DNA from: an uncultured Sandaracinus sp.
GTDB taxonomy: Bacteria > Myxococcota_A > Polyangia > Polyangiales > Sandaracinaceae
Direction: 5' to 3'
Assembly: GCA_903828805.1 (NCBI GenBank)
Contig: CAIKNO010000651.1
Coordinates: forward strand, 1 to 60,061
Length of the DNA stretch: 60,061 nucleotides
Positions 1 to 60,061 of the stretch are shown one piece after another (positions within the stretch are counted from its first letter, which is position 1; every line of letters starts with the position of its first letter). The notes beneath the pieces are model-generated. The model had not been told where the DNA came from, searched no databases, and saw only the letters and a program-made list of their open reading frames with translations. Made by a program: the position numbers and the translations under genes.

Positions 1-764
1 AGGTCGTGTTCAGCGTGGACGGGGCCATCGAGGCGACCCACGACGCCATTCGAGGTCCGGGCCAGCATCGTGCGGTGCTCGAGGCCGTCGCCCTGGCGGT
101 CGCCGTGGGGCTTCCCTTCGGCATGACGATGACGCTCCACGCCGGCAACGTCACCGAGCTCGAGGCCCTCGGCTTCGAGGCCGCCCGCCTCGGGGCCCGG
201 CACGTCTCGTTCGCGATGATGCAGCCCACCGGCACGCATCTCGATGCCCGCCTCGGGCTGCCGCCCGCGGCATGGGAGGACGCGCACGCGCGCCTCGGGC
301 AGCTCGCGGCGATCTTGAGGATTCCGGTCATCGCGTCCGAAGGCTGGCCTCACCCGCGGCGGATGCAGACCTGCGCCGCGCTGCGGGGAGACACCCTCCA
401 CGTCGACCAGCACGGTCGGCTGACGCTGTGTTGCCTGCATTCCGACGTGCCGGGCGACCCCGAGGGCAGGACCGTCGCCGGACCCGCGAACGACGGTCTT
501 CTCGGCCCGCATCGGCAGTTGCTGGCGATCCAGCAGCGCGCCATGACGGCGCGGCTCGACGAGCTCCAGGGCGGCGATTTTCGCGACGATCCGTGGGCGG
601 AGTTCGAGTGCAACGGGTGCCTGCGACGCTTCGGGATGCCGCACTGGACCGGCCACGACGGTGGCGTCGGCGGCGCGGTGGCCGGGCGGGCGCGATGGCG
701 AGGCGCGTGGGACTCGGGGCGGCCCCGGGTGGCGCTGCCGCTGGTCCCTCGTCAGCGCGGGTGA
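1..764 (+). CDS. Radical SAM/SPASM domain protein (5' truncated by window edge)
   Basis: Frame open to left edge; FSVDGAIEATHDAIRG resembles the radical SAM core; C-terminal Cys cluster (C-x-CC...FECNGC) typical of SPASM. Confidence 0.75.
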   Translation, partial: VVFSVDGAIEATHDAIRGPGQHRAVLEAVALAVAVGLPFGMTMTLHAGNVTELEALGFEAARLGARHVSFAMMQPTGTHLDARLGLPPAAWEDAHARLGQLAAILRIPVIASEGWPHPRRMQTCAALRGDTLHVDQHGRLTLCCLHSDVPGDPEGRTVAGPANDGLLGPHRQLLAIQQRAMTARLDELQGGDFRDDPWAEFECNGCLRRFGMPHWTGHDGGVGGAVAGRARWRGAWDSGRPRVALPLVPRQRG

Positions 765-825
765 ATGTGATAGGGTTCCGGCGCAACCGTTGGGCGACCG
801 CGGTGGCTCGACCGGGGTGAGGAGC

Positions 826-3069
826 ATGCATATGGCGCGTCTTGGACCGAAGGCTTGGCGTTGGGGAACTCTGGCTGGGCTCGTGGCCGCAGGGGCCGCG
901 TTCGGTGCCAGCGGCTGCCTCGGTTCGACCGAGGAATCCACCCGACTCGCGCCGCCCACGACGGTGGAGCGTGCCGTGGAGCTTCCGGTGCTCGGTGCGT
1001 TCGTCGGCTCCTTCGACGGGGAGGAGCTCACGATCCTCCCGGCGGATGCGCCCGAGGCGGCCGTGATGGCGCCCGGCGTGAACGCGCAGGCGCTGGTGGA
1101 TCTCGTCGGCGAGGCGTGCGGTGGCGGCGTGAGCTGCACCGGGACGAACCGCGTCGGGGTCGAGTCCATCAGCAACACCAAGGTCGCGCTGACGAACGGG
1201 GTCGAGAGCGCCTCGAGCACGACGGCGGGCGGCTGGGCGACGTTCCAGGGTTCGTGCGGCGGAACGCCGAGCAGCTCGCAGTCGGGCGTGTGCCAGCAGA
1301 TCCGGGTTCGCAACCTTTACGGGCAGCAGCTCGAGCGCGCCTACATCGAACTCAACGCGCTCGCCGTGTCCAGCACGACGACGTCGGTCTTCATCCCGGC
1401 CCCGGTGAACACGACGTCCCCCAACAGCTTCACGGGGACGTCCGATTTCGGGCTGAGCCCGGTGGTCACGAACGGGCTGTGGCGGGTCGGTGAGATGGGC
1501 GACAACTCGCCCACCGGGTCGGGCACGAACCTTCGCTGGGCGTTCTGGGGCACGACCCCGGCCGGCCAGAGCTTCCGGTTCACGTTCGGCTTCGTCATCC
1601 GCGGCTTGCTCGTGAACGGGACGCAGCGGGCCACGCTCGCCGGCGTCGATGCCCCCGGGAGCGACTACCCGTCGCGGACGACGGGCGCGTCTTCCACGTC
1701 CAACGCCGTTGCGATTTCGTCCGACGGTCGGTACGTGGTCTTCGTCAGCGCCTCGAATAGCCTGACCGGCCAGGGCACCGCGACCCACGTGGTGCGGCAC
1801 GACATGACCAACGGCTCGAACGCGCTCGCGACGGTCAACTCGGCCGGCACGGCCCAGACGTGCACGGCCGCGACGGTGACCAACCCGCACATCTCGGCGG
1901 ACGGAAACATCGTCGTCTTCTCCGCGGGCGGTGCCAGTTGCGACCTCGCGGGTCTCGGGGCGCCGCCGACCACCCCTCAGATCTACGCCCACGACTTCAG
2001 CTCGGGCGGGACCATCCTCGTGAGCCGCGACACGGCGGGCAGCTACGCGGACGCCACGTCGACGATTCCGCGGGTCAGTGGTGACGGCAACGTGGTCGTC
2101 TTCCAGAGCGCGGCCACGGACCTCGACCCGGACTACCCGGTGGGCCGGACGGCGTGCACCGAAGGGTACCGCTACGACATCCCGACGGACTCGATGTTTC
2201 ACTTCAGCGCCCCCCGCGGCTCCGACATCTTCGGCGGAGGCGGCTGGTCGGCCTGCACGTCGACGCTCTACTCGGCCCAGCAGCCGGACCTGAACTCCGA
2301 TGGGACCGTCATCGCGTTCCTGAGTCGGCAGCGACTGGACGTGGTGGATTCCGACACCAACGCCGACGTGTACGTCTACGATCACAACGCCACGAACGGC
2401 GTCGGCACCGTCGAGCTCTGGCCCGTCAGCCGCACGAGCGGCGGAGCACAGCTCTCCGGCAGCGGCACGGCGGCCTCGGCGAACGCGCATCACACGATCT
2501 CCCCCGACGGCAGCCTCGTCGCGTTCACGTCCGATCACACCAACGTGCTCGGTGCGGGCTCGAGCACCACAGGCCGCCGGCACGTCTACCGGCGCTCCGC
2601 CGCCGAGGGCGACAACTCCACCATCGTTCGCGTGGATGACACCGTGCTGAACACCGAGGCGAACGGAACCGGAGTTGCCGGCACGTCCTTCACGTCGGTC
2701 GCGATGTCGTCGTCGGGTCGGTTCCTGGCGTTCTGGAGCGCGGCGACGAACCTCGCCTCGGTGACCGGGTTCACACCTTCGGGCACGCAGCTGTACGTGT
2801 GCGACATGGACTCCTCGGTGGTCCTCCTGCGGCGCTGCTGGGTGGCGAGCACCGCGCAGCCCACGGCGGCCGGCTCGTTCTCGAACCTGACCGGCACGGC
2901 GGCGACCGGGAGCCGGATCGGCATGGCCTACGGCAACGACACCGAGGCGGGTTTCGTGGTCTACCAGGCGAGCCCCTCGGGCTGGGGCACGACGCTGAAC
3001 GGCTCGAACCAGACGATCGTGAGCCCCATCGGCGACCCGCGCGGTCAGGCCGTGAGCCCCTCGCCCTGA
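826..3069 (+). CDS. Secreted lipoprotein with TolB/PD40-like beta-propeller repeats
   Basis: Start MHMARLGPKAW...GASGC lipobox; GTGAGGAG upstream; repeated 'S.DGR.VVF.S' blades. Confidence 0.75.
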   Translation: MHMARLGPKAWRWGTLAGLVAAGAAFGASGCLGSTEESTRLAPPTTVERAVELPVLGAFVGSFDGEELTILPADAPEAAVMAPGVNAQALVDLVGEACGGGVSCTGTNRVGVESISNTKVALTNGVESASSTTAGGWATFQGSCGGTPSSSQSGVCQQIRVRNLYGQQLERAYIELNALAVSSTTTSVFIPAPVNTTSPNSFTGTSDFGLSPVVTNGLWRVGEMGDNSPTGSGTNLRWAFWGTTPAGQSFRFTFGFVIRGLLVNGTQRATLAGVDAPGSDYPSRTTGASSTSNAVAISSDGRYVVFVSASNSLTGQGTATHVVRHDMTNGSNALATVNSAGTAQTCTAATVTNPHISADGNIVVFSAGGASCDLAGLGAPPTTPQIYAHDFSSGGTILVSRDTAGSYADATSTIPRVSGDGNVVVFQSAATDLDPDYPVGRTACTEGYRYDIPTDSMFHFSAPRGSDIFGGGGWSACTSTLYSAQQPDLNSDGTVIAFLSRQRLDVVDSDTNADVYVYDHNATNGVGTVELWPVSRTSGGAQLSGSGTAASANAHHTISPDGSLVAFTSDHTNVLGAGSSTTGRRHVYRRSAAEGDNSTIVRVDDTVLNTEANGTGVAGTSFTSVAMSSSGRFLAFWSAATNLASVTGFTPSGTQLYVCDMDSSVVLLRRCWVASTAQPTAAGSFSNLTGTAATGSRIGMAYGNDTEAGFVVYQASPSGWGTTLNGSNQTIVSPIGDPRGQAVSPSP

Positions 3070-3076
3070 GGACGCC

Positions 3077-3358
3077 GTGACCCGCTGGCATGGCTCGCCT
3101 CGGGCCATCCATACCCGAACGCCCCGCGGCGGGGTCGTCCTCGACCCCGTCCGAAAGGCGTATTTCGTGTTGAATCCCTCGGGCGAGATCCTCTGGTCCC
3201 GGCTCCGGGCGGGGGCCTCGCGCGATGAGCTCGCCCTCGCGCTCGTCGAGGAATTCGAAGTGAGCCAGGAGACCGCGGGCGCCGACGCCGACATCTGGCT
3301 CGGCGAGATGCTTGCCCTCGGGCTGGTCGAGGCGGTCGATGTCGAAGCGCCGCGGTGA
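3077..3358 (+). CDS. PqqD family protein (RRE-like)
   Basis: 93 aa; 'GGVVLDPVRKAYFVLNPSGEILWSRLRAGASRDELALALVEEFEVS' matches PqqD-like pattern. Confidence 0.75.
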   Translation: MTRWHGSPRAIHTRTPRGGVVLDPVRKAYFVLNPSGEILWSRLRAGASRDELALALVEEFEVSQETAGADADIWLGEMLALGLVEAVDVEAPR

Positions 3359-4293
3359 CGATGCGCGGGGGTGAGGCCCGGCTCGGGGGAGCACGCATCC
3401 GATGGTCCGTCCCCGAGGGCGCGCCGGGGGCGGCCGGTGGCCTCGAGCATCTCGGCCATCCCGCCGACGAGGCCCGTGGGTCCCTCGTCGGCGTCGAGGT
3501 GGAGTGGTCGGTCCGGGAGGCGTCGCCGGAGCCTTCTTCGAACGCGGCCCACCATGCGTTCTTCGGCGAGGTGCGGCTGCGCGTCGCGGCCGACGCCGCC
3601 GCGACGCGCGTCTGGTCCCCCGCCGCGACCTTCGACGTCAGCGCCAATCGGGTGCTCGGCGTCGTGCACGGCCCCGCCGAGCGGGTCGCCCTCCCCGCGT
3701 CCATCGCCCTGCACGTGCTCGCGGCCCACCACGGTCTGGCCCACCTTCACGCGGCGGTGGTGTCGTTTCGAGGCCGGACCCTCGTGCTGCCCGGGGGCAC
3801 CGGGTCGGGCCAGACGAGCGCGGCGCTGGCGTTCCGCGCCGCCGGCGCCGAGGTGCGCTCGGACGACGCTTGTTACGTCGATCCCGACGGGGAGGTCTGG
3901 CCCTTGACGCGCCCCTTGCACGTGGCGGAGCGGACGCTCCGAGCGCATCCGCGCCTCGAGGTCGTCGGCCACGTGTTCGAAGGCACGCCCAAGGCCCAGG
4001 TGGCGGGCGCCGTGCCGTCTCGAGGGCCCACCCCCATCGACGCGCTGGTGTTTCCCACCCTGCGTTCAGGGGGCTCGACCCGCGTCGAGCCCATGGACGG
4101 CGCCTCGGCGTGGACGGCGTTGCTCGGCTCGAGCGCCCTCGCGGTGCTCCCGCGGTCGCCCTGCCACGCGGCGCGTCTCGAGCTGCTCGCGCGCCTGGCC
4201 GCCCGGCCGGCGTTCCGGCTCGTGGCCGGCGAAGATGCGCTCGAGGACCCTCGCGTCATTCCGGCGGCGCTGGCCGCGTGCTGGAGGGGATGA
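3355..4293 (+). CDS. HprK-related P-loop kinase-like protein with altered Walker A
   Basis: 312 aa; 'HLHAAVVSFRGRTLVLPGGTGSGQTSAALAFRAAGAEVRSDDACYV' as in HprK-related proteins; overlaps preceding pqqD-like gene. Confidence 0.7.
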   Translation: MTMRGGEARLGGARIRWSVPEGAPGAAGGLEHLGHPADEARGSLVGVEVEWSVREASPEPSSNAAHHAFFGEVRLRVAADAAATRVWSPAATFDVSANRVLGVVHGPAERVALPASIALHVLAAHHGLAHLHAAVVSFRGRTLVLPGGTGSGQTSAALAFRAAGAEVRSDDACYVDPDGEVWPLTRPLHVAERTLRAHPRLEVVGHVFEGTPKAQVAGAVPSRGPTPIDALVFPTLRSGGSTRVEPMDGASAWTALLGSSALAVLPRSPCHAARLELLARLAARPAFRLVAGEDALEDPRVIPAALAACWRG

Positions 4294-4314
4294 TCGAGCC
4301 GTTCGAAGCGCCGC

Positions 4315-4596
4315 TCACCCTTCGCGGGCGGCCGCCTCGCCACGCTCGAGCCACCCACCCTGGACGAGCGCGTCGACGAACATCTGCACGTCGTGCCGCG
4401 CCACCGACGCGGCCACATCGAACTCGAGCGCGAGCTGATGCGCGATCGCTTCTTCGGATCGGCCATCGGCGAGCGCCCAGATCCGGCTGCCGACCTCGTT
4501 GAGCACCTGCGTCTCGAGGCCCGGCAGCGAGACGAGGACGACCTGCCCGCCGATCTCGTGCGCGACCGCGCCGGGGGCACGACGCACGCCCGTCAC
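4315..4596 (-). CDS. PqqD family protein (second copy)
   Basis: 'GGQVVLVSLPGLETQVLNEVGSRIWALADGRSEEAIAHQLALEFDV'; GTG start forms a GTGA overlap with the upstream ABC transporter stop. Confidence 0.72.
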   Translation of the reverse strand: MTGVRRAPGAVAHEIGGQVVLVSLPGLETQVLNEVGSRIWALADGRSEEAIAHQLALEFDVAASVARHDVQMFVDALVQGGWLERGEAAAREG

Positions 4597-6305
4597 GCGC
4601 GGCCTCGCGGTCGGGACTCGAAGAGGCGCGCCCCGCCCTCGTCCGGTCGCACCTCGACGACCCGATCGCACGCGTCCATCAGCGGTCCGCGATGCGTGGC
4701 GACGACCACCGTGCAGGCGCCGCGGAGCCGTCCGAGGAGCGCTGCGACCTCCAGCTCGAGCGCGAGATCGAGCGCGGAACTGGGCTCGTCGAGCACGAGC
4801 AAGGCAGGCTCACCCACGAGCGCGCGGGCCAGCGCCGCCCGCTGTCGCTCGCCCACGGAGAGGCCCTCTCCGCCCTCGCCGATTGGTCGATCGAGACCGG
4901 CGCCTTCGACGCCCAGGGCCGCCGCACCGGCCTGGGCGAGCGCGGCGCGCAGCACGTCGTCGTGCAGGACCTCTCGATGGCCGTACGCCAGGTTCTCGCG
5001 CAGCGTTCCGCGACACCAGAGCGGATCGGCGCTGACCAGGCCGAGGCGACCGCCGCCCTCGAGCCACGCGGCCGGCGGCAGCCCATCGACGAGCACCTCG
5101 CCGACGGCCGGGTGCACGACGCCCAGCAACGTTCGCAGCAGCGTCGTCTTGCCGACGCCGCTCGGCCCGACGACACCGACGACCTCGCCCGGCGCGACCC
5201 CGAGGTGCACGTCGCGCAAGGCGACCACGGCCCCGCGGGGCCTCTCGGTGGGCTCGGAACGGCCGGCGCTGGACCATGCCACCGTGACTCCGTCGAGGGT
5301 CACCCGCGCGGCGCCTGCGGGCCGCGTCGTGATTCGTCGAGCGGGCGCAGGCCGTGCCGGTTCGGCCCGGAGGACCTCGAGCGCAGGCCTCGACGCGGCG
5401 ATGACGCCGAGCCCCTGCCCCATCGTGGCCAGCGACGACGCGACGCGGACGAGCGCGTAGAGCATGGTGACCATCATCGCCGGCGCCAGGCCCGACGCGC
5501 GGCCAGCGGCGGAGAGCACGCCGATCGCCACGAACGCGGGCAGCGCAGGCGCCAGGGCGGCCAGGGCCTGCCCGCGCGCCACGCGCCGCTGCAGCGCCGC
5601 ATGGGCATCGACCTCGACGATGAGGCGGGCGCGCTCGTCATCGACCGTCTGCAGCGCCCGGAGCTCCAGGGCGTGGCGGGTCGCGCGGGTGAGCGTGGAG
5701 ACGACCTGGCGCTGGGCCTCCCCCAGGCCCTCGGCGCGGCGCCTCGTCCGCCGCATCAAGCGTCGCGCCGCCTCCGCGCCGGCCGCGAGCACGACGAGCA
5801 TCCCGAAGCCGAGGCCCGGCGAGATCCACAACACCAGCCCGGAAAGCAGCACTGACTGCACGGCCTGCGCCACCACGAGCACCGCGACCTGCCGTGCCTG
5901 GGCCGCGCGGGGGATGCGTTCCAGCCAGCGCGTCAGGGCGTCTGCGGTGGGCGATCCGAGCGCTCCGTCCAGCGAATCGCTGACCGCCAGCACGGCGTCG
6001 AGGCCGCCCCTGCGAAGCCTCCGGGAGGTCTCGATGCCCGTCGCCGTCGCGGCTTGCCCCAGGGCGATGTGAAGCACGACACGCAGCGCTGCTGCGAACG
6101 TGAGCACGGCGACGAGGCGCGCGGCCGGCGCTGCGCCCGTGCCGGCCACGTCCGATGCGAACGCGGACAGGCTCCACGCCAGCACGGCCTCGGTCGCCGC
6201 CGACAGCGCGCCGAGCGAACCGGCGAGAACGGCCGCCGACGGTGAAATGAGTCCGTCCCCGCCGGTCGAGCGCCGGAGGAGCCCGCGCGCCGCCTCACCG
6301 CGCAT
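4593..6305 (-). CDS. ABC transporter, fused permease-ATPase (exporter type)
   Basis: 570 aa; Walker A GPSGVGKTTL, signature LSVGERQR, Walker B LLVLDEPSSALD, H-loop ATHRG; N-terminal TM region; no C39 peptidase domain visible. Confidence 0.88.
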   Translation of the reverse strand: MRGEAARGLLRRSTGGDGLISPSAAVLAGSLGALSAATEAVLAWSLSAFASDVAGTGAAPAARLVAVLTFAAALRVVLHIALGQAATATGIETSRRLRRGGLDAVLAVSDSLDGALGSPTADALTRWLERIPRAAQARQVAVLVVAQAVQSVLLSGLVLWISPGLGFGMLVVLAAGAEAARRLMRRTRRRAEGLGEAQRQVVSTLTRATRHALELRALQTVDDERARLIVEVDAHAALQRRVARGQALAALAPALPAFVAIGVLSAAGRASGLAPAMMVTMLYALVRVASSLATMGQGLGVIAASRPALEVLRAEPARPAPARRITTRPAGAARVTLDGVTVAWSSAGRSEPTERPRGAVVALRDVHLGVAPGEVVGVVGPSGVGKTTLLRTLLGVVHPAVGEVLVDGLPPAAWLEGGGRLGLVSADPLWCRGTLRENLAYGHREVLHDDVLRAALAQAGAAALGVEGAGLDRPIGEGGEGLSVGERQRAALARALVGEPALLVLDEPSSALDLALELEVAALLGRLRGACTVVVATHRGPLMDACDRVVEVRPDEGGARLFESRPRGRA

Positions 6306-7230
6306 CGACGACGAGTTCTCCGCCCAGGATCGCGTCCGCCGCCGACGCGCGCACGACCGTGTCGGGCCAGACGATGCAGCGCTCGAGCCGCACCCCCGGC
6401 GCGACCGTCGCCCCACGCCCCACGGTGGTCTCGTGGAGCTCGCCCTCGATCCTCGCGGTCGGATCGATGGACACGCCCTGCCGCGGGGGCATCCGGTCCC
6501 CCCCGCGGAACATGTCGAGGCTCGCGGCGAGGTACTCGCGCGGGGTCCCGAGATCGCGCCACGCCGCGGCCTCCACGTGCCCGGCGATCCGCTCGCCGCG
6601 ATCCACCCACGGCACGTAGCCTCGACGCACGATGCAGCCCTCGGCCGGCAGGTCGAGCACCGCGCGTGCCGACAGGACGTGGACGCCGGTGAACATGAAC
6701 GCCGAGAGTCCCGGCGGCGTGGGGGCCCGGCCGAGCAGCCTGCGCACCCTGCCCTCGTCGTCGATCTCGATCGCGCCGAAGCGGAACGGGTCGTCGACCG
6801 CGCGCAGCACCATCGTCGCGTAGGCCCCGAGGCGACGATGCGTCGCGAGCGCAGCCGCGAGGTCGGGTTCGAACCGGACGTCCCCATTGAACACCACGAG
6901 GGGCTCGTCCGCGGCGAGATCCCGGCCGAGCGCCGAAGACTGCACGTCCACGCCGTGCCGGACGCCCCCGGCCGTGCCGAGCAGCACGGGTTCGTGGGCG
7001 AACGTGAGCGCGGGCCCGCCCGGCGCGCGGTCCGCCTCGAGAGCCTCCGCCATCTTCGCCGCGAGGTGGTGGGTGTTGAGCACGACCTCGGTCACCCCGT
7101 GCGTCGCGAGATGATCGAGCGCGAACCCGGCGAGGGGGCGGTTCCACAGGGGCACGGCGGGCTTGGGCAGCACGTCGGTCAGCGGCCGGAGGCGCGTGCC
7201 CAGCCCCGCCGCGAAGACGAGGGCCCTCAC
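6295..7230 (-). CDS. NDP-sugar nucleotidyltransferase (mannose-1-P guanylyltransferase-like)
   Basis: 'VRALVFAAGLGTRLRPLTDVLPKPAVPLWNRPL' nucleotidyltransferase signature; C-terminal hexapeptide-like stretch. Confidence 0.85.
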   Translation of the reverse strand: MRALVFAAGLGTRLRPLTDVLPKPAVPLWNRPLAGFALDHLATHGVTEVVLNTHHLAAKMAEALEADRAPGGPALTFAHEPVLLGTAGGVRHGVDVQSSALGRDLAADEPLVVFNGDVRFEPDLAAALATHRRLGAYATMVLRAVDDPFRFGAIEIDDEGRVRRLLGRAPTPPGLSAFMFTGVHVLSARAVLDLPAEGCIVRRGYVPWVDRGERIAGHVEAAAWRDLGTPREYLAASLDMFRGGDRMPPRQGVSIDPTARIEGELHETTVGRGATVAPGVRLERCIVWPDTVVRASAADAILGGELVVDAR

Positions 7231-7359
7231 GCCTCGCCCTGCCCGCGAGACGCTCGCCCGGGTGCGGTACGGGCGCGCCACGCGACCGTGCCGCCCACGA
7301 CGACTCGCACCCGCGCGTTGCCCCTTCGAAGCCCGTCAGGTATCCCACCCCGCACGTCC

Positions 7360-8316
7360 ATGCCCCTTCGTTGTCTCGTGACCGGCGGCGCCGGGTTCGT
7401 CGGCTCCCACCTCTGCGACCGTCTCCTCGCGGAGGATCACGAGGTCTTGGCCCTCGACAACTTCTACACCGGGAGCCGTCGAAACGTCGCCCATCTCGTC
7501 GAACACCCGCGGTTCTCGCTGGTCGAGCACGACGTCCGCCAGCCTTTCCCGGCGCTCGGGGGGCGCTTCGACTGGATCTTCCACCTCGCCTGCCCGGCCA
7601 GTCCTCCGCACTATCAGCGCGACCCTGTGTTCACGTCGATGACGGCGGTGCTCGGGACCTTGCACGGTCTCGAGCGCGCCGAGGCGGATGGCGCGCGCTT
7701 CTTCCAGGCGAGCACGAGCGAGGTGTACGGGGACCCCGAGGTTCATCCTCAGCCCGAGTCGTACAAGGGTTCGGTCAACACGCTCGGCCCCCGCGCCTGT
7801 TACGACGAGGGCAAGCGGATGGGCGAGAGCCTCTGCATGGACTTCCACCGCAGCCGCGGCGTCGAGGTCCGGATCGTGCGGATCTTCAACACGTACGGGC
7901 CGCGCATGAACCCCGAGGACGGCCGCGTCGTCAGCAATTTTCTGATGCAAGCCCTCCGTGGCGAGGCGCTCACGCTCTACGGGGACGGGTCGCAGACGCG
8001 GAGCTTCTGCTTCGTCGACGACCTCATCGACGGCTTCCTCCGGCTCATGTCCCACCCGACCGAGGTAGGCCCCGTGAACCTCGGGACCGAGTTCGAGTTC
8101 ACGATGCGCGAGCTCGCCCTCGAGGTCGGGCGGGCCGTCGGCAAGGCGCCGGTCCTGGTGCATCGTCCCCTGCCCGCGGACGATCCGACCCAGCGGCGAC
8201 CCGACCTGTCGCGCGCCCGTGCCGTGCTGGGGTACGAGCCGAGGACGCCTCTCGCGGAGGGGCTCGTGCGGACGGCCGCATACTTCGCGGCCCGCATCGA
8301 GGAGGAGACGCGATGA
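7360..8316 (+). CDS. NAD-dependent epimerase/dehydratase, UDP-glucuronate decarboxylase-like
   Basis: 'CLVTGGAGFVGSHLCDRLL', 'FHLACPASPPHYQ', YDEGK region; very UXS-like. Confidence 0.85.
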   Translation: MPLRCLVTGGAGFVGSHLCDRLLAEDHEVLALDNFYTGSRRNVAHLVEHPRFSLVEHDVRQPFPALGGRFDWIFHLACPASPPHYQRDPVFTSMTAVLGTLHGLERAEADGARFFQASTSEVYGDPEVHPQPESYKGSVNTLGPRACYDEGKRMGESLCMDFHRSRGVEVRIVRIFNTYGPRMNPEDGRVVSNFLMQALRGEALTLYGDGSQTRSFCFVDDLIDGFLRLMSHPTEVGPVNLGTEFEFTMRELALEVGRAVGKAPVLVHRPLPADDPTQRRPDLSRARAVLGYEPRTPLAEGLVRTAAYFAARIEEETR

Positions 8317-9623
8317 AGATCTGCATCGTCGGGACGGGGTACGTCGGGCTCGTGAGCGGCGCGGGGTTCGCCGAGATCGGCAACGCCGTCGTCTGCGCGG
8401 ACGTGGCGGAGGCCAAGATCGACGCGCTGCGGGCGGGGCAGATCCCCATCTTCGAGCCCGGCCTCGAGGCCCTCGTCGAGAGGAACACCACCCAGGGTCG
8501 GCTCACGTTCACGACCGACGTCGCCGCCGCGATCGCGCAGTGCGAGCTCGTGTTCGTGGCGGTCGGCACGCCGATGCGTCCGGACGGTGGCGCCGACCTC
8601 TCGCAGGTCGATGCCGTGGCGAGCGCCGTCGCGCAGCACGCGACGCGCGAGTGCGTGCTCGTGCTCAAGAGCACCGTGCCGGTGGGGACGAACCCGCGGG
8701 TCCGCCGGCTCGTGGCCGGCGCATCGCACCGCGTTCACGTCGTCTCGAACCCCGAGTTTCTCAAGGAAGGCGACGCGGTCGCCGACTTCTTGCGCCCCGA
8801 TCGCATCGTCGTCGGCGTGGACCCGGACGACACGTTCGCGCGCGAGGCGATGGCCCGGCTCTACCATCCGCTGAGCCTCGATCAGGATCGCATCGTGTGG
8901 ATGGACCCGGCCAGCGCGGAGCTGACGAAGTACGTCTCGAACGTCATGCTCGCGATGCGGATCTCGTTCATGAACGAGATCGCCACGCTCTGCGAGCGGG
9001 TCGGCGCGGACGTGCACCACGTCCGCCACGGGGTCGGCAGCGACGTGCGCATCGGCCCGAAGTTCCTGTACGCGGGTCCTGGCTACGGCGGCAGCTGCTT
9101 CCCGAAGGACGTGAGCGCCCTCGTGCACACGGCCCGCGAGCACGGCCTCGAGCTCGACCTCGCAGTGGCCACCGACCAGGTGAACCGTCGCCAGAAGGGC
9201 GTGCTGTTTCGCAAGCTCCGCAAGCACTTCGACGGGGACGTCCGCGGGCGGAGGATCGCGGTGTGGGGCGTCGCGTTCAAGCCGCGCACCGACGACATCC
9301 GGGACAGCGCGGCGCTCACCTTGATCGACAGCCTGCTCTCGGATGGCGCGCAGGTCGTCGTCCACGATCCGGAGGCTGCGGCGCACGCGAGGGCCCGCTA
9401 CGGGGACCAGATCGAGATCGCGTCCGACCCCTACGAAGCCGCCCGAGGGGCCGAGGCGCTCGTGCTGGTCACCGAGTGGCGGCCCTACCAGAGCCCGGAC
9501 TTCGAACGTCTCCGCGCCGAGATGAAGCGTCCCCTGCTCATCGACGGTCGGAACATCTGGTCATCGTACGGCCTGCGGGCCCTCGGCTTCTCGTACGAAG
9601 GCATCGGGGTCCGCGGGACCTGA
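8313..9623 (+). CDS. UDP-glucose 6-dehydrogenase
   Basis: 'MKICIVGTGYVGLVSGAGFAEIGN', 'FLYAGPGYGGSCFPKDVSAL' catalytic Cys motif; ATGA overlap with preceding gene. Confidence 0.93.
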   Translation: MKICIVGTGYVGLVSGAGFAEIGNAVVCADVAEAKIDALRAGQIPIFEPGLEALVERNTTQGRLTFTTDVAAAIAQCELVFVAVGTPMRPDGGADLSQVDAVASAVAQHATRECVLVLKSTVPVGTNPRVRRLVAGASHRVHVVSNPEFLKEGDAVADFLRPDRIVVGVDPDDTFAREAMARLYHPLSLDQDRIVWMDPASAELTKYVSNVMLAMRISFMNEIATLCERVGADVHHVRHGVGSDVRIGPKFLYAGPGYGGSCFPKDVSALVHTAREHGLELDLAVATDQVNRRQKGVLFRKLRKHFDGDVRGRRIAVWGVAFKPRTDDIRDSAALTLIDSLLSDGAQVVVHDPEAAAHARARYGDQIEIASDPYEAARGAEALVLVTEWRPYQSPDFERLRAEMKRPLLIDGRNIWSSYGLRALGFSYEGIGVRGT

Positions 9624-9716
9624 ACCCGGCGATGCGGGGGCCTCGCCCCGCGCCTATGAACGCATGCGGGCCGAGGCGCACCTGAGTGGGCGCCCTACCG
9701 CGGGAGCAGCAACGTC

Positions 9717-11000
9717 ATGGACACCTCCGAGAAGATCGTCGTCGTCGGGCTTGGCTATGTGGGTCTTCCGGTCGCCCTCGCGTTCGCGCGAAAGTACGCG
9801 CACGTGGTCGGGTTCGACATCTCCGAGAAGCGCGTCGCCGAGCTGCGGGCCGGCGTCGACCGGACCCACGAGGTCGAGCCAGAGGCGCTCCGGGCGAGCA
9901 CCATCGAGTTGACGACACGGCCCGAGGACGTCCGGGGCGCGACGCTCTTCGTGGTGACGGTGCCGACGCCGATCGACGGCAACCGGCAGCCCGACCTGAC
10001 GCCGGTGGTCAAGGCGTCCGAGACGGTGGGTCGCCTGCTCGAGCCGGGCGCGGTCGTCGTCTTCGAGTCGACGGTGTATCCCGGCGTCACCGAGGACGTC
10101 TGCGCGCCGATCCTGTCGCGGGTGTCCGGGCTCTCGCGCGACCAGTTCCGCCTCGGGTACTCGCCCGAGCGGATCAACCCCGGCGACAAGCAGCACACCC
10201 TCGAGACCACGGTGAAGGTCGTCAGCGGCGAGGACGAAGCGACCCTCGAGCGCGTCGCCCGGGCCTACGCCGCGATCATCCCGGCCGGCGTGCACCGGGC
10301 TCCGTCGATCAAGGTGGCCGAGGCTGCGAAGGTCATCGAGAACACCCAGCGAGACCTGAACATCGCGCTGATGAACGAGCTCGCGCTGATCTTCGATCGG
10401 ATCGGCATCCGGACGCAGGACGTGCTCGACGCGGCCGGAACGAAGTGGAACTTCCTGCGCTTCTCGCCGGGCCTCGTCGGCGGACACTGCATCGGCGTGG
10501 ACCCGTACTATCTGACCTCCAAGGCGCAGAGCCTCGGCTACCACCCCGAGGTGATCCTCGCCGGACGCCGCATCAACGACGGCATGGGCGCGTTCGTCGC
10601 CCAGCGCACCGTGAAGCTCCTGATCGAACAGGGGATGCAGGTGAAGGGCGCGAAGGTCGGGATCTTCGGCCTGACGTTCAAGGAGAACGTCCCCGACCTC
10701 CGCAACTCCCGGGTGCCCGACATCATCCACGAACTGCGGCAGTTCGGCATCGAGCCGCGCGTGCACGATCCCCGCGCCGATGCGGACGAGGCGATGCACG
10801 AGTACGGCCTCCGGATGACGGACCTGTCGGAGATGGAGGGTCTCGACGCCACCATCCTCGCGGTGTCGCACCGCGAGTTCGCCTCGCTGCGCGGCGACGG
10901 GTTGCTCCGACACCTCCGGCCCGATGGCGTGCTGGTCGACGTGAAGTCGTTCTTCGCCCCGGGCAGCGTGCCGACGGGCGTGCGGCACTGGGCGCTCTGA
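9717..11000 (+). CDS. Nucleotide-sugar dehydrogenase, WbpA/TviB type (UDP-HexNAc dehydrogenase)
   Basis: 'KIVVVGLGYVGLPVALAFARKY', 'SPGLVGGHCIGVDPYYL', 'GLTFKENVPDLRNSRV'. Confidence 0.9.
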   Translation: MDTSEKIVVVGLGYVGLPVALAFARKYAHVVGFDISEKRVAELRAGVDRTHEVEPEALRASTIELTTRPEDVRGATLFVVTVPTPIDGNRQPDLTPVVKASETVGRLLEPGAVVVFESTVYPGVTEDVCAPILSRVSGLSRDQFRLGYSPERINPGDKQHTLETTVKVVSGEDEATLERVARAYAAIIPAGVHRAPSIKVAEAAKVIENTQRDLNIALMNELALIFDRIGIRTQDVLDAAGTKWNFLRFSPGLVGGHCIGVDPYYLTSKAQSLGYHPEVILAGRRINDGMGAFVAQRTVKLLIEQGMQVKGAKVGIFGLTFKENVPDLRNSRVPDIIHELRQFGIEPRVHDPRADADEAMHEYGLRMTDLSEMEGLDATILAVSHREFASLRGDGLLRHLRPDGVLVDVKSFFAPGSVPTGVRHWAL

Positions 11001-11046
11001 GCGAGAGAGCCGTGGGCGCCAGACCTCATCGCGGGTGCAGCAGGTC

Positions 11047-11742
11047 ATGATCTCTCCAGTCGCGATCATCCCCGCCCGGGGGGGCAGCAAGCGGATCCCG
11101 CGCAAGAACCTGAAGCCGTTCGCGGGGCGCCCGATGATCGAGCACACGCTCGAGGCCGCCCGTGCCTCGGGATGCTTTGGCCGCATCATCGTGAGCACGG
11201 ACGACGCCGAGATCGCCGAGCTCGCCCTGCGGTGGGGCGCCGAGGTGCCGGCCCTGCGGCCTGCGGCGCTCTCGGACGACCACGCGACCACGGCGGACGT
11301 GCTGGTGCATGCGTTGACCGAGCTCGTCGCGGATCCGCCCGCCCACGCGTGCTGCATCTACGCGACCGCACCGTTGTTGCAGCCGCGTTTCCTGCGCGAA
11401 GGCCTCTCGCTTCTCGTCTCATCGGGCGCGAGCGTCGCGTTCTCGGTCACGTCCTTCCCGTACCCCATCCTGCGCGCCCTGCGGCGGGACGAGGACGGCT
11501 CGGTCGCGATGATGTGGCCCGAGCACCGGAGCACGCGCAGCAACGATCTGCCCGAGGCGTTCCACGACGCGGGGCAGTTCTACTGGGTGAACGTGCCCGC
11601 GTTCCTCGCGCAGCGTCAGCTCTTCACGCCCGACGCGCACGGCGTGCGAATTCCGAGGAAATTCGTGCAGGACATCGACACCCCCGAGGACTGGGACACG
11701 GCGGAGGCGCTCTTCCGGGCGCTCGGCGGGACGCCTGCGTGA
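11047..11742 (+). CDS. pseF: Pseudaminic acid cytidylyltransferase
   Basis: 'AIIPARGGSKRIPRKNLKPFAGRPMIEHTLEAA'; neighbours pseG and pseI. Confidence 0.9.
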   Translation: MISPVAIIPARGGSKRIPRKNLKPFAGRPMIEHTLEAARASGCFGRIIVSTDDAEIAELALRWGAEVPALRPAALSDDHATTADVLVHALTELVADPPAHACCIYATAPLLQPRFLREGLSLLVSSGASVAFSVTSFPYPILRALRRDEDGSVAMMWPEHRSTRSNDLPEAFHDAGQFYWVNVPAFLAQRQLFTPDAHGVRIPRKFVQDIDTPEDWDTAEALFRALGGTPA

Positions 11743-12833
11743 CCGTGCACGTGGTGCTCCGCGCCGATGCCAGCGCGGAGAAAGGTCTCGGGCACGCGAT
11801 GCGCTGCCTCGCGCTCGCGCAGGGACTCAAGGACCTGGGGGTCGAGGTGGAGCTCGCCGCGAAGGCGTGCCCGGACGAACTGGTCGACCGCTTCGCTCGG
11901 GAAGGCGTCCACGTTCGACGCGTGCCGGCCGGGCACTCCGTCGACGACGAACTCCTCGCCGTCACGGCCGAGCTCGGCCCCGGCGGCTGGGTCGTGCTCG
12001 ACGGCTACGATCTCGACGCGGCGTACGCCGCGGCGGCCTCGCGCACGGGCGCACGCGTGCTCGTGCTCGACGACGACGCGGCACGCCCCCCGATGCCGTG
12101 CGATGCCCTGCTGAACCCCAACCTCCACGCCCGCGCCGAGACCTACGCGGCATGGAACGTCGGCGCCTTGTGGCTCGGCACGCAATTCACGCCGATGCGG
12201 CGTGAGTTCAGGGCGCCGTTCCGCAAGGACCCGGACGCCGGGCGGGTGCTGCTGACGATGGGCGGAAGCGATCCGCCCGGGCTGACCCTCGCCCTGCTCG
12301 GGCCGCTCGCCCTCGCCCTGCCGGACGCGACGATCGACGTCGTCGTCGGGGCCGCGAACCCGCGGCGCGAGGAGATCGAGGCCGCCGCCGCACCGCACGC
12401 GCGGGTGAACGTCCTGACGGACGTGCGCACCATGAGCGAGGTGATGGGACGATGCGCGCTCGCCGTGTCCGCCGCCGGCAGCACGGCGTGGGAGCTCGCT
12501 GCGATGGGCGTGCCGATGGCGCTCGTGTCGCTCGCCGACAACCAGCGCCCGGTGGCCTCGGCCCTCGCCGCGTCGGAGGCCGCGCTCGACCTCGGCTTTC
12601 ACCCCGGCCCCTACGCCGACGGCGCCGGGACTGCGCTCGCGGTTGCGGTCCGCGCCTTCCTGAACGACCCTCCCCGCGCCCGGACGTTCGCGCAGAACGC
12701 CCGCCGCATCGTGGATGGTCGCGGTGCGCTCCGCGTCGCGGCCTTGCTGTCGAACCTCGACCCTCGTCTCGCCGACGGCGGGGCGCTTCCCTCCCCTGAA
12801 TCCTCGCCCCTCGACCCTGGAGACCTGTCATGA
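11739..12833 (+). CDS. pseG: UDP-2,4-diacetamido-2,4,6-trideoxy-beta-L-altropyranose hydrolase
   Basis: 'LRADASAEKGLGHAMRCLALAQGL' with GxGHxxR motif; GTGA overlap with pseF. Confidence 0.88.
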   Translation: MTVHVVLRADASAEKGLGHAMRCLALAQGLKDLGVEVELAAKACPDELVDRFAREGVHVRRVPAGHSVDDELLAVTAELGPGGWVVLDGYDLDAAYAAAASRTGARVLVLDDDAARPPMPCDALLNPNLHARAETYAAWNVGALWLGTQFTPMRREFRAPFRKDPDAGRVLLTMGGSDPPGLTLALLGPLALALPDATIDVVVGAANPRREEIEAAAAPHARVNVLTDVRTMSEVMGRCALAVSAAGSTAWELAAMGVPMALVSLADNQRPVASALAASEAALDLGFHPGPYADGAGTALAVAVRAFLNDPPRARTFAQNARRIVDGRGALRVAALLSNLDPRLADGGALPSPESSPLDPGDLS

Positions 12834-13909
12834 CGAACCCCATCGAGCTCGCCAGCGGACGCCGCATCGGCCCGGGGCAACCGTGCTTTCTGATTGCCGA
12901 GGCCGGCTCCAACTGGCGCATGGGCACTCCCACGCGGGACGCCCAGATGGCCCGCGCGCTGGTCGACGTGGCCGTGTGGGCGGGCTGCGACGCGGTGAAG
13001 TTCCAGACCTACCGGGCCAGCACCGTCTACGTCGAGAACGCCGGCGAGAGCGACTACCTGGCCGAGCAGGGCATCAAGCAGTCGATGGCCGAGATCTTCA
13101 AAGATCTCGAGATGCCTTACGAGATGATCGGCCCCCTGGCGGCGTACTGCCGAGAGCGCGGCATCCTCTTCAGGTCGACGCCCTTCTCCGAGGCCGACGC
13201 GGACGCGATCGATCCCTTCGTCGAACTGCACAAGGTCGCGAGCTACGAGATCAGCCACACGACGCTGCAGACGCACCTCGCGCGGACCGGCAAGCCGCTC
13301 ATCTGCTCGACGGGAGCGGCGGACCTCGACGACATCGACTTCGCCATCGACCACCTCCGCAAGAGCGGCGCGCGCGGGCTTGCGCTGTTGCAGTGCACCG
13401 CGAAGTACCCGGCCCCGCTCGAGGCCGCGAACCTGCGCGCGATCACCACCCTGGCGTCGCGCTACGGCATTCCGGTCGGCCTCTCCGATCACACCCGCGA
13501 GGCGACGATCGCGCCCTCGGCCGCGGTCGCGCTCGGCGGATGCATCATCGAGAAGCACTTCACGCTCGACAACCGCCTCCCCGGACCGGACCACCCCTTC
13601 GCGGTCACGCCCTCGGAGCTGAAGGCGATGGTGGACGCGGTCCGCGCGACCGAGCGCTCGCTCGGCACGGGTCAGAAGGTCGTGCTCGAGCAGGAGCAGG
13701 AGCTCCGGACGTTCGCGCGCCGCGGGCTGCAGGCCACGCGCCGCATCGCGCGGGGCGAACCGTTGCGGCTCGGGGACTCGCTCGCGATCCTGCGGCCCGG
13801 AAAGCAGCGCCTCGGCGCGCATCCTCGGCACATCGCGGAGATCGACGGACGGCTCGCCGCCCGGGACATCCCGGCGGGGGACGGAGTGTTCCCCGAGGAC
13901 GCGGCGTGA
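12830..13909 (+). CDS. pseI: Pseudaminic acid synthase (NeuB family, SAF domain)
   Basis: 'CFLIAEAGSNWRMG', 'KFQTYRA', 'GLSDHT', 'EKHFTLD', C-terminal SAF-like domain. Confidence 0.93.
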   Translation: MTNPIELASGRRIGPGQPCFLIAEAGSNWRMGTPTRDAQMARALVDVAVWAGCDAVKFQTYRASTVYVENAGESDYLAEQGIKQSMAEIFKDLEMPYEMIGPLAAYCRERGILFRSTPFSEADADAIDPFVELHKVASYEISHTTLQTHLARTGKPLICSTGAADLDDIDFAIDHLRKSGARGLALLQCTAKYPAPLEAANLRAITTLASRYGIPVGLSDHTREATIAPSAAVALGGCIIEKHFTLDNRLPGPDHPFAVTPSELKAMVDAVRATERSLGTGQKVVLEQEQELRTFARRGLQATRRIARGEPLRLGDSLAILRPGKQRLGAHPRHIAEIDGRLAARDIPAGDGVFPEDAA

Positions 13910-14388
13910 TCGCGGGGCGCGGCGGAAGCGTGCGTCTCCGGCGGGCCGAGGCCGCGGACTGCGCGTTCGTGTGGAACGTGAACAACGAGCCCTCCGTGCG
14001 CGCCCAATCGATCCGCAGCGCGCCCATCCCCTTCGAGGATCACGCGGCCTGGTTCGCCCGGAAGCTCGCCGATGCGAACGCGCTCCTGTGGGTCGCCGAG
14101 GCCCCCGAGGCGGTGGGCGTGGTGCGTTGCGACAAGGCGGCGGCGGGGGCGGAGATCAGCCTCGCGCTGACGCCCGGCGCGCGGGGACGAGGCCTCGGCG
14201 CGGCGATGATCGCGGCCGCGAGCGCGGCGGCGGCCGAGGCGCTCGGCGTGTCGGTGGTCGTGGCGCTCGTGCGCCCGGAGAACCAGGCGAGTTTGCGTGC
14301 CTTCGCGCGGGCAGGCTTTTCGCCCGCCGGTCGCGAGGCACGCGAAGGCGTCGCGCTCGAGCGGCTCGAGTGGCGGGGCCCGGCGTGA
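13906..14388 (+). CDS. pseH: GNAT N-acetyltransferase, PseH-like
   Basis: GNAT fold pattern 'ISLALTPGARGRGLGAAMIAAA'; position in Pse cluster; GTGA overlap with pseI. Confidence 0.75.
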   Translation: MIAGRGGSVRLRRAEAADCAFVWNVNNEPSVRAQSIRSAPIPFEDHAAWFARKLADANALLWVAEAPEAVGVVRCDKAAAGAEISLALTPGARGRGLGAAMIAAASAAAAEALGVSVVVALVRPENQASLRAFARAGFSPAGREAREGVALERLEWRGPA

Positions 14389-14440
14389 ACGGCGCGGGCG
14401 CGCGCGCGGGCTTCGGCTATTCTGCGCTCCCGCGGCGGGC

Positions 14441-15067
14441 ATGAGCGTGCGATTCGGCATCATCGACTACGGCATGGGCAACCTCCGCTCGGTGAGGAAT
14501 GCCTTCGAATTCATCGGTGCCGACGTGGTCATCGTCGAGCGCGGCGAGGACCTCGCGGAGGTCGGTGCGGTGGTGTTGCCGGGCGTCGGCGCGTTCGGCC
14601 GCGGCATGGAGGGACTGCGAAGCCGCGGGTTCGTCGAGGCGCTCGAGCGGCACGTGAGGCAGGACGGCAAGCCCATGCTCGGCATCTGTCTCGGCATGCA
14701 ACTCTTCGCGAAGACCGGCCTCGAGCTCGGCGAGCACGAGGGGCTCGGCTGGGTCGATGCCGTCGTCGAGCGGTTGCCGTCCGCCGAGGGGCTGCGGATC
14801 CCGCACATCGGGTGGAACGACGTGCACGGCGAAGGGCCGCTCTTCGCGGGGATGGGCCACCCGAGCGCGTTCTACTTCGTGCACAGCTTCCACGTCGCGC
14901 CCGCCCACGACGGGCCCTTCGTGTCCGGGCGCACCGAGCACGGCGCGCGCTTCGTGTCGGCCGTGTCGATGGGGAACGTGCACGGCGTGCAGTTCCACCC
15001 CGAGAAGAGCCACCGCTGCGGGATCCAGCTGCTGCGCAACTTCGTCGCCCTCGCGCGGGGGGCGTGA
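14441..15067 (+). CDS. HisH-type glutamine amidotransferase subunit (sugar amidination)
   Basis: 'IIDYGMGNLRSVRNAFE', 'GICLGMQLF', 'VQFHPEKSH' (class I GATase). Confidence 0.85.
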   Translation: MSVRFGIIDYGMGNLRSVRNAFEFIGADVVIVERGEDLAEVGAVVLPGVGAFGRGMEGLRSRGFVEALERHVRQDGKPMLGICLGMQLFAKTGLELGEHEGLGWVDAVVERLPSAEGLRIPHIGWNDVHGEGPLFAGMGHPSAFYFVHSFHVAPAHDGPFVSGRTEHGARFVSAVSMGNVHGVQFHPEKSHRCGIQLLRNFVALARGA

Positions 15068-15071
15068 CGGC

Positions 15072-15899
15072 ATGCTGAAGAAGCGCCTCATCCCCGTCCT
15101 CCTGCTGCAGAACGGCCAGCTCGTGCGGAGCGAGGGGTTCTCGCTGCACCAGATCCTCGGCAACCCGGTGCACGAGGTCGAGCGCTTCAACGAGTGGTCG
15201 GTCGACGAGCTCATCTACATCGACATCAGCGACGACGACGCCATCGACGGGCGGGTCGACATGAAGGTCCGTCGCGACAGCTCTCCGCTCGACCTCCTCG
15301 AGTCGGTGGCCGCCCGCTGCTTCATGCCGCTGACGTTCGGCGGGCGCATCCGCACCCTCGAGGACGTGCGCGCCCGCATCGCGCGCGGCGCCGACAAGGT
15401 CACGCTGAGCACCGCGGCCATCGAGACGCCCGAACTGATCACGCAGGCCGCGGAGGCCTTCGGCAGTCAGGCCATCGTCGCGGTGATCGACGCGCGCAGG
15501 CGCGACGCCGGGGGCTGGGAGGTCGTGTACGACCACGCCCGAAGGTCCATCGCGCCCTCGCCTTCGGAGTGGGCCGTCGAGCTCGAGCGCCTCGGCGCCG
15601 GCGAGATCCTGCTGCAGTCGGTCGACCGCGACGGCACCGCGCAGGGCTACGACCTCGAGCTCATCCGCTCGGTGACGGCCGTCACCCACGTGCCGGTCAT
15701 CGCCCTCGGGGGCGTCGGCCGGCTCGAGCACTTCGCCGACTGCATCACCAAGGGCGGCGCCTCCGCCGCCGCCGCGGCGAACATCTTTCACTTCGTCGAG
15801 CTGAGCGACCGCCGCGCCAAGCGCGCGATGGCCCAGGCCGGCGTCGACGTGCGCCTGGTCCAGACCCCTCCTGCCCAACCGAACAAGGGACGCCGATGA
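15072..15899 (+). CDS. HisF-type cyclase-like subunit (HisF2/WbpI-like partner)
   Basis: 'MLKKRLIPVLLLQNGQLVRSEGF', 'ILLQSVDRDGTAQGYDLELI', 'VPVIALGGVG'. Confidence 0.83.
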   Translation: MLKKRLIPVLLLQNGQLVRSEGFSLHQILGNPVHEVERFNEWSVDELIYIDISDDDAIDGRVDMKVRRDSSPLDLLESVAARCFMPLTFGGRIRTLEDVRARIARGADKVTLSTAAIETPELITQAAEAFGSQAIVAVIDARRRDAGGWEVVYDHARRSIAPSPSEWAVELERLGAGEILLQSVDRDGTAQGYDLELIRSVTAVTHVPVIALGGVGRLEHFADCITKGGASAAAAANIFHFVELSDRRAKRAMAQAGVDVRLVQTPPAQPNKGRR

Positions 15900-17023
15900 G
15901 ATACTGCACCCGCTGCGTGTACCCCTCCGCCGCCGCCACGCCGCTCACCTTCGACGAGAACGGCGTCTGCAGCGGCTGCCGTGGCTACGAGCAGCGCAAG
16001 AAGATCGACTGGTCCGAGCGCAAGGAGCAGCTGCTCGAGCTCGTCGCGCAGTACCGGACCGAGGGGTCGAACTACGACTGCATCATCCCCGTCAGCGGCG
16101 GCAAGGACAGCTACTACCAGACGCACGTGATCGTGAAGGAGCTCGGCCTCAAGCCGCTGCTCGTCACCTACCACGGCAACAACTACCTCCCCGTGGGCGA
16201 GCGAAACCTCTTCCGGATGCGGGAGATCTTCGACGTCGATCACCTCGTGTTCCGGCCCTCGGTGCGGGTGCTGAAGGCGCTGAACCGCCACTGCTTCCGC
16301 GTGATGGGCGACATGAACTGGCACGCGCACTGCGGCATCTTCACGTACCCGGTCCGCGCGGCGTACCAGGTGAAGGTGCCGCTGCTCGTGTGGGGCGAGC
16401 ACGGCTACACCGACCTCGCGGGCATGTACTCGATGAACGACTATGTCGAGATGACCGCGAAGTACCGGCTCGAGCACGCGCAGCGCGGGTTCGACTGGCA
16501 CGACATGGTCGGCGTCGAGGGCATCACCGAGAAGGACATGCTCTGGGCCAAGTACCCGACCGACGACGAGATCGACGAGGTCGGCATCCGCGGCATCTAC
16601 ATCTTCAACTACGTGCCGGGGGAGGCGAACGACCACGGCGCGCTGATGGAGAAGCTCTACGGCTGGGAGCCGAGCCCCGAGCCCTTCGACCGCACGTACC
16701 GCCGCATGTCGAACCTCGACGACATGCACGAGAACGGGATCCACGACTACCTGAAGTACGTGAAGTTCGGATACGGCCGAGGCACCGACCACGCGTGCAA
16801 GGACATCCGCGCCGGCGTGATGACCCGCGCGCAGGGCGTCGAGATGGTCCGCAAGTACGACCACGTGAAGCCGAGCGATCTGTACCGCTGGCTCGACTAC
16901 GTCGGGATGACGGAAGAAGAGTTCGACCGCGTCGCCGACACCTTCCGCGACCCGCGCGTCTGGTCGAAGAACGAGCGCGGGGAGTGGTCGAAGCAGAACA
17001 TCTGGGACGCCTCGGCGGGCTGA
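15896..17023 (+). CDS. N-acetyl sugar amidotransferase (WbpG/PseA family)
   Basis: 'YCTRCVYPSAA..LTFDENGVCSGC', PP-loop 'IIPVSGGKDSYYQTHVI'; 4-bp overlap with hisF-like gene. Confidence 0.88.
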   Translation: MRYCTRCVYPSAAATPLTFDENGVCSGCRGYEQRKKIDWSERKEQLLELVAQYRTEGSNYDCIIPVSGGKDSYYQTHVIVKELGLKPLLVTYHGNNYLPVGERNLFRMREIFDVDHLVFRPSVRVLKALNRHCFRVMGDMNWHAHCGIFTYPVRAAYQVKVPLLVWGEHGYTDLAGMYSMNDYVEMTAKYRLEHAQRGFDWHDMVGVEGITEKDMLWAKYPTDDEIDEVGIRGIYIFNYVPGEANDHGALMEKLYGWEPSPEPFDRTYRRMSNLDDMHENGIHDYLKYVKFGYGRGTDHACKDIRAGVMTRAQGVEMVRKYDHVKPSDLYRWLDYVGMTEEEFDRVADTFRDPRVWSKNERGEWSKQNIWDASAG

Positions 17024-17324
17024 CGACGGCGCGCGGGTGCGGGGGCCGTCACGGGCCCGGCGAATAGGCGGCGACGAAAGCTGAACTGGGCGTTCTGTCG
17101 TGGAGCGCAAGCGGTCTGCGCACGCGTCGCGTGCGCCAGCCATCTCGTGGGCTGCCCCCTTCCGTGTGTGGTGACTCACAGCGCCGATACGGAACGCCGC
17201 TGGCCGGCGGGCCCGGGGGACCTTCGAGGTCGTCCGGGCCATGACGAGGCCAGGTCCTTTCGTGACCGGGGCACGGGGTGCGTCCTTGACCGGGCCGAGC
17301 CGTTGCCTCTACGGTCGTCCCGCG

Positions 17325-17684
17325 GTGCGGACGAGTCGGCAACAGGCGTTCGAGATGGCAGCGGCCATGCTGTCCGTGCTGGCCCTCGTGTTCGCGTGCA
17401 TTCCGGGTCCTTCGGTCGCGCGTGCGTGGCGGACGGAGGTCACGACCTCCGACGCGGAGCGGCAGGACCTCGGCACATCGCTCTCGGAGGGCGCCTTCGA
17501 GGAGTCGGAGGATCCCGATTCCGACGACGACGAACTCGACACCGACGACGGGATTCTCGTGAGCGACGGCGCCTCCGCGCAGCGCGCGCATCGGGACGCC
17601 ATCCAGACACCGCCAGTAGGCGCCCCCTCAGCGCCGACCAACCGCGCGCAGGCCGCCCCCCCGACCCCGCCTCCGGAGCGCTGA
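17325..17684 (+). CDS. Hypothetical small secreted acidic protein
   Basis: 119 aa; hydrophobic N-terminus then acidic EESEDPDSDDDELDTDDG and Pro-rich tail; no homolog recognised. Confidence 0.45.
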   Translation: MRTSRQQAFEMAAAMLSVLALVFACIPGPSVARAWRTEVTTSDAERQDLGTSLSEGAFEESEDPDSDDDELDTDDGILVSDGASAQRAHRDAIQTPPVGAPSAPTNRAQAAPPTPPPER

Positions 17685-17795
17685 ACGCCACGCGCGATTC
17701 GGTGCGCACGAGCGGCGGCGATCTCGATCGCCCGCGCCTCCCCGAGGCGTCTGTCCGCCCGTGCTCGATGGGGTTCGAGCTGACGGAGCAGGGAC

Positions 17796-19880
17796 ATGAA
17801 CGACGCGAAGCGTCCGCCGGGGCGCGGTCGAACGGTGGAGATCGCCGTGGTCCAGGGCCGGGTCACGCAGATGGCGCGGGCCTGGGCGGCCGGCTGGGGA
17901 GACGTGCTTCGGGCACCGAAACTCCCCGACCTGCTGGCCTCCCTGACGGTGGCCGCCGTCGCGATGCCGCTGAACCTCGCCCTGGCGGTGGCGAGCGGGC
18001 TCCCTCCCGCCTCGGGTCTCTTCGCCGGCGCGATCGGAGGGGCCCTGGCCGCCGCATTCGGCGGTTCGTCCTTGCAGGCGACGGGCCCCGCGGCCGCCCT
18101 CAGCCTCATGGTCCTCGGCCTGTCTCAGCGCTTTGGCGCCGTCGGCGTCGCGGCGGCGTGCCTCATCATCGGCGTCACCGAGCTCGTCCTCTCTTTCAGC
18201 GGTGCCGGTCGCCTCGTACGCCACGTCCCCGAGAGCGTGCTCGCGGGGTTCACGACCGGCGTCGGCTTGACGTTGCTCAATGGGCAGATCCCCGAGCTGC
18301 TCGGGTTCGGCGTGCACGACTACAAGACCGTCGACCTCGCAGGGATGATGCACCAGCCGCTCTGGCTGCATCACGTCTCGTGGCTCGCCGCGGTGTCGGG
18401 GATCCTCGTGGCCTTCGTCGTCGTGTCGCTGCAGCGCTTCAAGCGCGTACCGGCGGCCGCCATCGCGGTGGTCGGGGTCACGTTCATCTCCGTCTACGTC
18501 GGCTGGGACGTGGAGCGCGTGCACGACATCGGAGCGGTCCCCTCGACCTTTCCGCAACTGTCGGTGCCCGTGGTCCCGGACGAGCAGTGGCTCGACCTGC
18601 TCCTCGCCACGATGCCGCTGGCGCTGCTGGCCGCGGTCGAGTCGCTCCTCTCGGCGCGCGCGGTCGATCGGATGGCGCCGGACGCACGGCCGCACGAGCC
18701 GAGCCTCGAGCTCTTCGGTCAGGCCGTGGCCAACGTCGGGGTCGGCCTCTTCTCCGGGATGCCCGTCACAGGCGTGGTGGTGCGCTCGGGCGTCAACGTG
18801 CAGAGCGGGGCCAAGACCCGCCTCGCCGCGCTTCTTCACGGCGTGCTGCTCGCAGCGCTGGCGCTCTCGCTGTCGGACACGATCGGGATGATTCCCCAGG
18901 CCGCCCTCGCGGGGCTGCTCTGCGTCATCGGGTTTCGTCTGCTCGAGGTCGGCCCCTTTCTCGAGATGCTGCGCCACGAGCGCCTCGAGGCCGCGGCCTT
19001 CGTCGCCGCCGCTGGGGGCACGGCATCGGGCCATCTCGTCAGCGGCCTCGTGCTCGGCGGGGCGCTCCACGCAGCGCGGGTCTTGATGGAACGAGGAAAG
19101 CCGGCCGCGGCGGCGTTGCGGACGGAGCCGCGCCGCCCAGGCATCCGCGCCGTCCTGGGGCGTGCGCACGCGTCCGCCCGCAGGACCATGCACGGCGAGG
19201 CCGTCACCGAGCAGCACAAATGGCTCGGCCACCTTCGACACGGTCCGGTCCGCGCGCCGACGAGCTACGTTCATCCCCACGCGACGGTGATCGGACGGGT
19301 CGTGCTGAGCGACCATGTGCACGTCGCGGCCGGGACCTCCGTGCGGGCCGACGAGGGCACGCCGTTCTTCTTCGGACCGAACACCAACGTGCAGGACGGA
19401 GTCGTCGTCCACGCGCTCAAGGATCGTGCGGTCGAGCTGGCCGGCGAATCGTGGGCCGTGTACGTCGGCCGCGACGTCTCCATCGCCCACGGCGCGCTCA
19501 TTCACGGCCCTTGCTACATCGGCGACCACACGTTCATCGGGTTCAAGTCGGTCGTGCACGACTCGATCATCGGAGCAGGCTGCTCGATCGGCATCGGCGC
19601 GGTCGTCGTCGGGGTCGAGATCCCCGACGGCAAGTTCGTCCCGCATGGGGCCATCGTCGACTCGGCGGACGCCGTCGACCGCCTCCCCGACGCCACCGCG
19701 CACCATCGTGAGTTCAACGAGGATGTGGTCGAGGTGAACCGCGGTCTGGCAGCCGCCTACACGAGCTTCGACGGTGCGGCACTTCCTCTCCGCAAGGCGC
19801 CGCCCGCGCGGCCCCTCGGGCCACCGATCTCACCCTGGGAACCGACCTGGGCGACCACGTCTGACAAGGAGCGATTCTGA
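17796..19880 (+). CDS. SulP anion transporter fused to CcmM/CamH-type gamma-carbonic anhydrase
   Basis: 694 aa; SulP signatures 'AMPLNLALAVASGLPPASGLFAGAIGG', 'MPVTGVVVRSGVNVQSGAKTRLAALLHG'; C-terminus 'AAGTSVRADEGTPFFFGPNTNVQDGVVVHAL...SIAHGALIHGPCYIGDHTFIGFKSVV...IPDGKFVPHGAIV...ADRLPD' is CcmM-like with three candidate Zn His. Confidence 0.88.
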   Translation: MNDAKRPPGRGRTVEIAVVQGRVTQMARAWAAGWGDVLRAPKLPDLLASLTVAAVAMPLNLALAVASGLPPASGLFAGAIGGALAAAFGGSSLQATGPAAALSLMVLGLSQRFGAVGVAAACLIIGVTELVLSFSGAGRLVRHVPESVLAGFTTGVGLTLLNGQIPELLGFGVHDYKTVDLAGMMHQPLWLHHVSWLAAVSGILVAFVVVSLQRFKRVPAAAIAVVGVTFISVYVGWDVERVHDIGAVPSTFPQLSVPVVPDEQWLDLLLATMPLALLAAVESLLSARAVDRMAPDARPHEPSLELFGQAVANVGVGLFSGMPVTGVVVRSGVNVQSGAKTRLAALLHGVLLAALALSLSDTIGMIPQAALAGLLCVIGFRLLEVGPFLEMLRHERLEAAAFVAAAGGTASGHLVSGLVLGGALHAARVLMERGKPAAAALRTEPRRPGIRAVLGRAHASARRTMHGEAVTEQHKWLGHLRHGPVRAPTSYVHPHATVIGRVVLSDHVHVAAGTSVRADEGTPFFFGPNTNVQDGVVVHALKDRAVELAGESWAVYVGRDVSIAHGALIHGPCYIGDHTFIGFKSVVHDSIIGAGCSIGIGAVVVGVEIPDGKFVPHGAIVDSADAVDRLPDATAHHREFNEDVVEVNRGLAAAYTSFDGAALPLRKAPPARPLGPPISPWEPTWATTSDKERF

Positions 19881-20800
19881 TGTTCGTGCTCGGCCTCATG
19901 GTCGGCCTCGGGGCGTTGACCCTGGGCCTTTCACTCCGTTCGTACATCCACGTCGAGGAGGGCGAGATCGTCGTCCTGACGCGCTTCGGGCGTGCGCTCC
20001 GCTCGCCCGAAGGCCCGCTTCGGATCCTGCGGGCAGGGCTTCATCGCAAGCGCCCCTGGGATGTCGCGCTGCGGGTCAACGTGAAGGAGCAGAGCCTCGA
20101 CCTGAGCGGCGACGAGCACCGGTTCGCGATGACGTCCGACGGAGTCGTCGTGCGCTGCGACTCGACCCTTCGCTTCGCGCCGATCGAGGCCGAGGTGGAG
20201 CACTATCTGTTCACCCTGGAGCGGCCGATGGAGCACCTCGCCGGCACGTTCAGTTGCTTGCTTCGCAACGAGATCGCCAACTTCGGCGCGGGCGATGGTC
20301 CCGTGCCCACAGGGTCCGGAGCCCTGAACGCGGGCGCGCTCATCGAGGCATCGCTCGGCGCCTACGCCGCGATCCGACGAGAGCGAGGACAGCTGCAGGA
20401 GCGCCTCGCCGCGTTCTGCCGAACGACGATGGGCGCACGTCTGGGGCTGCGCTTCGATGCCATCGACGTGATGAACTTCGAGCCTCCCGACGAGCTGCGG
20501 GACACGCTCCACACCGTCATCCAGGCCAAGACGGACGCCGAATCCAGCCACTTCCGGGCGCAGGGGGAGTGCCAGCAGCGGGTGCTGGCCGCCCGGCGCG
20601 GCGTGGAGATCGCATCGCTTCGCGCACAGGCCGTCGAGACGGAGATGCTCGTGCTCGGTCGATCGCTCGAAGTCCTCGAACGCACGAAGGTGCTCCCGCT
20701 CTACGTCGCGCGCCGACAGGCCGAGGTCTTGTCGGAGTCGAGGCACGTGTACGTGCGGGGAACGACCGCACGCGGGGCTGCCGTCCGAGGAGGTGTGTGA
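19880..20800 (+). CDS. SPFH/band-7 (stomatin/HflK-like) membrane protein A
   Basis: N-terminal TM, 'YIHVEEGEIVVLTRFGRALRSPEGP', coiled-coil C-half; TGATG overlap with upstream gene. Confidence 0.75.
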   Translation: MFVLGLMVGLGALTLGLSLRSYIHVEEGEIVVLTRFGRALRSPEGPLRILRAGLHRKRPWDVALRVNVKEQSLDLSGDEHRFAMTSDGVVVRCDSTLRFAPIEAEVEHYLFTLERPMEHLAGTFSCLLRNEIANFGAGDGPVPTGSGALNAGALIEASLGAYAAIRRERGQLQERLAAFCRTTMGARLGLRFDAIDVMNFEPPDELRDTLHTVIQAKTDAESSHFRAQGECQQRVLAARRGVEIASLRAQAVETEMLVLGRSLEVLERTKVLPLYVARRQAEVLSESRHVYVRGTTARGAAVRGGV

Positions 20801-21678
20801 TGGGTTCGTGGTTGCAACTCCTGCTGGGTATGGCCGTCGCGCCCGGGATGGCCTTCCTCGGGTGGCGCCTCTTCCTCGCGACCACCGTCCACGTCGAGGA
20901 CGGAGAAGCGGTGCTGGTCGAGTGGTTCGGTCGGCGCGTGATGACGCTGACGGAGCCGGGCGCGCACTGGCTTCCGCGCCGCATCCTGCCGTGGATGAGG
21001 GTCCAGCACGTCTCGCTTCGGCGTGATTTCCTTCGCCTCGAGAACGTGCACGTCACGGACGTCGAGGGCACGACGGTGATGGTCGATCTGTGGATCGATC
21101 ACCGCGTCGTCGATGCGGCGAAGGCGACCTACAGCGTCGAGCGTCTCGACGAGGCGCTGCGCAGCCTGGTGGCGCATGCGGCAACGGCCCTGCTCGGGCG
21201 ACGCACGTTCTGGGAGATCCTGGCGTCTCGTTCCGACCTCGGGGAGCGCCTTCGCGCCGACATCGCCGCGGACACCGAGCGATGGGGCGTGTGCATCGAG
21301 CATGCGTTCGTCCAGAAGGTGAGCCTTCTGCCCGAGGTCACGTCGCGGATCCTCGAGAGCCTCTCGGCCCGACTCGGGCGCGTGCAGGCGGAGATCCTGG
21401 AGCAAGGTCGCATCGAGGTCGCCGCGCTCGAGGCGCGCACAGGCGTGGAGGTCGCGGCACTCGTGGCCGAGGCCAAGGGGCAGTACCCGGCGGCCGTCGG
21501 CCGCGCGATGTCCGAACTCGGCAAGAGCCCCGAGATCTTGTCCGCCTACAACGAGCTGCATCGACTGTCCGTGCTGCGTCCCCACCGGGCGACGGCCTTC
21601 GTCGGCTTCGGTCCGCACGAGATGAGCGCTATCGAGGCGGCGATGATCCCTGCACGCGCAGAACCTGCGGACGGCTGA
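20800..21678 (+). CDS. SPFH/band-7 membrane protein B
   Basis: N-terminal TM, 'VHVEDGEAVLVEWFGRRVMTLTEPGAHWLP', 'VEGTTVMVDLWIDHRVVDAAKATYSVE'; TGATG overlap. Confidence 0.78.
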   Translation: MGSWLQLLLGMAVAPGMAFLGWRLFLATTVHVEDGEAVLVEWFGRRVMTLTEPGAHWLPRRILPWMRVQHVSLRRDFLRLENVHVTDVEGTTVMVDLWIDHRVVDAAKATYSVERLDEALRSLVAHAATALLGRRTFWEILASRSDLGERLRADIAADTERWGVCIEHAFVQKVSLLPEVTSRILESLSARLGRVQAEILEQGRIEVAALEARTGVEVAALVAEAKGQYPAAVGRAMSELGKSPEILSAYNELHRLSVLRPHRATAFVGFGPHEMSAIEAAMIPARAEPADG

Positions 21679-21759
21679 CGGTCACGGGGGGCCGGTCCGT
21701 CGAGACCGGCACCCCGTCGCGGCACGAACGCCGCGGCCCCGCGAACGGCGTGGACGCGC

Positions 21760-22872
21760 TCAGCCTCGCGACCGTCGGGCGCGCTGCGCGACGACGCGGG
21801 CGAAGAGATCGGCGAGGGCGTCGCCTTGACGCTCGGTGCACAGCGAGGCCTCGACCAGGCCTCGCCCGGCCGCGGACAGCGAGGCGCGCAGCGCGCGATC
21901 ATGCAGCAGCCGGCGCAGGCTCTGGTACCAATCCTCCGCGCTGGCGGCCACGAGCGCATTGCGTTCGTGCTCCACGAAGTCCCGCGCGCCCCCGACGAGC
22001 GAGGTGACGTGCGGCACGCCCACGGCCATGTACTGGACCTGCTTGAAGCCGCACTTGCCTTCGTGCCACTCGGTCGCGTGCATCGGCGCGAGCCCGACGT
22101 CGAGCGACTGGAAGTCGTGGAGTTCGAGGTCCTCCCGCCAGGGCCTGCGCACCGCCGACAATCCCTCGAAGTGCACGTCCTGCCCGGCGCCCACCACCCG
22201 GAACTGGAAGGGCACGCCCTCCCCCCTCAATCGACGGAGCGCAGGGAGCACCAGGTCGAGTTGAGGCGCCGTCGAGTGCGTCCCGATCCACCCGACGACG
22301 GGCGGCGCTCCGGGCGAGGCGAAGCCTCCATCCTGCCGACACGGCAGCGGTGTCCACGCAGCGGCCGGCACGACGGTCGGCAGCACGGTGACGTCCGCCC
22401 CCAGCGCATGCGCGTGCGCGCCGAGGCGGGAGGAGCCTGCGATCACGTGGGCGGCCCGCCGGATCGTCCAGTCCGTCTTCCATGCACATTTCAGGACGCG
22501 CCGGAGCGGCCCTCCCTGGGCGATCCAGATCGCGTCGTCGTAGTCGAGCACGAGCGGAAGCCCGGCACCGGCCATCCCGAGCGCCTCGATCACGGGCGGG
22601 CCCGCCATCATCGCCTCGCGCTGCACCCACAGCGCGTCGTAGCGCCCCCGGGCGCCGAGCGCGCGCAGCTGGCGCCCGAGGCCCGCGAGGCCCGCCCTCA
22701 CCCGCTGCGCACGACCGGCCCCCGAGTAGAGGACGGCGGCCGTCGCATCGTCGAGCCACGGCACGAGGTCGACGTCGATGCCGCGCGCCCGCAGCGCTGG
22801 CGCGTACGCCGCGATCCGGAAGCGGGTCGCGGCCATCCGCTCGGGAAACGATGCGAGGGCGAGGATTCTCAT
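21760..22872 (-). CDS. GT-B glycosyltransferase (GT1/GT4-like)
   Basis: 'GWIGTHSTAPQLDLVLPALRRL', 'GKCGFKQVQYMAVGVPHVTS'. Confidence 0.8.
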   Translation of the reverse strand: MRILALASFPERMAATRFRIAAYAPALRARGIDVDLVPWLDDATAAVLYSGAGRAQRVRAGLAGLGRQLRALGARGRYDALWVQREAMMAGPPVIEALGMAGAGLPLVLDYDDAIWIAQGGPLRRVLKCAWKTDWTIRRAAHVIAGSSRLGAHAHALGADVTVLPTVVPAAAWTPLPCRQDGGFASPGAPPVVGWIGTHSTAPQLDLVLPALRRLRGEGVPFQFRVVGAGQDVHFEGLSAVRRPWREDLELHDFQSLDVGLAPMHATEWHEGKCGFKQVQYMAVGVPHVTSLVGGARDFVEHERNALVAASAEDWYQSLRRLLHDRALRASLSAAGRGLVEASLCTERQGDALADLFARVVAQRARRSRG

Positions 22873-23012
22873 CGATGGCGCTCGGTTGCTCGCGGTCGAG
22901 GGCACGTTCTACACTCGGCCGCGGCGACGGCAATGCCGACGGCCTCGTCGACTTCATCGGACCACCCGCACGCGTCTTCCCCGACCCCCGCCTCTCCTCG
23001 CCGCGACGCCCG

Positions 23013-24254
23013 ATGACGCGACACGTCCTCGCTCTCACCTTCGACGGCATCCTCCAGCCGCTCGGATTCTCGCAGGTGCTCCGGGTCGCGGAGGGGCTCT
23101 CGAACGAGGGGTTCCGCTACACCCTCCTCTCGCTCGAGCGGGAGGCCGACCTCGCGCGACATGCGGACGTCGCGGCCGTGCAGCGCCGGCTGGCGCGCGC
23201 GGGGATCGAGTGGATCTGGGCGCCTTACGACACCCGCGGCGGCGCGACTTCCATCGCCCGCAACATCGCGCGGGCGACCCGGGCCGCGTCCGCCGTCGTC
23301 CGGACCGACCGGCCCGACGTCGTGCACGCGAGGGCCTTCCATGGCGGGCTCGTGGCCCGGGCGCTGCACACGATGCACGGCACGAAGTACGTCTTCGACG
23401 CCCGATCGTACTGGGTGGACGAGCAGGTCGAGGAGGGGCGTCGCTTCACCTCGGAGCGAGCGTATGCGCTCGCCAAGCACGTCGAGCGGGACCTCTTCGA
23501 GCGCGCGGCCGGCATCGTGACCCTCACGGCCCTTCAGGCGGACGATGTTCGCGAGGGGCGCCTCGGGGCGTGGCACGGACGACCCGTGGAGGTCATCCCG
23601 ACCTGCGCCGACTACGCCGAGTTCCGACCCCGCACGCCCGGTGCGCCGAGACCTGCCGCGCTCGATGGAGTTCCCGAGGGCGCCCGCGTGCTCGGCATCG
23701 TGGGTGCGCTGAACCGATCGTACGGCGCGCCGGAGACGGCCCTCCTGGCCCGGGAGATCCTCGCCCTCGATCCGCGCGTTCACCTGCTGGTCCTCACGGC
23801 GCAGGGCGACGAGTACCGGTCGCTGCTCCGCGCACACAGGGTCGACGAGGCCCGCACGCACATCACCCGCGTGTCGCACGACGAGATGCCGCGCGTGCTG
23901 CCCTTCGTGGACTGGGGCTTGCTGCTGCTCCGTTCCAACTTCGCCAAGCGCGCATCGATGCCGACGAAGCTCGCGGAGTTCTTCGCGTGCGGCGTGCGCC
24001 CGCTGCAGCACGGGTGCAACCCCGAGGTGTCGGGCTGGGTCGCGCGTGCAGGCACCGGTCTCGTGCTCGAGGATCTGTCGCCCGACGGTCTCGCGTCGGC
24101 GGCGACGCGGATCGTGAGCGCGGACGAGGCTCAGGTCTCCGCGATCGAGGGCCGGGACCGCACGAAGGACCACTTCTCGCTCGAGGCCGGGGTCGTCCGC
24201 TACGCGCGGCTCCTGCGCGAGGTCACCGAGCGCTCGGATCAACGGCAGTCGTAG
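23013..24254 (+). CDS. GT-B glycosyltransferase
   Basis: 'LTFDGILQPLGFSQVLRVAEGL', 'IPTCADYAEFRP', C-terminal GT4-like region. Confidence 0.8.
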   Translation: MTRHVLALTFDGILQPLGFSQVLRVAEGLSNEGFRYTLLSLEREADLARHADVAAVQRRLARAGIEWIWAPYDTRGGATSIARNIARATRAASAVVRTDRPDVVHARAFHGGLVARALHTMHGTKYVFDARSYWVDEQVEEGRRFTSERAYALAKHVERDLFERAAGIVTLTALQADDVREGRLGAWHGRPVEVIPTCADYAEFRPRTPGAPRPAALDGVPEGARVLGIVGALNRSYGAPETALLAREILALDPRVHLLVLTAQGDEYRSLLRAHRVDEARTHITRVSHDEMPRVLPFVDWGLLLLRSNFAKRASMPTKLAEFFACGVRPLQHGCNPEVSGWVARAGTGLVLEDLSPDGLASAATRIVSADEAQVSAIEGRDRTKDHFSLEAGVVRYARLLREVTERSDQRQS

Positions 24255-25639
24255 AGGTTCCCCAGCCGCGCCGAGGCGCTGAACGCCCCATCGAGGCGCG
24301 CGCCCACCCGGACGCTCGCGGAGGTCCACGACCACGCGGTGCCGGGCGGCCCGGACGTGGGTCCGACCGAGAGCGTGCGCGAGGTTGGATCCCAGCACAC
24401 GGGGCCGAGGCGCGCGTGGCGCGTGAAGCTCAGCGGCGCGGAGCGCGCCATGACGGCCCCCCCGCTCACGAGCTCGACGAAGACGCCGGTCCCGTCGTTC
24501 CGGATGCGCACACCATCGGCTGCGGCGACCGAGACCAGCCAGAACTCGTCGCCCGCCACGAGGTCGGCGGTCGCGAACACGGGAGAGACCTCCGTGAAGC
24601 CCGCGCTCGCGGTGAAGAAGCGCGCGTCCAGATCGGAGGCCGTGAGGAGGAGGCGATCCTGCTCCCGCGTTGCGGTCGAGGAACCGCTGCGGATGGCGCT
24701 CGTCGGGAAGCGCCCGTCCTCGAGCTGGTGAAGATCGAGCACCAGAGAAATGGGGCCCGGCAGCCCACCCGGAATCGTCGTGTCGACCGGGTAGTACACG
24801 CCGGCGGCCGTCGGCGTTCCGGTGGCCGATGGCCGGATCCACGCGGACGTCGCGGTGAGGGCCCAGGCCGGGCGCATCAGGTTTCCATAGGCGTAGTTGG
24901 CGTTCCACGGGCTCATCGTGGGGCTGCGCCCCCACGCCGAGAGCGTGCGGGCCACGCTCGACGTGCCGGTGTCCTGCCCCGGGGGATAGCCAATGCCCGA
25001 GACACGCTGCGCCGACGCGGTGCCGTCGGGGCCGGGCTCGCGCGTCCCTGCGATCATGCACGATGCAGATCCCGGCTGGCCCCATCGCGAGGTGCCCACC
25101 TCTCGGGAATCACGGATGAAGTTCGTGGCCTGGCCCTCGATCAGCAGGAGCGGCCCCGCCCCATCGCCGCGGTCCTCGAGACGTCGCTGATCCACGGCGG
25201 CCCAAGCCACGAACGCGCGAGCATCGGAAGGCGCTCCCGTCAGATACGACCCCTCGCTTCGCCGGGCGAACGTCCCCGCGGTCGACAGGTCGACCGTCCA
25301 TGGCCGACCCGCATCGGTGCCGGCGTCGAACGTGCCTGCATCGGTGCCGGCGTCGAACGTGCCCGCATCGGTGCCGGCGTCGAACGTGCCCGCGTCGAAC
25401 GTGCCCGCATCGGTGCCGGCGTCGAATGTGCCCGCGTCGAACCCGGGCCCCCCATCGTCACTCCCGGCATCCGGGGCACCGGCGTCGCGCGTGCCGGAGT
25501 CCACGCTCCCCGCGTCGCGCCGACCGCCGTCGACTTGACCCGCATCGACCGATTCGTCGATCAAGCCTGCCCGGTCGAGGCTGCATCCCCACAGCGTCGC
25601 GCACACGCATCCCACCCACGCCCAGGCCCGACGATCCAT
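24239..25639 (-). CDS. Lipoprotein with DAG-repeat linker and lectin/LamG-like C-terminal domain
   Basis: 'MDRRAWAWVGCVCATLWGC' signal; tandem (TFDAGTDAG)n linker. Confidence 0.65.
   Translation of the reverse strand: MDRRAWAWVGCVCATLWGCSLDRAGLIDESVDAGQVDGGRRDAGSVDSGTRDAGAPDAGSDDGGPGFDAGTFDAGTDAGTFDAGTFDAGTDAGTFDAGTDAGTFDAGTDAGRPWTVDLSTAGTFARRSEGSYLTGAPSDARAFVAWAAVDQRRLEDRGDGAGPLLLIEGQATNFIRDSREVGTSRWGQPGSASCMIAGTREPGPDGTASAQRVSGIGYPPGQDTGTSSVARTLSAWGRSPTMSPWNANYAYGNLMRPAWALTATSAWIRPSATGTPTAAGVYYPVDTTIPGGLPGPISLVLDLHQLEDGRFPTSAIRSGSSTATREQDRLLLTASDLDARFFTASAGFTEVSPVFATADLVAGDEFWLVSVAAADGVRIRNDGTGVFVELVSGGAVMARSAPLSFTRHARLGPVCWDPTSRTLSVGPTSGPPGTAWSWTSASVRVGARLDGAFSASARLGNLYDCR
25311..25443. 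repeat. 27-bp in-frame tandem repeat encoding TFDAGTDAG units
   Basis: Repeats of gcatcggtgccggcgtcgaacgtgccc, some partial 15-bp units. Confidence 0.9.
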
Positions 25640-25831
25640 CCGAGCATCATCGCCGACCGGGCCGGGGCGTCAACGCCCAAGCGCACGCTGCGTCTCGAGG
25701 GCACCGCGATGAACGCTCCGGCGTTCGTCGGCAACCGTGGGGCGCGGGCCGCGCAGGCCGCCCCGGCTACCACCCTCGGGCAGTTCGTTGTAGGACTCGC
25801 ACCGGTTTTTCCCACCCCGTCTCGGAGCGCC

Positions 25832-26872
25832 ATGCCCGCAGGAAAGCTCGATCTGAAGTCCGTGCTGATCACCGGTGGAACGGGATCGTTCGGCAAGGCG
25901 TTCGTCCGCTCGGCCCTCGGCCGCGGGTTCGAGCGCGTCGTCGTGTTCTCCCGGGATGAGCTGAAGCAGTACGAGATGGCGCAGATGCCTGAATTCCAGG
26001 ATCCGCGGGTGCGCTTCTTCATCGGCGACGTGCGGGACAAGGAGCGACTGCTTCGGGCCCTCGAGGACATCGACGTCGTCGTCCACGCCGCCGCGCTCAA
26101 GCAGGTGCCCGCGGCCGAGTACAACCCGTTCGAGGCGATCAAGACGAACGTCATCGGTGCGCAGAACGTCATCGAAGGATGCATCGATCGGGGCGTGCGT
26201 CGGGTCGTGGCGCTGAGCACCGACAAGGCGGCCGCGCCGATCAATCTCTACGGCGCGACCAAGCTCTGCTCCGACAAGCTCTTCGTCGCGGCGAACAACA
26301 TGCGGGGTCGGCGTGACCTGCGGATCAGCGTCGTGCGCTACGGCAACGTGATGGGGAGCCGCGGCAGCGTGATCCCGTTCTTCATGAAGCAGGCGGCGTC
26401 CGGCGTGCTGCCGATCACGGACCCGCGGATGACGCGCTTCAACATCACGCTCGAAGAGGGCGTCGCGCTCGTCGACCGCGCGCTCGCCGAGATGTGGGGC
26501 GGCGAGATCTTCGTGCCCAAGATCCCGAGCTATCGGATCACGGACGTCGCCGAGGCGGTCGGACCTCGCTGCGAGCAACGCATCGTCGGCATCCGCCCGG
26601 GCGAGAAGCTCCACGAGGAGATGATCACCGAGACCGACGCGCTCCAGACGCTCGCGTTCGGCGACCACTTCGTCATCCTTCCCGGGACCGCCGAGTGGAG
26701 CGCGCTCGAGTACGCGCAGGCGCGGCGCGGCACCATGTGCGACGCGGGGTTCCGGTATTCGAGCGGGACCAACGACGAGTGGCTCTCCGTCGCGGAGATC
26801 CGCCGGTTGATCCATGCCCACGTCGACCCGGCGTTCCGCTTCGACGACGCGCGCGAGGGAGGCGCCGCGTGA
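25832..26872 (+). CDS. pseB: UDP-GlcNAc 4,6-dehydratase (inverting)
   Basis: 'KSVLITGGTGSFGKAFVRSAL', 'FSRDELKQYEMAQ', 'HAAALKQVPAAEYNPFEAIKTNVIGAQNVI'. Confidence 0.94.
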   Translation: MPAGKLDLKSVLITGGTGSFGKAFVRSALGRGFERVVVFSRDELKQYEMAQMPEFQDPRVRFFIGDVRDKERLLRALEDIDVVVHAAALKQVPAAEYNPFEAIKTNVIGAQNVIEGCIDRGVRRVVALSTDKAAAPINLYGATKLCSDKLFVAANNMRGRRDLRISVVRYGNVMGSRGSVIPFFMKQAASGVLPITDPRMTRFNITLEEGVALVDRALAEMWGGEIFVPKIPSYRITDVAEAVGPRCEQRIVGIRPGEKLHEEMITETDALQTLAFGDHFVILPGTAEWSALEYAQARRGTMCDAGFRYSSGTNDEWLSVAEIRRLIHAHVDPAFRFDDAREGGAA

Positions 26873-28104
26873 GCGCGCGTCCCCCGATCCCGTACGGCCG
26901 GCAGTCGCTCGACGAGCGCGACCTCGAGGCGGTCACCAAGTGCCTGCAGGGGGACTGGCTGACGCAGGGCCCGACGGTCGAGGCCTTCGAGAAGGGCCTC
27001 TGCGAGCACACGGGCGCGAAGTACGCGGTGGCGGTGAGCAACGGCACCGCCGCGCTGCACCTCGCGTACCTGGCGATGGGGGTGACGTGTGGAGACGTCG
27101 GCGTGACCGCCGCGGTGACCTTCGTCGCGACGGCGAACGGGCTGCGCTACGCGGGCGCGGACGTGGGCTTCGCAGACATCGATCCGCGCACCGGCCTCGT
27201 GACCGGGGAGACCCTCCAGGCGGCCATCGATGCGCTCGGCTCGCTCGGTCGCTCCCCGAAGGTCCTCGCACCGGTCGACCTGACGGGACAGCCCTTCGAT
27301 CGCGCCGCGGTGCGGTCGGTCGCGGACCGTGCCGGGGCGATGATCCTCGAGGACGCAGCGCATTCGCTCGGCGGTGAGTACGAGGTCGATGGCGTTCGAC
27401 ACCGCGTCGGTTCGTGCGCGCATGCCGAGGCCGCGATCCTCAGCTTCCATCCCGTCAAGCACATCACGACCGGTGAGGGGGGCGCCATCTTGACGAACGA
27501 CGCGACCCTGCGCAGGCGGCTGCTCGAGCTTCGCTCCCACGGCATCCACCGGGAGGTCTCGCGCTTCAGCCGACCGGAGTCGGACCCGTGGGTGGGCCCC
27601 TGGTACTACGAGCAGACCGACCTCGGGTTCAACTACCGCATCACCGACATGCAGTGTGCGCTCGGTCTGACCCAGCTCGACAAGCTCCCGCGCTTCGTGG
27701 AGCGTCGGCGCGCGCTCGCCGTTCGGTACGGTGAGGCCCTCGCCGCGGCCGGCCTCCTCGACAGGCTGGTCCCGCTCGAGGTCGCCCCGGGCATCGGGCA
27801 CGCGTACCACCTCTACGTCGTTCAGCTGCGTGGCCGGCCGGGTGAATCTCTCGCGTCGCTCGCGCAGCGCCGCAAGGATCTCTTCGTCGCGTTGCGCGCC
27901 GAGGGGCTCTACTGCCAGGTGCACTACGTGCCGGTGCCGTGGCAGCCCTACTACCGCGAGCATCCACCGCTCGTGGGCGCGGACCTGCCGGGGGCCGCGG
28001 CCTACTACGCCGCGAGCATCAGCCTCCCCATGTTCCCCGACCTGAACGACGCCGACGTCGACCGTGTGGTCGCATCGCTCGGCCTCGCGCTCGGCACCGC
28101 ATGA
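26869..28104 (+). CDS. pseC: UDP-4-amino-4,6-dideoxy-N-acetyl-beta-L-altrosamine transaminase
   Basis: 'PYGRQSLDERDLEAVTKCLQGDWLTQGP', 'VSNGTAALHLAYLA', 'SFHPVKHITTGEGGAILT'; GTGA overlap with pseB. Confidence 0.93.
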   Translation: MSARPPIPYGRQSLDERDLEAVTKCLQGDWLTQGPTVEAFEKGLCEHTGAKYAVAVSNGTAALHLAYLAMGVTCGDVGVTAAVTFVATANGLRYAGADVGFADIDPRTGLVTGETLQAAIDALGSLGRSPKVLAPVDLTGQPFDRAAVRSVADRAGAMILEDAAHSLGGEYEVDGVRHRVGSCAHAEAAILSFHPVKHITTGEGGAILTNDATLRRRLLELRSHGIHREVSRFSRPESDPWVGPWYYEQTDLGFNYRITDMQCALGLTQLDKLPRFVERRRALAVRYGEALAAAGLLDRLVPLEVAPGIGHAYHLYVVQLRGRPGESLASLAQRRKDLFVALRAEGLYCQVHYVPVPWQPYYREHPPLVGADLPGAAAYYAASISLPMFPDLNDADVDRVVASLGLALGTA

Positions 28105-28136
28105 ACGCGATGGTCGACGCGGTGAGGGTCTGATCG

Positions 28137-29993
28137 ATGTGCGGTCTCGTCGTGGTCGTCGCCGCCGCCGGGCGCTTCGACGCGGAGTCCTTCGGGGGCG
28201 CCGTCACGTCCCTGTCGCATCGGGGACCGGACGGCGGCGGGATGCTGCGCGTCGGTCGCTGCGAGCACCTCGAGGCGTGGCTTGGCCATCGGCGCCTCTC
28301 GATCGTCGACCTGAGCACGGCCGGGCAGCAACCGATGGTGCGTCCGGGGCGCGGGGCCATCGTCTTCAACGGCGAGGTGTTCGACCACGTCGCGCAGCGT
28401 CGACGACTGGCCGACCGCTGGGACTTCACGTCCCGCTCGGACACCGAGGTGCTGCTCGCCGGGCTCCTCGAAGAGGGCCCCGACTTCCTCCGCTCGGCGA
28501 ACGCGATGATGGCCGCGGTCAGCTGGGACGAGCGGACGAACGAGCTGACCGTCGCCCGGGACCGGCTCGGCAAGAAACCGCTCTTCGTCTACTCCGCGCA
28601 CGGCGTGCTCGCCTTCGCGTCCGAGCTCAAGGCGTTTCGCGCGCTCGGCCTGCCGCTGACTCCGGACCCGACCTCGCTCGCCTACTACCGCTGGCTGAAC
28701 CACGTGCCCGGCCCGCGGACGAGCTACCTCGAGTGCACGAAGTTCCCTGCCGGCTCGTGGGCGCGCATCGACCTCTCCGCGCGGACTCCTGCGCTCGGCG
28801 TCCCCCGCCTGTTCTGGGATCCCTTCGCGGCGATGGGCAGGCACGGTCCGGCACGAATGGAGGACGCCGTCGAACAACTCGGCGCGCTGCTCGACGACGC
28901 GACGCAGAGGCGCCTGGAGGCGGACGCGCCGGTCGGTGTGTTCCTGTCCGGCGGCATCGACTCCGCCCTCGTCGCCGCGAGCGCGGCGCGCCAGCAGACG
29001 AGTCCGCTGACGACCTTCGTCGTGCAGGCCGACGACCCGGAGCTCGACGAATCCCGCCAAGCCGCCGAGACCGCCGCGCGGCTCGGCCTGTCCCACCGGA
29101 CACTCCTGCTGCCTCGGGACGCGCACGGGGCCCAGCTCGAGCGCGTGCCTTTTCATTTCGACGATCTGTGCGCGCCCCTCTCCCAGCTCGCGCTCATGGC
29201 GCTCTCGGAGGCGGCGCGCGCGCACGTGAAGGTCGTCCTCACGGGCGACGGGGGGGACGAGGTCTTTCTCGGCTACCCGTGGTTCGGCCACTCCCGGCGC
29301 CTCTGGGCACTCGCGGCCCCCACCCGCGCCTTCCCGCAACTCCGATCCTTTGCCGACTCCATGCTCGACACCGGCGCGGGACGGTTGACGTTCGGCGCCG
29401 CGGCGCGCGCGCTTCGCCTGCAAAACGCATCCCTCGACGGCAAGCTCGCGGTCGCCCGCCGGGCCCTGGGCGCGGGTCACGCGAGCGAGATCCACGAGGA
29501 ATTTCTGGCGATCACGCCCCGTCATCAGCTGTCGCAGGACGATCGAGCACGGCTGGGTGACGAGTCGCTCCTCGACCGCGCACGCACGTGGTACCCGGGA
29601 TATTCCTGGGATGCCCTGAACGACCGGAGCGTCCCCGAGGCGCTCGCCGCCCTCGATCTCGTGCTCGACATGCGCGACCACATCCTCGTGAAGGTCGACC
29701 GCGCGACGATGGCCCACGGCCTCGAGGCCCGCAGTCCATTGCTCGATCACCGCATCGTCGAGTTCGGGTTCTCACTCCCCCTCGACCTGAAGCTGCGAGG
29801 AGGCCAGACGAAGCGGATCCTTCGTCACCTCTGCGCTTCTCGGGTCGGCGCGGCGGTCGCGTCGCGACGCAAGCAGGGGTTCGGGATCCCGCTTCCCGCC
29901 CAGGTCGCGGCGCCGGGCGGCTCGGCGATGGTGCGCTGGAACCGGCACGTCGAGCAGGCGTGGCGCACGACGTGGCTCGGCCACGAGGACTGA
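28137..29993 (+). CDS. Asparagine synthase-type glutamine amidotransferase
   Basis: Starts MCGLVVVV (catalytic Cys2), 'GVFLSGGIDSALVAA' PP-loop, 'LTGDGGDEVFLGYPWF'. Confidence 0.9.
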   Translation: MCGLVVVVAAAGRFDAESFGGAVTSLSHRGPDGGGMLRVGRCEHLEAWLGHRRLSIVDLSTAGQQPMVRPGRGAIVFNGEVFDHVAQRRRLADRWDFTSRSDTEVLLAGLLEEGPDFLRSANAMMAAVSWDERTNELTVARDRLGKKPLFVYSAHGVLAFASELKAFRALGLPLTPDPTSLAYYRWLNHVPGPRTSYLECTKFPAGSWARIDLSARTPALGVPRLFWDPFAAMGRHGPARMEDAVEQLGALLDDATQRRLEADAPVGVFLSGGIDSALVAASAARQQTSPLTTFVVQADDPELDESRQAAETAARLGLSHRTLLLPRDAHGAQLERVPFHFDDLCAPLSQLALMALSEAARAHVKVVLTGDGGDEVFLGYPWFGHSRRLWALAAPTRAFPQLRSFADSMLDTGAGRLTFGAAARALRLQNASLDGKLAVARRALGAGHASEIHEEFLAITPRHQLSQDDRARLGDESLLDRARTWYPGYSWDALNDRSVPEALAALDLVLDMRDHILVKVDRATMAHGLEARSPLLDHRIVEFGFSLPLDLKLRGGQTKRILRHLCASRVGAAVASRRKQGFGIPLPAQVAAPGGSAMVRWNRHVEQAWRTTWLGHED

Positions 29994-30001
29994 GCGCGCC
30001 G

Positions 30002-31297
30002 TTGAACGCCGCGCCGCACGTCGTGTTCGCCCGCGCACGACAGCTCCGTGCCCGCCTGGCCGACCCTCGGAGCCGGGCCGCGTTCATCTACCTGGGCGCC
30101 ACGGTGCTCGCCCGAGCGGGCTCCATCTTCCTCATCCCCCTCTACACCCGCGCCCTCGACCTCGACGAGTACGGCCTGCTCGCGCTCGCCCAGACCATCG
30201 TCGGCTTCCTCGCCACGCCCCTCTCGCTCGGCCTCAACTCCAGCGTCGTGCGGCAGTTCTACGCGAGCGCGAGCACCGAGGAGTCCACGTTCCGCGCGGG
30301 GAGTTCCGCCCGCTGGATGATCGCATCGACCGCCGTCGTGTCCGCGATGCTGGTCGCGGCGGGCGTGTGGCTGCCGCTCGACGCGCCGCTCGGGCTGCCC
30401 GGTTCCGGGCGTCTCCTCGTGGTCGCCGCCGCGGGAACGGCCCTCGCCACGCTCCCGGTCGTCTATCACCGCGCCTCTCAGCAACCGCTCCGCGCCGCCG
30501 CGTTCCAGCTCGGCGAATTCTGCGCGAGCCTGGGCGCGGGGCTCGGGTTGGTGCTCGGACTCGGGCGCGGGCTGCGCGGCGCCGTCGAAGCGCTCGCCGT
30601 GTCGGGGGCGCTCATGGGCACGGTCGCCGTCGTGTTCGTCTTCGCTCGCCTTCCCGGCCGATTCGACCCGGCCGTGTTGCGCTCGTCGCTTCGCTTCTCT
30701 TTGCCGCTCGTGCCGCACGGGGCCGCGAACCAGGTCCAGCAGATGAGCGACCGTTGGGTCCTGCGCTGGAACGGACTCGAGAGCGCGCTGGGGTCCTACG
30801 CGCTCGCAGGCCAGGTCGCCATCCCGGTGTCCATGACGATCGGCGCGTGGAACGAGGCCGTCACGCCCTCGATGGGCGAGGTCTACCGCCAGGGCGGCAC
30901 GGACGGGCTCATCGCCGCGCTCCCCCGGTTTCTCCGGACCTATCTCGGGATGGCTGCGCTGCCTGCGGTGGCGGTCATCGCGGCCCTCCCCGTGTTCTGG
31001 ATGATCCTCGGGGACCGGTTCACGTCCTCGCTCTTCCTCGTGCCCGTGCTGTGCGTGATCATGGCGCTCGAGTGCGCGTACTACCCGCTCTCCAACGTTC
31101 TGTTCTTCGCGGATCGACCGAGTTCCATCGTGCGCGTGTCGGTGGGATCAGGGATCCTCAACGTCTTGCTGAACGTCGCCCTCATCCCCGTGCTGGGCGT
31201 CTGGGGGGCGTTCGTGTCCCGCTTGCTGTCGATGGGCGCGCGGACCGTCGCGGTCGGCATGGCGGTCCGCACCCTCGCCCGCGAGGAACGTGGATGA
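30002..31297 (+). CDS. Polysaccharide flippase (Wzx-like, MOP superfamily)
   Basis: Multi-TM; 'GSIFLIPLYTRALDLDEYGLLALAQTIV'. Start codon uncertain (TTG). Confidence 0.8.
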   Translation: MNAAPHVVFARARQLRARLADPRSRAAFIYLGATVLARAGSIFLIPLYTRALDLDEYGLLALAQTIVGFLATPLSLGLNSSVVRQFYASASTEESTFRAGSSARWMIASTAVVSAMLVAAGVWLPLDAPLGLPGSGRLLVVAAAGTALATLPVVYHRASQQPLRAAAFQLGEFCASLGAGLGLVLGLGRGLRGAVEALAVSGALMGTVAVVFVFARLPGRFDPAVLRSSLRFSLPLVPHGAANQVQQMSDRWVLRWNGLESALGSYALAGQVAIPVSMTIGAWNEAVTPSMGEVYRQGGTDGLIAALPRFLRTYLGMAALPAVAVIAALPVFWMILGDRFTSSLFLVPVLCVIMALECAYYPLSNVLFFADRPSSIVRVSVGSGILNVLLNVALIPVLGVWGAFVSRLLSMGARTVAVGMAVRTLAREERG

Positions 31298-31361
31298 GCC
31301 ATTGTCCCCGCACGCCGGCAGCGTCACGCATGTCCTGTCCGGCCAAGGAGTCCCGGTCGCG

Positions 31362-32408
31362 ATGAGGGTGCTATTCCTGACGACGAACCCCGCCTCGACG
31401 GTCGCGAGCACACGCTACCGGATCTCGCAGTACTTGCCGGCGCTGTCGGCTGCGGGTCACGAGGCCGAGGTCTCCACGTTCTACCCGGACGGCCCCCGCA
31501 CGTCGTCGCGCGCGGCGCGCTTCGCCGCGGGCCTGCGCACGCGGGCGCTCGACGCCGCGCGGGCGGGTTCGTTCGATGTCGTCTTCATCCACCGCGAGGT
31601 GTTGCCCTTCGCGTGGAACCACGTCGTGAACGTCCTGCCCCGCCGCGTCCCGGTGGTGTTCGACTTCGACGACGCGGTCTTCCTCGCGGGCTCCGGGGAC
31701 CGACGCCCCTCGCTGCCGCGGTCGACCCGAAGGCTCGTCGAGCGGGCGGACTGGGTGCTGGCCGGCAACGAGTTCCTCGCGAGCTACGCGCGCCGAAGCC
31801 ACGCCCGCGTCGAGATCTTGCCGACCGTGGTCGACACCGAGATCTACCGGCCGGCGCCGCGGGCACACGAGGTCCCGCTCGTGGGGTGGATCGGCTCGCC
31901 GACGACGTCGCCCTACGTCCAGTCGATCCTCCCGATGCTCGACGAGCTCGGCCGCACGCACCGCTTCCGGCTTCGCATCGTCGGCGGCGCCACGCCGCCC
32001 TCGATGTCGCACGTGGAAGTGGAGTCTCCGCGCTGGAGCGCCGAGACCGAGGCCGCGATGTTCTCGGACCTCGACGTCGGGATCTACCCGCTTCCGAACG
32101 ACATCTGGGTGCTCGGCAAGTGTGGCTTCAAGGCCATCCAGTACATGGCGTCAGGCGTCTCGTGCGTCGTCAGCCCCTTCGGCCCCGTGCGGGAGATCGT
32201 GCGCGATGGGGTCGACGGTCTCTGGGCCGAGCGGCCCGAGGAATTCGTTCGCGCCGTCGGACGCTTGCTGGAGGACCCTGCGCTCCGGGCGCGCATGGGG
32301 CGCGAAGGCCGGACGCGCGCCATCGCCGAGTACTCGCTCGCCCGCACCGCGCCCGCGTTCATTGCGTCCCTCGAACGGGCCGTCGAGCTCGCAGCGCGAC
32401 GTGCCTAG
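31362..32408 (+). CDS. GT-B glycosyltransferase
   Basis: 'MRVLFLTTNPASTVASTRYRISQYLPAL', 'GWIGSPTTSPYVQSILPML', 'GKCGFKAIQYMASGV'. Confidence 0.82.
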   Translation: MRVLFLTTNPASTVASTRYRISQYLPALSAAGHEAEVSTFYPDGPRTSSRAARFAAGLRTRALDAARAGSFDVVFIHREVLPFAWNHVVNVLPRRVPVVFDFDDAVFLAGSGDRRPSLPRSTRRLVERADWVLAGNEFLASYARRSHARVEILPTVVDTEIYRPAPRAHEVPLVGWIGSPTTSPYVQSILPMLDELGRTHRFRLRIVGGATPPSMSHVEVESPRWSAETEAAMFSDLDVGIYPLPNDIWVLGKCGFKAIQYMASGVSCVVSPFGPVREIVRDGVDGLWAERPEEFVRAVGRLLEDPALRARMGREGRTRAIAEYSLARTAPAFIASLERAVELAARRA

Positions 32409-32488
32409 CGGCGACGGGGTGTGGCCGTCGTCGCGCGCAGGTGAGCGCCCGTCCATCGTCCGCGCGAACGCGTTTCCGCCCACGTCAC

Positions 32489-34054
32489 TCAGCCGGGAAC
32501 GCTGGAGCGTGAGGTCGTGGCCGTCGCCGATGGTGTCGCCGATGGTGTCGACGAGGGCGCCGCGGACGGAACGGCGCGCGACCGTTCGGGCTGCGACACC
32601 CCGCTCGGTCCGGCCAGCGCCGCGCTCGAGGTGGCCGGATCGACGGCGCCGCCGAGGCGGGCGCCCACCACATCCACGACGACCTCGAGAAGCGCCTCTA
32701 GCTTCTCGGATGCCGACGATGCGCCGCCGCCGTACGTGACCCGCCACGTCGTGCCCCGCACGCCCGGCACGGGAAGCTCGTACACGACGCCGCCCATGGC
32801 CGCGGCCTCGTCGCCCCACGACCACGCCAAGGGTCCGCCGACGAGCTCGACGCGCATCGCGCCGCCGGGAGCCAAGGCCTGTTCGGCGACTTCGCGCAGG
32901 AACGTCGTCGAGTCCGCCGCAGTGCTCGACAAGATCTGCGGCAGCGCGCGACGCAGCGCGTCGACCGCAGGCGTCGCGGCAGGCTCGCGCCGGAGGACCT
33001 TGAACTGAAAATAGCCCGCGAACCGCGCGGCTCCGAGGACGACCAGCGTGGCCGTCGCGATGGCGACGCCCGCCTGCCAGTCCTTGCCGAAGGCGGCGAC
33101 CAGCGCGGCGATGCAGGTCAGCACGCTCGACCCGTGGAGCAGGAGCACCGCGCGGCGATGCGTCAGCCCGAGGTCCAGGAGCCGGTGGTGAATGTGCCCG
33201 CGATCGGCCGAGAAGATCGGTCGGCGCGACAGGAAGCGACGCACCATCGTCAGCAGCGTATCCGTCAGCGGGATCCCGAGCGCGACCATCGGCACGAGCA
33301 ACGACACGACGGTGCTCTCCTTCTGTCGACCCGTGAGGAGCGCGGCCGCACCGATGCTGTATCCGAGAAAGAGGCTCCCGGTGTCGCCGAGGAAGATGGT
33401 CGCCGGGTTGAAGTTGTAGAAGAGGAATCCGAGCACCGCGCCACCGAGGGCGCCGTTCAACACGAACGCGACCTGGTTGTCCGTCGTGTAGGCGACGATC
33501 GTGTTCGTGATCGCGGCGAACAGGACGATGCCGCCAGCGAGGCCGTCGAGGCCGTCGATCAGATTGACCGCGTTGACGAACGCGAGGATCCACGCGACCG
33601 AGATCAGGTAGCTGACGACCGGGCCGAATTCGAAGTCGCCGATCCACGGCAGATCGAAGGCCTCGATCCGCGCGCCTGCGCTCCACGCGACGGTGGCCGC
33701 CGCGCACTGGGCGGCGAGCTTCTTCTTCGCGCCGAGCGCGACGACGTCATCCCGCGCGCCGACCGCCGCGATGAACAGCCCTCCGGCGAGGTAACCGAAC
33801 ACCGGCCACGTCGCGGCCTCGAACGAACCCCCTTCGCGAGTGGCCCACCACCACGCGGCCCCGAGGCCCGCCACGAAGCCCACCACCACGGCGATCCCGC
33901 CCATCCGTGGGGTGTCGCGCACGTGCACTCGGCGGCCGCCCGGTTGGTCCACGGCCCCGAGTCGACGCGCAAGCATCTTGACCGCGGGCGTCAAGACGAC
34001 CGCGGTCAGCAGCGCGGTGGCGACCGCGATCATCGCGTGCGGAAGGTAGGTCAC
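32489..34054 (-). CDS. WecA/MraY-family polyprenyl-phosphate glycosyl-1-phosphate transferase with C-terminal extension
   Basis: 'NLIDGLDGLAGG', 'FLGDTGSLFLGY', 'ADRGHIHHRLLDLG'. Confidence 0.88.
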   Translation of the reverse strand: MTYLPHAMIAVATALLTAVVLTPAVKMLARRLGAVDQPGGRRVHVRDTPRMGGIAVVVGFVAGLGAAWWWATREGGSFEAATWPVFGYLAGGLFIAAVGARDDVVALGAKKKLAAQCAAATVAWSAGARIEAFDLPWIGDFEFGPVVSYLISVAWILAFVNAVNLIDGLDGLAGGIVLFAAITNTIVAYTTDNQVAFVLNGALGGAVLGFLFYNFNPATIFLGDTGSLFLGYSIGAAALLTGRQKESTVVSLLVPMVALGIPLTDTLLTMVRRFLSRRPIFSADRGHIHHRLLDLGLTHRRAVLLLHGSSVLTCIAALVAAFGKDWQAGVAIATATLVVLGAARFAGYFQFKVLRREPAATPAVDALRRALPQILSSTAADSTTFLREVAEQALAPGGAMRVELVGGPLAWSWGDEAAAMGGVVYELPVPGVRGTTWRVTYGGGASSASEKLEALLEVVVDVVGARLGGAVDPATSSAALAGPSGVSQPERSRAVPSAAPSSTPSATPSATATTSRSSVPG

Positions 34055-34130
34055 GGGGACGATGGTTCGTTGCGGTGGGTCGCCTGGGCGTTCACTTCGG
34101 GCCGACGAAAACCACGGCACCCACCTGCCG

Positions 34131-35273
34131 TCAAGTCGGCCTCCGCGGCCCACGCTCCGCCAGCAGACGTTCGTAGATGGCGAGGTGGGCGTCGACGACG
34201 GCCGCGCGCGAGAACTCGGCCCGCGCACGGGCCGCCCCGGCCTGCCCTCGTCGGTCTCGCTCCGCAGGGTCCGCGAGCGCCCCGGCGATGGCGTTGGCCA
34301 GCCCGACGGCGTCCCTCGGGGGGACCAGCCACCCGGTGACTCCGTCCTGCACCGCGTCACGGCACCCGGCGACGTCCGTGGACACGCACGCGCGCCCCGA
34401 CGACGCCGCTTCGAGCAGCGCGAGCGGAAGCCCCTCGCGGTACGACGGAAGCACGACGAGCGCGGCCTGCGCGAACACCGCCGGCATGTCGTCTCGATGT
34501 CCCCACCACTCGACGACCCCCTCGCGCACCCACGACTGCAGCGTCCCAAGAGGAATTCGCGTGGGGTTGGTGTCGTCGAGCCGGCCGACGAGCGCGAATC
34601 GGGCCCGACCGCGCAGGCGTCGCGCCGCGTCCACGAACTCCCCCACGCCCTTGTCCCACAGCATGCGTGCAGGCAGCACCACCGTGGGCACGTCCGTCGT
34701 CGGCTGCGCGGTGCAGGGGAACCTTTCCGGGTCGACCCCCGATCCGGCGATCTTCTCGGTCTGCTCGGGACGCACGAGCCGGGCCCCGGTGAACACCGAC
34801 CGGTCGTCTTCGTTCTGGAAGATCGTGGTGCTCCGTGGATGCGACAGCGCGCCGCGGTACGCATGCTCGATGAGGACCCGCCGGGCTCGGCCCGCGAGCG
34901 AAGGATCGAGGAAGAGCGAGCCAAGCCCGCTCACCGCGTTGACCGCGGGGATGCCGAGAACCCGGGCGACGATCGACCCGTAGAGCACGGGCTTGATCGT
35001 CACGTGATGCACCAGTGCCGGACGTTCGCGCGCGTACAGAGCGCCCACCGCGGCGAGCGTCCCGGTGTCGCGGCGGGGCGACATCCCGCCGCGATCGAAG
35101 GGAACCTCGACGATGCGCAGCCCCGCGGCTTCGATCTGGGCCGCGCCGCTGCCTGGTCCCGCCGCGACGACGACGTCGAAGCCGCTCGCCTTCGCGGCGA
35201 TGCCGATCTCGAGGCGATGCGAGACGAAGAACGAGTCCTCGTTGACGAGGAAGAGGAGCTTCTGCGTCGTCAT
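34131..35273 (-). CDS. GT4 family glycosyltransferase
   Basis: 'LFLVNEDSFFVSHRLEIG', 'SYREGLPLALLEAASSGRACVSTDVAGC'. Confidence 0.88.
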   Translation of the reverse strand: MTTQKLLFLVNEDSFFVSHRLEIGIAAKASGFDVVVAAGPGSGAAQIEAAGLRIVEVPFDRGGMSPRRDTGTLAAVGALYARERPALVHHVTIKPVLYGSIVARVLGIPAVNAVSGLGSLFLDPSLAGRARRVLIEHAYRGALSHPRSTTIFQNEDDRSVFTGARLVRPEQTEKIAGSGVDPERFPCTAQPTTDVPTVVLPARMLWDKGVGEFVDAARRLRGRARFALVGRLDDTNPTRIPLGTLQSWVREGVVEWWGHRDDMPAVFAQAALVVLPSYREGLPLALLEAASSGRACVSTDVAGCRDAVQDGVTGWLVPPRDAVGLANAIAGALADPAERDRRGQAGAARARAEFSRAAVVDAHLAIYERLLAERGPRRPT

Positions 35274-36556
35274 GCAGAGCGCGCCGCCCCCGCGGTTCGA
35301 CGCCGTGCGGCGAGCGCTCCCCGGGCCGCCATCCCGGCTTCCTTCACCGCCGGCAGCCCGCGCACCGCCAGCACGGAGCCGAGCATGATGATGGGGATCC
35401 GCTGGCGCACGATGAGTCCGATGTTGGCCATGGTGGTCGCGTAGGCCACCGTCAGCGGCACGACGACCGCCAGGAACATCAGCAGGGTCCCGCGGTCGTC
35501 GTCCCACATTCGACGGGCCGCGCGGCCTCCTCGGAACAGGAAAAACGTGCCGATGAGCGCATCGATCTTGCCGACCTGGAAGCCGACGGACGTCGAGCGA
35601 AAGTCCCAAAGAAATGGGGAGAACAGGGTGTAGATGAGCTTGAGCGGGAAGGCGAGCCAGGGGTTCATGCCGGTGAAGACCACGCCGGAACCACCCCGCT
35701 GATTCCACGCCATCGCGACGTCGGAGGTGGCCCGCTCGTAGGTGTTCACCCCGACGTCGAGCGCGGTGTCGGCGACCTGAGTCGCGATGAGCACGAGTCC
35801 CGTCGCGACGATGAACGAGGACGCGATCACGATGCGGGCGTTGGCACCCTGCCTCACCCCGAGCAGGCTCAACGCGATCGGCGCGCTCACGAGGAACACC
35901 AGATAGAAGCGCACGTACCAGAGCGCCCACAGACAGAGCCCGCCGAGCGCGAGATCCACAGGATTGAAACGCTCTGCGAGCCGGAACGCCACGAGCACCG
36001 CGCTGACGACGAGGAACGCCGAGAGCCCGTCCTTGAACGTGTCGGCGGTGTGGAAGACGAACGCCGGGCTGAAGTACATCGCCAGCGCCACCACCCGCGC
36101 GTCCGACTCCCGGCCCCCGATCATCCGACCGAGGCGGACGAGATGAATGCAGGTGACCGCGGCGAGGAATGCCACGAGGCCCACGCATGCGATCCGGCTC
36201 ATCTCGCCGCCGTTCAGCCACGCCACGACCGCATACACGTGAACCGCGAGCATCGCGTTGCTCGCCTCGGGGATGTCGATCGTCTCCGCGCTGACCCACT
36301 GGAATCCCTGGGCATTCCAGATCTGCGCGACCATCCACGCGGACAATTCGTAGACACCGGCATCTCCGGAGGAACCCCGTCCGTGGGAGAACAAGTTGAG
36401 GTTCCGGATGGCGCCGTTGGCCAGCAAGCGCAGCACGAAGCCGCCGAGGAACCACCAGGGGAACTGCCGGGCCACGGGGGTGTCCTCGGCCACGACCTGG
36501 CGGGCCAGGAGGAACGTCGCGAGCGCGAAGAGCGGCACGAGGAGATAGACGATCAC
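35270..36556 (-). CDS. Polytopic membrane protein, candidate Wzy-type polymerase
   Basis: Approx. 10+ hydrophobic segments; overlaps neighbouring GT and AsnB genes by 4 bp. Confidence 0.55.
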   Translation of the reverse strand: MIVYLLVPLFALATFLLARQVVAEDTPVARQFPWWFLGGFVLRLLANGAIRNLNLFSHGRGSSGDAGVYELSAWMVAQIWNAQGFQWVSAETIDIPEASNAMLAVHVYAVVAWLNGGEMSRIACVGLVAFLAAVTCIHLVRLGRMIGGRESDARVVALAMYFSPAFVFHTADTFKDGLSAFLVVSAVLVAFRLAERFNPVDLALGGLCLWALWYVRFYLVFLVSAPIALSLLGVRQGANARIVIASSFIVATGLVLIATQVADTALDVGVNTYERATSDVAMAWNQRGGSGVVFTGMNPWLAFPLKLIYTLFSPFLWDFRSTSVGFQVGKIDALIGTFFLFRGGRAARRMWDDDRGTLLMFLAVVVPLTVAYATTMANIGLIVRQRIPIIMLGSVLAVRGLPAVKEAGMAARGALAARRRTAGAARSA

Positions 36557-38511
36557 GGCGCCCCTCCACCCTCTGGGCGTCGCCGATTCGCCGATTCGCC
36601 GCGCGTCAGCTCCACCTGCCACGCCCGGTACGAGAGCACGTCCCAGAGCGCCAGCCCGGCCTCCTCCCGACCGTCGAGGTGCGCGTGCCATCGGGCCAGG
36701 ACTCGGTCCGCGTCGAGCCCCGCGCCGTCGAGGGCGGATCGCTCGAGGAGCGACTCGGCCCAGCCCCGGAGCGGGCCCCTCAACCATGCGCCGATGGGCA
36801 CGCTGAAGCCGGTCTTCGGTCGCTCGAAGAGCCTCCGCGGAACCCGGCGGGCGAGCAATTCACGCAGGGCCCACTTGCCCTTCCCCCCCCGGATCTTCAT
36901 GCGCTCCGGGAGCCGCGCGGCGAGCTCGACGACCCGGTGGTCGATCAAAGGCACCCGTGCTTCCAGGGCCACGGCCATGCTCGCGCGATCGACCTTCGTC
37001 AGGATGTCGTCTGGCAGATACTCGAGCAGGTCGCGCACCACCAGGCGCGTGCGGGCGTCGAACGCGGCCGGCAAGGGCTGCGAGGGTGACCTCGTCGCCA
37101 TGGCCATGGGCGAGGGGTTCCACTGCCGTCTCAGGGCCGCGTGCAGTCCGTCGATCCCCTCCGCGCGCATCCCACGCGCGGCCTTGTGGAGCTTGTCGCC
37201 CAGCAGCCGTGTCCTCGGCAAGGGCGGGCTGAACGTGGAGGCGAGCCCGTCCCACGTCGATTGCGGGACGGCCTCGAGCAGGCGGGCCACCGATCCGCGC
37301 CACGACGCCGGGACCCGCCGCGTCAGCTCGGCGACCCGAGGTCCCCAGAGGTATCGGTTGTACCCGCCGAAGACCTCGTCTCCCCCGTCCCCGGACAGCG
37401 CGACCGTGACGTGCCGACGGGCGAGCTGGCACACGAGAAACGTGGGGATCTGCGAGCTGTCCGAGAACGGCTCGTCGAAGATCGTCGGGAGCCGCGGGAT
37501 GACCTCGAGCGCTTCGGCCGCGCCGAGCCGGAACGCGGTGTGCCGGGTCCCCAGCACGCGCGCGGTCTCCTCGGCGAACGAGGACTCGTCGTACGCCGCG
37601 TCGGTGCTGCCGATGGAGAACGTCTGAAGCGGCGAGGACGCGACCTCCTGAGCGAGCGCGACGACGAGCGACGAGTCGATGCCCCCCGAGAGGAACGCTC
37701 CGAGCGGCACGTCCGCGAGCAGCCTCAACCGCACCGCGTCCTTCAGGGTCGCCTCGATCGCGTCGAGCAGGCTTCGATCGTCGCCCGCCAGCGGGGACGC
37801 CTGTCCCTCGAGAAAGACCGCACGAGGATCCCAGAAGCGGCGCTCGACCGGCGCGGCCCCGGGGGCCGAGAACGTCGCGATCGTGCCCGGCAGGAGCTTG
37901 CGCGCGGCCCGGTGGATGGTCCACGGCGCCGGAACGCAGCTCGTCTCGAAGAACGCGCTCAGCGCCTCGGGATCGACGGAGGTGTCGAACCTCGGATGCG
38001 CGCGGAGCGCATGCAGCTCCGAACCGAAGAGCAGCGCGCCGTCCGTGCTCCGCCCCCACACGAGCGGCTTGATCCCGAGCCTGTCGCGGACGAGATGCAG
38101 CGCCCTGGCCTCGCGATCCCAGAGAGCGAGCGCGAACATGCCGACGAAGCGGACGACCGCGCCATCGACGCCCCACGCTTCGAACGCCGCGAGCAGCGTC
38201 TCGGTGTCCGAGCTGCCGCGCCACGCGACCCCCGGCAGTTCGCGGCGAAGCGCGAGGTGGTTGTAGACCTCGCCGTTGAACACGATCTCGTAGCGTCCGG
38301 AGGGCGACCTCATCGGCTGTCGACCTTCCGGAGACAGGTCGAGGATCGCGAGGCGTCGATGGCCGAGCACCACGCCCGCGCGCGTGTCCACCGAGAGGTC
38401 CGCGTCGTCGGGCCCTCGCGGCGTCAACGCGTCTCGCATCGAGACACCGATGGCCGCGAGCTCCTCGAGGTCCGCGGCGCCGGCGTGCCAGAGTCCTGCG
38501 ATGCCACACAT
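36553..38511 (-). CDS. Asparagine synthase-type glutamine amidotransferase (second copy)
   Basis: MCGIAGLWHAG, 'GAFLSGGIDSSLVVALA', 'ALSGDGGDEVFGGYNRY'. Confidence 0.93.
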   Translation of the reverse strand: MCGIAGLWHAGAADLEELAAIGVSMRDALTPRGPDDADLSVDTRAGVVLGHRRLAILDLSPEGRQPMRSPSGRYEIVFNGEVYNHLALRRELPGVAWRGSSDTETLLAAFEAWGVDGAVVRFVGMFALALWDREARALHLVRDRLGIKPLVWGRSTDGALLFGSELHALRAHPRFDTSVDPEALSAFFETSCVPAPWTIHRAARKLLPGTIATFSAPGAAPVERRFWDPRAVFLEGQASPLAGDDRSLLDAIEATLKDAVRLRLLADVPLGAFLSGGIDSSLVVALAQEVASSPLQTFSIGSTDAAYDESSFAEETARVLGTRHTAFRLGAAEALEVIPRLPTIFDEPFSDSSQIPTFLVCQLARRHVTVALSGDGGDEVFGGYNRYLWGPRVAELTRRVPASWRGSVARLLEAVPQSTWDGLASTFSPPLPRTRLLGDKLHKAARGMRAEGIDGLHAALRRQWNPSPMAMATRSPSQPLPAAFDARTRLVVRDLLEYLPDDILTKVDRASMAVALEARVPLIDHRVVELAARLPERMKIRGGKGKWALRELLARRVPRRLFERPKTGFSVPIGAWLRGPLRGWAESLLERSALDGAGLDADRVLARWHAHLDGREEAGLALWDVLSYRAWQVELTRGESANRRRPEGGGAP

Positions 38512-38523
38512 CGGCGTGGTCCG

Positions 38524-40812
38524 TCAGGCGTCGGCGCCCGGGCGCTCCTGGCCCCCGTCGTTCGAGGCGCCCGGCATCGGCTCGGCATCGTCGGTGTCCG
38601 ATGCGTAATAGCCCTTGTCGCGGCGGTAGTAGTAGTAACGAGCGCCGGAGTAGTAGCCGGCTTGCCCACGGGGATCGACGCCGTTGACGATGGCGCCGAT
38701 GATGTGCGCCCCGACATCTTGCAACTGCCTCAGCATCGCCCGGACGGCGTGGCGCGTGGTCTCGCCCGGCCTCGCGACCACGATGACCCCGTCGACCTGA
38801 GGGCCGAGCACGGCGGCGTCGATGACGGCCCCCAGGGGCGGGCTGTCGAAGAGCACCACGTCGTAGCGATTCCGGGCGTCGACGAGCATCTGCTTGAACG
38901 ATTCGCGGTGCAGCAACTCCGCAGGGTTCGGCGGGATCGGCCCCGACGAGAGCACGTCCACGCCCGGCACGCTGCTCGACTGCACCGCGTCCGCGAACGC
39001 GAGCTGGCCCGCGATCACCGGCGTGACGCCGCCGATGTTCTTCAGGCCGAACGCGCGGTGAACGCGTGGGCGCCTGAGGTCGGTGTCGATGACGAGCACC
39101 TTCTTGCCGCTCTGCGCGAGCGAGATGGCGAGGTTGGCCACGATGAGGGTCTTGCCCTCGCGCGGGTTGGCGCTGGTGACCGCGATCACCTTGCGCTCGC
39201 TGTCGCCGGTCATGAACACGAGGTTCGTGCGGATGGTCCTGAAATTCTCGGCGATCGAAGAGAGCGGCTGGTGGTGCGTCACCAGATCGCGCCCGGCATC
39301 GCTCACGTCGTCGCGTCCACGTCGCCGCGCGCGCTGCCCCGCGCGTTCGCGCGCCTCGTCCATCGTGGGCAGGACGCCGAGCACGATGGCACCGTACTCC
39401 TCGAACTCCTCGACCGAGCGGATGCGCGAATCGAGCCGACCGAGAATGAACGCGAGCAAGAGTCCGATGGAGAGGCCGAACGCCGCCCCGACCCCGATGT
39501 TCAGCGGCACCCGCGGACTCACGTACCCGCCCGGAGGAAGCGCCCGATCGACCATCCGAACGAAGGTGGTCCGCAGGGCCCGGGTGACGTCGGCCTCGGT
39601 CGTCCGCTGCAGCACGACCTCGTAGAGCTTCTCGTTGTTGTCCCGCTCGCGCGACAACCGGGTGTATTCGATCTCCCTCATGTTGAGGTCGAGGCCCGCT
39701 TGCTGCGCCTGGTCCAGGGCCGAGCGAAGGCCGCCCTCGGTCACGACCGCTTGCCGCACGTCGGCCTCCGCGGCCCGCATCATGCCCGAGAGCTCGCCAC
39801 GCAGTTGCGACCGAAGCGCCTCGATCTGGGCTCGAAGCTCCTGCATGCGGGGGTGATTCGGCCCGTAGCGCTCCTCGAGGCCGTCCTGCTCGGCGAGCTT
39901 CTCCCGCAGGGCTTCCCGGAGCCCCTGAAGCGTCTCGACGTCGATGAGGGCCGAGGCCTGGGCCTCGACGTCGTCGTCCGAGAGCAGCGTCCGCAATCGG
40001 GCCACGCGGGCCTGCAGTCCGATGCGCTGCGTCCGGGTCTCCGTCAACGCCGTGCTGAATCGCTCGATCTCCTGCGCGACGAGGTTCTGCCGGTCCTCGA
40101 GGGACACCGACAGCACGTTGTGCTCGATCTTGAACGAGTGGAGTGCGAGCTCCGAACCCTCGAGCTGACCACGCAAGGAGTCGAGCTGCTCGCCGAGCCA
40201 CTCGAGCGCGGTGACGGTCGAGCCGAGGCGGTCCTCGAGCGTCTTCTCGATGTAGACCTCCGCGATGGTGTTCGCGATGAGCGCTGCGCGCTCCGGATCG
40301 GTGTCGCGCACGTGAAGGAGAACGAGCCGTGTGCCCTGCACGTCCTCGATGCTGATCCGCCCTTGCAGCATCGCCGCCGCCTCGGTGACGGACATGCCTT
40401 CCCACGAGGACGACACCATCGTGGGTTCGAACAAGAAGGAGCGCTGTCGCTGCAGCCCCAGGCGCTGGACGACGCGCTCGGCGACGACCCGGCTGCTCAT
40501 CACGCGCTCCTGCGTCGCGAAGAACTCACGGCTCATCCAGAAGTTCGCCATCGGCGAGGCGACGTCGTCGATGTCGTTGCCGAGCGGACGAGGGGGATTC
40601 GGATCGAACTCGATGGTGCAGGTCGCCTCGAAGATCCGGGGCTGGCGCACGGTCCACGCCGTCACGCCGGCCGTCGCGCCCGAGAACATCAGGAGGACGA
40701 GCCACCAGTTCACCCGGGCGCTTCGAAGGAAGTCGCCCAGGCCATCCTGGGCCATGCTCCGCGAAGGGGTGCGCGGGGGCTGGCGCACGGCCTGCTCCGA
40801 GGATTCGCTCAT
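38524..40812 (-). CDS. Wzz-like chain-length regulator fused to BY-kinase
   Basis: Wzz N-terminus, coiled coil, 'VTSANPREGKTLIVANLAISLAQSGKKVLVIDTDLRRP', Tyr-rich C-terminal tail. Confidence 0.92.
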   Translation of the reverse strand: MSESSEQAVRQPPRTPSRSMAQDGLGDFLRSARVNWWLVLLMFSGATAGVTAWTVRQPRIFEATCTIEFDPNPPRPLGNDIDDVASPMANFWMSREFFATQERVMSSRVVAERVVQRLGLQRQRSFLFEPTMVSSSWEGMSVTEAAAMLQGRISIEDVQGTRLVLLHVRDTDPERAALIANTIAEVYIEKTLEDRLGSTVTALEWLGEQLDSLRGQLEGSELALHSFKIEHNVLSVSLEDRQNLVAQEIERFSTALTETRTQRIGLQARVARLRTLLSDDDVEAQASALIDVETLQGLREALREKLAEQDGLEERYGPNHPRMQELRAQIEALRSQLRGELSGMMRAAEADVRQAVVTEGGLRSALDQAQQAGLDLNMREIEYTRLSRERDNNEKLYEVVLQRTTEADVTRALRTTFVRMVDRALPPGGYVSPRVPLNIGVGAAFGLSIGLLLAFILGRLDSRIRSVEEFEEYGAIVLGVLPTMDEARERAGQRARRRGRDDVSDAGRDLVTHHQPLSSIAENFRTIRTNLVFMTGDSERKVIAVTSANPREGKTLIVANLAISLAQSGKKVLVIDTDLRRPRVHRAFGLKNIGGVTPVIAGQLAFADAVQSSSVPGVDVLSSGPIPPNPAELLHRESFKQMLVDARNRYDVVLFDSPPLGAVIDAAVLGPQVDGVIVVARPGETTRHAVRAMLRQLQDVGAHIIGAIVNGVDPRGQAGYYSGARYYYYRRDKGYYASDTDDAEPMPGASNDGGQERPGADA

Positions 40813-40849
40813 CCGGGGGCTCCGAGGGTTGAACGCAGGGTGCGCCGAG

Positions 40850-43315
40850 TCAAGGCACGGTGGGCAGTTGCGGCAGAACGCCAATTCGTTCGCCGGTTCG
40901 GGCCGTGCACCACTCGCTCTCGGGGCCATCCCTCCGGCAGAGCTCGAGACGCGCGAGCCGGGCTCGACGGGTTTCTCCAAGCGATTCCGCGAGCGGCACG
41001 AGCCGCTCGAGCGCACCGCAATCGGGGTCGAGACGGTAGGCCTCTTCGAGGGCCCGCACGGCCCTGGGCGGGCTTCCCACGACGCCCTCGAGCTCGGCCA
41101 GCAGCATCCGATTCCGAGCGAGCCCCGACGGGGTCAACTCCTGGTGGTCCGCGACCCGCTGAACGGACCGACGCATGCCCTCGCCGTCTTCGGTTCGCGC
41201 CTGGACCCGCGCGAGCTGCTCCAGCAACGCCACCGTCGGCGAGGTCTCGGCGCGGGCCGCGAGGAGGTCGACCGCCGCGGCCCCCTGCCCGGTCGCCAGC
41301 AGGACGTCCGACCTCACGAGCAGCGCGGCCTCGTCCACTCTCGATGCGGGGATCGCGTCGAGCGTCGCCAAGGCCTCGACGGGGTGTCCGGCCTCGAGCT
41401 CGGCGCGGGCCCGCCGCACGAGCGACGCGGGGACGCCTCGTCGCGCGAGCGCGGCGTCGAGGGTCGCACGGGCGGACCCTTCGATCGCCGGGCACTGCAC
41501 GATCGCGTCGAGCAGGTCGAGGTCGTCGATGAACACCCGAAGCGCCGGCTCAGCGGCTCCGTGTCGCCGCGCCACCACGCACGCGGTGACCGGTGCGCGG
41601 TCTCGCTGGATCCGTCGCACCTGACGGACCTCGAGCCAGGCCTGCTCGATGGCGCCCCGGCCCGCGAGCCACTCAGCGGCCAGCCGGTGGGGCTCGTACC
41701 AGGCCGGCGCGAGCCGCATCGCCCGGTTCAGCCAGCGCAGCGCGTCGGGACGGTCCTGCGCGACGGCCGAGTAGCCGAGCATCATGGGAAACACGGGCTC
41801 GGCCGGATGGAGCTCCATCGCTTGACGGCACGTCGCGGCGAGATCGCCCCACCGCTGGGCGTCGGCCTGCGCCACGACCGTTCGCTCGAGCTCGGGCACC
41901 GACAAGTCGACCACGGGGAGCGCGACGACCGACGCAACGGCCAGCGCAGGCGCCGCAAAGTAGCCGGGAGACGCCCGTCTTCCCTTCGGCAGATCGCCGC
42001 TGCGGCGCCGGCTCTCTCCGGCCGGTGCCAGCGCGCAGCCGAGCACGCCCGCCGCCACCATCGCGATGCCCACGAGCTCGAGCGCGAAGTCGAACTGATC
42101 GTGCACAGCGAACGACACGACGCTCGCCAGCGCGCCCAGCTGGGACGAACTGCGTGCGGTGCGGAGCGCCCGAACGAGGGATGCGCCAAGCCCGAGGCAG
42201 AGCACCAGCGTCGCCGGAATCCCGAGTTCGGTGACCCACTGCACGAGCAGGTTCTCGGGGTACTCGGAGCGCTCGAGAGTTCCCATGAGTCCCACGAACG
42301 CCTGCGAGAACGCTCCGCGTCCCACGCCGAACCAAGGCGAGCGGGGAACCAGATCGAGCGCACGCCGGAACACGCCCAGCTTCGGCAAACCGTCCCGCAT
42401 CGTCTCGTCGACCATCGCACCGCCGACGACCCACAGCGACGCCGCCAACGCGATCAGCAGCAGCGCGGCACCGACCCACACGACGACGCGGCGCCGACCT
42501 CGAAACTCGCGCTGCCGAAGGCTGAGCGCCACCAGCGTCGCCACGCCGGCCGAGAGCGAGAGGACGCCGCCCCGCGAGCGGGCCATGAGCGCCACGATCG
42601 CGACGAAGACCGCCGCCACGATCCACGGCCACTGCACCCGCGATTTCTGGTGGCTGAGTCCGCTTGCCAGCAACAGGGGCACGCCGGCTCCTAGAAACCC
42701 CGACAGGTGGTTCTGGTTCTGGAGCGGGCCCACGAGCGGCGGATGCCACCAGGCCGCCTGAACCAACCCGAACGGTTGCTCGACGGCGAGGACGAGGTGC
42801 GCCACGACGACCACCGCGACCGCGAGCGTGGACAGGCCCGCCGCGTGCACGAGCGCGCCGCGAAGGCCGCCTGCAGCGGCCGTCCACGAGGCCGAGAACA
42901 TGGCCGCGAGGGCCAGCCCTTCGATGAGCGCGCGCCGCGAGGACGTCGCGTCGAGGGACAGCGGGATCCACGCTGGAGGAGGTGCGTCGAACAGCGCGGC
43001 GACCGCGCCAGACGCCGCCGCCGAGCCCGGGGCCATGACGGCCACCCACGAGGCCGGGAGCGGCACGCACTGAACCGCGACCACGACGGCGGTGGCCGCG
43101 ATCCCCACGATGGCCGGCTCCCTCCAGCCCGGCGCCCGTCCTCCGTAGCCGGCCTGCACGACCAGCGCTGCAATGGAGGCCATGACGACGATCCCGACCG
43201 CGGCCGGGGCGGGATGCCCACCCATCAGTTCCGGAGACAGCACGAGCACCAAGGACATCGCGCCCAGCCCGATGAGCCGGATCCGATCCCTGGTCCTTGA
43301 ATCTCCACGCGACAT
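40850..43315 (-). CDS. O-antigen ligase/polymerase-like (Wzy/WaaL) membrane protein with TPR-like C-terminus
   Basis: Multi-TM; 'NQNHLSGFLGAGVPLLLASG', 'ARSRGGVLSLSAG'; helical C-terminal repeats. Confidence 0.8.
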   Translation of the reverse strand: MSRGDSRTRDRIRLIGLGAMSLVLVLSPELMGGHPAPAAVGIVVMASIAALVVQAGYGGRAPGWREPAIVGIAATAVVVAVQCVPLPASWVAVMAPGSAAASGAVAALFDAPPPAWIPLSLDATSSRRALIEGLALAAMFSASWTAAAGGLRGALVHAAGLSTLAVAVVVVAHLVLAVEQPFGLVQAAWWHPPLVGPLQNQNHLSGFLGAGVPLLLASGLSHQKSRVQWPWIVAAVFVAIVALMARSRGGVLSLSAGVATLVALSLRQREFRGRRRVVVWVGAALLLIALAASLWVVGGAMVDETMRDGLPKLGVFRRALDLVPRSPWFGVGRGAFSQAFVGLMGTLERSEYPENLLVQWVTELGIPATLVLCLGLGASLVRALRTARSSSQLGALASVVSFAVHDQFDFALELVGIAMVAAGVLGCALAPAGESRRRSGDLPKGRRASPGYFAAPALAVASVVALPVVDLSVPELERTVVAQADAQRWGDLAATCRQAMELHPAEPVFPMMLGYSAVAQDRPDALRWLNRAMRLAPAWYEPHRLAAEWLAGRGAIEQAWLEVRQVRRIQRDRAPVTACVVARRHGAAEPALRVFIDDLDLLDAIVQCPAIEGSARATLDAALARRGVPASLVRRARAELEAGHPVEALATLDAIPASRVDEAALLVRSDVLLATGQGAAAVDLLAARAETSPTVALLEQLARVQARTEDGEGMRRSVQRVADHQELTPSGLARNRMLLAELEGVVGSPPRAVRALEEAYRLDPDCGALERLVPLAESLGETRRARLARLELCRRDGPESEWCTARTGERIGVLPQLPTVP

Positions 43316-43334
43316 GGGGGTTCCGTCGTACGGC

Positions 43335-43979
43335 TCAGAAGATTCGCTCGGGCACGTAGACGATGTCCTGGGCCTGGAGAGGGAAGTCTTCTTCCTGCCC
43401 GGACGTGATGCGATCGACCGGAATGCCGAATCTCCGCGCCCGTCCATCGACGTTGCGCGTCACATACGTTCCGTCGCGGTTCGCGAGCTGCGAAAACCCC
43501 CCGGCGAGGCCGATCGCCTGCACGAGGGTCATCCCGTTGCGAAGCTCGAAGTTCCCGGGGTTGGCGACCGCCCCGAGGACCGACACCCGCTTGGAGTTGT
43601 ACTCCTGGACGAACACAGAGACCTGTGGATCGACCAGGAAGCCACCGTCCCTCAGCTGCGTCTCCACCGCGTGCGCCACGGCACCGGGCTCCTCCCCGAG
43701 CACGCGCACGACCCCGACCAGTGGAAAATCAATGGTCCCGTCCGGAGCGACCCGGTAGGAACCCGACAGTTCCTCCTCGCCGAACACGCGCACGTCGAAC
43801 ACGTCGTCGACGCCGAGGGACGTGTCGTTCTGACCGACCGACACCGGCCGCGGGAGCAGCGCGGTGCCGCAGCCCACGAGGCTGGACCAGACGAGAACCC
43901 CGAGGATCATGGTCAGGCGGTCGAGCGCGGTCCTACGCATGCGTGGCGAGCAGGTGCCCGGGACCGCGATTGCGTTCAT
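43335..43979 (-). CDS. Polysaccharide export lipoprotein (short OPX/Wza-like)
   Basis: Lipobox LVGC; 'LGVDDVFDVRVFGEEELSGSYRVAPDGTIDFPLVG'; SLBB-like 'GAVANPGNFEL'. Alternative ATG at 43940. Confidence 0.85.
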   Translation of the reverse strand: MNAIAVPGTCSPRMRRTALDRLTMILGVLVWSSLVGCGTALLPRPVSVGQNDTSLGVDDVFDVRVFGEEELSGSYRVAPDGTIDFPLVGVVRVLGEEPGAVAHAVETQLRDGGFLVDPQVSVFVQEYNSKRVSVLGAVANPGNFELRNGMTLVQAIGLAGGFSQLANRDGTYVTRNVDGRARRFGIPVDRITSGQEEDFPLQAQDIVYVPERIF

Positions 43980-44200
43980 CGAAGACGAAGCGACCAAGGA
44001 TCGAGCCGGTGGGTGAGCGGTCGTCGAGACACAGCAACGCATCGGTCGAGACTCCGAGGACCCGCGTCGAGGAACCGCGAGGAACATGGTCACGGACTCC
44101 GATCGCCCGAAGAAGTTTCGGAATCGACCGTGCTGGCGTCCGAACGGGAGGTCGACGTGGGATGGGACAGCGGCGTGGACTGCAACGGGCCGAGGGCAGT

Positions 44201-45616
44201 TCAGTAGAACGCCCGGACGCCCAGCCACGCCTCGACCTTGTTGTAACCGGCAGGGTCGAGCACGCGGCCCGCCCCGATCGGCACCGAGTACTGGAAGTCC
44301 GTGAAATCGCCGAGGTACGTGACGGTGGCGTTCAGACCAAGCCACTCGTTGAAGCGGTACTCGCCGAACAAGTTCGCGTCGACCCGCACGTCCTGGCGAT
44401 TCGTGAGCGGCATCCCGCGCGAGTCCGCCCCGACGGGCATGCCGGTGGCGTCCACGATCTGCCCGAAATCGACGAAGCCCGCGCCCGCGGTCGCGCCGAA
44501 CATGAACGAACCGGCGAACGTCGCCTGGAACCCGAGGTGCCCGCGGTCGAGGCTGAAGTAGTTGCCGATGAACGAGGGCTGGAACGATCGGTTGTAGCCC
44601 GCCACCAGCTGGGCGTTCTCCATCAGGCGCCACGTCACCTGCAGGCTGCCGGTCGCGGACTCGTAGTCCTGATCGTAGCCCGCGATGCGGGAGTCATAGA
44701 AGCCGCCCGTGTAGCCGACCATCGCGACGAGCGAGACCTCGGGCGTGATCGCACCGTTCAATCCGATGCTGCTGCTCACGGTCACGTTGTCCTGCACCGC
44801 GGTCGGCGTGACGACGCCGGTCTCGAAATAGTCTCGAAAGCCGATGGTCGTCAGATGCACGATGCCGGTCTGCGGCAGGAAGCGGAACGTCTCCTGGAGC
44901 TCGACGGAGTGCGCGAACGTGTTGCCGTAACGGAACTCCTCGCCCTCGAAGTAGTCGAGGCCGAACTTGTAGCCGGTCCGGACCTGGAAGATCCCCCCGT
45001 CGCTCTGGAAGAGGACGTCGAGGCCGGCGCGGTTCTGATCACGCGCCGTCGAAGTCTCGGTCGTGTTGTCCGTGAAGGGACGGATGCCCCGGCTGAAGTC
45101 GTCGAACAGGGAGAACGACACCGTTCGCCCGGGGAGGATGTTCAGGCGGAGTCCGGCGTCGAGGCTGACGTTCCGCCGACGCTCGTCGGCGAAGAACTCG
45201 TAGTACGAACCCCACACGCCGCCCCGGAACGTGACCGAAGGCTGGGCCTCGCCTTCGTCTCCCTCGCCGCCCGCGCGGCGTGCGACGCCCCGGGTCGACA
45301 CCAGAATATGGGGCGTGACGCGAAGGATCGCCGAGTCGACGCGGCCGGGGAAACCCGGGGCGACCGTGTCGGACGTGTAGTAGAGGTTGGAGTCGTAGCC
45401 GACCTCGATCCCGACCCCGGGATGGATCTCGAGGTCGCCTGCCCGGATCCCGGGGCCCTCGGTGCGTGTCCGGTCTGCGAGCCATCCCTGGGCTTCGGCC
45501 GTGGTCGGTCCGACGAGCATCACGGCCAGCCCGAGGGCCACCGTTGCAGCGACGCCGCTCCCCTTCGAGAAGCCACGCACTGGACCGCGGGCCTCCGCGT
45601 CTGGATGCCGGGACAT
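44201..45616 (-). CDS. Outer-membrane beta-barrel protein of polysaccharide locus
   Basis: Signal peptide ending TTAEAQG; 'HPGVGIEVGYDSNLYYTS'; alternating amphipathic strands, C-terminal aromatic FY. Confidence 0.75.
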   Translation of the reverse strand: MSRHPDAEARGPVRGFSKGSGVAATVALGLAVMLVGPTTAEAQGWLADRTRTEGPGIRAGDLEIHPGVGIEVGYDSNLYYTSDTVAPGFPGRVDSAILRVTPHILVSTRGVARRAGGEGDEGEAQPSVTFRGGVWGSYYEFFADERRRNVSLDAGLRLNILPGRTVSFSLFDDFSRGIRPFTDNTTETSTARDQNRAGLDVLFQSDGGIFQVRTGYKFGLDYFEGEEFRYGNTFAHSVELQETFRFLPQTGIVHLTTIGFRDYFETGVVTPTAVQDNVTVSSSIGLNGAITPEVSLVAMVGYTGGFYDSRIAGYDQDYESATGSLQVTWRLMENAQLVAGYNRSFQPSFIGNYFSLDRGHLGFQATFAGSFMFGATAGAGFVDFGQIVDATGMPVGADSRGMPLTNRQDVRVDANLFGEYRFNEWLGLNATVTYLGDFTDFQYSVPIGAGRVLDPAGYNKVEAWLGVRAFY

Positions 45617-45753
45617 GACCCTGCCGCCCGCGCGAAGGGGACGAGGAGGAGAGGCCGGATGGGCCGTGCTGCGTTCGCTCAAAACAGGCATCTCCGGGGA
45701 TTCCCCTGGGGCACGTTCGTCTCGCCCCGAAGCAGAAAGAGGGACCGGTGAGG

Positions 45754-46383
45754 TCAGGACGGGCTGGCCGGGGGAGGGATGAACGGGACGGGCGACGACG
45801 GCGGAGCCGCGATGGCGCTCGGGTCTTCCTCCGGCACGGTCGGGTCGATGGTCGTCGTCACGCGGGTCGTGCCCGTGTTGAACTGATCCTGACCGATGCA
45901 CTCCCCCGCGGCGCGGTCGAGCTCGGTCAGATTCTGGGCGAGGACGGAGATCACCGTGAACTCGTGGTTCCGCCGACCCTCATCTCCAAGCTGCACAGCC
46001 TGCTGGAGGGACCCCACCCGATCACCCAGCGTCCGGTTGTGCGCGTTCACCTGGGTCAACTTGTCGTCGATGCAGGTCACGCGAATGACGTCGTTTTCGC
46101 GCCGCGCCTCGTCGAGCAGGCTCGTGAGCCGACGGCTGAGCGCCTCGCCGTTTCGCTGAATTCCCAGGGCTTCTTCGACCTGCTCCGCGGGCGTCAGGTC
46201 CGACCGACGCCGGGCGCTCACCTCGGCGGTGGCCGCTTCCGTGTCCGTGTCGTCCTGAGCGGCCGCATAGCCACCGACGAGCGCGGCCCCGGCCGCGGCG
46301 CCGAGAATCCCCGCGAGCGCCATCCCGAGTCGAGCCGAACTGACGTGCATCGGAGATTCCATTTCGCCCCGAACGAGACGCAT
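45754..46383 (-). CDS. Hypothetical periplasmic helical protein
   Basis: Signal-like 'LGMALAGILGAAAGAALVGGYAAAQ'; helical middle; Pro-rich tail; RBS GAGGAGG. Confidence 0.7.
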   Translation of the reverse strand: MRLVRGEMESPMHVSSARLGMALAGILGAAAGAALVGGYAAAQDDTDTEAATAEVSARRRSDLTPAEQVEEALGIQRNGEALSRRLTSLLDEARRENDVIRVTCIDDKLTQVNAHNRTLGDRVGSLQQAVQLGDEGRRNHEFTVISVLAQNLTELDRAAGECIGQDQFNTGTTRVTTTIDPTVPEEDPSAIAAPPSSPVPFIPPPASPS

Positions 46384-46413
46384 CCCACCCCTCCTCAGTG
46401 TTGAGGTGGCGCG

Positions 46414-46442
46414 ACTATAGGCGGCCCCCCCAGGGGTGTCAA
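46414..46442 (-). promoter_or_regulatory. Near-consensus sigma70 promoter TTGACA-N17-TATAGT
   Basis: Minus strand: TTGACA (46442-46437), 17-nt spacer, TATAGT (46419-46414), 31 nt before ATG. Confidence 0.75.
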
Positions 46443-46566
46443 CGCGACGAAAAAGCACCATTTCGACGACCTCCGTTCCCTCCGTTGCGTCGCCTGGGCC
46501 TGGGATTCATCGGGCACGCAGGGCTTCCCGACGTCGCAGATTCCGGGGTATGACGGCATCCCCGCC

Positions 46567-47343
46567 ATGAAGATCATCACGTGGAACGTGAACTCCGTCC
46601 GTGCCCGACAGGATCGACTGCTCGCGCTGCTCGCCCGGCACGCGCCCGACGTGATCTGCCTTCAGGAGCTGAAGGTCGAGGCCTCACTCTTCCCGTGGTT
46701 GGAGATACGGTCGGCCGGCTACCACGCCGTGGTGCACGGACAGAAGTCGTACAACGGGGTGGCGATCCTCAGCCGGCAGGAGCCCGCCGACGTGCGGGTC
46801 GGACTCGACGATGGCGTCGATGACCCGCAAGCACGTCTCATCTCCGCCCGGATCGAGGGGATCCGGGTCTTCTCGGCGTACGTGCCCAACGGCGCGGAGC
46901 CCGAGTCCCCGAAGTTCGACTACAAGAAGTCGTGGATGGCCCGGCTGGCAGCCAAGCTGCGAGCCGAGCACAGCGCGGCCGAGCCGCTCGCGCTCTGCGG
47001 CGACTTCAACGTCGCACCCACCGATCTGGATGTCCGGAACGTCGACCGATGGGCCGGGACGGTCATCTGCCACCCCGCGGCTCGCGGCGCGCTCGAGGAG
47101 ATCCGTGCGTTCGGGCTCGAGGACTCGCTGCGTCGCCTGAACCCGACCGAAGGCAACCTCTACTCCTACTGGGACTACCAGCAGCTCGCGTTCCCCAAGA
47201 ACGATGGGATCCGGATCGACCACATCGACGTCACGGCCCCCCTCGCGGCGAGGCTCAGGGACGTCCGGATCGATCGAGACGAGCGGAAGGGCAAACAACC
47301 GTCCGACCACGCGCCCGTGATCGCGACGTTCGATGCCGCCTGA
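46567..47343 (+). CDS. xthA: Exodeoxyribonuclease III
   Basis: 'MKIITWNVNSVRARQDRLLALL', 'ICLQELKVE', 'CGDFNVAPTDLDV', 'SDHAPVIATF'. Confidence 0.93.
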   Translation: MKIITWNVNSVRARQDRLLALLARHAPDVICLQELKVEASLFPWLEIRSAGYHAVVHGQKSYNGVAILSRQEPADVRVGLDDGVDDPQARLISARIEGIRVFSAYVPNGAEPESPKFDYKKSWMARLAAKLRAEHSAAEPLALCGDFNVAPTDLDVRNVDRWAGTVICHPAARGALEEIRAFGLEDSLRRLNPTEGNLYSYWDYQQLAFPKNDGIRIDHIDVTAPLAARLRDVRIDRDERKGKQPSDHAPVIATFDAA

Positions 47344-48970
47344 CCTCGCGCATGTCCTAGCGGCCGTGCCGCTCGAAGTGCTCCTCGCTCGACCCCTCGG
47401 CACGCTGGTCCTCTGTGCCTTGGGGCCGGTCCTCACGGCTCGGCTGCTCTGGACGTGGCTCGTGGCTCGAAGCCCCGAAGGGCCGCCGGGGGACGAAGGG
47501 TTCCGACTCGCCCCCTTTCGCTCAGGGGCGTTTCTCCTCGGTCTGCTGCAGGTTCAGGGCGCCTTCCTGCTCGGCTCCTCTGCGCTCGGGCCAGGCTTCG
47601 TGCCCCGGTCCAGTTCGGCGCGCTCCGAGCTCTTCGGTGCGCTCTGCGCCGGGTTGGCGTTCGTGGCCGGGGGCGTCGGCCGCGCCTCGTGCGCTCCCGG
47701 GCGTGCCCCGGGGACCGTTCGCGCGGAGGCGCTGCTCCGCGTCCGGCTGTTGCCATGGTTCGCCGGGCCCCTCGTCGGGGCGTGGGTCGCCGGCCGCGTC
47801 CCCGTGCTTCGTGCGACGCCCACGGCGATGACCATCGACTGGCACGGCGTCGGCCTCGCGACGGCCATCGTGGCCATCGCCACCGCCTTCGGAGGGCTCC
47901 TGCTCTCGGTCTCGACCGGTGCCCTGCGCCCGGCGAGGCGAGAGACGGCCGACGCCGCGCGCGAGGTCGCCGCGCGCGAGGGGGTGCGCCTCTGGGCCGT
48001 GCTCCGGCTCCCCACGGGGCAGGCTTCCCTCGCCAATGCCGCCGCGGTTCCCTGGGCGCGCACCATCGTGGTCACCGATCATCTGGTGGGACTGCTGTCT
48101 CCCTCCGAATTGCGCGCCGTGCTCGCCCACGAATCGGGGCACCTCAGCGAGGGCGCTCTCGTCACCACGCTTCGCCTCGCAGCGGCGGTCGTCCTGATGG
48201 CGACGGCCACGGTCGGGATGCGGATCGCCGACGTGCTTCCGCACCTTCGACCGTTTGCATTCACGGCCGTCATCGTGGCCGCGGCGGCGCTGTTCATCGT
48301 CTCGACCCGACTGGGCCGCGCGATGGAGGAACGCGCCGATGCGCGCGCCCGCGCCCTCGTTGGCCCCGATGCGCTCGCCGACGCGCTGATCCGCATCCAC
48401 GAGAATGCCCGCCTTCCGTGGGTGAGCCGCCGCCGGCGCACGCATCCCGACCTCTACGATCGGGTGGTCGCGTGTGGACGGACGCTCGGTCCTCGCCCCG
48501 AAGCTCCGAAGACCCACCTCGGGACGATCGCGGCGCTGCTCGTCGCCGTCGCGTCGGTGGCGGGCTGCGTCTTCGCGGACAGGGCATCGACGATCTCGCT
48601 CGCCGATGTACCGAACGCGGGGGGGCGCGCCGCGCAGTGGCGCCTCCGCGTGAACCCGTGGGACGCGCGCGCCATCGTGGCGCTGGGGTGGAGCGCGCGG
48701 CAGACCCAGGACCTCGAGCGGGCCGAGCGGCTCGCGGCGATGTCGAGAGCGATCGGTGGTCCCGTCCCGGAAGGACTGGAGCTCGCCTCAGAAGTGCTCG
48801 CAGCACGCGGAGAGTGCGCGTCCGCCCGGGAACGCTTCGAGCAGGCGCTCGCGGCGCACGCGGCCCGCTCGTTCTCCGCGCCCGACTCGCGCCTCATGCT
48901 CGGCGGATGGCATCTGCCGCCCACCCTCGTCACTCGATGTGGGTACGGCACGACTCCCAGCGGGCCCTGA
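47333..48970 (+). CDS. M48 family metallopeptidase, membrane-bound
   Basis: HExxH motif 'AVLAHESGHLSEGAL'; TM segments; C-terminal TPR-like region. Confidence 0.8.
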   Translation: MPPDLAHVLAAVPLEVLLARPLGTLVLCALGPVLTARLLWTWLVARSPEGPPGDEGFRLAPFRSGAFLLGLLQVQGAFLLGSSALGPGFVPRSSSARSELFGALCAGLAFVAGGVGRASCAPGRAPGTVRAEALLRVRLLPWFAGPLVGAWVAGRVPVLRATPTAMTIDWHGVGLATAIVAIATAFGGLLLSVSTGALRPARRETADAAREVAAREGVRLWAVLRLPTGQASLANAAAVPWARTIVVTDHLVGLLSPSELRAVLAHESGHLSEGALVTTLRLAAAVVLMATATVGMRIADVLPHLRPFAFTAVIVAAAALFIVSTRLGRAMEERADARARALVGPDALADALIRIHENARLPWVSRRRRTHPDLYDRVVACGRTLGPRPEAPKTHLGTIAALLVAVASVAGCVFADRASTISLADVPNAGGRAAQWRLRVNPWDARAIVALGWSARQTQDLERAERLAAMSRAIGGPVPEGLELASEVLAARGECASARERFEQALAAHAARSFSAPDSRLMLGGWHLPPTLVTRCGYGTTPSGP

Positions 48971-49001
48971 GTCACCCATCGTCCGGAGCGCGGAGCGCGC
49001 C

Positions 49002-49784
49002 CTACACACCTCGGAAGAGGGCGGCGCGTTTCTCGAGAAATTCAGCCATGCCTTCCTTCTGGTCGGCGGATTCGAAGCAGCGGGCGAACGCCTCGACCTC
49101 GAGCGAGTTCGCCTGCGGCAACGGCAGCCCCTCGCCCTCTCGCAGCACGTCCTTGGCCCCCGCGATGGCCAGCGGGCCCATCCGAGCGATGGTGTCCGCG
49201 ACGCCACGCACCGCCCCGAGAAGCTCGGCCGCCGGCAATACGCGGTTGACGAGCCCGATCCGGAGTGCTTCGGCGGCGTCGATGGTCGCGGCGGTGTAGA
49301 CGAGCTCCCGAGCGCGCGCGATGCCGACCCGACGGGCGAGCCGCTGGGTGCCGCCGAACCCCGGGATGACGCCCAGCTTCACTTCGGGCTGCCCGAACTT
49401 CGCGGTGTCGCTCGCGTAGATGAAATCACACGCCAGCGCGAGTTCGCACCCGCCGCCGAGCGCGAAGCCGTGGACGGCCGCGATCACGGGGATGGGCAGC
49501 GCCTCGAGCGCGGCGAATACGCCGTGGCCTGCCCGGGCGAACGCACGCGCCTCGGGCACGGTCAGGTCCTGCATCGCGCGGATGTCCGCCCCGGCGACGA
49601 ACGCCTTGTGGCCTCCCCCGGTGACGATGAGCGCTCGCGCCTCGCCCCGGCGGCGCACCGCGAACACGGCCGCGCCGATCTCCGAAAGAACCTGCGCGTC
49701 GAGCGCGTTGAGCTTCTCTGGACGGTCGATCACGAGCGTCGAGACGGCGCCGTCGTGCTCGAGCCTCACGAACTCCGCACCCAT
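49002..49784 (-). CDS. Enoyl-CoA hydratase/isomerase
   Basis: 'VAGADIRAM', '[22 protein letters not shown]', '[17 protein letters not shown]'. Confidence 0.93.
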
Positions 49785-49786
49785 GG

Positions 49787-50644
49787 TCACTTCCCCTCGT
49801 AGACGTAGAAGCCCCGACCCGTCTTGCGGCCGAGCCACCCGGCCGCGACGTAGTTCCGCAACAACGGCGCCGGCCGATACTTGTCGTCCCCGAGCTCGCG
49901 GTGCAGCACTTCCGCGATCGCGAGGCAGGTGTCGAGCCCGATGAGATCGGCCAAGGCGAGCGGCCCGAGCGGATGATTGAGGCCGAGCGTGGCCCCGAGG
50001 TCGATGTCCTCGGCGCTGCCCAGCGATTCGGCGAGCACGAAGCACGCCTCGTTGAGGAACGGGATCAGCATGCGGTTCACGATGAACCCGGGGCTGTCCT
50101 TCGACGTGATGACCGTCTTGCCCATGCGTGCCGCGAGGCGAACAGTCGCCTCGTGAACCTCGTCGTCGGTCTGCAGCGCGCGGATGACCTCCACGAGCTT
50201 CATCACCGGCACGGGATTCATGAAGTGCATCCCGATCACGCGGGTCGGACGCGTCGTGCGCGCCGCGAGCTTGGTGATCGAGATGCTCGACGTGTTCGAG
50301 GCGAGGACCGCGCCCGGCTTCATCGCGGCATCCGCCGCGGCGAAGATCGTGTGCTTCACGTCCGGGTTCTCGGTCGCCGCCTCGATCACGAGGTCGCACG
50401 GGCCGAGCGCGTCGTAGCCCGTCGCGACTTCGATCCGCGCGAGCGCCGCGTCCGCGTCGTCGCGCGCGACCTTCCCTTTCTCGACGGCCCGCGCGAGCTG
50501 CTTGGCGATGCCCGCCCTGCCCTTCTCGGCCAGCTTCGCGTCCGCGTCGAGCAGGCGGACCGAGAGGCCCGTCTGTGAGGCCACCTGGGCGATGCCCGCC
50601 CCCATCTGTCCCGCTCCGATCACGCCTACGATCTGGATGTCCAT
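49787..50644 (-). CDS. 3-hydroxybutyryl-CoA dehydrogenase
   Basis: 'VGVIGAGQMGAGIAQVASQTG', 'ASNTSSISITKLA', 'GMHFMNPVPVMKLVE'. Confidence 0.94.
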   Translation of the reverse strand: MDIQIVGVIGAGQMGAGIAQVASQTGLSVRLLDADAKLAEKGRAGIAKQLARAVEKGKVARDDADAALARIEVATGYDALGPCDLVIEAATENPDVKHTIFAAADAAMKPGAVLASNTSSISITKLAARTTRPTRVIGMHFMNPVPVMKLVEVIRALQTDDEVHEATVRLAARMGKTVITSKDSPGFIVNRMLIPFLNEACFVLAESLGSAEDIDLGATLGLNHPLGPLALADLIGLDTCLAIAEVLHRELGDDKYRPAPLLRNYVAAGWLGRKTGRGFYVYEGK

Positions 50645-50790
50645 GTCCCCGCGCTCCCTTCGAGTCGTGCCGGCCGTTCTCGGACGGCTCGTGCCTACCA
50701 GCGAGCCACGGCGTGCGTCAAGGCACGCCATCGGGCTTCCTCGACGGCGGATTCTTCGCGCAGAATCGCGGCTCCACGGGAGGTGTGCGC

Positions 50791-52563
50791 ATGGGCGCTC
50801 GTGATCGTGTCTTGGTGGGCGCCCTCGGATTCGTATTCGTCCTGGGCTGCGGAGGCTCGATGCCGGCGGGCGTCGACGGTGGGGTCGACGCGGCGCCCCC
50901 TTCCGATGCGGGCGCGCCGGATGCGCAAGAACCGGCCGTCGAGCCCGACCTCGCCTGTCCGGGGGCGACCGGTTGCGAGACCAGCGACGACGTCCAGTTG
51001 CAGGCCGGCGCAGCCAGCGTCGAGATCACGCCGGACATGGAGGTCGCCGAGACGTTCACGGACCTCAACGGCAACGCGACCTGGGACGCGCTCGACGAAC
51101 CGTTCGACGACCGGAACGGAGACGGGGTGTTCCAAGGCGAATGGATCGCCGGATTTGGCAACGGCCGCGCCGCCGACGGTGTCCACGATCCTCTCTGGGC
51201 CCGAGCCGTCGCGCTGCGGACCGGGAACACCACCGTGGCGCTCGTCGTGCTCGACACCGTCGGGTACTTCATCGACGAGATGGACGAGATTCGCGCCGAC
51301 CTCTCCGACGAGGGGCTCGACCTCGATCATCTCGCGGTGGCGGCGACGCACACCCACCAAGGCCGGGACACCGTGGGGATCTGGGGCGCCTCGATCGGCG
51401 ACTCGGGACTCAGCCCGGCGTTCATGCAGCGGACCCGTGAACGGGTGGCGCAGGCGGTTCGCGAGGCGCTCCGCGCGCTGCGCCCCGCGAACATCGAGTA
51501 CGCCGCGTTCCGACTCGGTGAGGTCGACCCCGACGGAGACACGAACCGCTACATCGGCGACAACCGCCACCCCAACATCGTCGACGACGAGGTCCGCGTC
51601 CTCCGCCTGATCGAGGCGGGGACCGGGACGGCCGATTCCCCTGGAAGCGGAACGACGATCGCCACCCTCGTCAACCTGGCCGGGCATCCCGAGTACCTCG
51701 GCTCGGAAAACCGTCGGCTCTCGAGCGACTACCCGTTTTGGTTGCGCCAGACCGTCGAGGTCGGTCTCGACGCCGGGCCCGATGGCGCACCGGTCCCCGG
51801 CCTCGGCGGCGTCTGCATCTTCGTCAACGGCGCGGTCGGCGCGCAGATCGGTCCGAACCACATCCACCCTCGGCTCTGGGATGGGACCGAGGTCGTCGGT
51901 CGAAGCCTGCAAGGCGGGCAGACGGTCGGCACGCAGGTCGGACACTACGTGCTCGAGGCCCTCCGCGGCGCCGGGGCCACGACCGAGGAGACCGCGTCCA
52001 TCGGATTCCGGACCGTTCGGTTCCGCGTGGTCGTGGAGAACACGCGCTACCACATCGCCGGTCAGCAGCACCTGTTCGACCGTGGGCTCTACGACTACGA
52101 CGACACGCGGCCCATCAATCGACTCAACCTGCCGAGCGTCGAGACGGCGGTGACGGTCCTCGACATCGGCGCGGCCACGATGCTCACCGCGCCGGGCGAA
52201 CTCGACCCTGCGGAGTTCGTCGGCGGATACGAAGCCCCGTGCCCATACACCCCTGGGGGCTGCGAGAACTTGCTCTTCGGAGGCGAGAATCTCCCGGACC
52301 TCTCGCGTGCGCCGGAGGGTCCCTTCCTTCGTGAGCGCCTCGCGTCGCGTCGCCCCGAGGCCGCTCAAGTGTGGCTCCTCGGGCTCACCGACGACTACCT
52401 CGGATATTTCTTGCCCGAGTTCGATTACGAGCTCGCGGGGGGCCTCCCGTACATCGCGGAAGCCCCGGGCCAGCACTACGAAGAGACGAACTCCGTGGGC
52501 GCCCAGGGCTGGCCACGGATCCGCCGAAAGATGCAGGAGCTCATCGAATGGCGACCCCGCTGA
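50791..52563 (+). CDS. Neutral ceramidase-like lipoprotein
   Basis: Lipobox LGC; 'DHLAVAATHTHQGRDTVG', 'LVNLAGHPEYLGSENRRLSSDYP'. Confidence 0.65.
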   Translation: MGARDRVLVGALGFVFVLGCGGSMPAGVDGGVDAAPPSDAGAPDAQEPAVEPDLACPGATGCETSDDVQLQAGAASVEITPDMEVAETFTDLNGNATWDALDEPFDDRNGDGVFQGEWIAGFGNGRAADGVHDPLWARAVALRTGNTTVALVVLDTVGYFIDEMDEIRADLSDEGLDLDHLAVAATHTHQGRDTVGIWGASIGDSGLSPAFMQRTRERVAQAVREALRALRPANIEYAAFRLGEVDPDGDTNRYIGDNRHPNIVDDEVRVLRLIEAGTGTADSPGSGTTIATLVNLAGHPEYLGSENRRLSSDYPFWLRQTVEVGLDAGPDGAPVPGLGGVCIFVNGAVGAQIGPNHIHPRLWDGTEVVGRSLQGGQTVGTQVGHYVLEALRGAGATTEETASIGFRTVRFRVVVENTRYHIAGQQHLFDRGLYDYDDTRPINRLNLPSVETAVTVLDIGAATMLTAPGELDPAEFVGGYEAPCPYTPGGCENLLFGGENLPDLSRAPEGPFLRERLASRRPEAAQVWLLGLTDDYLGYFLPEFDYELAGGLPYIAEAPGQHYEETNSVGAQGWPRIRRKMQELIEWRPR

Positions 52564-52598
52564 AGCCCACGCGGGCCCGGCGTCGGACCCACGACTGA

Positions 52599-54440
52599 TC
52601 AGCGCGCGCGGGCGGTCAACCTGCGTGGCGGGTCGTCGTGCCGCCAACGCAGGTCCGCTTCTCGCCGCAAGCGAACCCGGGCAGCGTATGCCCCGGGCTC
52701 ACCCGAGACCGCCTCTTCGAGCTCCGACAGTTCCAGATAGAGAGCATCCTCCGGAGCGTCGATGGTGCCGGCCTCGGCCAGGCGACTGCCCACCAGGACG
52801 CCGCCCTGGCGGAGGCGGAGCATGCTCTCGGCGAGGGCCTCCCCGAGCCGGCCCTTCAATTCGGCGAGCTGTGCCAGGGCGACCGTCAAACCGATCACCA
52901 GGCCCTCCCGCGCGCGGCCGAGCGGACGCAGCCGCGCGGTCACGAGGAGGCGACGCAACGTCTCCCTGCGGGCGACCTCGACGCCATCGAGGTCCCGTGC
53001 GAGCACATCCAGCAAGCCCGCTCTCAGGGTGTCGTCATCATGGCCATAGGGAAGCGGCCGCACGTCGACTCCGAGGGGCCTCAGCCCCGCAAGCTCGGTC
53101 CGGGTGTCGTCCCAGCGCCGCCTGAGCGTCGCGGGGATCCGGTGCGGTTCTGGGACTTCCCCCAGCTGGTCCACCAGGTGCCGCGCGAGACGCAGCAGCT
53201 TCTCTTCCCCACGACGACGGGTTCGCGTCTTTCGAATCGCGGAGAGCGCATGAATCGCATCCCGCGGCAGCGCGCCCGTCACCGATTCTAGCGCAGACAC
53301 CGTGGCCCACGTGGCGAGGCGGGCGCTCTCGAGCTGGGTGAACACGTCCACCACGAGGCGCTGTCGGTCACGAAGCGCCGCGAGGCAGGCCGCTGCGTCC
53401 ATCGCCGGCGGCACTTCGCGGTCGATCGAGTGCAGGCGGGCGGCGAGCTGTTCCTCGAACGCCCGCACGGCCGCCGCGGGCGCCGCGAGATCAGCCGCGA
53501 CCTGCATCGCGCGCTGTCCAGCGCGAAGCAGCGAGATGCCCGAGCCTCGCTCCCGCGCCGGCTCCACATCCGCGCGCCGGTACGCCCGAGCGTAGTGCCG
53601 GCTGACCCGCGCCTCATCGTCGCCTTGACCGCGGAGCGCGCGGTCGAGGGCATCGATCGCCAGCGGCGCGATCGGGCCTTCATCGGCCTGCAGCATCGCC
53701 ACCCGCCGGAACGACGAGTCGGTGAACGACGGCGCCACCGTGAACGGGCGCACGCCGTGGACCACCAACCGCCCGCGCCGATGGCCAAACCGAAGGCGGA
53801 CCGGACGCCCGAGCGCGAGTTGAGCTCGATCCGCCAGGTCGGCCGCCCGCGCGACCACTTCTGCGGGGAGCGGGGCGCTGCCATCCCCCACCACGCGCAT
53901 CGTCTTTCGGTCGAGGCGCCACGGCATCTCCCCCTCCACCCCGACCGCGACGACCTCGGGGTCTCCGCTCGCGGGATCGATGCTCGCAGCCCATCCGCAA
54001 GGGCCTTCATCGCGAACCGTGATTCGAACGCCCGCTTCGGTACGGGCCCCCGCGAGGGCGACTTGCAGCGCCTCCGAATCGAGCACTCGGAACATCTCCG
54101 CGACGCGCGTGGGCAGGTCTTCCCCTCGTCTCACCGACACGCGGCCGGGCCACACACGACGGCAGCGAAGCTCGAGGGCGTGGGTGGCGAAGAACCCCGA
54201 GAGTTCGACGACGGGAGCCGGCTCCTCGACGCGGAGCGCAGCCGCGACGGCCGCGACGGTGCGGCCCTCCGCTTCGGCCGACAGTCCCACCACCCAGATC
54301 GGCGCCGGGGGAACGCCGAGGTCGATGACCTTGGCGAGATCGACCGCCTCCTCTCCGAGCGCGCGGAGCTCGTCTCGGCTGAGCGTTCCGAGCGCACGAA
54401 GGCCTGCGAGCCGCTCATCGAAGCCATCGTTCACGGACAA
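52599..54440 (-). CDS. PEP-synthase/rifampin-phosphotransferase-like protein, apparently truncated
   Basis: 'GWAASIDPASGDPEVVAVGVEGE...LDRKTMRVV...GRLVVHGVRPFTV' resembles the second half of the PPDK ATP-grasp; no phosphohistidine domain seen. Confidence 0.5.
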   Translation of the reverse strand: MSVNDGFDERLAGLRALGTLSRDELRALGEEAVDLAKVIDLGVPPAPIWVVGLSAEAEGRTVAAVAAALRVEEPAPVVELSGFFATHALELRCRRVWPGRVSVRRGEDLPTRVAEMFRVLDSEALQVALAGARTEAGVRITVRDEGPCGWAASIDPASGDPEVVAVGVEGEMPWRLDRKTMRVVGDGSAPLPAEVVARAADLADRAQLALGRPVRLRFGHRRGRLVVHGVRPFTVAPSFTDSSFRRVAMLQADEGPIAPLAIDALDRALRGQGDDEARVSRHYARAYRRADVEPARERGSGISLLRAGQRAMQVAADLAAPAAAVRAFEEQLAARLHSIDREVPPAMDAAACLAALRDRQRLVVDVFTQLESARLATWATVSALESVTGALPRDAIHALSAIRKTRTRRRGEEKLLRLARHLVDQLGEVPEPHRIPATLRRRWDDTRTELAGLRPLGVDVRPLPYGHDDDTLRAGLLDVLARDLDGVEVARRETLRRLLVTARLRPLGRAREGLVIGLTVALAQLAELKGRLGEALAESMLRLRQGGVLVGSRLAEAGTIDAPEDALYLELSELEEAVSGEPGAYAARVRLRREADLRWRHDDPPRRLTARAR

Positions 54441-54528
54441 TCGCTCGTTCTCCAGACGTTCGAGGCCGCATCGCGCCCTCGCGAGTCACGGTTCGGATGA
54501 ACCCTCGCGAAGGCGCACCGACGGGGGG

Positions 54529-55713
54529 TCAGACGGTCTCGACGATCACCGCAACGGCCTCGCCGCCGCCGATGCACAAGGTTGCCAGGCCGCGACGGGC
54601 GCCGCGGGCTCGGAGCGTGTGGACCAGCGTCGTGAGGATCCGCGCGCCGCTCGCGCCGATCGGATGTCCGAGCGCGACGGCTCCGCCACGAACGTTCATC
54701 TTGCTGGGGTCGATGCCGAGCTTCTTGGCCGTGACCATCGCGACCACCGCGAAGGCCTCGTTCACCTCGAAGAGGTCGATGTCCGACACCGAGAGCCCCG
54801 TGCGGGCGAGCGCATGTTCGACCGACCCGACCGGCGCGGTCGTGAACCACTCCGGTGCCTGTGCGTGCGCACCGTAACCGACGACCCTGGCCAGCGGCGT
54901 GAGCCCGTGGGCCGCCACCGCTTCGCCGCTCGCCAAGACCAGCGCCGAGGCGCCGTCGTTGATCTTCGAGGCGTTGGCCGCCGTGATCGTCCCGTCCTTG
55001 TCGAAGGCAGGACGCAGCGAAGCCATCTTGTCGAGCTTGGCGCGACGTGGCTCCTCGTCCTCGGTCACCGTGGTCGCTTCGCCCTTCTTACCTTCGATGC
55101 GAACCGGAGCGATCTCGGCGGCGAACTCGCCTCCCTGCATCGCGGCGAGCGCCCGCTCGTAGCTCTGTTTCGCGAAGTCGTCCTGCTCGGCGCGGGTGAA
55201 GCCGTGCTCTCGAACGCACAGTTCCCCCGCGTTGCCCATGTGCCAGTTCTTGTACGGGTCCCAGAGGCCGTCGTGAATCATGGCGTCCACCGCCTGGGCG
55301 TTCCCCATCCGGAACCCGGCCCGGGCCGTCGGCAGCAGGTAGGGCGCCTGGCTCATCGACTCCATCCCGCCCGCCAAGACCACCTCCGTGTCCCCCAGGA
55401 GGATCGACCGCGCGCCCAGGATGACCGCCTGCAAGCCCGATCCGCAGACCTTGCTCACGGTGGTCGCAGGGACCTTGTCCGGAATTCCCGCGAACCGCGC
55501 GGCCTGCCTCGCGGGGGCCTGTCCCACACCGGCGCTCAGGACGTTGCCCATGTAGACCTCGTCGACTGCGGCTCCGGGCAGACCTGAACGGGTCATCGCG
55601 GCCTCGATCGCAACGGCCCCGAGTCGGGGGGCCGGCACGTCGGCCAGCGCGCCCTGGAACGAACCGATGGGCGTCCGAACCGCCGCCACGATGAACACGT
55701 CTCGCTTCGACAT
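54529..55713 (-). CDS. Acetyl-CoA C-acetyltransferase (thiolase)
   Basis: 'AAVRTPIGSFQGAL', 'VSKVCGSGLQAVILGA', 'NVRGGAVALGHPIGASGARI', 'CIGGGEAVAV'. Confidence 0.96.
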   Translation of the reverse strand: MSKRDVFIVAAVRTPIGSFQGALADVPAPRLGAVAIEAAMTRSGLPGAAVDEVYMGNVLSAGVGQAPARQAARFAGIPDKVPATTVSKVCGSGLQAVILGARSILLGDTEVVLAGGMESMSQAPYLLPTARAGFRMGNAQAVDAMIHDGLWDPYKNWHMGNAGELCVREHGFTRAEQDDFAKQSYERALAAMQGGEFAAEIAPVRIEGKKGEATTVTEDEEPRRAKLDKMASLRPAFDKDGTITAANASKINDGASALVLASGEAVAAHGLTPLARVVGYGAHAQAPEWFTTAPVGSVEHALARTGLSVSDIDLFEVNEAFAVVAMVTAKKLGIDPSKMNVRGGAVALGHPIGASGARILTTLVHTLRARGARRGLATLCIGGGEAVAVIVETV

Positions 55714-55847
55714 CAGAATCCTCCAGCGCGCCTTCCGAGGCACGCGTCGACCGGGTCTGTCACCGCGACGCGACCAGCGTCAAGACCGAGGCGAGCGCCT
55801 ACGCACGAGCCCGCCTTGGCAGCGGGCTGCGTCACGGCATCAAAGCG

Positions 55848-57743
55848 TCAAGGCATCGACGCGGCTGCGTCGCCCAGGGGACCTGGAACCCCGCCGTCGC
55901 TACTTCCGCCGTCCGCCGTGGCCGAACCTGCACATCCGGAGATCGACGCGGGCGTCGGCACGACGAGCAGGACCTCGGCAGCGCTGATGGCCGCGAGCGC
56001 ATCCTCGGCCGCCCCCTCGCGACGAAAGCCGCCCGTGACGAGCACGCGGTCGTCCCCGAGCCACGTGGCCTGGTGACCCCAACGTCCGACGATGAGGTCG
56101 GGTTGTCGCGTGACCGCCCCCCCCGAGACCCCCTGGTCCACCTGGATCACCTGCCCGATCTCGTGGAGCTGACTGCCTGGCATCCCCTCGCGCTGCGCCC
56201 CGCCCACGAGCATGACGGCGCTCGAGGATGTGGGGGTGGCGGCGTGCAAGATCGGAGACGGCCACGCGCCCGGATCGATCGAGACGCCGCGAAGGGCTCC
56301 GCCGGTCATCGTGACCAGCGTCAGCGGTTGCCGGGAGGGCAAGGTTCCGATGCCTCCCGACATCCCCTCGAGCGGCGTGACTTCCGCCCCGCCCGCGATC
56401 AGCACGCCCTCGCCGAGCGGCGTGGCGGTGTGCAGCGCAGTTGCAGGAGGCATCCCGTTCGCGGCGGCGGCCACCGTACCCGACATGGTCCCGGCGAGTT
56501 CACCGGCCCCCTCGTCCACCGACGTTCGCGAGGTGGCACTCACGTTTCCGCCCCAGATGAGCGCCGCGCCATCCGCAAGCCAAGATGCGCTGGCGCCGAA
56601 GCGCGACGTCGCGAGCATGCCCATCGTACCGGAGGCTTCGGGCGCCCGGGGCACCTCGAACCACGTGCTGCCGACCATCGGCGAGGGCCTCGAGCCGGTG
56701 CCGCCGCCCGTGAGCAATCCGCCCCCCACGAGGATCGCCCCAGTATCGGGGTGCGCCTGCGTGACGGCCGCGAGCCCCACCCGCGGTCGTGCGCCCGGCT
56801 CGATCGAGCGGACGGTCGCGCTGCGGGTGCGCGGATCGTAGAGGATGTCGACCGAGTCGCGAACCGTGGCGCCGCCGCCGGGAAGCAGTGGCGAGCCGAA
56901 CTGCGAGAAGGATTGAAACTCGTCGAATCGCGCAGCGGGCTCCCCGCCGGCGGTGAACCCACCGATCGAGCGAATCCTAAATTCCCCGCTAGGGAGGGTC
57001 TCCACGTACTCCGCTCGATGCAGCACCGCGCCGAAGCCGGCATCGCCGTCCACGTCGGTCAGTTGCACCACGTGGAATCGGCCCTCGACCGCGTCGTAGA
57101 CCTCGACCGAGCGTTCGAGGGTGGCGCCGAGCATCCCGGAAGAGACCCCGACACCGAAGCTCGGGCTGACGCGCTGCCCTGTGACTCCGCCCAAGACCAA
57201 CACGTCGCCCGTCGGCAGACGAACGGCCTGATGGAGGGCCCGCGCCGCCGGCGCAGCGCCATCATCCCGGGGGCCAGCGCAGGACCACATCCCGTAACGC
57301 TCGAGTCGCACCCGCAACCGGGCTCCAGCCCCTCCGATGTCGGCGAGGAGACCCCGGGCAAAGGGCACGCCGCCCGCGTACGCCCGCAACTCCAGTTGAC
57401 GATCGCGGCCGTCACCGACCTCCACATCCAGGGCGAATCGACGGGACGCATCGACGTCGAACCTGAGTTCGCTGGCCGGGACGGCATGGTCATCCCCGGG
57501 ACGCGAGACCTGCAGGGGCACGCAGCCACTCGCGGTGCGCTGACACACCGTCACCGTGACGCAGTCCACGCCTGGAGGAAGGCCATCGGACGCCGTCACA
57601 CAAGCCAACGGGCCGCTGCCCGCGACGGGCGCCGTGGCCAGCTCGACTTCGAGCCGGGCCGTCGCGCTCGCACCGCAAGCCGCCGTCCACCCCGCCATCG
57701 CCACCGAGCAGATCGCCCGCGAGAATCGTCGTTCGAAAAACAC
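55848..57743 (-). CDS. Kelch-like secreted protein
   Basis: Repeated 'ALHQAVRLPTGDVLVLGG', 'ALHTATPLGEGVLIAGG', 'GHQATWLGDDRVLVTGG' blades; GTG start. Confidence 0.7.
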   Translation of the reverse strand: MFFERRFSRAICSVAMAGWTAACGASATARLEVELATAPVAGSGPLACVTASDGLPPGVDCVTVTVCQRTASGCVPLQVSRPGDDHAVPASELRFDVDASRRFALDVEVGDGRDRQLELRAYAGGVPFARGLLADIGGAGARLRVRLERYGMWSCAGPRDDGAAPAARALHQAVRLPTGDVLVLGGVTGQRVSPSFGVGVSSGMLGATLERSVEVYDAVEGRFHVVQLTDVDGDAGFGAVLHRAEYVETLPSGEFRIRSIGGFTAGGEPAARFDEFQSFSQFGSPLLPGGGATVRDSVDILYDPRTRSATVRSIEPGARPRVGLAAVTQAHPDTGAILVGGGLLTGGGTGSRPSPMVGSTWFEVPRAPEASGTMGMLATSRFGASASWLADGAALIWGGNVSATSRTSVDEGAGELAGTMSGTVAAAANGMPPATALHTATPLGEGVLIAGGAEVTPLEGMSGGIGTLPSRQPLTLVTMTGGALRGVSIDPGAWPSPILHAATPTSSSAVMLVGGAQREGMPGSQLHEIGQVIQVDQGVSGGAVTRQPDLIVGRWGHQATWLGDDRVLVTGGFRREGAAEDALAAISAAEVLLVVPTPASISGCAGSATADGGSSDGGVPGPLGDAAASMP

Positions 57744-57855
57744 GGGGCGACGGTACCACACCGAAGCCGCTCGTTGGATGGGATCCCGCGACGCTTCGGC
57801 CCCGCTTCCGCCATGGGCGGTCCCCTCACGGCCTCCGTCCGGCGTCGCGATCCGC

Positions 57856-57893
57856 GAAAAAGAAAACGGCCGGAGAGCCATGCTCTCCGGCCG
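57856..57893 (-). terminator. Rho-independent terminator of tRNA-Val
   Basis: Perfect 11-12 bp stem cggccggagag(ccatg)ctctccggccg followed on minus strand by TTTTCTTTTT. Confidence 0.92.
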
Positions 57894-57900
57894 TCGTCAT

Positions 57901-57972
57901 TGGGCGTTGCTGGACTTGAACCAGCGACTTCCACCGTGTGAAGGTGGCACTCTACCGCTGAGTTAAACGCCC
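57901..57972 (-). tRNA. tRNA-Val (anticodon CAC)
   Basis: GGGCGTTTAACTCAGCGGTAGAGTGCCACCTTCACACGGTGGAAGTCGCTGGTTCAAGTCCAGCAACGCCCA folds as full cloverleaf; CCA not encoded. Confidence 0.96.
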
Positions 57973-58105
57973 TTCTCTGCCCCGTGCCCAGCCCGCCGAA
58001 CCGATGATGAACACCACGAAGAGCATTCAAACCCGTACTGGCGATGATGAGCGAAACCGAGGGCCGAGAGTATGAAGCGGAACCGACGTCCGTGCAAGCA
58101 GCTTT

Positions 58106-60061
58106 TCAACGCTTGCGCAGCTTGTTCTTCAACAGGTCGCCAAACGTGCCGAACCCCTTGCTCGCGGCCTCGCGGCGGTAGTCCTGCACGGCGCGGCGCT
58201 CCTCGTCCTGATAGAAGCCCTTGCGCGACAGCTTGAGGCCACCATCGCGATCGAGGCCGATGACCTTCACCTCGAGGGCCATGCCGGGAGGGAACTTCTT
58301 CCGGTGATCCGTGCCTCGCTCGGTGCCCATCTCGGCATTCGGGATGAATCCGCGGCCGCGCCGACCCGTGATGCCGTCGATCTGGACGTGCACACCGACC
58401 GGCTCGACGCGATCGACCTTCACGTTGACCATGCTGCCGGGACGCGGCGCCTTGGCAGCCCCGCTGGACTCGAACGTCCCTTCCTCGAAGGCCTTCACGT
58501 CCTGCTCGGTCATCTTGGAGAGCGAGATCCGCCGCGCCTTGCGGTCGATTCGCTCGAGGACGACGAAGACGTCCTCACCCTCCTTGATTCGCTCGGAGGC
58601 GTGCTTCAGGTCGCGGCCCAGTTCCGTGACGTGCAACAGACCCTCGACGCCAGGCACGAGCTCCACGAACGCACCGAACTCGGCGACCCGCGTCACCTTG
58701 CCCTTGCGCCCCGAGCCCTCCTCGAGCGAGGCGACCGTCTGCTCCCAAGGATCTTGAGCGAGCGCCTTCATCGAGAGCGAGATCCGACCGTCTCGCTCCT
58801 TGCGCGACTGCGGCTCGACCACACGCAGAACCTGCACCTCGACCTCGTCGCCGGGCTTGGCGACATCGCCCGGACGCACCGAACGATCCCACGAGACCTC
58901 GCTCATGTGAACGAGACCTTCGACGCCGCCGCCGATGTCGACGAAGATGCCGAAGTCGCGGACCTGCGTCACTCGCCCATGAAGCTTCTGCCCCGGCTGC
59001 AGGCTCTTGCGCAGCTCGCGCGCTCGCTTCCGCGACTCCCGCTCGAGGATCGAGCGCCGGCTCACGACGATGCCCTGCTGCCCGCTCTTGGTCTGCTGGA
59101 CCGAGAACTCGAGCCGCCGGCCGAGGAGCGCTTCGGGGTTGTCCACCGCGTCGAGCGACATCCCGGAGACCGGACAGAACGCGCGCACGCCCTCGACGAG
59201 AACGTCGAAACCGCCGCGGTTGAATCCGTAGACGATGCCCCATACCCGGCGGTGCTCGGCCCGCGCCGCGGCGAGTCGGGCCCTCGCGTCCGCGCGCGTC
59301 ACGATCCGGTTGTGGAGCGCCACGTGGCCGCTCTCCGCAACCGCCGCGACACGCCCCCGGAAGATCTGACCCACCTCGAGAGGAGGCGCCTCGGGCGCCG
59401 CCTCGGCCGCGGGAGATTCCTCCGCCCCCTCGTGGACGTCCGTCGGCGGCACGTGCTCTTCGTGATCGTCCAGCGGGGTGCCGACATCCCGCAGGCCGTG
59501 CGCCGCGCGTGCGATGCGCGTCGGGTCCGACTCGCCCGTGAGCGGCTCGTCGTCGTCCGTGCCAAGGACCCCATCCGGCCCCGGCCCCATCACGGCCGAT
59601 GCGTCCCCGGAGTCCATCGAAGGAGGCGGGAGCGACTCCGAGGCCGGCATCCCTACGCTGCCCTCGAACTGGGCGGCCGCCAAGCCGACGTTGGCCGACC
59701 CGTCGCTGGCAGAGCCGTCGTTGGAAGAGCCGTCGTTGGAAGAGCCGTCGTTGGAAGAGCCGTTCGTCGGATGCGTCGATTCTTCCTCGTGCTCTTCCGG
59801 CTCCGCCACCGGCAGAGGGACGTCGCGCGGTTCGTTCTCGAGCGCGAACGCCACGGCCTTTCCGAAGAGATCGACGACCGACACCCCGTGCTCGACACGC
59901 ACGACCCGACCGGCGACCACCTCGCCCACCGAGAACGCGTGACGCCGACCATCCCGTGCCTCGAACGACCGAGAGAACGGGAGATGCGCTTCCTTCCGCG
60001 CACTGGCGGCACGTTCGCCCGCAGGCGCGCGCCCGCCCTGGCCGGCCGCGGCCGTCGGGGC
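58106..60061 (-). CDS. S1 RNA-binding domain protein (ribosomal S1-like), 5' end outside window
   Basis: Multiple S1 motifs 'GRVTQVRDFGIFVDIGGGVEGLVHMSEVSW', 'GKVTRVAEFGAFVELVPGVEGLLHVTEL'; frame open upstream of ORF-track start to the right edge. Confidence 0.88.
   Translation of the reverse strand, partial: APTAAAGQGGRAPAGERAASARKEAHLPFSRSFEARDGRRHAFSVGEVVAGRVVRVEHGVSVVDLFGKAVAFALENEPRDVPLPVAEPEEHEEESTHPTNGSSNDGSSNDGSSNDGSASDGSANVGLAAAQFEGSVGMPASESLPPPSMDSGDASAVMGPGPDGVLGTDDDEPLTGESDPTRIARAAHGLRDVGTPLDDHEEHVPPTDVHEGAEESPAAEAAPEAPPLEVGQIFRGRVAAVAESGHVALHNRIVTRADARARLAAARAEHRRVWGIVYGFNRGGFDVLVEGVRAFCPVSGMSLDAVDNPEALLGRRLEFSVQQTKSGQQGIVVSRRSILERESRKRARELRKSLQPGQKLHGRVTQVRDFGIFVDIGGGVEGLVHMSEVSWDRSVRPGDVAKPGDEVEVQVLRVVEPQSRKERDGRISLSMKALAQDPWEQTVASLEEGSGRKGKVTRVAEFGAFVELVPGVEGLLHVTELGRDLKHASERIKEGEDVFVVLERIDRKARRISLSKMTEQDVKAFEEGTFESSGAAKAPRPGSMVNVKVDRVEPVGVHVQIDGITGRRGRGFIPNAEMGTERGTDHRKKFPPGMALEVKVIGLDRDGGLKLSRKGFYQDEERRAVQDYRREAASKGFGTFGDLLKNKLRKR
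59701..59763. repeat. 15-bp in-frame tandem repeat (SSNDG units) in S1-like gene
   Basis: gtcgttggaagagcc repeated with degenerate flanking copies. Confidence 0.9.

Follow-up and report, generated by a model that had tools for sequence, protein, structure and literature searches.

Directly downstream of a gene that fuses a SulP transporter to a gamma-class carbonic anhydrase (CA), the window, by which is meant the whole stretch of 60,061 nucleotides analysed here (uncultured Sandaracinus sp.), carries two genes for SPFH proteins, and the arrangement suggests an unrecognised three-gene module for the handling of bicarbonate. The account as a whole, an inorganic-carbon module made up of a bicarbonate transporter, a tethered CA and an organising SPFH assembly, is given a probability of about 55%. 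The features of the locus are:

17241–17684, + strand: possible fourth gene (tentative), a small protein with a hydrophobic N-terminal stretch and an acidic middle
17796–19880, + strand: SulP–gamma-CA fusion gene, 694 aa (profiles, alignment, structure model)
17928–19007, + strand: SulP/SLC26 transmembrane domain, residues 45–404 (PF00916, E=3.2e-58; Foldseek, SLC26Dg 0.90 and BicA 0.84)
19086–19244, + strand: linker, residues 431–483 (about 50 aa), mostly of low model confidence, with an invariant Trp (W476) and coding bias
19245–19763, + strand: gamma-CA domain, residues 484–656, a left-handed beta-helix and C-terminal helix
19410–19412, + strand: His539, metal ligand (Cam His81 position), invariant in 18/18
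19419–19421, + strand: Lys542, at the place of Cam Glu84, invariant in the fusions
19488–19490, + strand: His565, metal ligand (Cam His117 position), invariant in 18/18
19503–19505, + strand: His570, metal ligand (Cam His122 position), invariant in 18/18
19872–19877, + strand: C-terminal -Arg-Phe, a conserved end behind a variable tail
19880–20800, + strand: SPFH1, 306 aa, Band_7, nearest HflC (PF01145, 3.5e-12; HflC 7vhq, 2e-15 by profile; model and Foldseek)
20800–21678, + strand: SPFH2, 292 aa, Band_7, nearest QmcA/stomatin/HflK (PF01145, 5.8e-18; by profile QmcA 4e-18, stomatin 1e-16 and HflK 7e-10)

The locus, its hosts and its probable role

The sequence-only reading of this DNA had proposed one uninterrupted 694-aa frame in which a SulP domain without STAS is joined to a gamma-CA in a non-cyanobacterium, and each of these points was upheld; the machine for CO2/bicarbonate channelling in one polypeptide that it also suggested is a possibility. 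The SPFH pair, the swapping of transporter halves and the conserved -RF ending were not among its points. The frame is open, with zero internal stops; the domain search gave Sulfate_transp, the CcmM model (5.1e-59) and a gamma-CA model (6.3e-50), and the Pfam search gave no hit to STAS even with the threshold relaxed to E<1, a C-terminal STAS domain being usual, not universal, in SulP/SLC26 transporters. The same reading had considered that a frameshift or assembly error in the linker, at about 19090–19260, might have created the fusion. This is ruled out by the third-position GC bias, which continues across the linker (0.83) and marks it as coding, and by the presence of the same two-domain ORF at 17 further loci. 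Since 18 full-length members, each with both domains on a single polypeptide, and one copy split between contigs occur in the Myxococcota, the fusion is not an accident of assembly. The AlphaFold (AF2) model, built from these 18 sequences and of moderate quality (mean pLDDT 71, pTM 0.55), places in order a SulP bundle, a low-confidence linker (about 432–481), a beta-helix, a helix (635–660) and a disordered tail.

Among 386 Myxococcota genomes searched, 16 gave strong matches, one of which (G253) was rejected, its protein being SulP followed by non-CA sequence. The remaining 15 are fusion genomes, with two copies each in G363 and G384 and a gene split by contig ends in G157. In all, the 18 full-length members, the window's included, and the split copy make up 19 loci. 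The gamma fusion is absent from the two genomes of the same genus. A species-wide scan, made with exact peptide patterns from the window protein only, returned three full-length relatives, all Myxococcales, and among plasmids no match covered 80% of the query.

Both SPFH genes lie directly 3' of the fusion gene on the same strand at 19/19 loci. A wider conserved cluster was rejected, as the neighbourhood comparison gave no gene family, beyond the fusion and the SPFH pair, common to at least three loci. The flanks in the window (about 14300–17000 and 21760–26870) appear by eye to hold surface-polysaccharide-like genes, among them a HisH/HisF-like pair, a sugar amidotransferase-like and a glycosyltransferase-like gene, so the proposed module appears to lie in an unrelated neighbourhood. 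Small ORFs resembling the possible fourth gene stand directly upstream of the fusion elsewhere (L003, 316–765; L004, 349–774; L005, 5166–5708), all three with '..RPPR..' near the end; comparison of the window ORF with these look-alikes showed no significant homology.

No RuBisCO match was found in the genome of the window, nor in 15 of the 17 genomes searched. Two fusion-bearing genomes gave matches to the RuBisCO-large family (G090, C249; G130, C72; loci L082 and L083). With no match in the window genome, a link to carboxysomes or RuBisCO is unlikely. Because the hosts mostly lack RuBisCO, a heterotroph would more probably use the module to supply bicarbonate to carboxylases or to balance CO2 and pH than to fix carbon in a carboxysome. 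The SulP domain would carry bicarbonate across the inner membrane, or exchange it for another anion, and the CA on the cytosolic C-terminus would interconvert HCO3- and CO2 at the inner mouth, thereby maintaining a steep HCO3- gradient whichever way transport runs.

The module might instead work mainly outward, the tethered CA hydrating metabolic CO2 and the transporter exporting HCO3- for another anion, in pH control or carbonate precipitation. The hosts are probably CO2-making heterotrophs, a cytosolic CA suits both directions, and export by SulP has been raised for other SulP–CA pairs (PMC6458275, PMC5489568). However, no sequence feature fixes the direction, and non-autotrophs need HCO3- uptake too, as with MpsAB in Staphylococcus (PMC6689103); a mainly outward role is judged possible, if somewhat unlikely.

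The SPFH pair and the C-terminal tail

In the window the start of SPFH1 overlaps the stop codon of the fusion gene, and that of SPFH2 the stop codon of SPFH1, by one base each, the last of the codon. Over the 19 loci the gap before SPFH1 is -1 to +91 nt and that before SPFH2 mostly -4 or -1. Both proteins score above the gathering score of PF01145 (47 bits for SPFH1 and 66 for SPFH2, against 23.6), and their domains are of the stomatin/HflK–HflC type. SPFH2 hardly occurs elsewhere in the phylum: a search of the 386 genomes found it in 17, namely the 15 with fusions, one with a fragment at a contig edge (G268) and one with a 30%-identical pair (G351). The last of these (L112, G351:C48) is a distant tandem SPFH pair without an adjoining SulP gene.

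Lysyl- and arginyl-residues, summed over the 19 proteins before and after the N-terminal helix, number 0 against 26 in SPFH1 and 3 against 20 in SPFH2, from which the SPFH domains are predicted to be cytosolic, on the same side of the membrane as the CA domain. The monomer model of SPFH1 (pLDDT 85) consists of an SPFH domain and long helices, as in ring-forming SPFH subunits, and is matched in Foldseek by HflC, HflK, prohibitin, QmcA and stomatin. The Foldseek matches include 9zd2, a solved stomatin–aquaporin complex, in which there is thus already a case of a membrane channel held by an SPFH protein. Gene linkage alone is no proof of contact; that the SPFH proteins touch the fusion protein is something we infer from the conserved arrangement.

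The sequence between the CA domain and the C-terminal end is unalignable among members, yet the fusions end in -RF (16/19) or -SF (2/19), with one (L052) carrying HRF and five more residues. Where the genes overlap, the codons of a KER motif double as the ribosome-binding site of SPFH1 (AAGGAG = Lys-Glu), which made it plausible that -RF is a by-product of that site. This was rejected: all eight RF/SF loci in which SPFH1 starts 13–91 nt downstream keep the ending and encode it by differing codons, which suggests a constraint at the level of the protein. The -RF tail is a candidate docking site for the SPFH proteins. Each of these would be anchored by a single N-terminal helix, and the two could assemble into a hetero-oligomeric ring or dome by which the fusion proteins are gathered, regulated, or both.

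Because SulP proteins assemble as dimers but gamma-CAs as trimers, their combination in one polypeptide calls for a flexible linker; a linker, putatively flexible, is present. Speculatively, it could knit SulP dimers and CA trimers into clusters beneath the SPFH ring. Carried to its end, this gives a protein-walled carbon metabolon, with the SulP/CA cluster held by its -RF tails under a cytosolic SPFH dome and HCO3- and CO2 handed over in a confined space. Such a structure is proposed tentatively and its existence is doubtful; if real, it would be a carbon metabolon of heterotrophs distinct from carboxysomes.

The SPFH pair could also serve as dedicated quality control of the level of the fusion protein, like HflKC with FtsH, with -RF as a degradation signal. 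SPFH1 is nearest to HflC, SPFH2 is partly HflK-like, and FtsH is regulated by HflKC. Nevertheless, both fall far below the cut-offs of the HflC and HflK models (TIGR01932 and TIGR01933; 31 against 134 and 33 against 159 bits), SPFH2 is nearer to QmcA and stomatin, no further gene family is linked to the loci, and the SPFH domains are predicted to be cytosolic whereas those of HflKC are periplasmic. Quality control is accordingly considered unlikely, and an organising role for the pair is preferred.

The anhydrase and transporter halves

Among solved structures, the C-terminal part is closest in sequence to CcmM (3kwc, 1e-49), then to dGCA1 and Cam (1thj/3ow5; Cam 1e-39), and the model of the CA domain superimposes on Cam with a TM-score of 0.82 and an rmsd of 1.6 A (Foldseek), which is the left-handed beta-helix fold of gamma-CAs. 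The NCBIfam CcmM model (NF053794) covers residues 487–659 and the gamma-CA model NF040597 residues 483–656, each scoring below its equivalog cut-off. The Pfam search gave no match to PF00484, the beta-class CA, and after the CA domain there is just a tail of about 35 aa, with no RbcS-like repeats. By profile and fold, the anhydrase is to be classed with Cam and CcmM, and not as CcmM as such. Of the CcmM-type enzyme earlier proposed, the general class therefore stands, with 3kwc as closest structure, while the narrower assignment does not: the CcmM model scores 200 bits against a cut-off of 550, the fusions group with CcmM, apart from the standalone Cam-type enzymes of Myxococcota, only at 93/91 in a tree in which CcmM sits on a long branch, and an invariant Lys (K542) replaces the Glu of Cam. 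Several of the standalone Cam-type enzymes of other Myxococcota (L099–L109) have by eye an N-terminal membrane or lipoprotein signal and are perhaps extracytoplasmic.

The candidate zinc ligands named beforehand (His539, His565 and His570, at codons 19410, 19488 and 19503) proved correct, and the alignment retains the metal site, whose absence would have counted against the proposal: R517, D519, E520, N531, Q533, D534, H539, H565, H570 and N648 are invariant in all 18 full-length members. From this conservation we infer that the domain is catalytically active in CO2/HCO3- interconversion. It could alternatively be a catalytically dead trimerisation scaffold that clusters SulP under the SPFH ring without chemistry. 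The CcmM gamma-CA domain, which belongs to a scaffold protein and is among the nearest relatives, is dead in some cyanobacteria, and all fusions have Lys at the position of Glu84, the proton shuttle of Cam, whereas the majority of standalone Cam-type enzymes from other Myxococcota retain Glu. A beta-CA is also present in 14/15 fusion genomes, so that the fusion is not the sole source of CA. On the other side, the invariance of the three His and of the R, D, E, N, Q, D and N active-site residues is unexpected for a domain kept for its shape only, and no other part is as well conserved as the CA (84%) when swapped copies are compared. A dead scaffold is regarded as quite unlikely, and an active enzyme is retained.

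The SulP half fits SLC26Dg and BicA (Foldseek TM-scores normalised to the target), which are also, in this order, the nearest solved structures to the membrane domain by sequence. The SulP halves of the family belong to two lineages with about 28% identity between them; their CA halves are 64–75% identical to that of the window. The two copies in G363 share 25% identity in SulP, 84% in CA and 60–65% in the SPFH proteins. In the SulP tree a single clade of all fusions is rejected (AU p=0.005) and in the CA tree a single clade of the second lineage is weakly rejected (p=0.033), both groups having been named after the tree was seen. SulP halves have therefore been swapped on a common CA–SPFH cassette, or cassettes have been converted between copies.

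Bicarbonate is the likeliest substrate of the SulP half, because SulP has acquired CA domains of two unrelated classes and two SulP lineages bear one CA cassette; for two such distant lineages on the same cassette, a common substrate, that of the CA, is the simplest account. Sulfate or another anion is conceivable, as E282 and R330 of the fusion align with the E and R of the sulfate carrier AtSULTR4;1; the same site occurs in many SulP/SLC26 proteins, and BicA has Asp there. That the fusion is such an anion carrier, its CA merely adjusting local pH or proton supply, would agree with this pair, with the generic sulfate-permease families matched (TIGR00815/PF00916) and with a score of 129 bits against a cut-off of 880 in the BicA-specific model (NF050096), but SulP has been paired with two unrelated CA classes and a single CA cassette has served two SulP lineages, which speaks for a carbon substrate and makes such a role very improbable.

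Comparison with known systems

That SulP proteins adjoining or fused with CA transport bicarbonate is an established hypothesis, for which PMC6458275 and PMC10350532 cite Felce and Saier (2004), and the earlier statement that SulP is known in fusion with other CA types was accurate. SulP–beta-CA fusions, named by NCBI 'bifunctional SulP family inorganic anion transporter/carbonic ...', likewise carry SulP and a C-terminal CA on one polypeptide and, in the accounts cited, are proposed to transport bicarbonate; they differ in having a beta-class Pro_CA domain, and the two examples tested (G009) retain STAS. These two (L115, 2346–4694; L116, 1848–4286) are SulP–STAS–beta-CA fusions in a genome of the same genus that has no gamma fusion, and amount to another way of bringing SulP and CA together. 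We know of no SPFH partners of SulP–beta-CA fusions. In sulP-can2 of Acidithiobacillus ferrooxidans (PMC6458275) the SulP and CA genes adjoin, and are fused in some organisms; there, unlike the single polypeptide described here, can2 is a separate gene and the host an autotroph. The literature searched, with many subscription journals beyond reach, contained no report of a gamma-class SulP fusion or of a SulP–SPFH operon. A second, unrelated CA class on SulP, with the transporter swapped while the CA is kept, is independent evidence for bicarbonate transport by SulP–CA proteins.

The gamma-CA domain of CcmM from T. elongatus (3kwc) shares fold and metal ligands with that of the fusion; it belongs to a soluble scaffold protein of the carboxysome that also bears RbcS-like repeats, whereas the domain described here sits on a transporter. 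The Cam enzyme of Methanosarcina thermophila, with the same fold and most of the catalytic residues, is standalone and has Glu84 in place of Lys542. BicA (6ki1) and SLC26Dg (5da0) have the SulP/SLC26 fold in common with the fusion, which differs in Glu282 (Asp in BicA), in Arg330, where both differ, and in the lack of STAS. DAB2 (PMC13144422) and MpsAB likewise take up CO2/HCO3- at the membrane, one of the two in a non-autotroph, and consist of proteins unrelated to the fusion; a need for uptake of this kind can exist outside autotrophs, as MpsAB demonstrates (PMC6689103).

HflK/HflC, QmcA and stomatin are also membrane-anchored SPFH proteins with long helices, and SPFH1 and SPFH2 form a tandem pair as HflK and HflC do; they differ from the latter in their scores below the cut-offs, in their tie to a transporter gene and in a predicted cytosolic location, like that of QmcA and stomatin. 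To our knowledge most bacterial SPFH proteins lack a client, and the two described here gain a probable one. Stomatin, in function the closest analogue of the SPFH pair, has a ring of 16 subunits (PMC12344292); it attaches to AE1 and increases the HCO3-/Cl- exchange which that carrier performs (PMC5383999). In the red cell a bicarbonate carrier, a CA and an SPFH protein belong to one membrane system. Those are separate animal proteins of other families (SLC4, alpha-CA) and the likeness is one of analogy only; the natural three-gene operon would offer a bacterial setting in which the stomatin-type boost of bicarbonate exchange can be tested.

Follow-up and report, generated by a model that had tools for sequence, protein, structure and literature searches.

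A conserved three-gene unit joining a SulP-gamma carbonic anhydrase fusion to two SPFH proteins, a candidate dome-enclosed bicarbonate transport metabolon

The window, i.e., the whole 60,061-nucleotide stretch of DNA from an uncultured Sandaracinus sp. analyzed here, carries three consecutive genes on its forward strand. The first (17796..19880) encodes, in a single frame, a 694-aa protein with a SulP (SLC26-like) transport domain (aa 45-404; 17928..19007), a gamma carbonic anhydrase (gammaCA) domain (aa 484-656; 19245..19763), and a short C-terminal tail (19830..19877). It is followed by genes for two SPFH proteins of 306 aa (SPFH_A; 19880..20800) and 292 aa (SPFH_B; 20800..21678). The TGA of the fusion gene (19878-19880) overlaps the ATG of SPFH_A by one base, and the TGA of SPFH_A (20798-20800) overlaps the ATG of SPFH_B in the same manner; the TGATG described for both junctions in an earlier, sequence-only reading of the window proved exact in its coordinates. 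In relatives, the A/B junction takes the form of a 4-base ATGA overlap (15/16 loci, L039-L054), and this retained overlap suggests that the two SPFH proteins are probably translated together. Standard promoter and terminator scans returned nothing useful at the locus.

Hexapeptide repeats, the left-handed beta-helix repeats typical of gammaCAs, scored above the Pfam cut-off in the C-terminal part of the fusion, and this region matched CcmM in both NCBIfam (5e-59) and the PDB (3kwc, 1e-49). Judged by these profiles, the domain is a CcmM/Cam-type gammaCA. Its RADEG active-site motif (aa 517-521; 19344..19358) and the motifs of its three predicted zinc ligands, His539 (19410..19412) and the HGALIH pair His565 and His570 (19488..19505), are intact in 27/27 fusions, and all three histidines are invariant in our family alignment (A3). 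The cassette enzyme shares its subfamily, including RADEG and the three histidines, with CcmM of beta-carboxysomes, but it lacks SSU-like repeats and a shell, and it is membrane-bound via SulP. A further difference, which also sets the cassette apart from RuBisCO-based CO2-concentrating mechanisms, is that RuBisCO was absent in 13/15 carriers, including the window's own genome. As a separate beta-CA was found in all carriers except one and RuBisCO is mostly missing, the role of the fused gammaCA is probably local rather than cell-wide.

The transport domain scored 197.8 bits against a Pfam cut-off of 23.2 (Sulfate_transp, PF00916, 3.2e-58) and matched SLC26Dg, BicA, and SULTR4;1 in the PDB. 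SulP proteins usually, though not universally, carry a C-terminal STAS domain; no Pfam match to STAS was obtained in the fusion, where the gammaCA sits in the STAS position. SulP-carbonic anhydrase fusions were reportedly described by Felce and Saier in 2004 as proposed bicarbonate carriers, and the Can2 enzyme of SulP-can2 proteins is of the beta class. The cassette has in common with these known systems (SulP-can2 constitutes clade C; PMC6458275) a SulP that is either fused to a carbonic anhydrase or lies next to one, and a proposed role in bicarbonate transport, but its enzyme is of the CcmM/Cam gamma type and it adds two SPFH genes as constant partners.

Two SulP types, only 24-31% alike, were found on a common chassis of gammaCA, SPFH_A, and SPFH_B, and one genome (G349) contains two cassettes, one per SulP type. 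An ancient divergence of the two types without swapping was ruled out, as the chassis tree splits the five type 2 carriers and a tree keeping them together was rejected (AU test, p = 7e-6). On this phylogenetic evidence, it is the transporter that has been exchanged, and neither the enzyme nor the SPFH pair. Because the carbonic anhydrase stays constant while SulP varies, inorganic carbon is suggested as the common substrate, and bicarbonate is likely the main one; this assignment draws on the gammaCA association, as the SulP sequence does not single out BicA and is no nearer to BicA than to SLC26Dg in PDB comparison. Alternatively, SulP could swap another anion (sulfate, chloride, or dicarboxylate) for HCO3-, with gammaCA making the HCO3- counter-ion from metabolic CO2. 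Such an exchanger would also be served by the SPFH dome considered below, so that it overlaps with our best explanation on the dome and differs on the substrate. It would suit the breadth of SulP families, which include sulfate and C4-dicarboxylate carriers, the presence of two very different SulP types on one chassis, and the scarcity of RuBisCO among carriers, as well as the best matches of the transporters themselves (SLC26Dg for type 1; DauA for the type 2 domains tested in NCBIfam, far under its cut-off). We nevertheless regard it as rather doubtful, since the constant element of the cassette is a carbonic anhydrase, which argues for inorganic carbon, and since SulPs linked or fused to carbonic anhydrases are taken as bicarbonate carriers.

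To assess the distribution of the cassette, 379 Myxococcota genomes were searched with SPFH_A, which identified 17 clear orthologous loci. These are spread over 15 genomes, among them the window's own, and the other orthologs are 37-55% identical to that of the window. All 17 loci present gammaCA, SPFH_A, and SPFH_B in the same order and on the same strand. SulP is present in all of them except L050, where the contig stops within the gene, and SulP-gammaCA is a one-frame fusion in 15/15 further loci with a sufficiently long contig. A reverse search using the gammaCA domain (a majority-style family consensus, hand-written from alignment A3) recovered the identical 17 loci at E <= 2.4e-76, with the next matches in the 379 genomes at 2e-43, which ruled out the possibility that the linkage was an artefact of one-gene searching. 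Sixteen lesser gammaCA loci, picked by rank or long open frames, had neither SulP nor SPFH genes within ~3 kb. A scan of GTDB species genomes yielded at least 14 SulP-gammaCA fusions, followed by an SPFH pair in 14/14 among the matches listed; no SPFH pair was found for the 66 unfused gammaCAs among the matches listed, which are mostly cyanobacterial CcmM with some from Bacillales. Outside Myxococcota, the cassette occurs in at least four named loci of Bdellovibrionota (L066, L067, L068, and L070), and a sample of 241 genomes from this phylum gave one more (L199). The distribution is patchy, as the SPFH_A search did not find the cassette in either of the two further genomes from the genus of the window's organism. 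All named carriers are metagenome-assembled genomes.

When flanks of up to 8 kb per side were compared across 27 loci, any one gene was common to at most three of them, and no conserved linkage to FtsH, another protease, or NfeD was observed. The conserved unit therefore consists of SulP-gammaCA, SPFH_A, and SPFH_B, and nothing more. A larger operon including Calvin-cycle genes, carboxylases, or FtsH was rejected on the same grounds, together with the general absence of RuBisCO. The sequence-only reading had called for such a neighborhood survey and had named two findings that would speak against it, namely unconserved linkage in related genomes or SPFH pairs consistently tied to proteases such as FtsH; linkage was kept in every locus checked, and no FtsH is linked. 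That these genes form a dedicated, conserved, and co-inherited unit is thus as good as certain. Co-regulation can preserve operons, and the three could in principle be merely co-transcribed neighbors, but this notion can practically be dismissed: order and linkage are kept in all ~29 loci from two phyla while every flank changes, the linkage stays intact when SulP is swapped, and this type of gammaCA and SPFH_A were never found apart in the 379 genomes.

In the fusion, gammaCA is followed by a divergent stretch of 35-65 residues, the last 16 of which read SPWEPTWATTSDKERF in the window (19830..19877) and end in a conserved [DE]-R-F. The last residue is phenylalanine in 22/23 alignable tails, mostly as [D/E]RF, whereas phenylalanine makes up 0.9% of the remaining residues of these tails (a binomial value derived from this ignores relatedness and is not a probability). 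Counted over loci, the terminal phenylalanine is present in 25/27, being lacking in L054 and L068; L199 is also without it. It is retained where SPFH_A starts 40-101 bases downstream, which ruled out that it is a by-product of a start-codon overlap or of the ribosome site of SPFH_A. The natural reading of this pattern of conservation is a C-terminal docking peptide, for which SPFH_A and SPFH_B would be the obvious candidate partners.

Each SPFH protein combines a single N-terminal hydrophobic helix, predicted to span the membrane (aa 2-20, 19883..19939 in SPFH_A; aa 2-28, 20803..20883 in SPFH_B), with a Band_7 domain (Pfam cut-off, 23.6 bits; SPFH_A, 47.1 bits, 3.5e-12; SPFH_B, 66 bits, 5.8e-18), in agreement with how their translations had first been interpreted. 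Profile comparison placed SPFH_A closest to HflC and SPFH_B closest to QmcA/stomatin, which are also their closest solved relatives. NCBIfam equivalog scores remained far below the cut-offs for HflC (SPFH_A, 31 versus 134.4) and HflK (SPFH_B, 33.1 versus 159.4), and by this measure the cassette proteins are not HflK/C. AlphaFold2 models of SPFH_A and SPFH_B (pLDDT of 83 and 84, pTM of ~0.55) matched cage-forming SPFH subunits, with the SPFH_A fold being closest to HflC. Both models contain a long coiled-coil helix (SPFH_A, aa 204-268, 20489..20683; SPFH_B, aa 178-240, 21331..21519), and the proline that follows the SPFH domain is 72 residues away from the tyrosine behind the first coiled coil in both A and B in 26/27 loci (P203-Y275, 27/27; P178-Y250, 26/27). 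This equal spacing would fit an arrangement of A and B side by side in one dome.

The first charged residue after the transmembrane helix is lysine or arginine in 25/27 A and 25/27 B proteins, and the N-terminal tails are mostly without either (in the window, SPFH_A has none before the helix and an arginine at its end). HflC and HflK of relatives, included as a control, presented the reverse bias. Following the positive-inside pattern, the cassette domes are predicted to face the cytoplasm, on the gammaCA side, as in QmcA/stomatin and opposite to HflK/C, with the signal residing in one or two residues. The proximity of SPFH_A to HflC, a periplasmic-facing protein, counts against a cytoplasmic dome.

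Two adjacent, different SPFH genes with a single N-terminal transmembrane segment, one of them nearest to HflC, are features that the cassette has in common with HflK-HflC, whose hetero-oligomeric dome served here as a model. However, the cassette dome is predicted to be cytoplasmic rather than periplasmic, has no linked protease, and would hold a transporter-enzyme fusion as cargo. HflK/C encloses FtsH. An HflK/C-like quality-control module acting with FtsH on the transporter is conceivable given the sequence and fold of SPFH_A, all the more as E. coli YbbK/QmcA interacts with FtsH too. We consider this very unlikely, as both proteins fall below the HflK/HflC cut-offs, their predicted topology is the opposite, and no protease, FtsH included, is conserved in the flanks. 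HflK/C and stomatin were the two models originally offered for the pair; the cassette proteins are not HflK/C, and their predicted dome would face the cytoplasm as in QmcA/stomatin. SPFH_B is nearest to QmcA and stomatin (SPFH1), and stomatin forms a cytosolic dome over a membrane transporter; differences from this group are the lack of an NfeD partner and the presence of two paralogous dome proteins. Elsewhere, an SPFH pair on contig C607 was considered as HflK/C and rejected, as it appeared flotillin-like by eye with an NfeD-like gene upstream; no HflC scored above cut-off in that genome.

Taken together, the three genes may encode a self-contained inner-membrane machine for bicarbonate handling. 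SulP would carry HCO3- across the membrane, with both substrate and direction of transport being putative, and gammaCA, on the cytoplasmic C-terminus of SulP, would interconvert HCO3- and CO2 at the mouth of the pore. SPFH_A and SPFH_B would co-assemble, probably in alternation, into a cytoplasm-facing dome that their N-terminal helices fix to the membrane, and this dome would enclose several SulP-gammaCA copies held via the C-terminal [D/E]RF tail. As gammaCAs are trimeric and SulP proteins dimeric, copies of the fusion should form clusters on their own, around which the dome would act as a fence. In the mostly RuBisCO-free carriers, the machine could provide bicarbonate for carboxylases or maintain a local HCO3-/CO2 balance that sustains anion exchange by SulP. 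We consider an SPFH dome enclosing a SulP-gammaCA bicarbonate transport metabolon to be the best explanation as a whole, with a probability of roughly 0.58; physical enclosure of the fusion, taken as a separate claim, is probable.

The hetero-oligomeric SPFH cage around the transporter that the sequence-only reading had proposed stands as the best-supported model because of the equal coiled coils, the folds matching SPFH cages, the predicted topology on the gammaCA side, the conserved tail, and solved precedents, while the interaction and enclosure themselves are what we infer from these features. Precedent for enclosure comes from a preprint in which stomatin encapsulates AQP1 and UT-B (PMC12407830); unlike in these complexes, the cargo of the cassette would be a dedicated one that is encoded alongside the dome proteins and includes a carbonic anhydrase. 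The association of stomatin with an anion exchanger, invoked at the outset, is likewise documented, as stomatin modulates AE1 and lies near it (PMC5383999). This behavior would also suit a pair acting from the side, as a regulator or membrane-domain scaffold that tunes the activity, stability, or lipids of SulP-gammaCA and does not enclose it, a role proposed for stomatin on several transporters and compatible with the general ties of SPFH proteins to membrane microdomains. We regard such side regulation as unlikely, as two SPFH genes with identical coiled-coil length and a conserved cargo tail suggest a specific, stoichiometric assembly, and stomatin itself encapsulates channels (PMC12407830). 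Returning to the enclosing dome, a more speculative extension, offered tentatively, is that this membrane-anchored dome and the fusion inside it form a new kind of bacterial micro-compartment, loaded via [D/E]RF and with an exchangeable transporter, which would hold a local pool of inorganic carbon in the absence of a carboxysome or RuBisCO.

SulP-carbonic anhydrase fusions and SPFH pairs are both known kinds of genes; what is new relative to the literature searched is that they occur in a fixed combination, along with the tail and the swapping of transporters. Sulfate, bicarbonate, carbonic anhydrase, and transporters go unmentioned in a survey of SPFH operons in prokaryotes from 2009 (PMC2636767), and no publication joining SulP-CA fusions to SPFH genes was found in a search covering few subscription journals, which agrees with the initial impression that no bacterial system of this composition had been described. 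What SPFH domes contain and what purpose they serve is a question in bacteria and animals alike, and here a single operon would encode both dome and cargo. Together with the probable docking tag and the naturally occurring exchange of transporters, this makes the question directly testable in a simple system. If true, the proposed metabolon would add to the concept of transporters coupled to carbonic anhydrase an example in which the coupling is genetically fixed, and would represent a new sort of inorganic-carbon handling in heterotrophs. A related SPFH pair (A'/B') is widespread and occurs without SulP-gammaCA, indicating that such pairs also have other jobs.

Another pair of adjoining SPFH genes, A′/B′ (loci L024-L036, L055, L056 and L200-L204), was distinct from but related to the two SPFH genes of the SulP-gammaCA cassette. 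A′/B′ shared ~23-31% identity with the cassette SPFH pair, lacked an adjacent SulP-gammaCA gene, and occurred as a pair in numerous Myxococcota and Bdellovibrionota genomes; it is likely the nearest outgroup of the cassette pair. Two cassettes with differing SulP types were found in each of genomes G349 (L043 and L047) and G371 (L046 and L054). The window's own genome yielded no HflC match over the cut-off. Elsewhere in this genome, contig C607 holds a flotillin-like SPFH pair (L002/L003) with, as judged by eye, an NfeD-like gene upstream.

The cassette is flanked by what looks like a surface-glycan cluster, comprising three forward-strand genes at 14297-17023 (a HisH-like amidotransferase, a HisF-like His_biosynth gene and a third gene), glycosyltransferases (21760-24254) and a polysaccharide-type dehydratase (25778-26869). 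By eye only, the third gene resembles an N-acetyl sugar amidotransferase. A 466-aa open frame on the reverse strand (24242-25639), which had no Pfam match, contains DAG-rich tandem repeats (FDAGTDAGTFDAG), and its product is perhaps a secreted protein.
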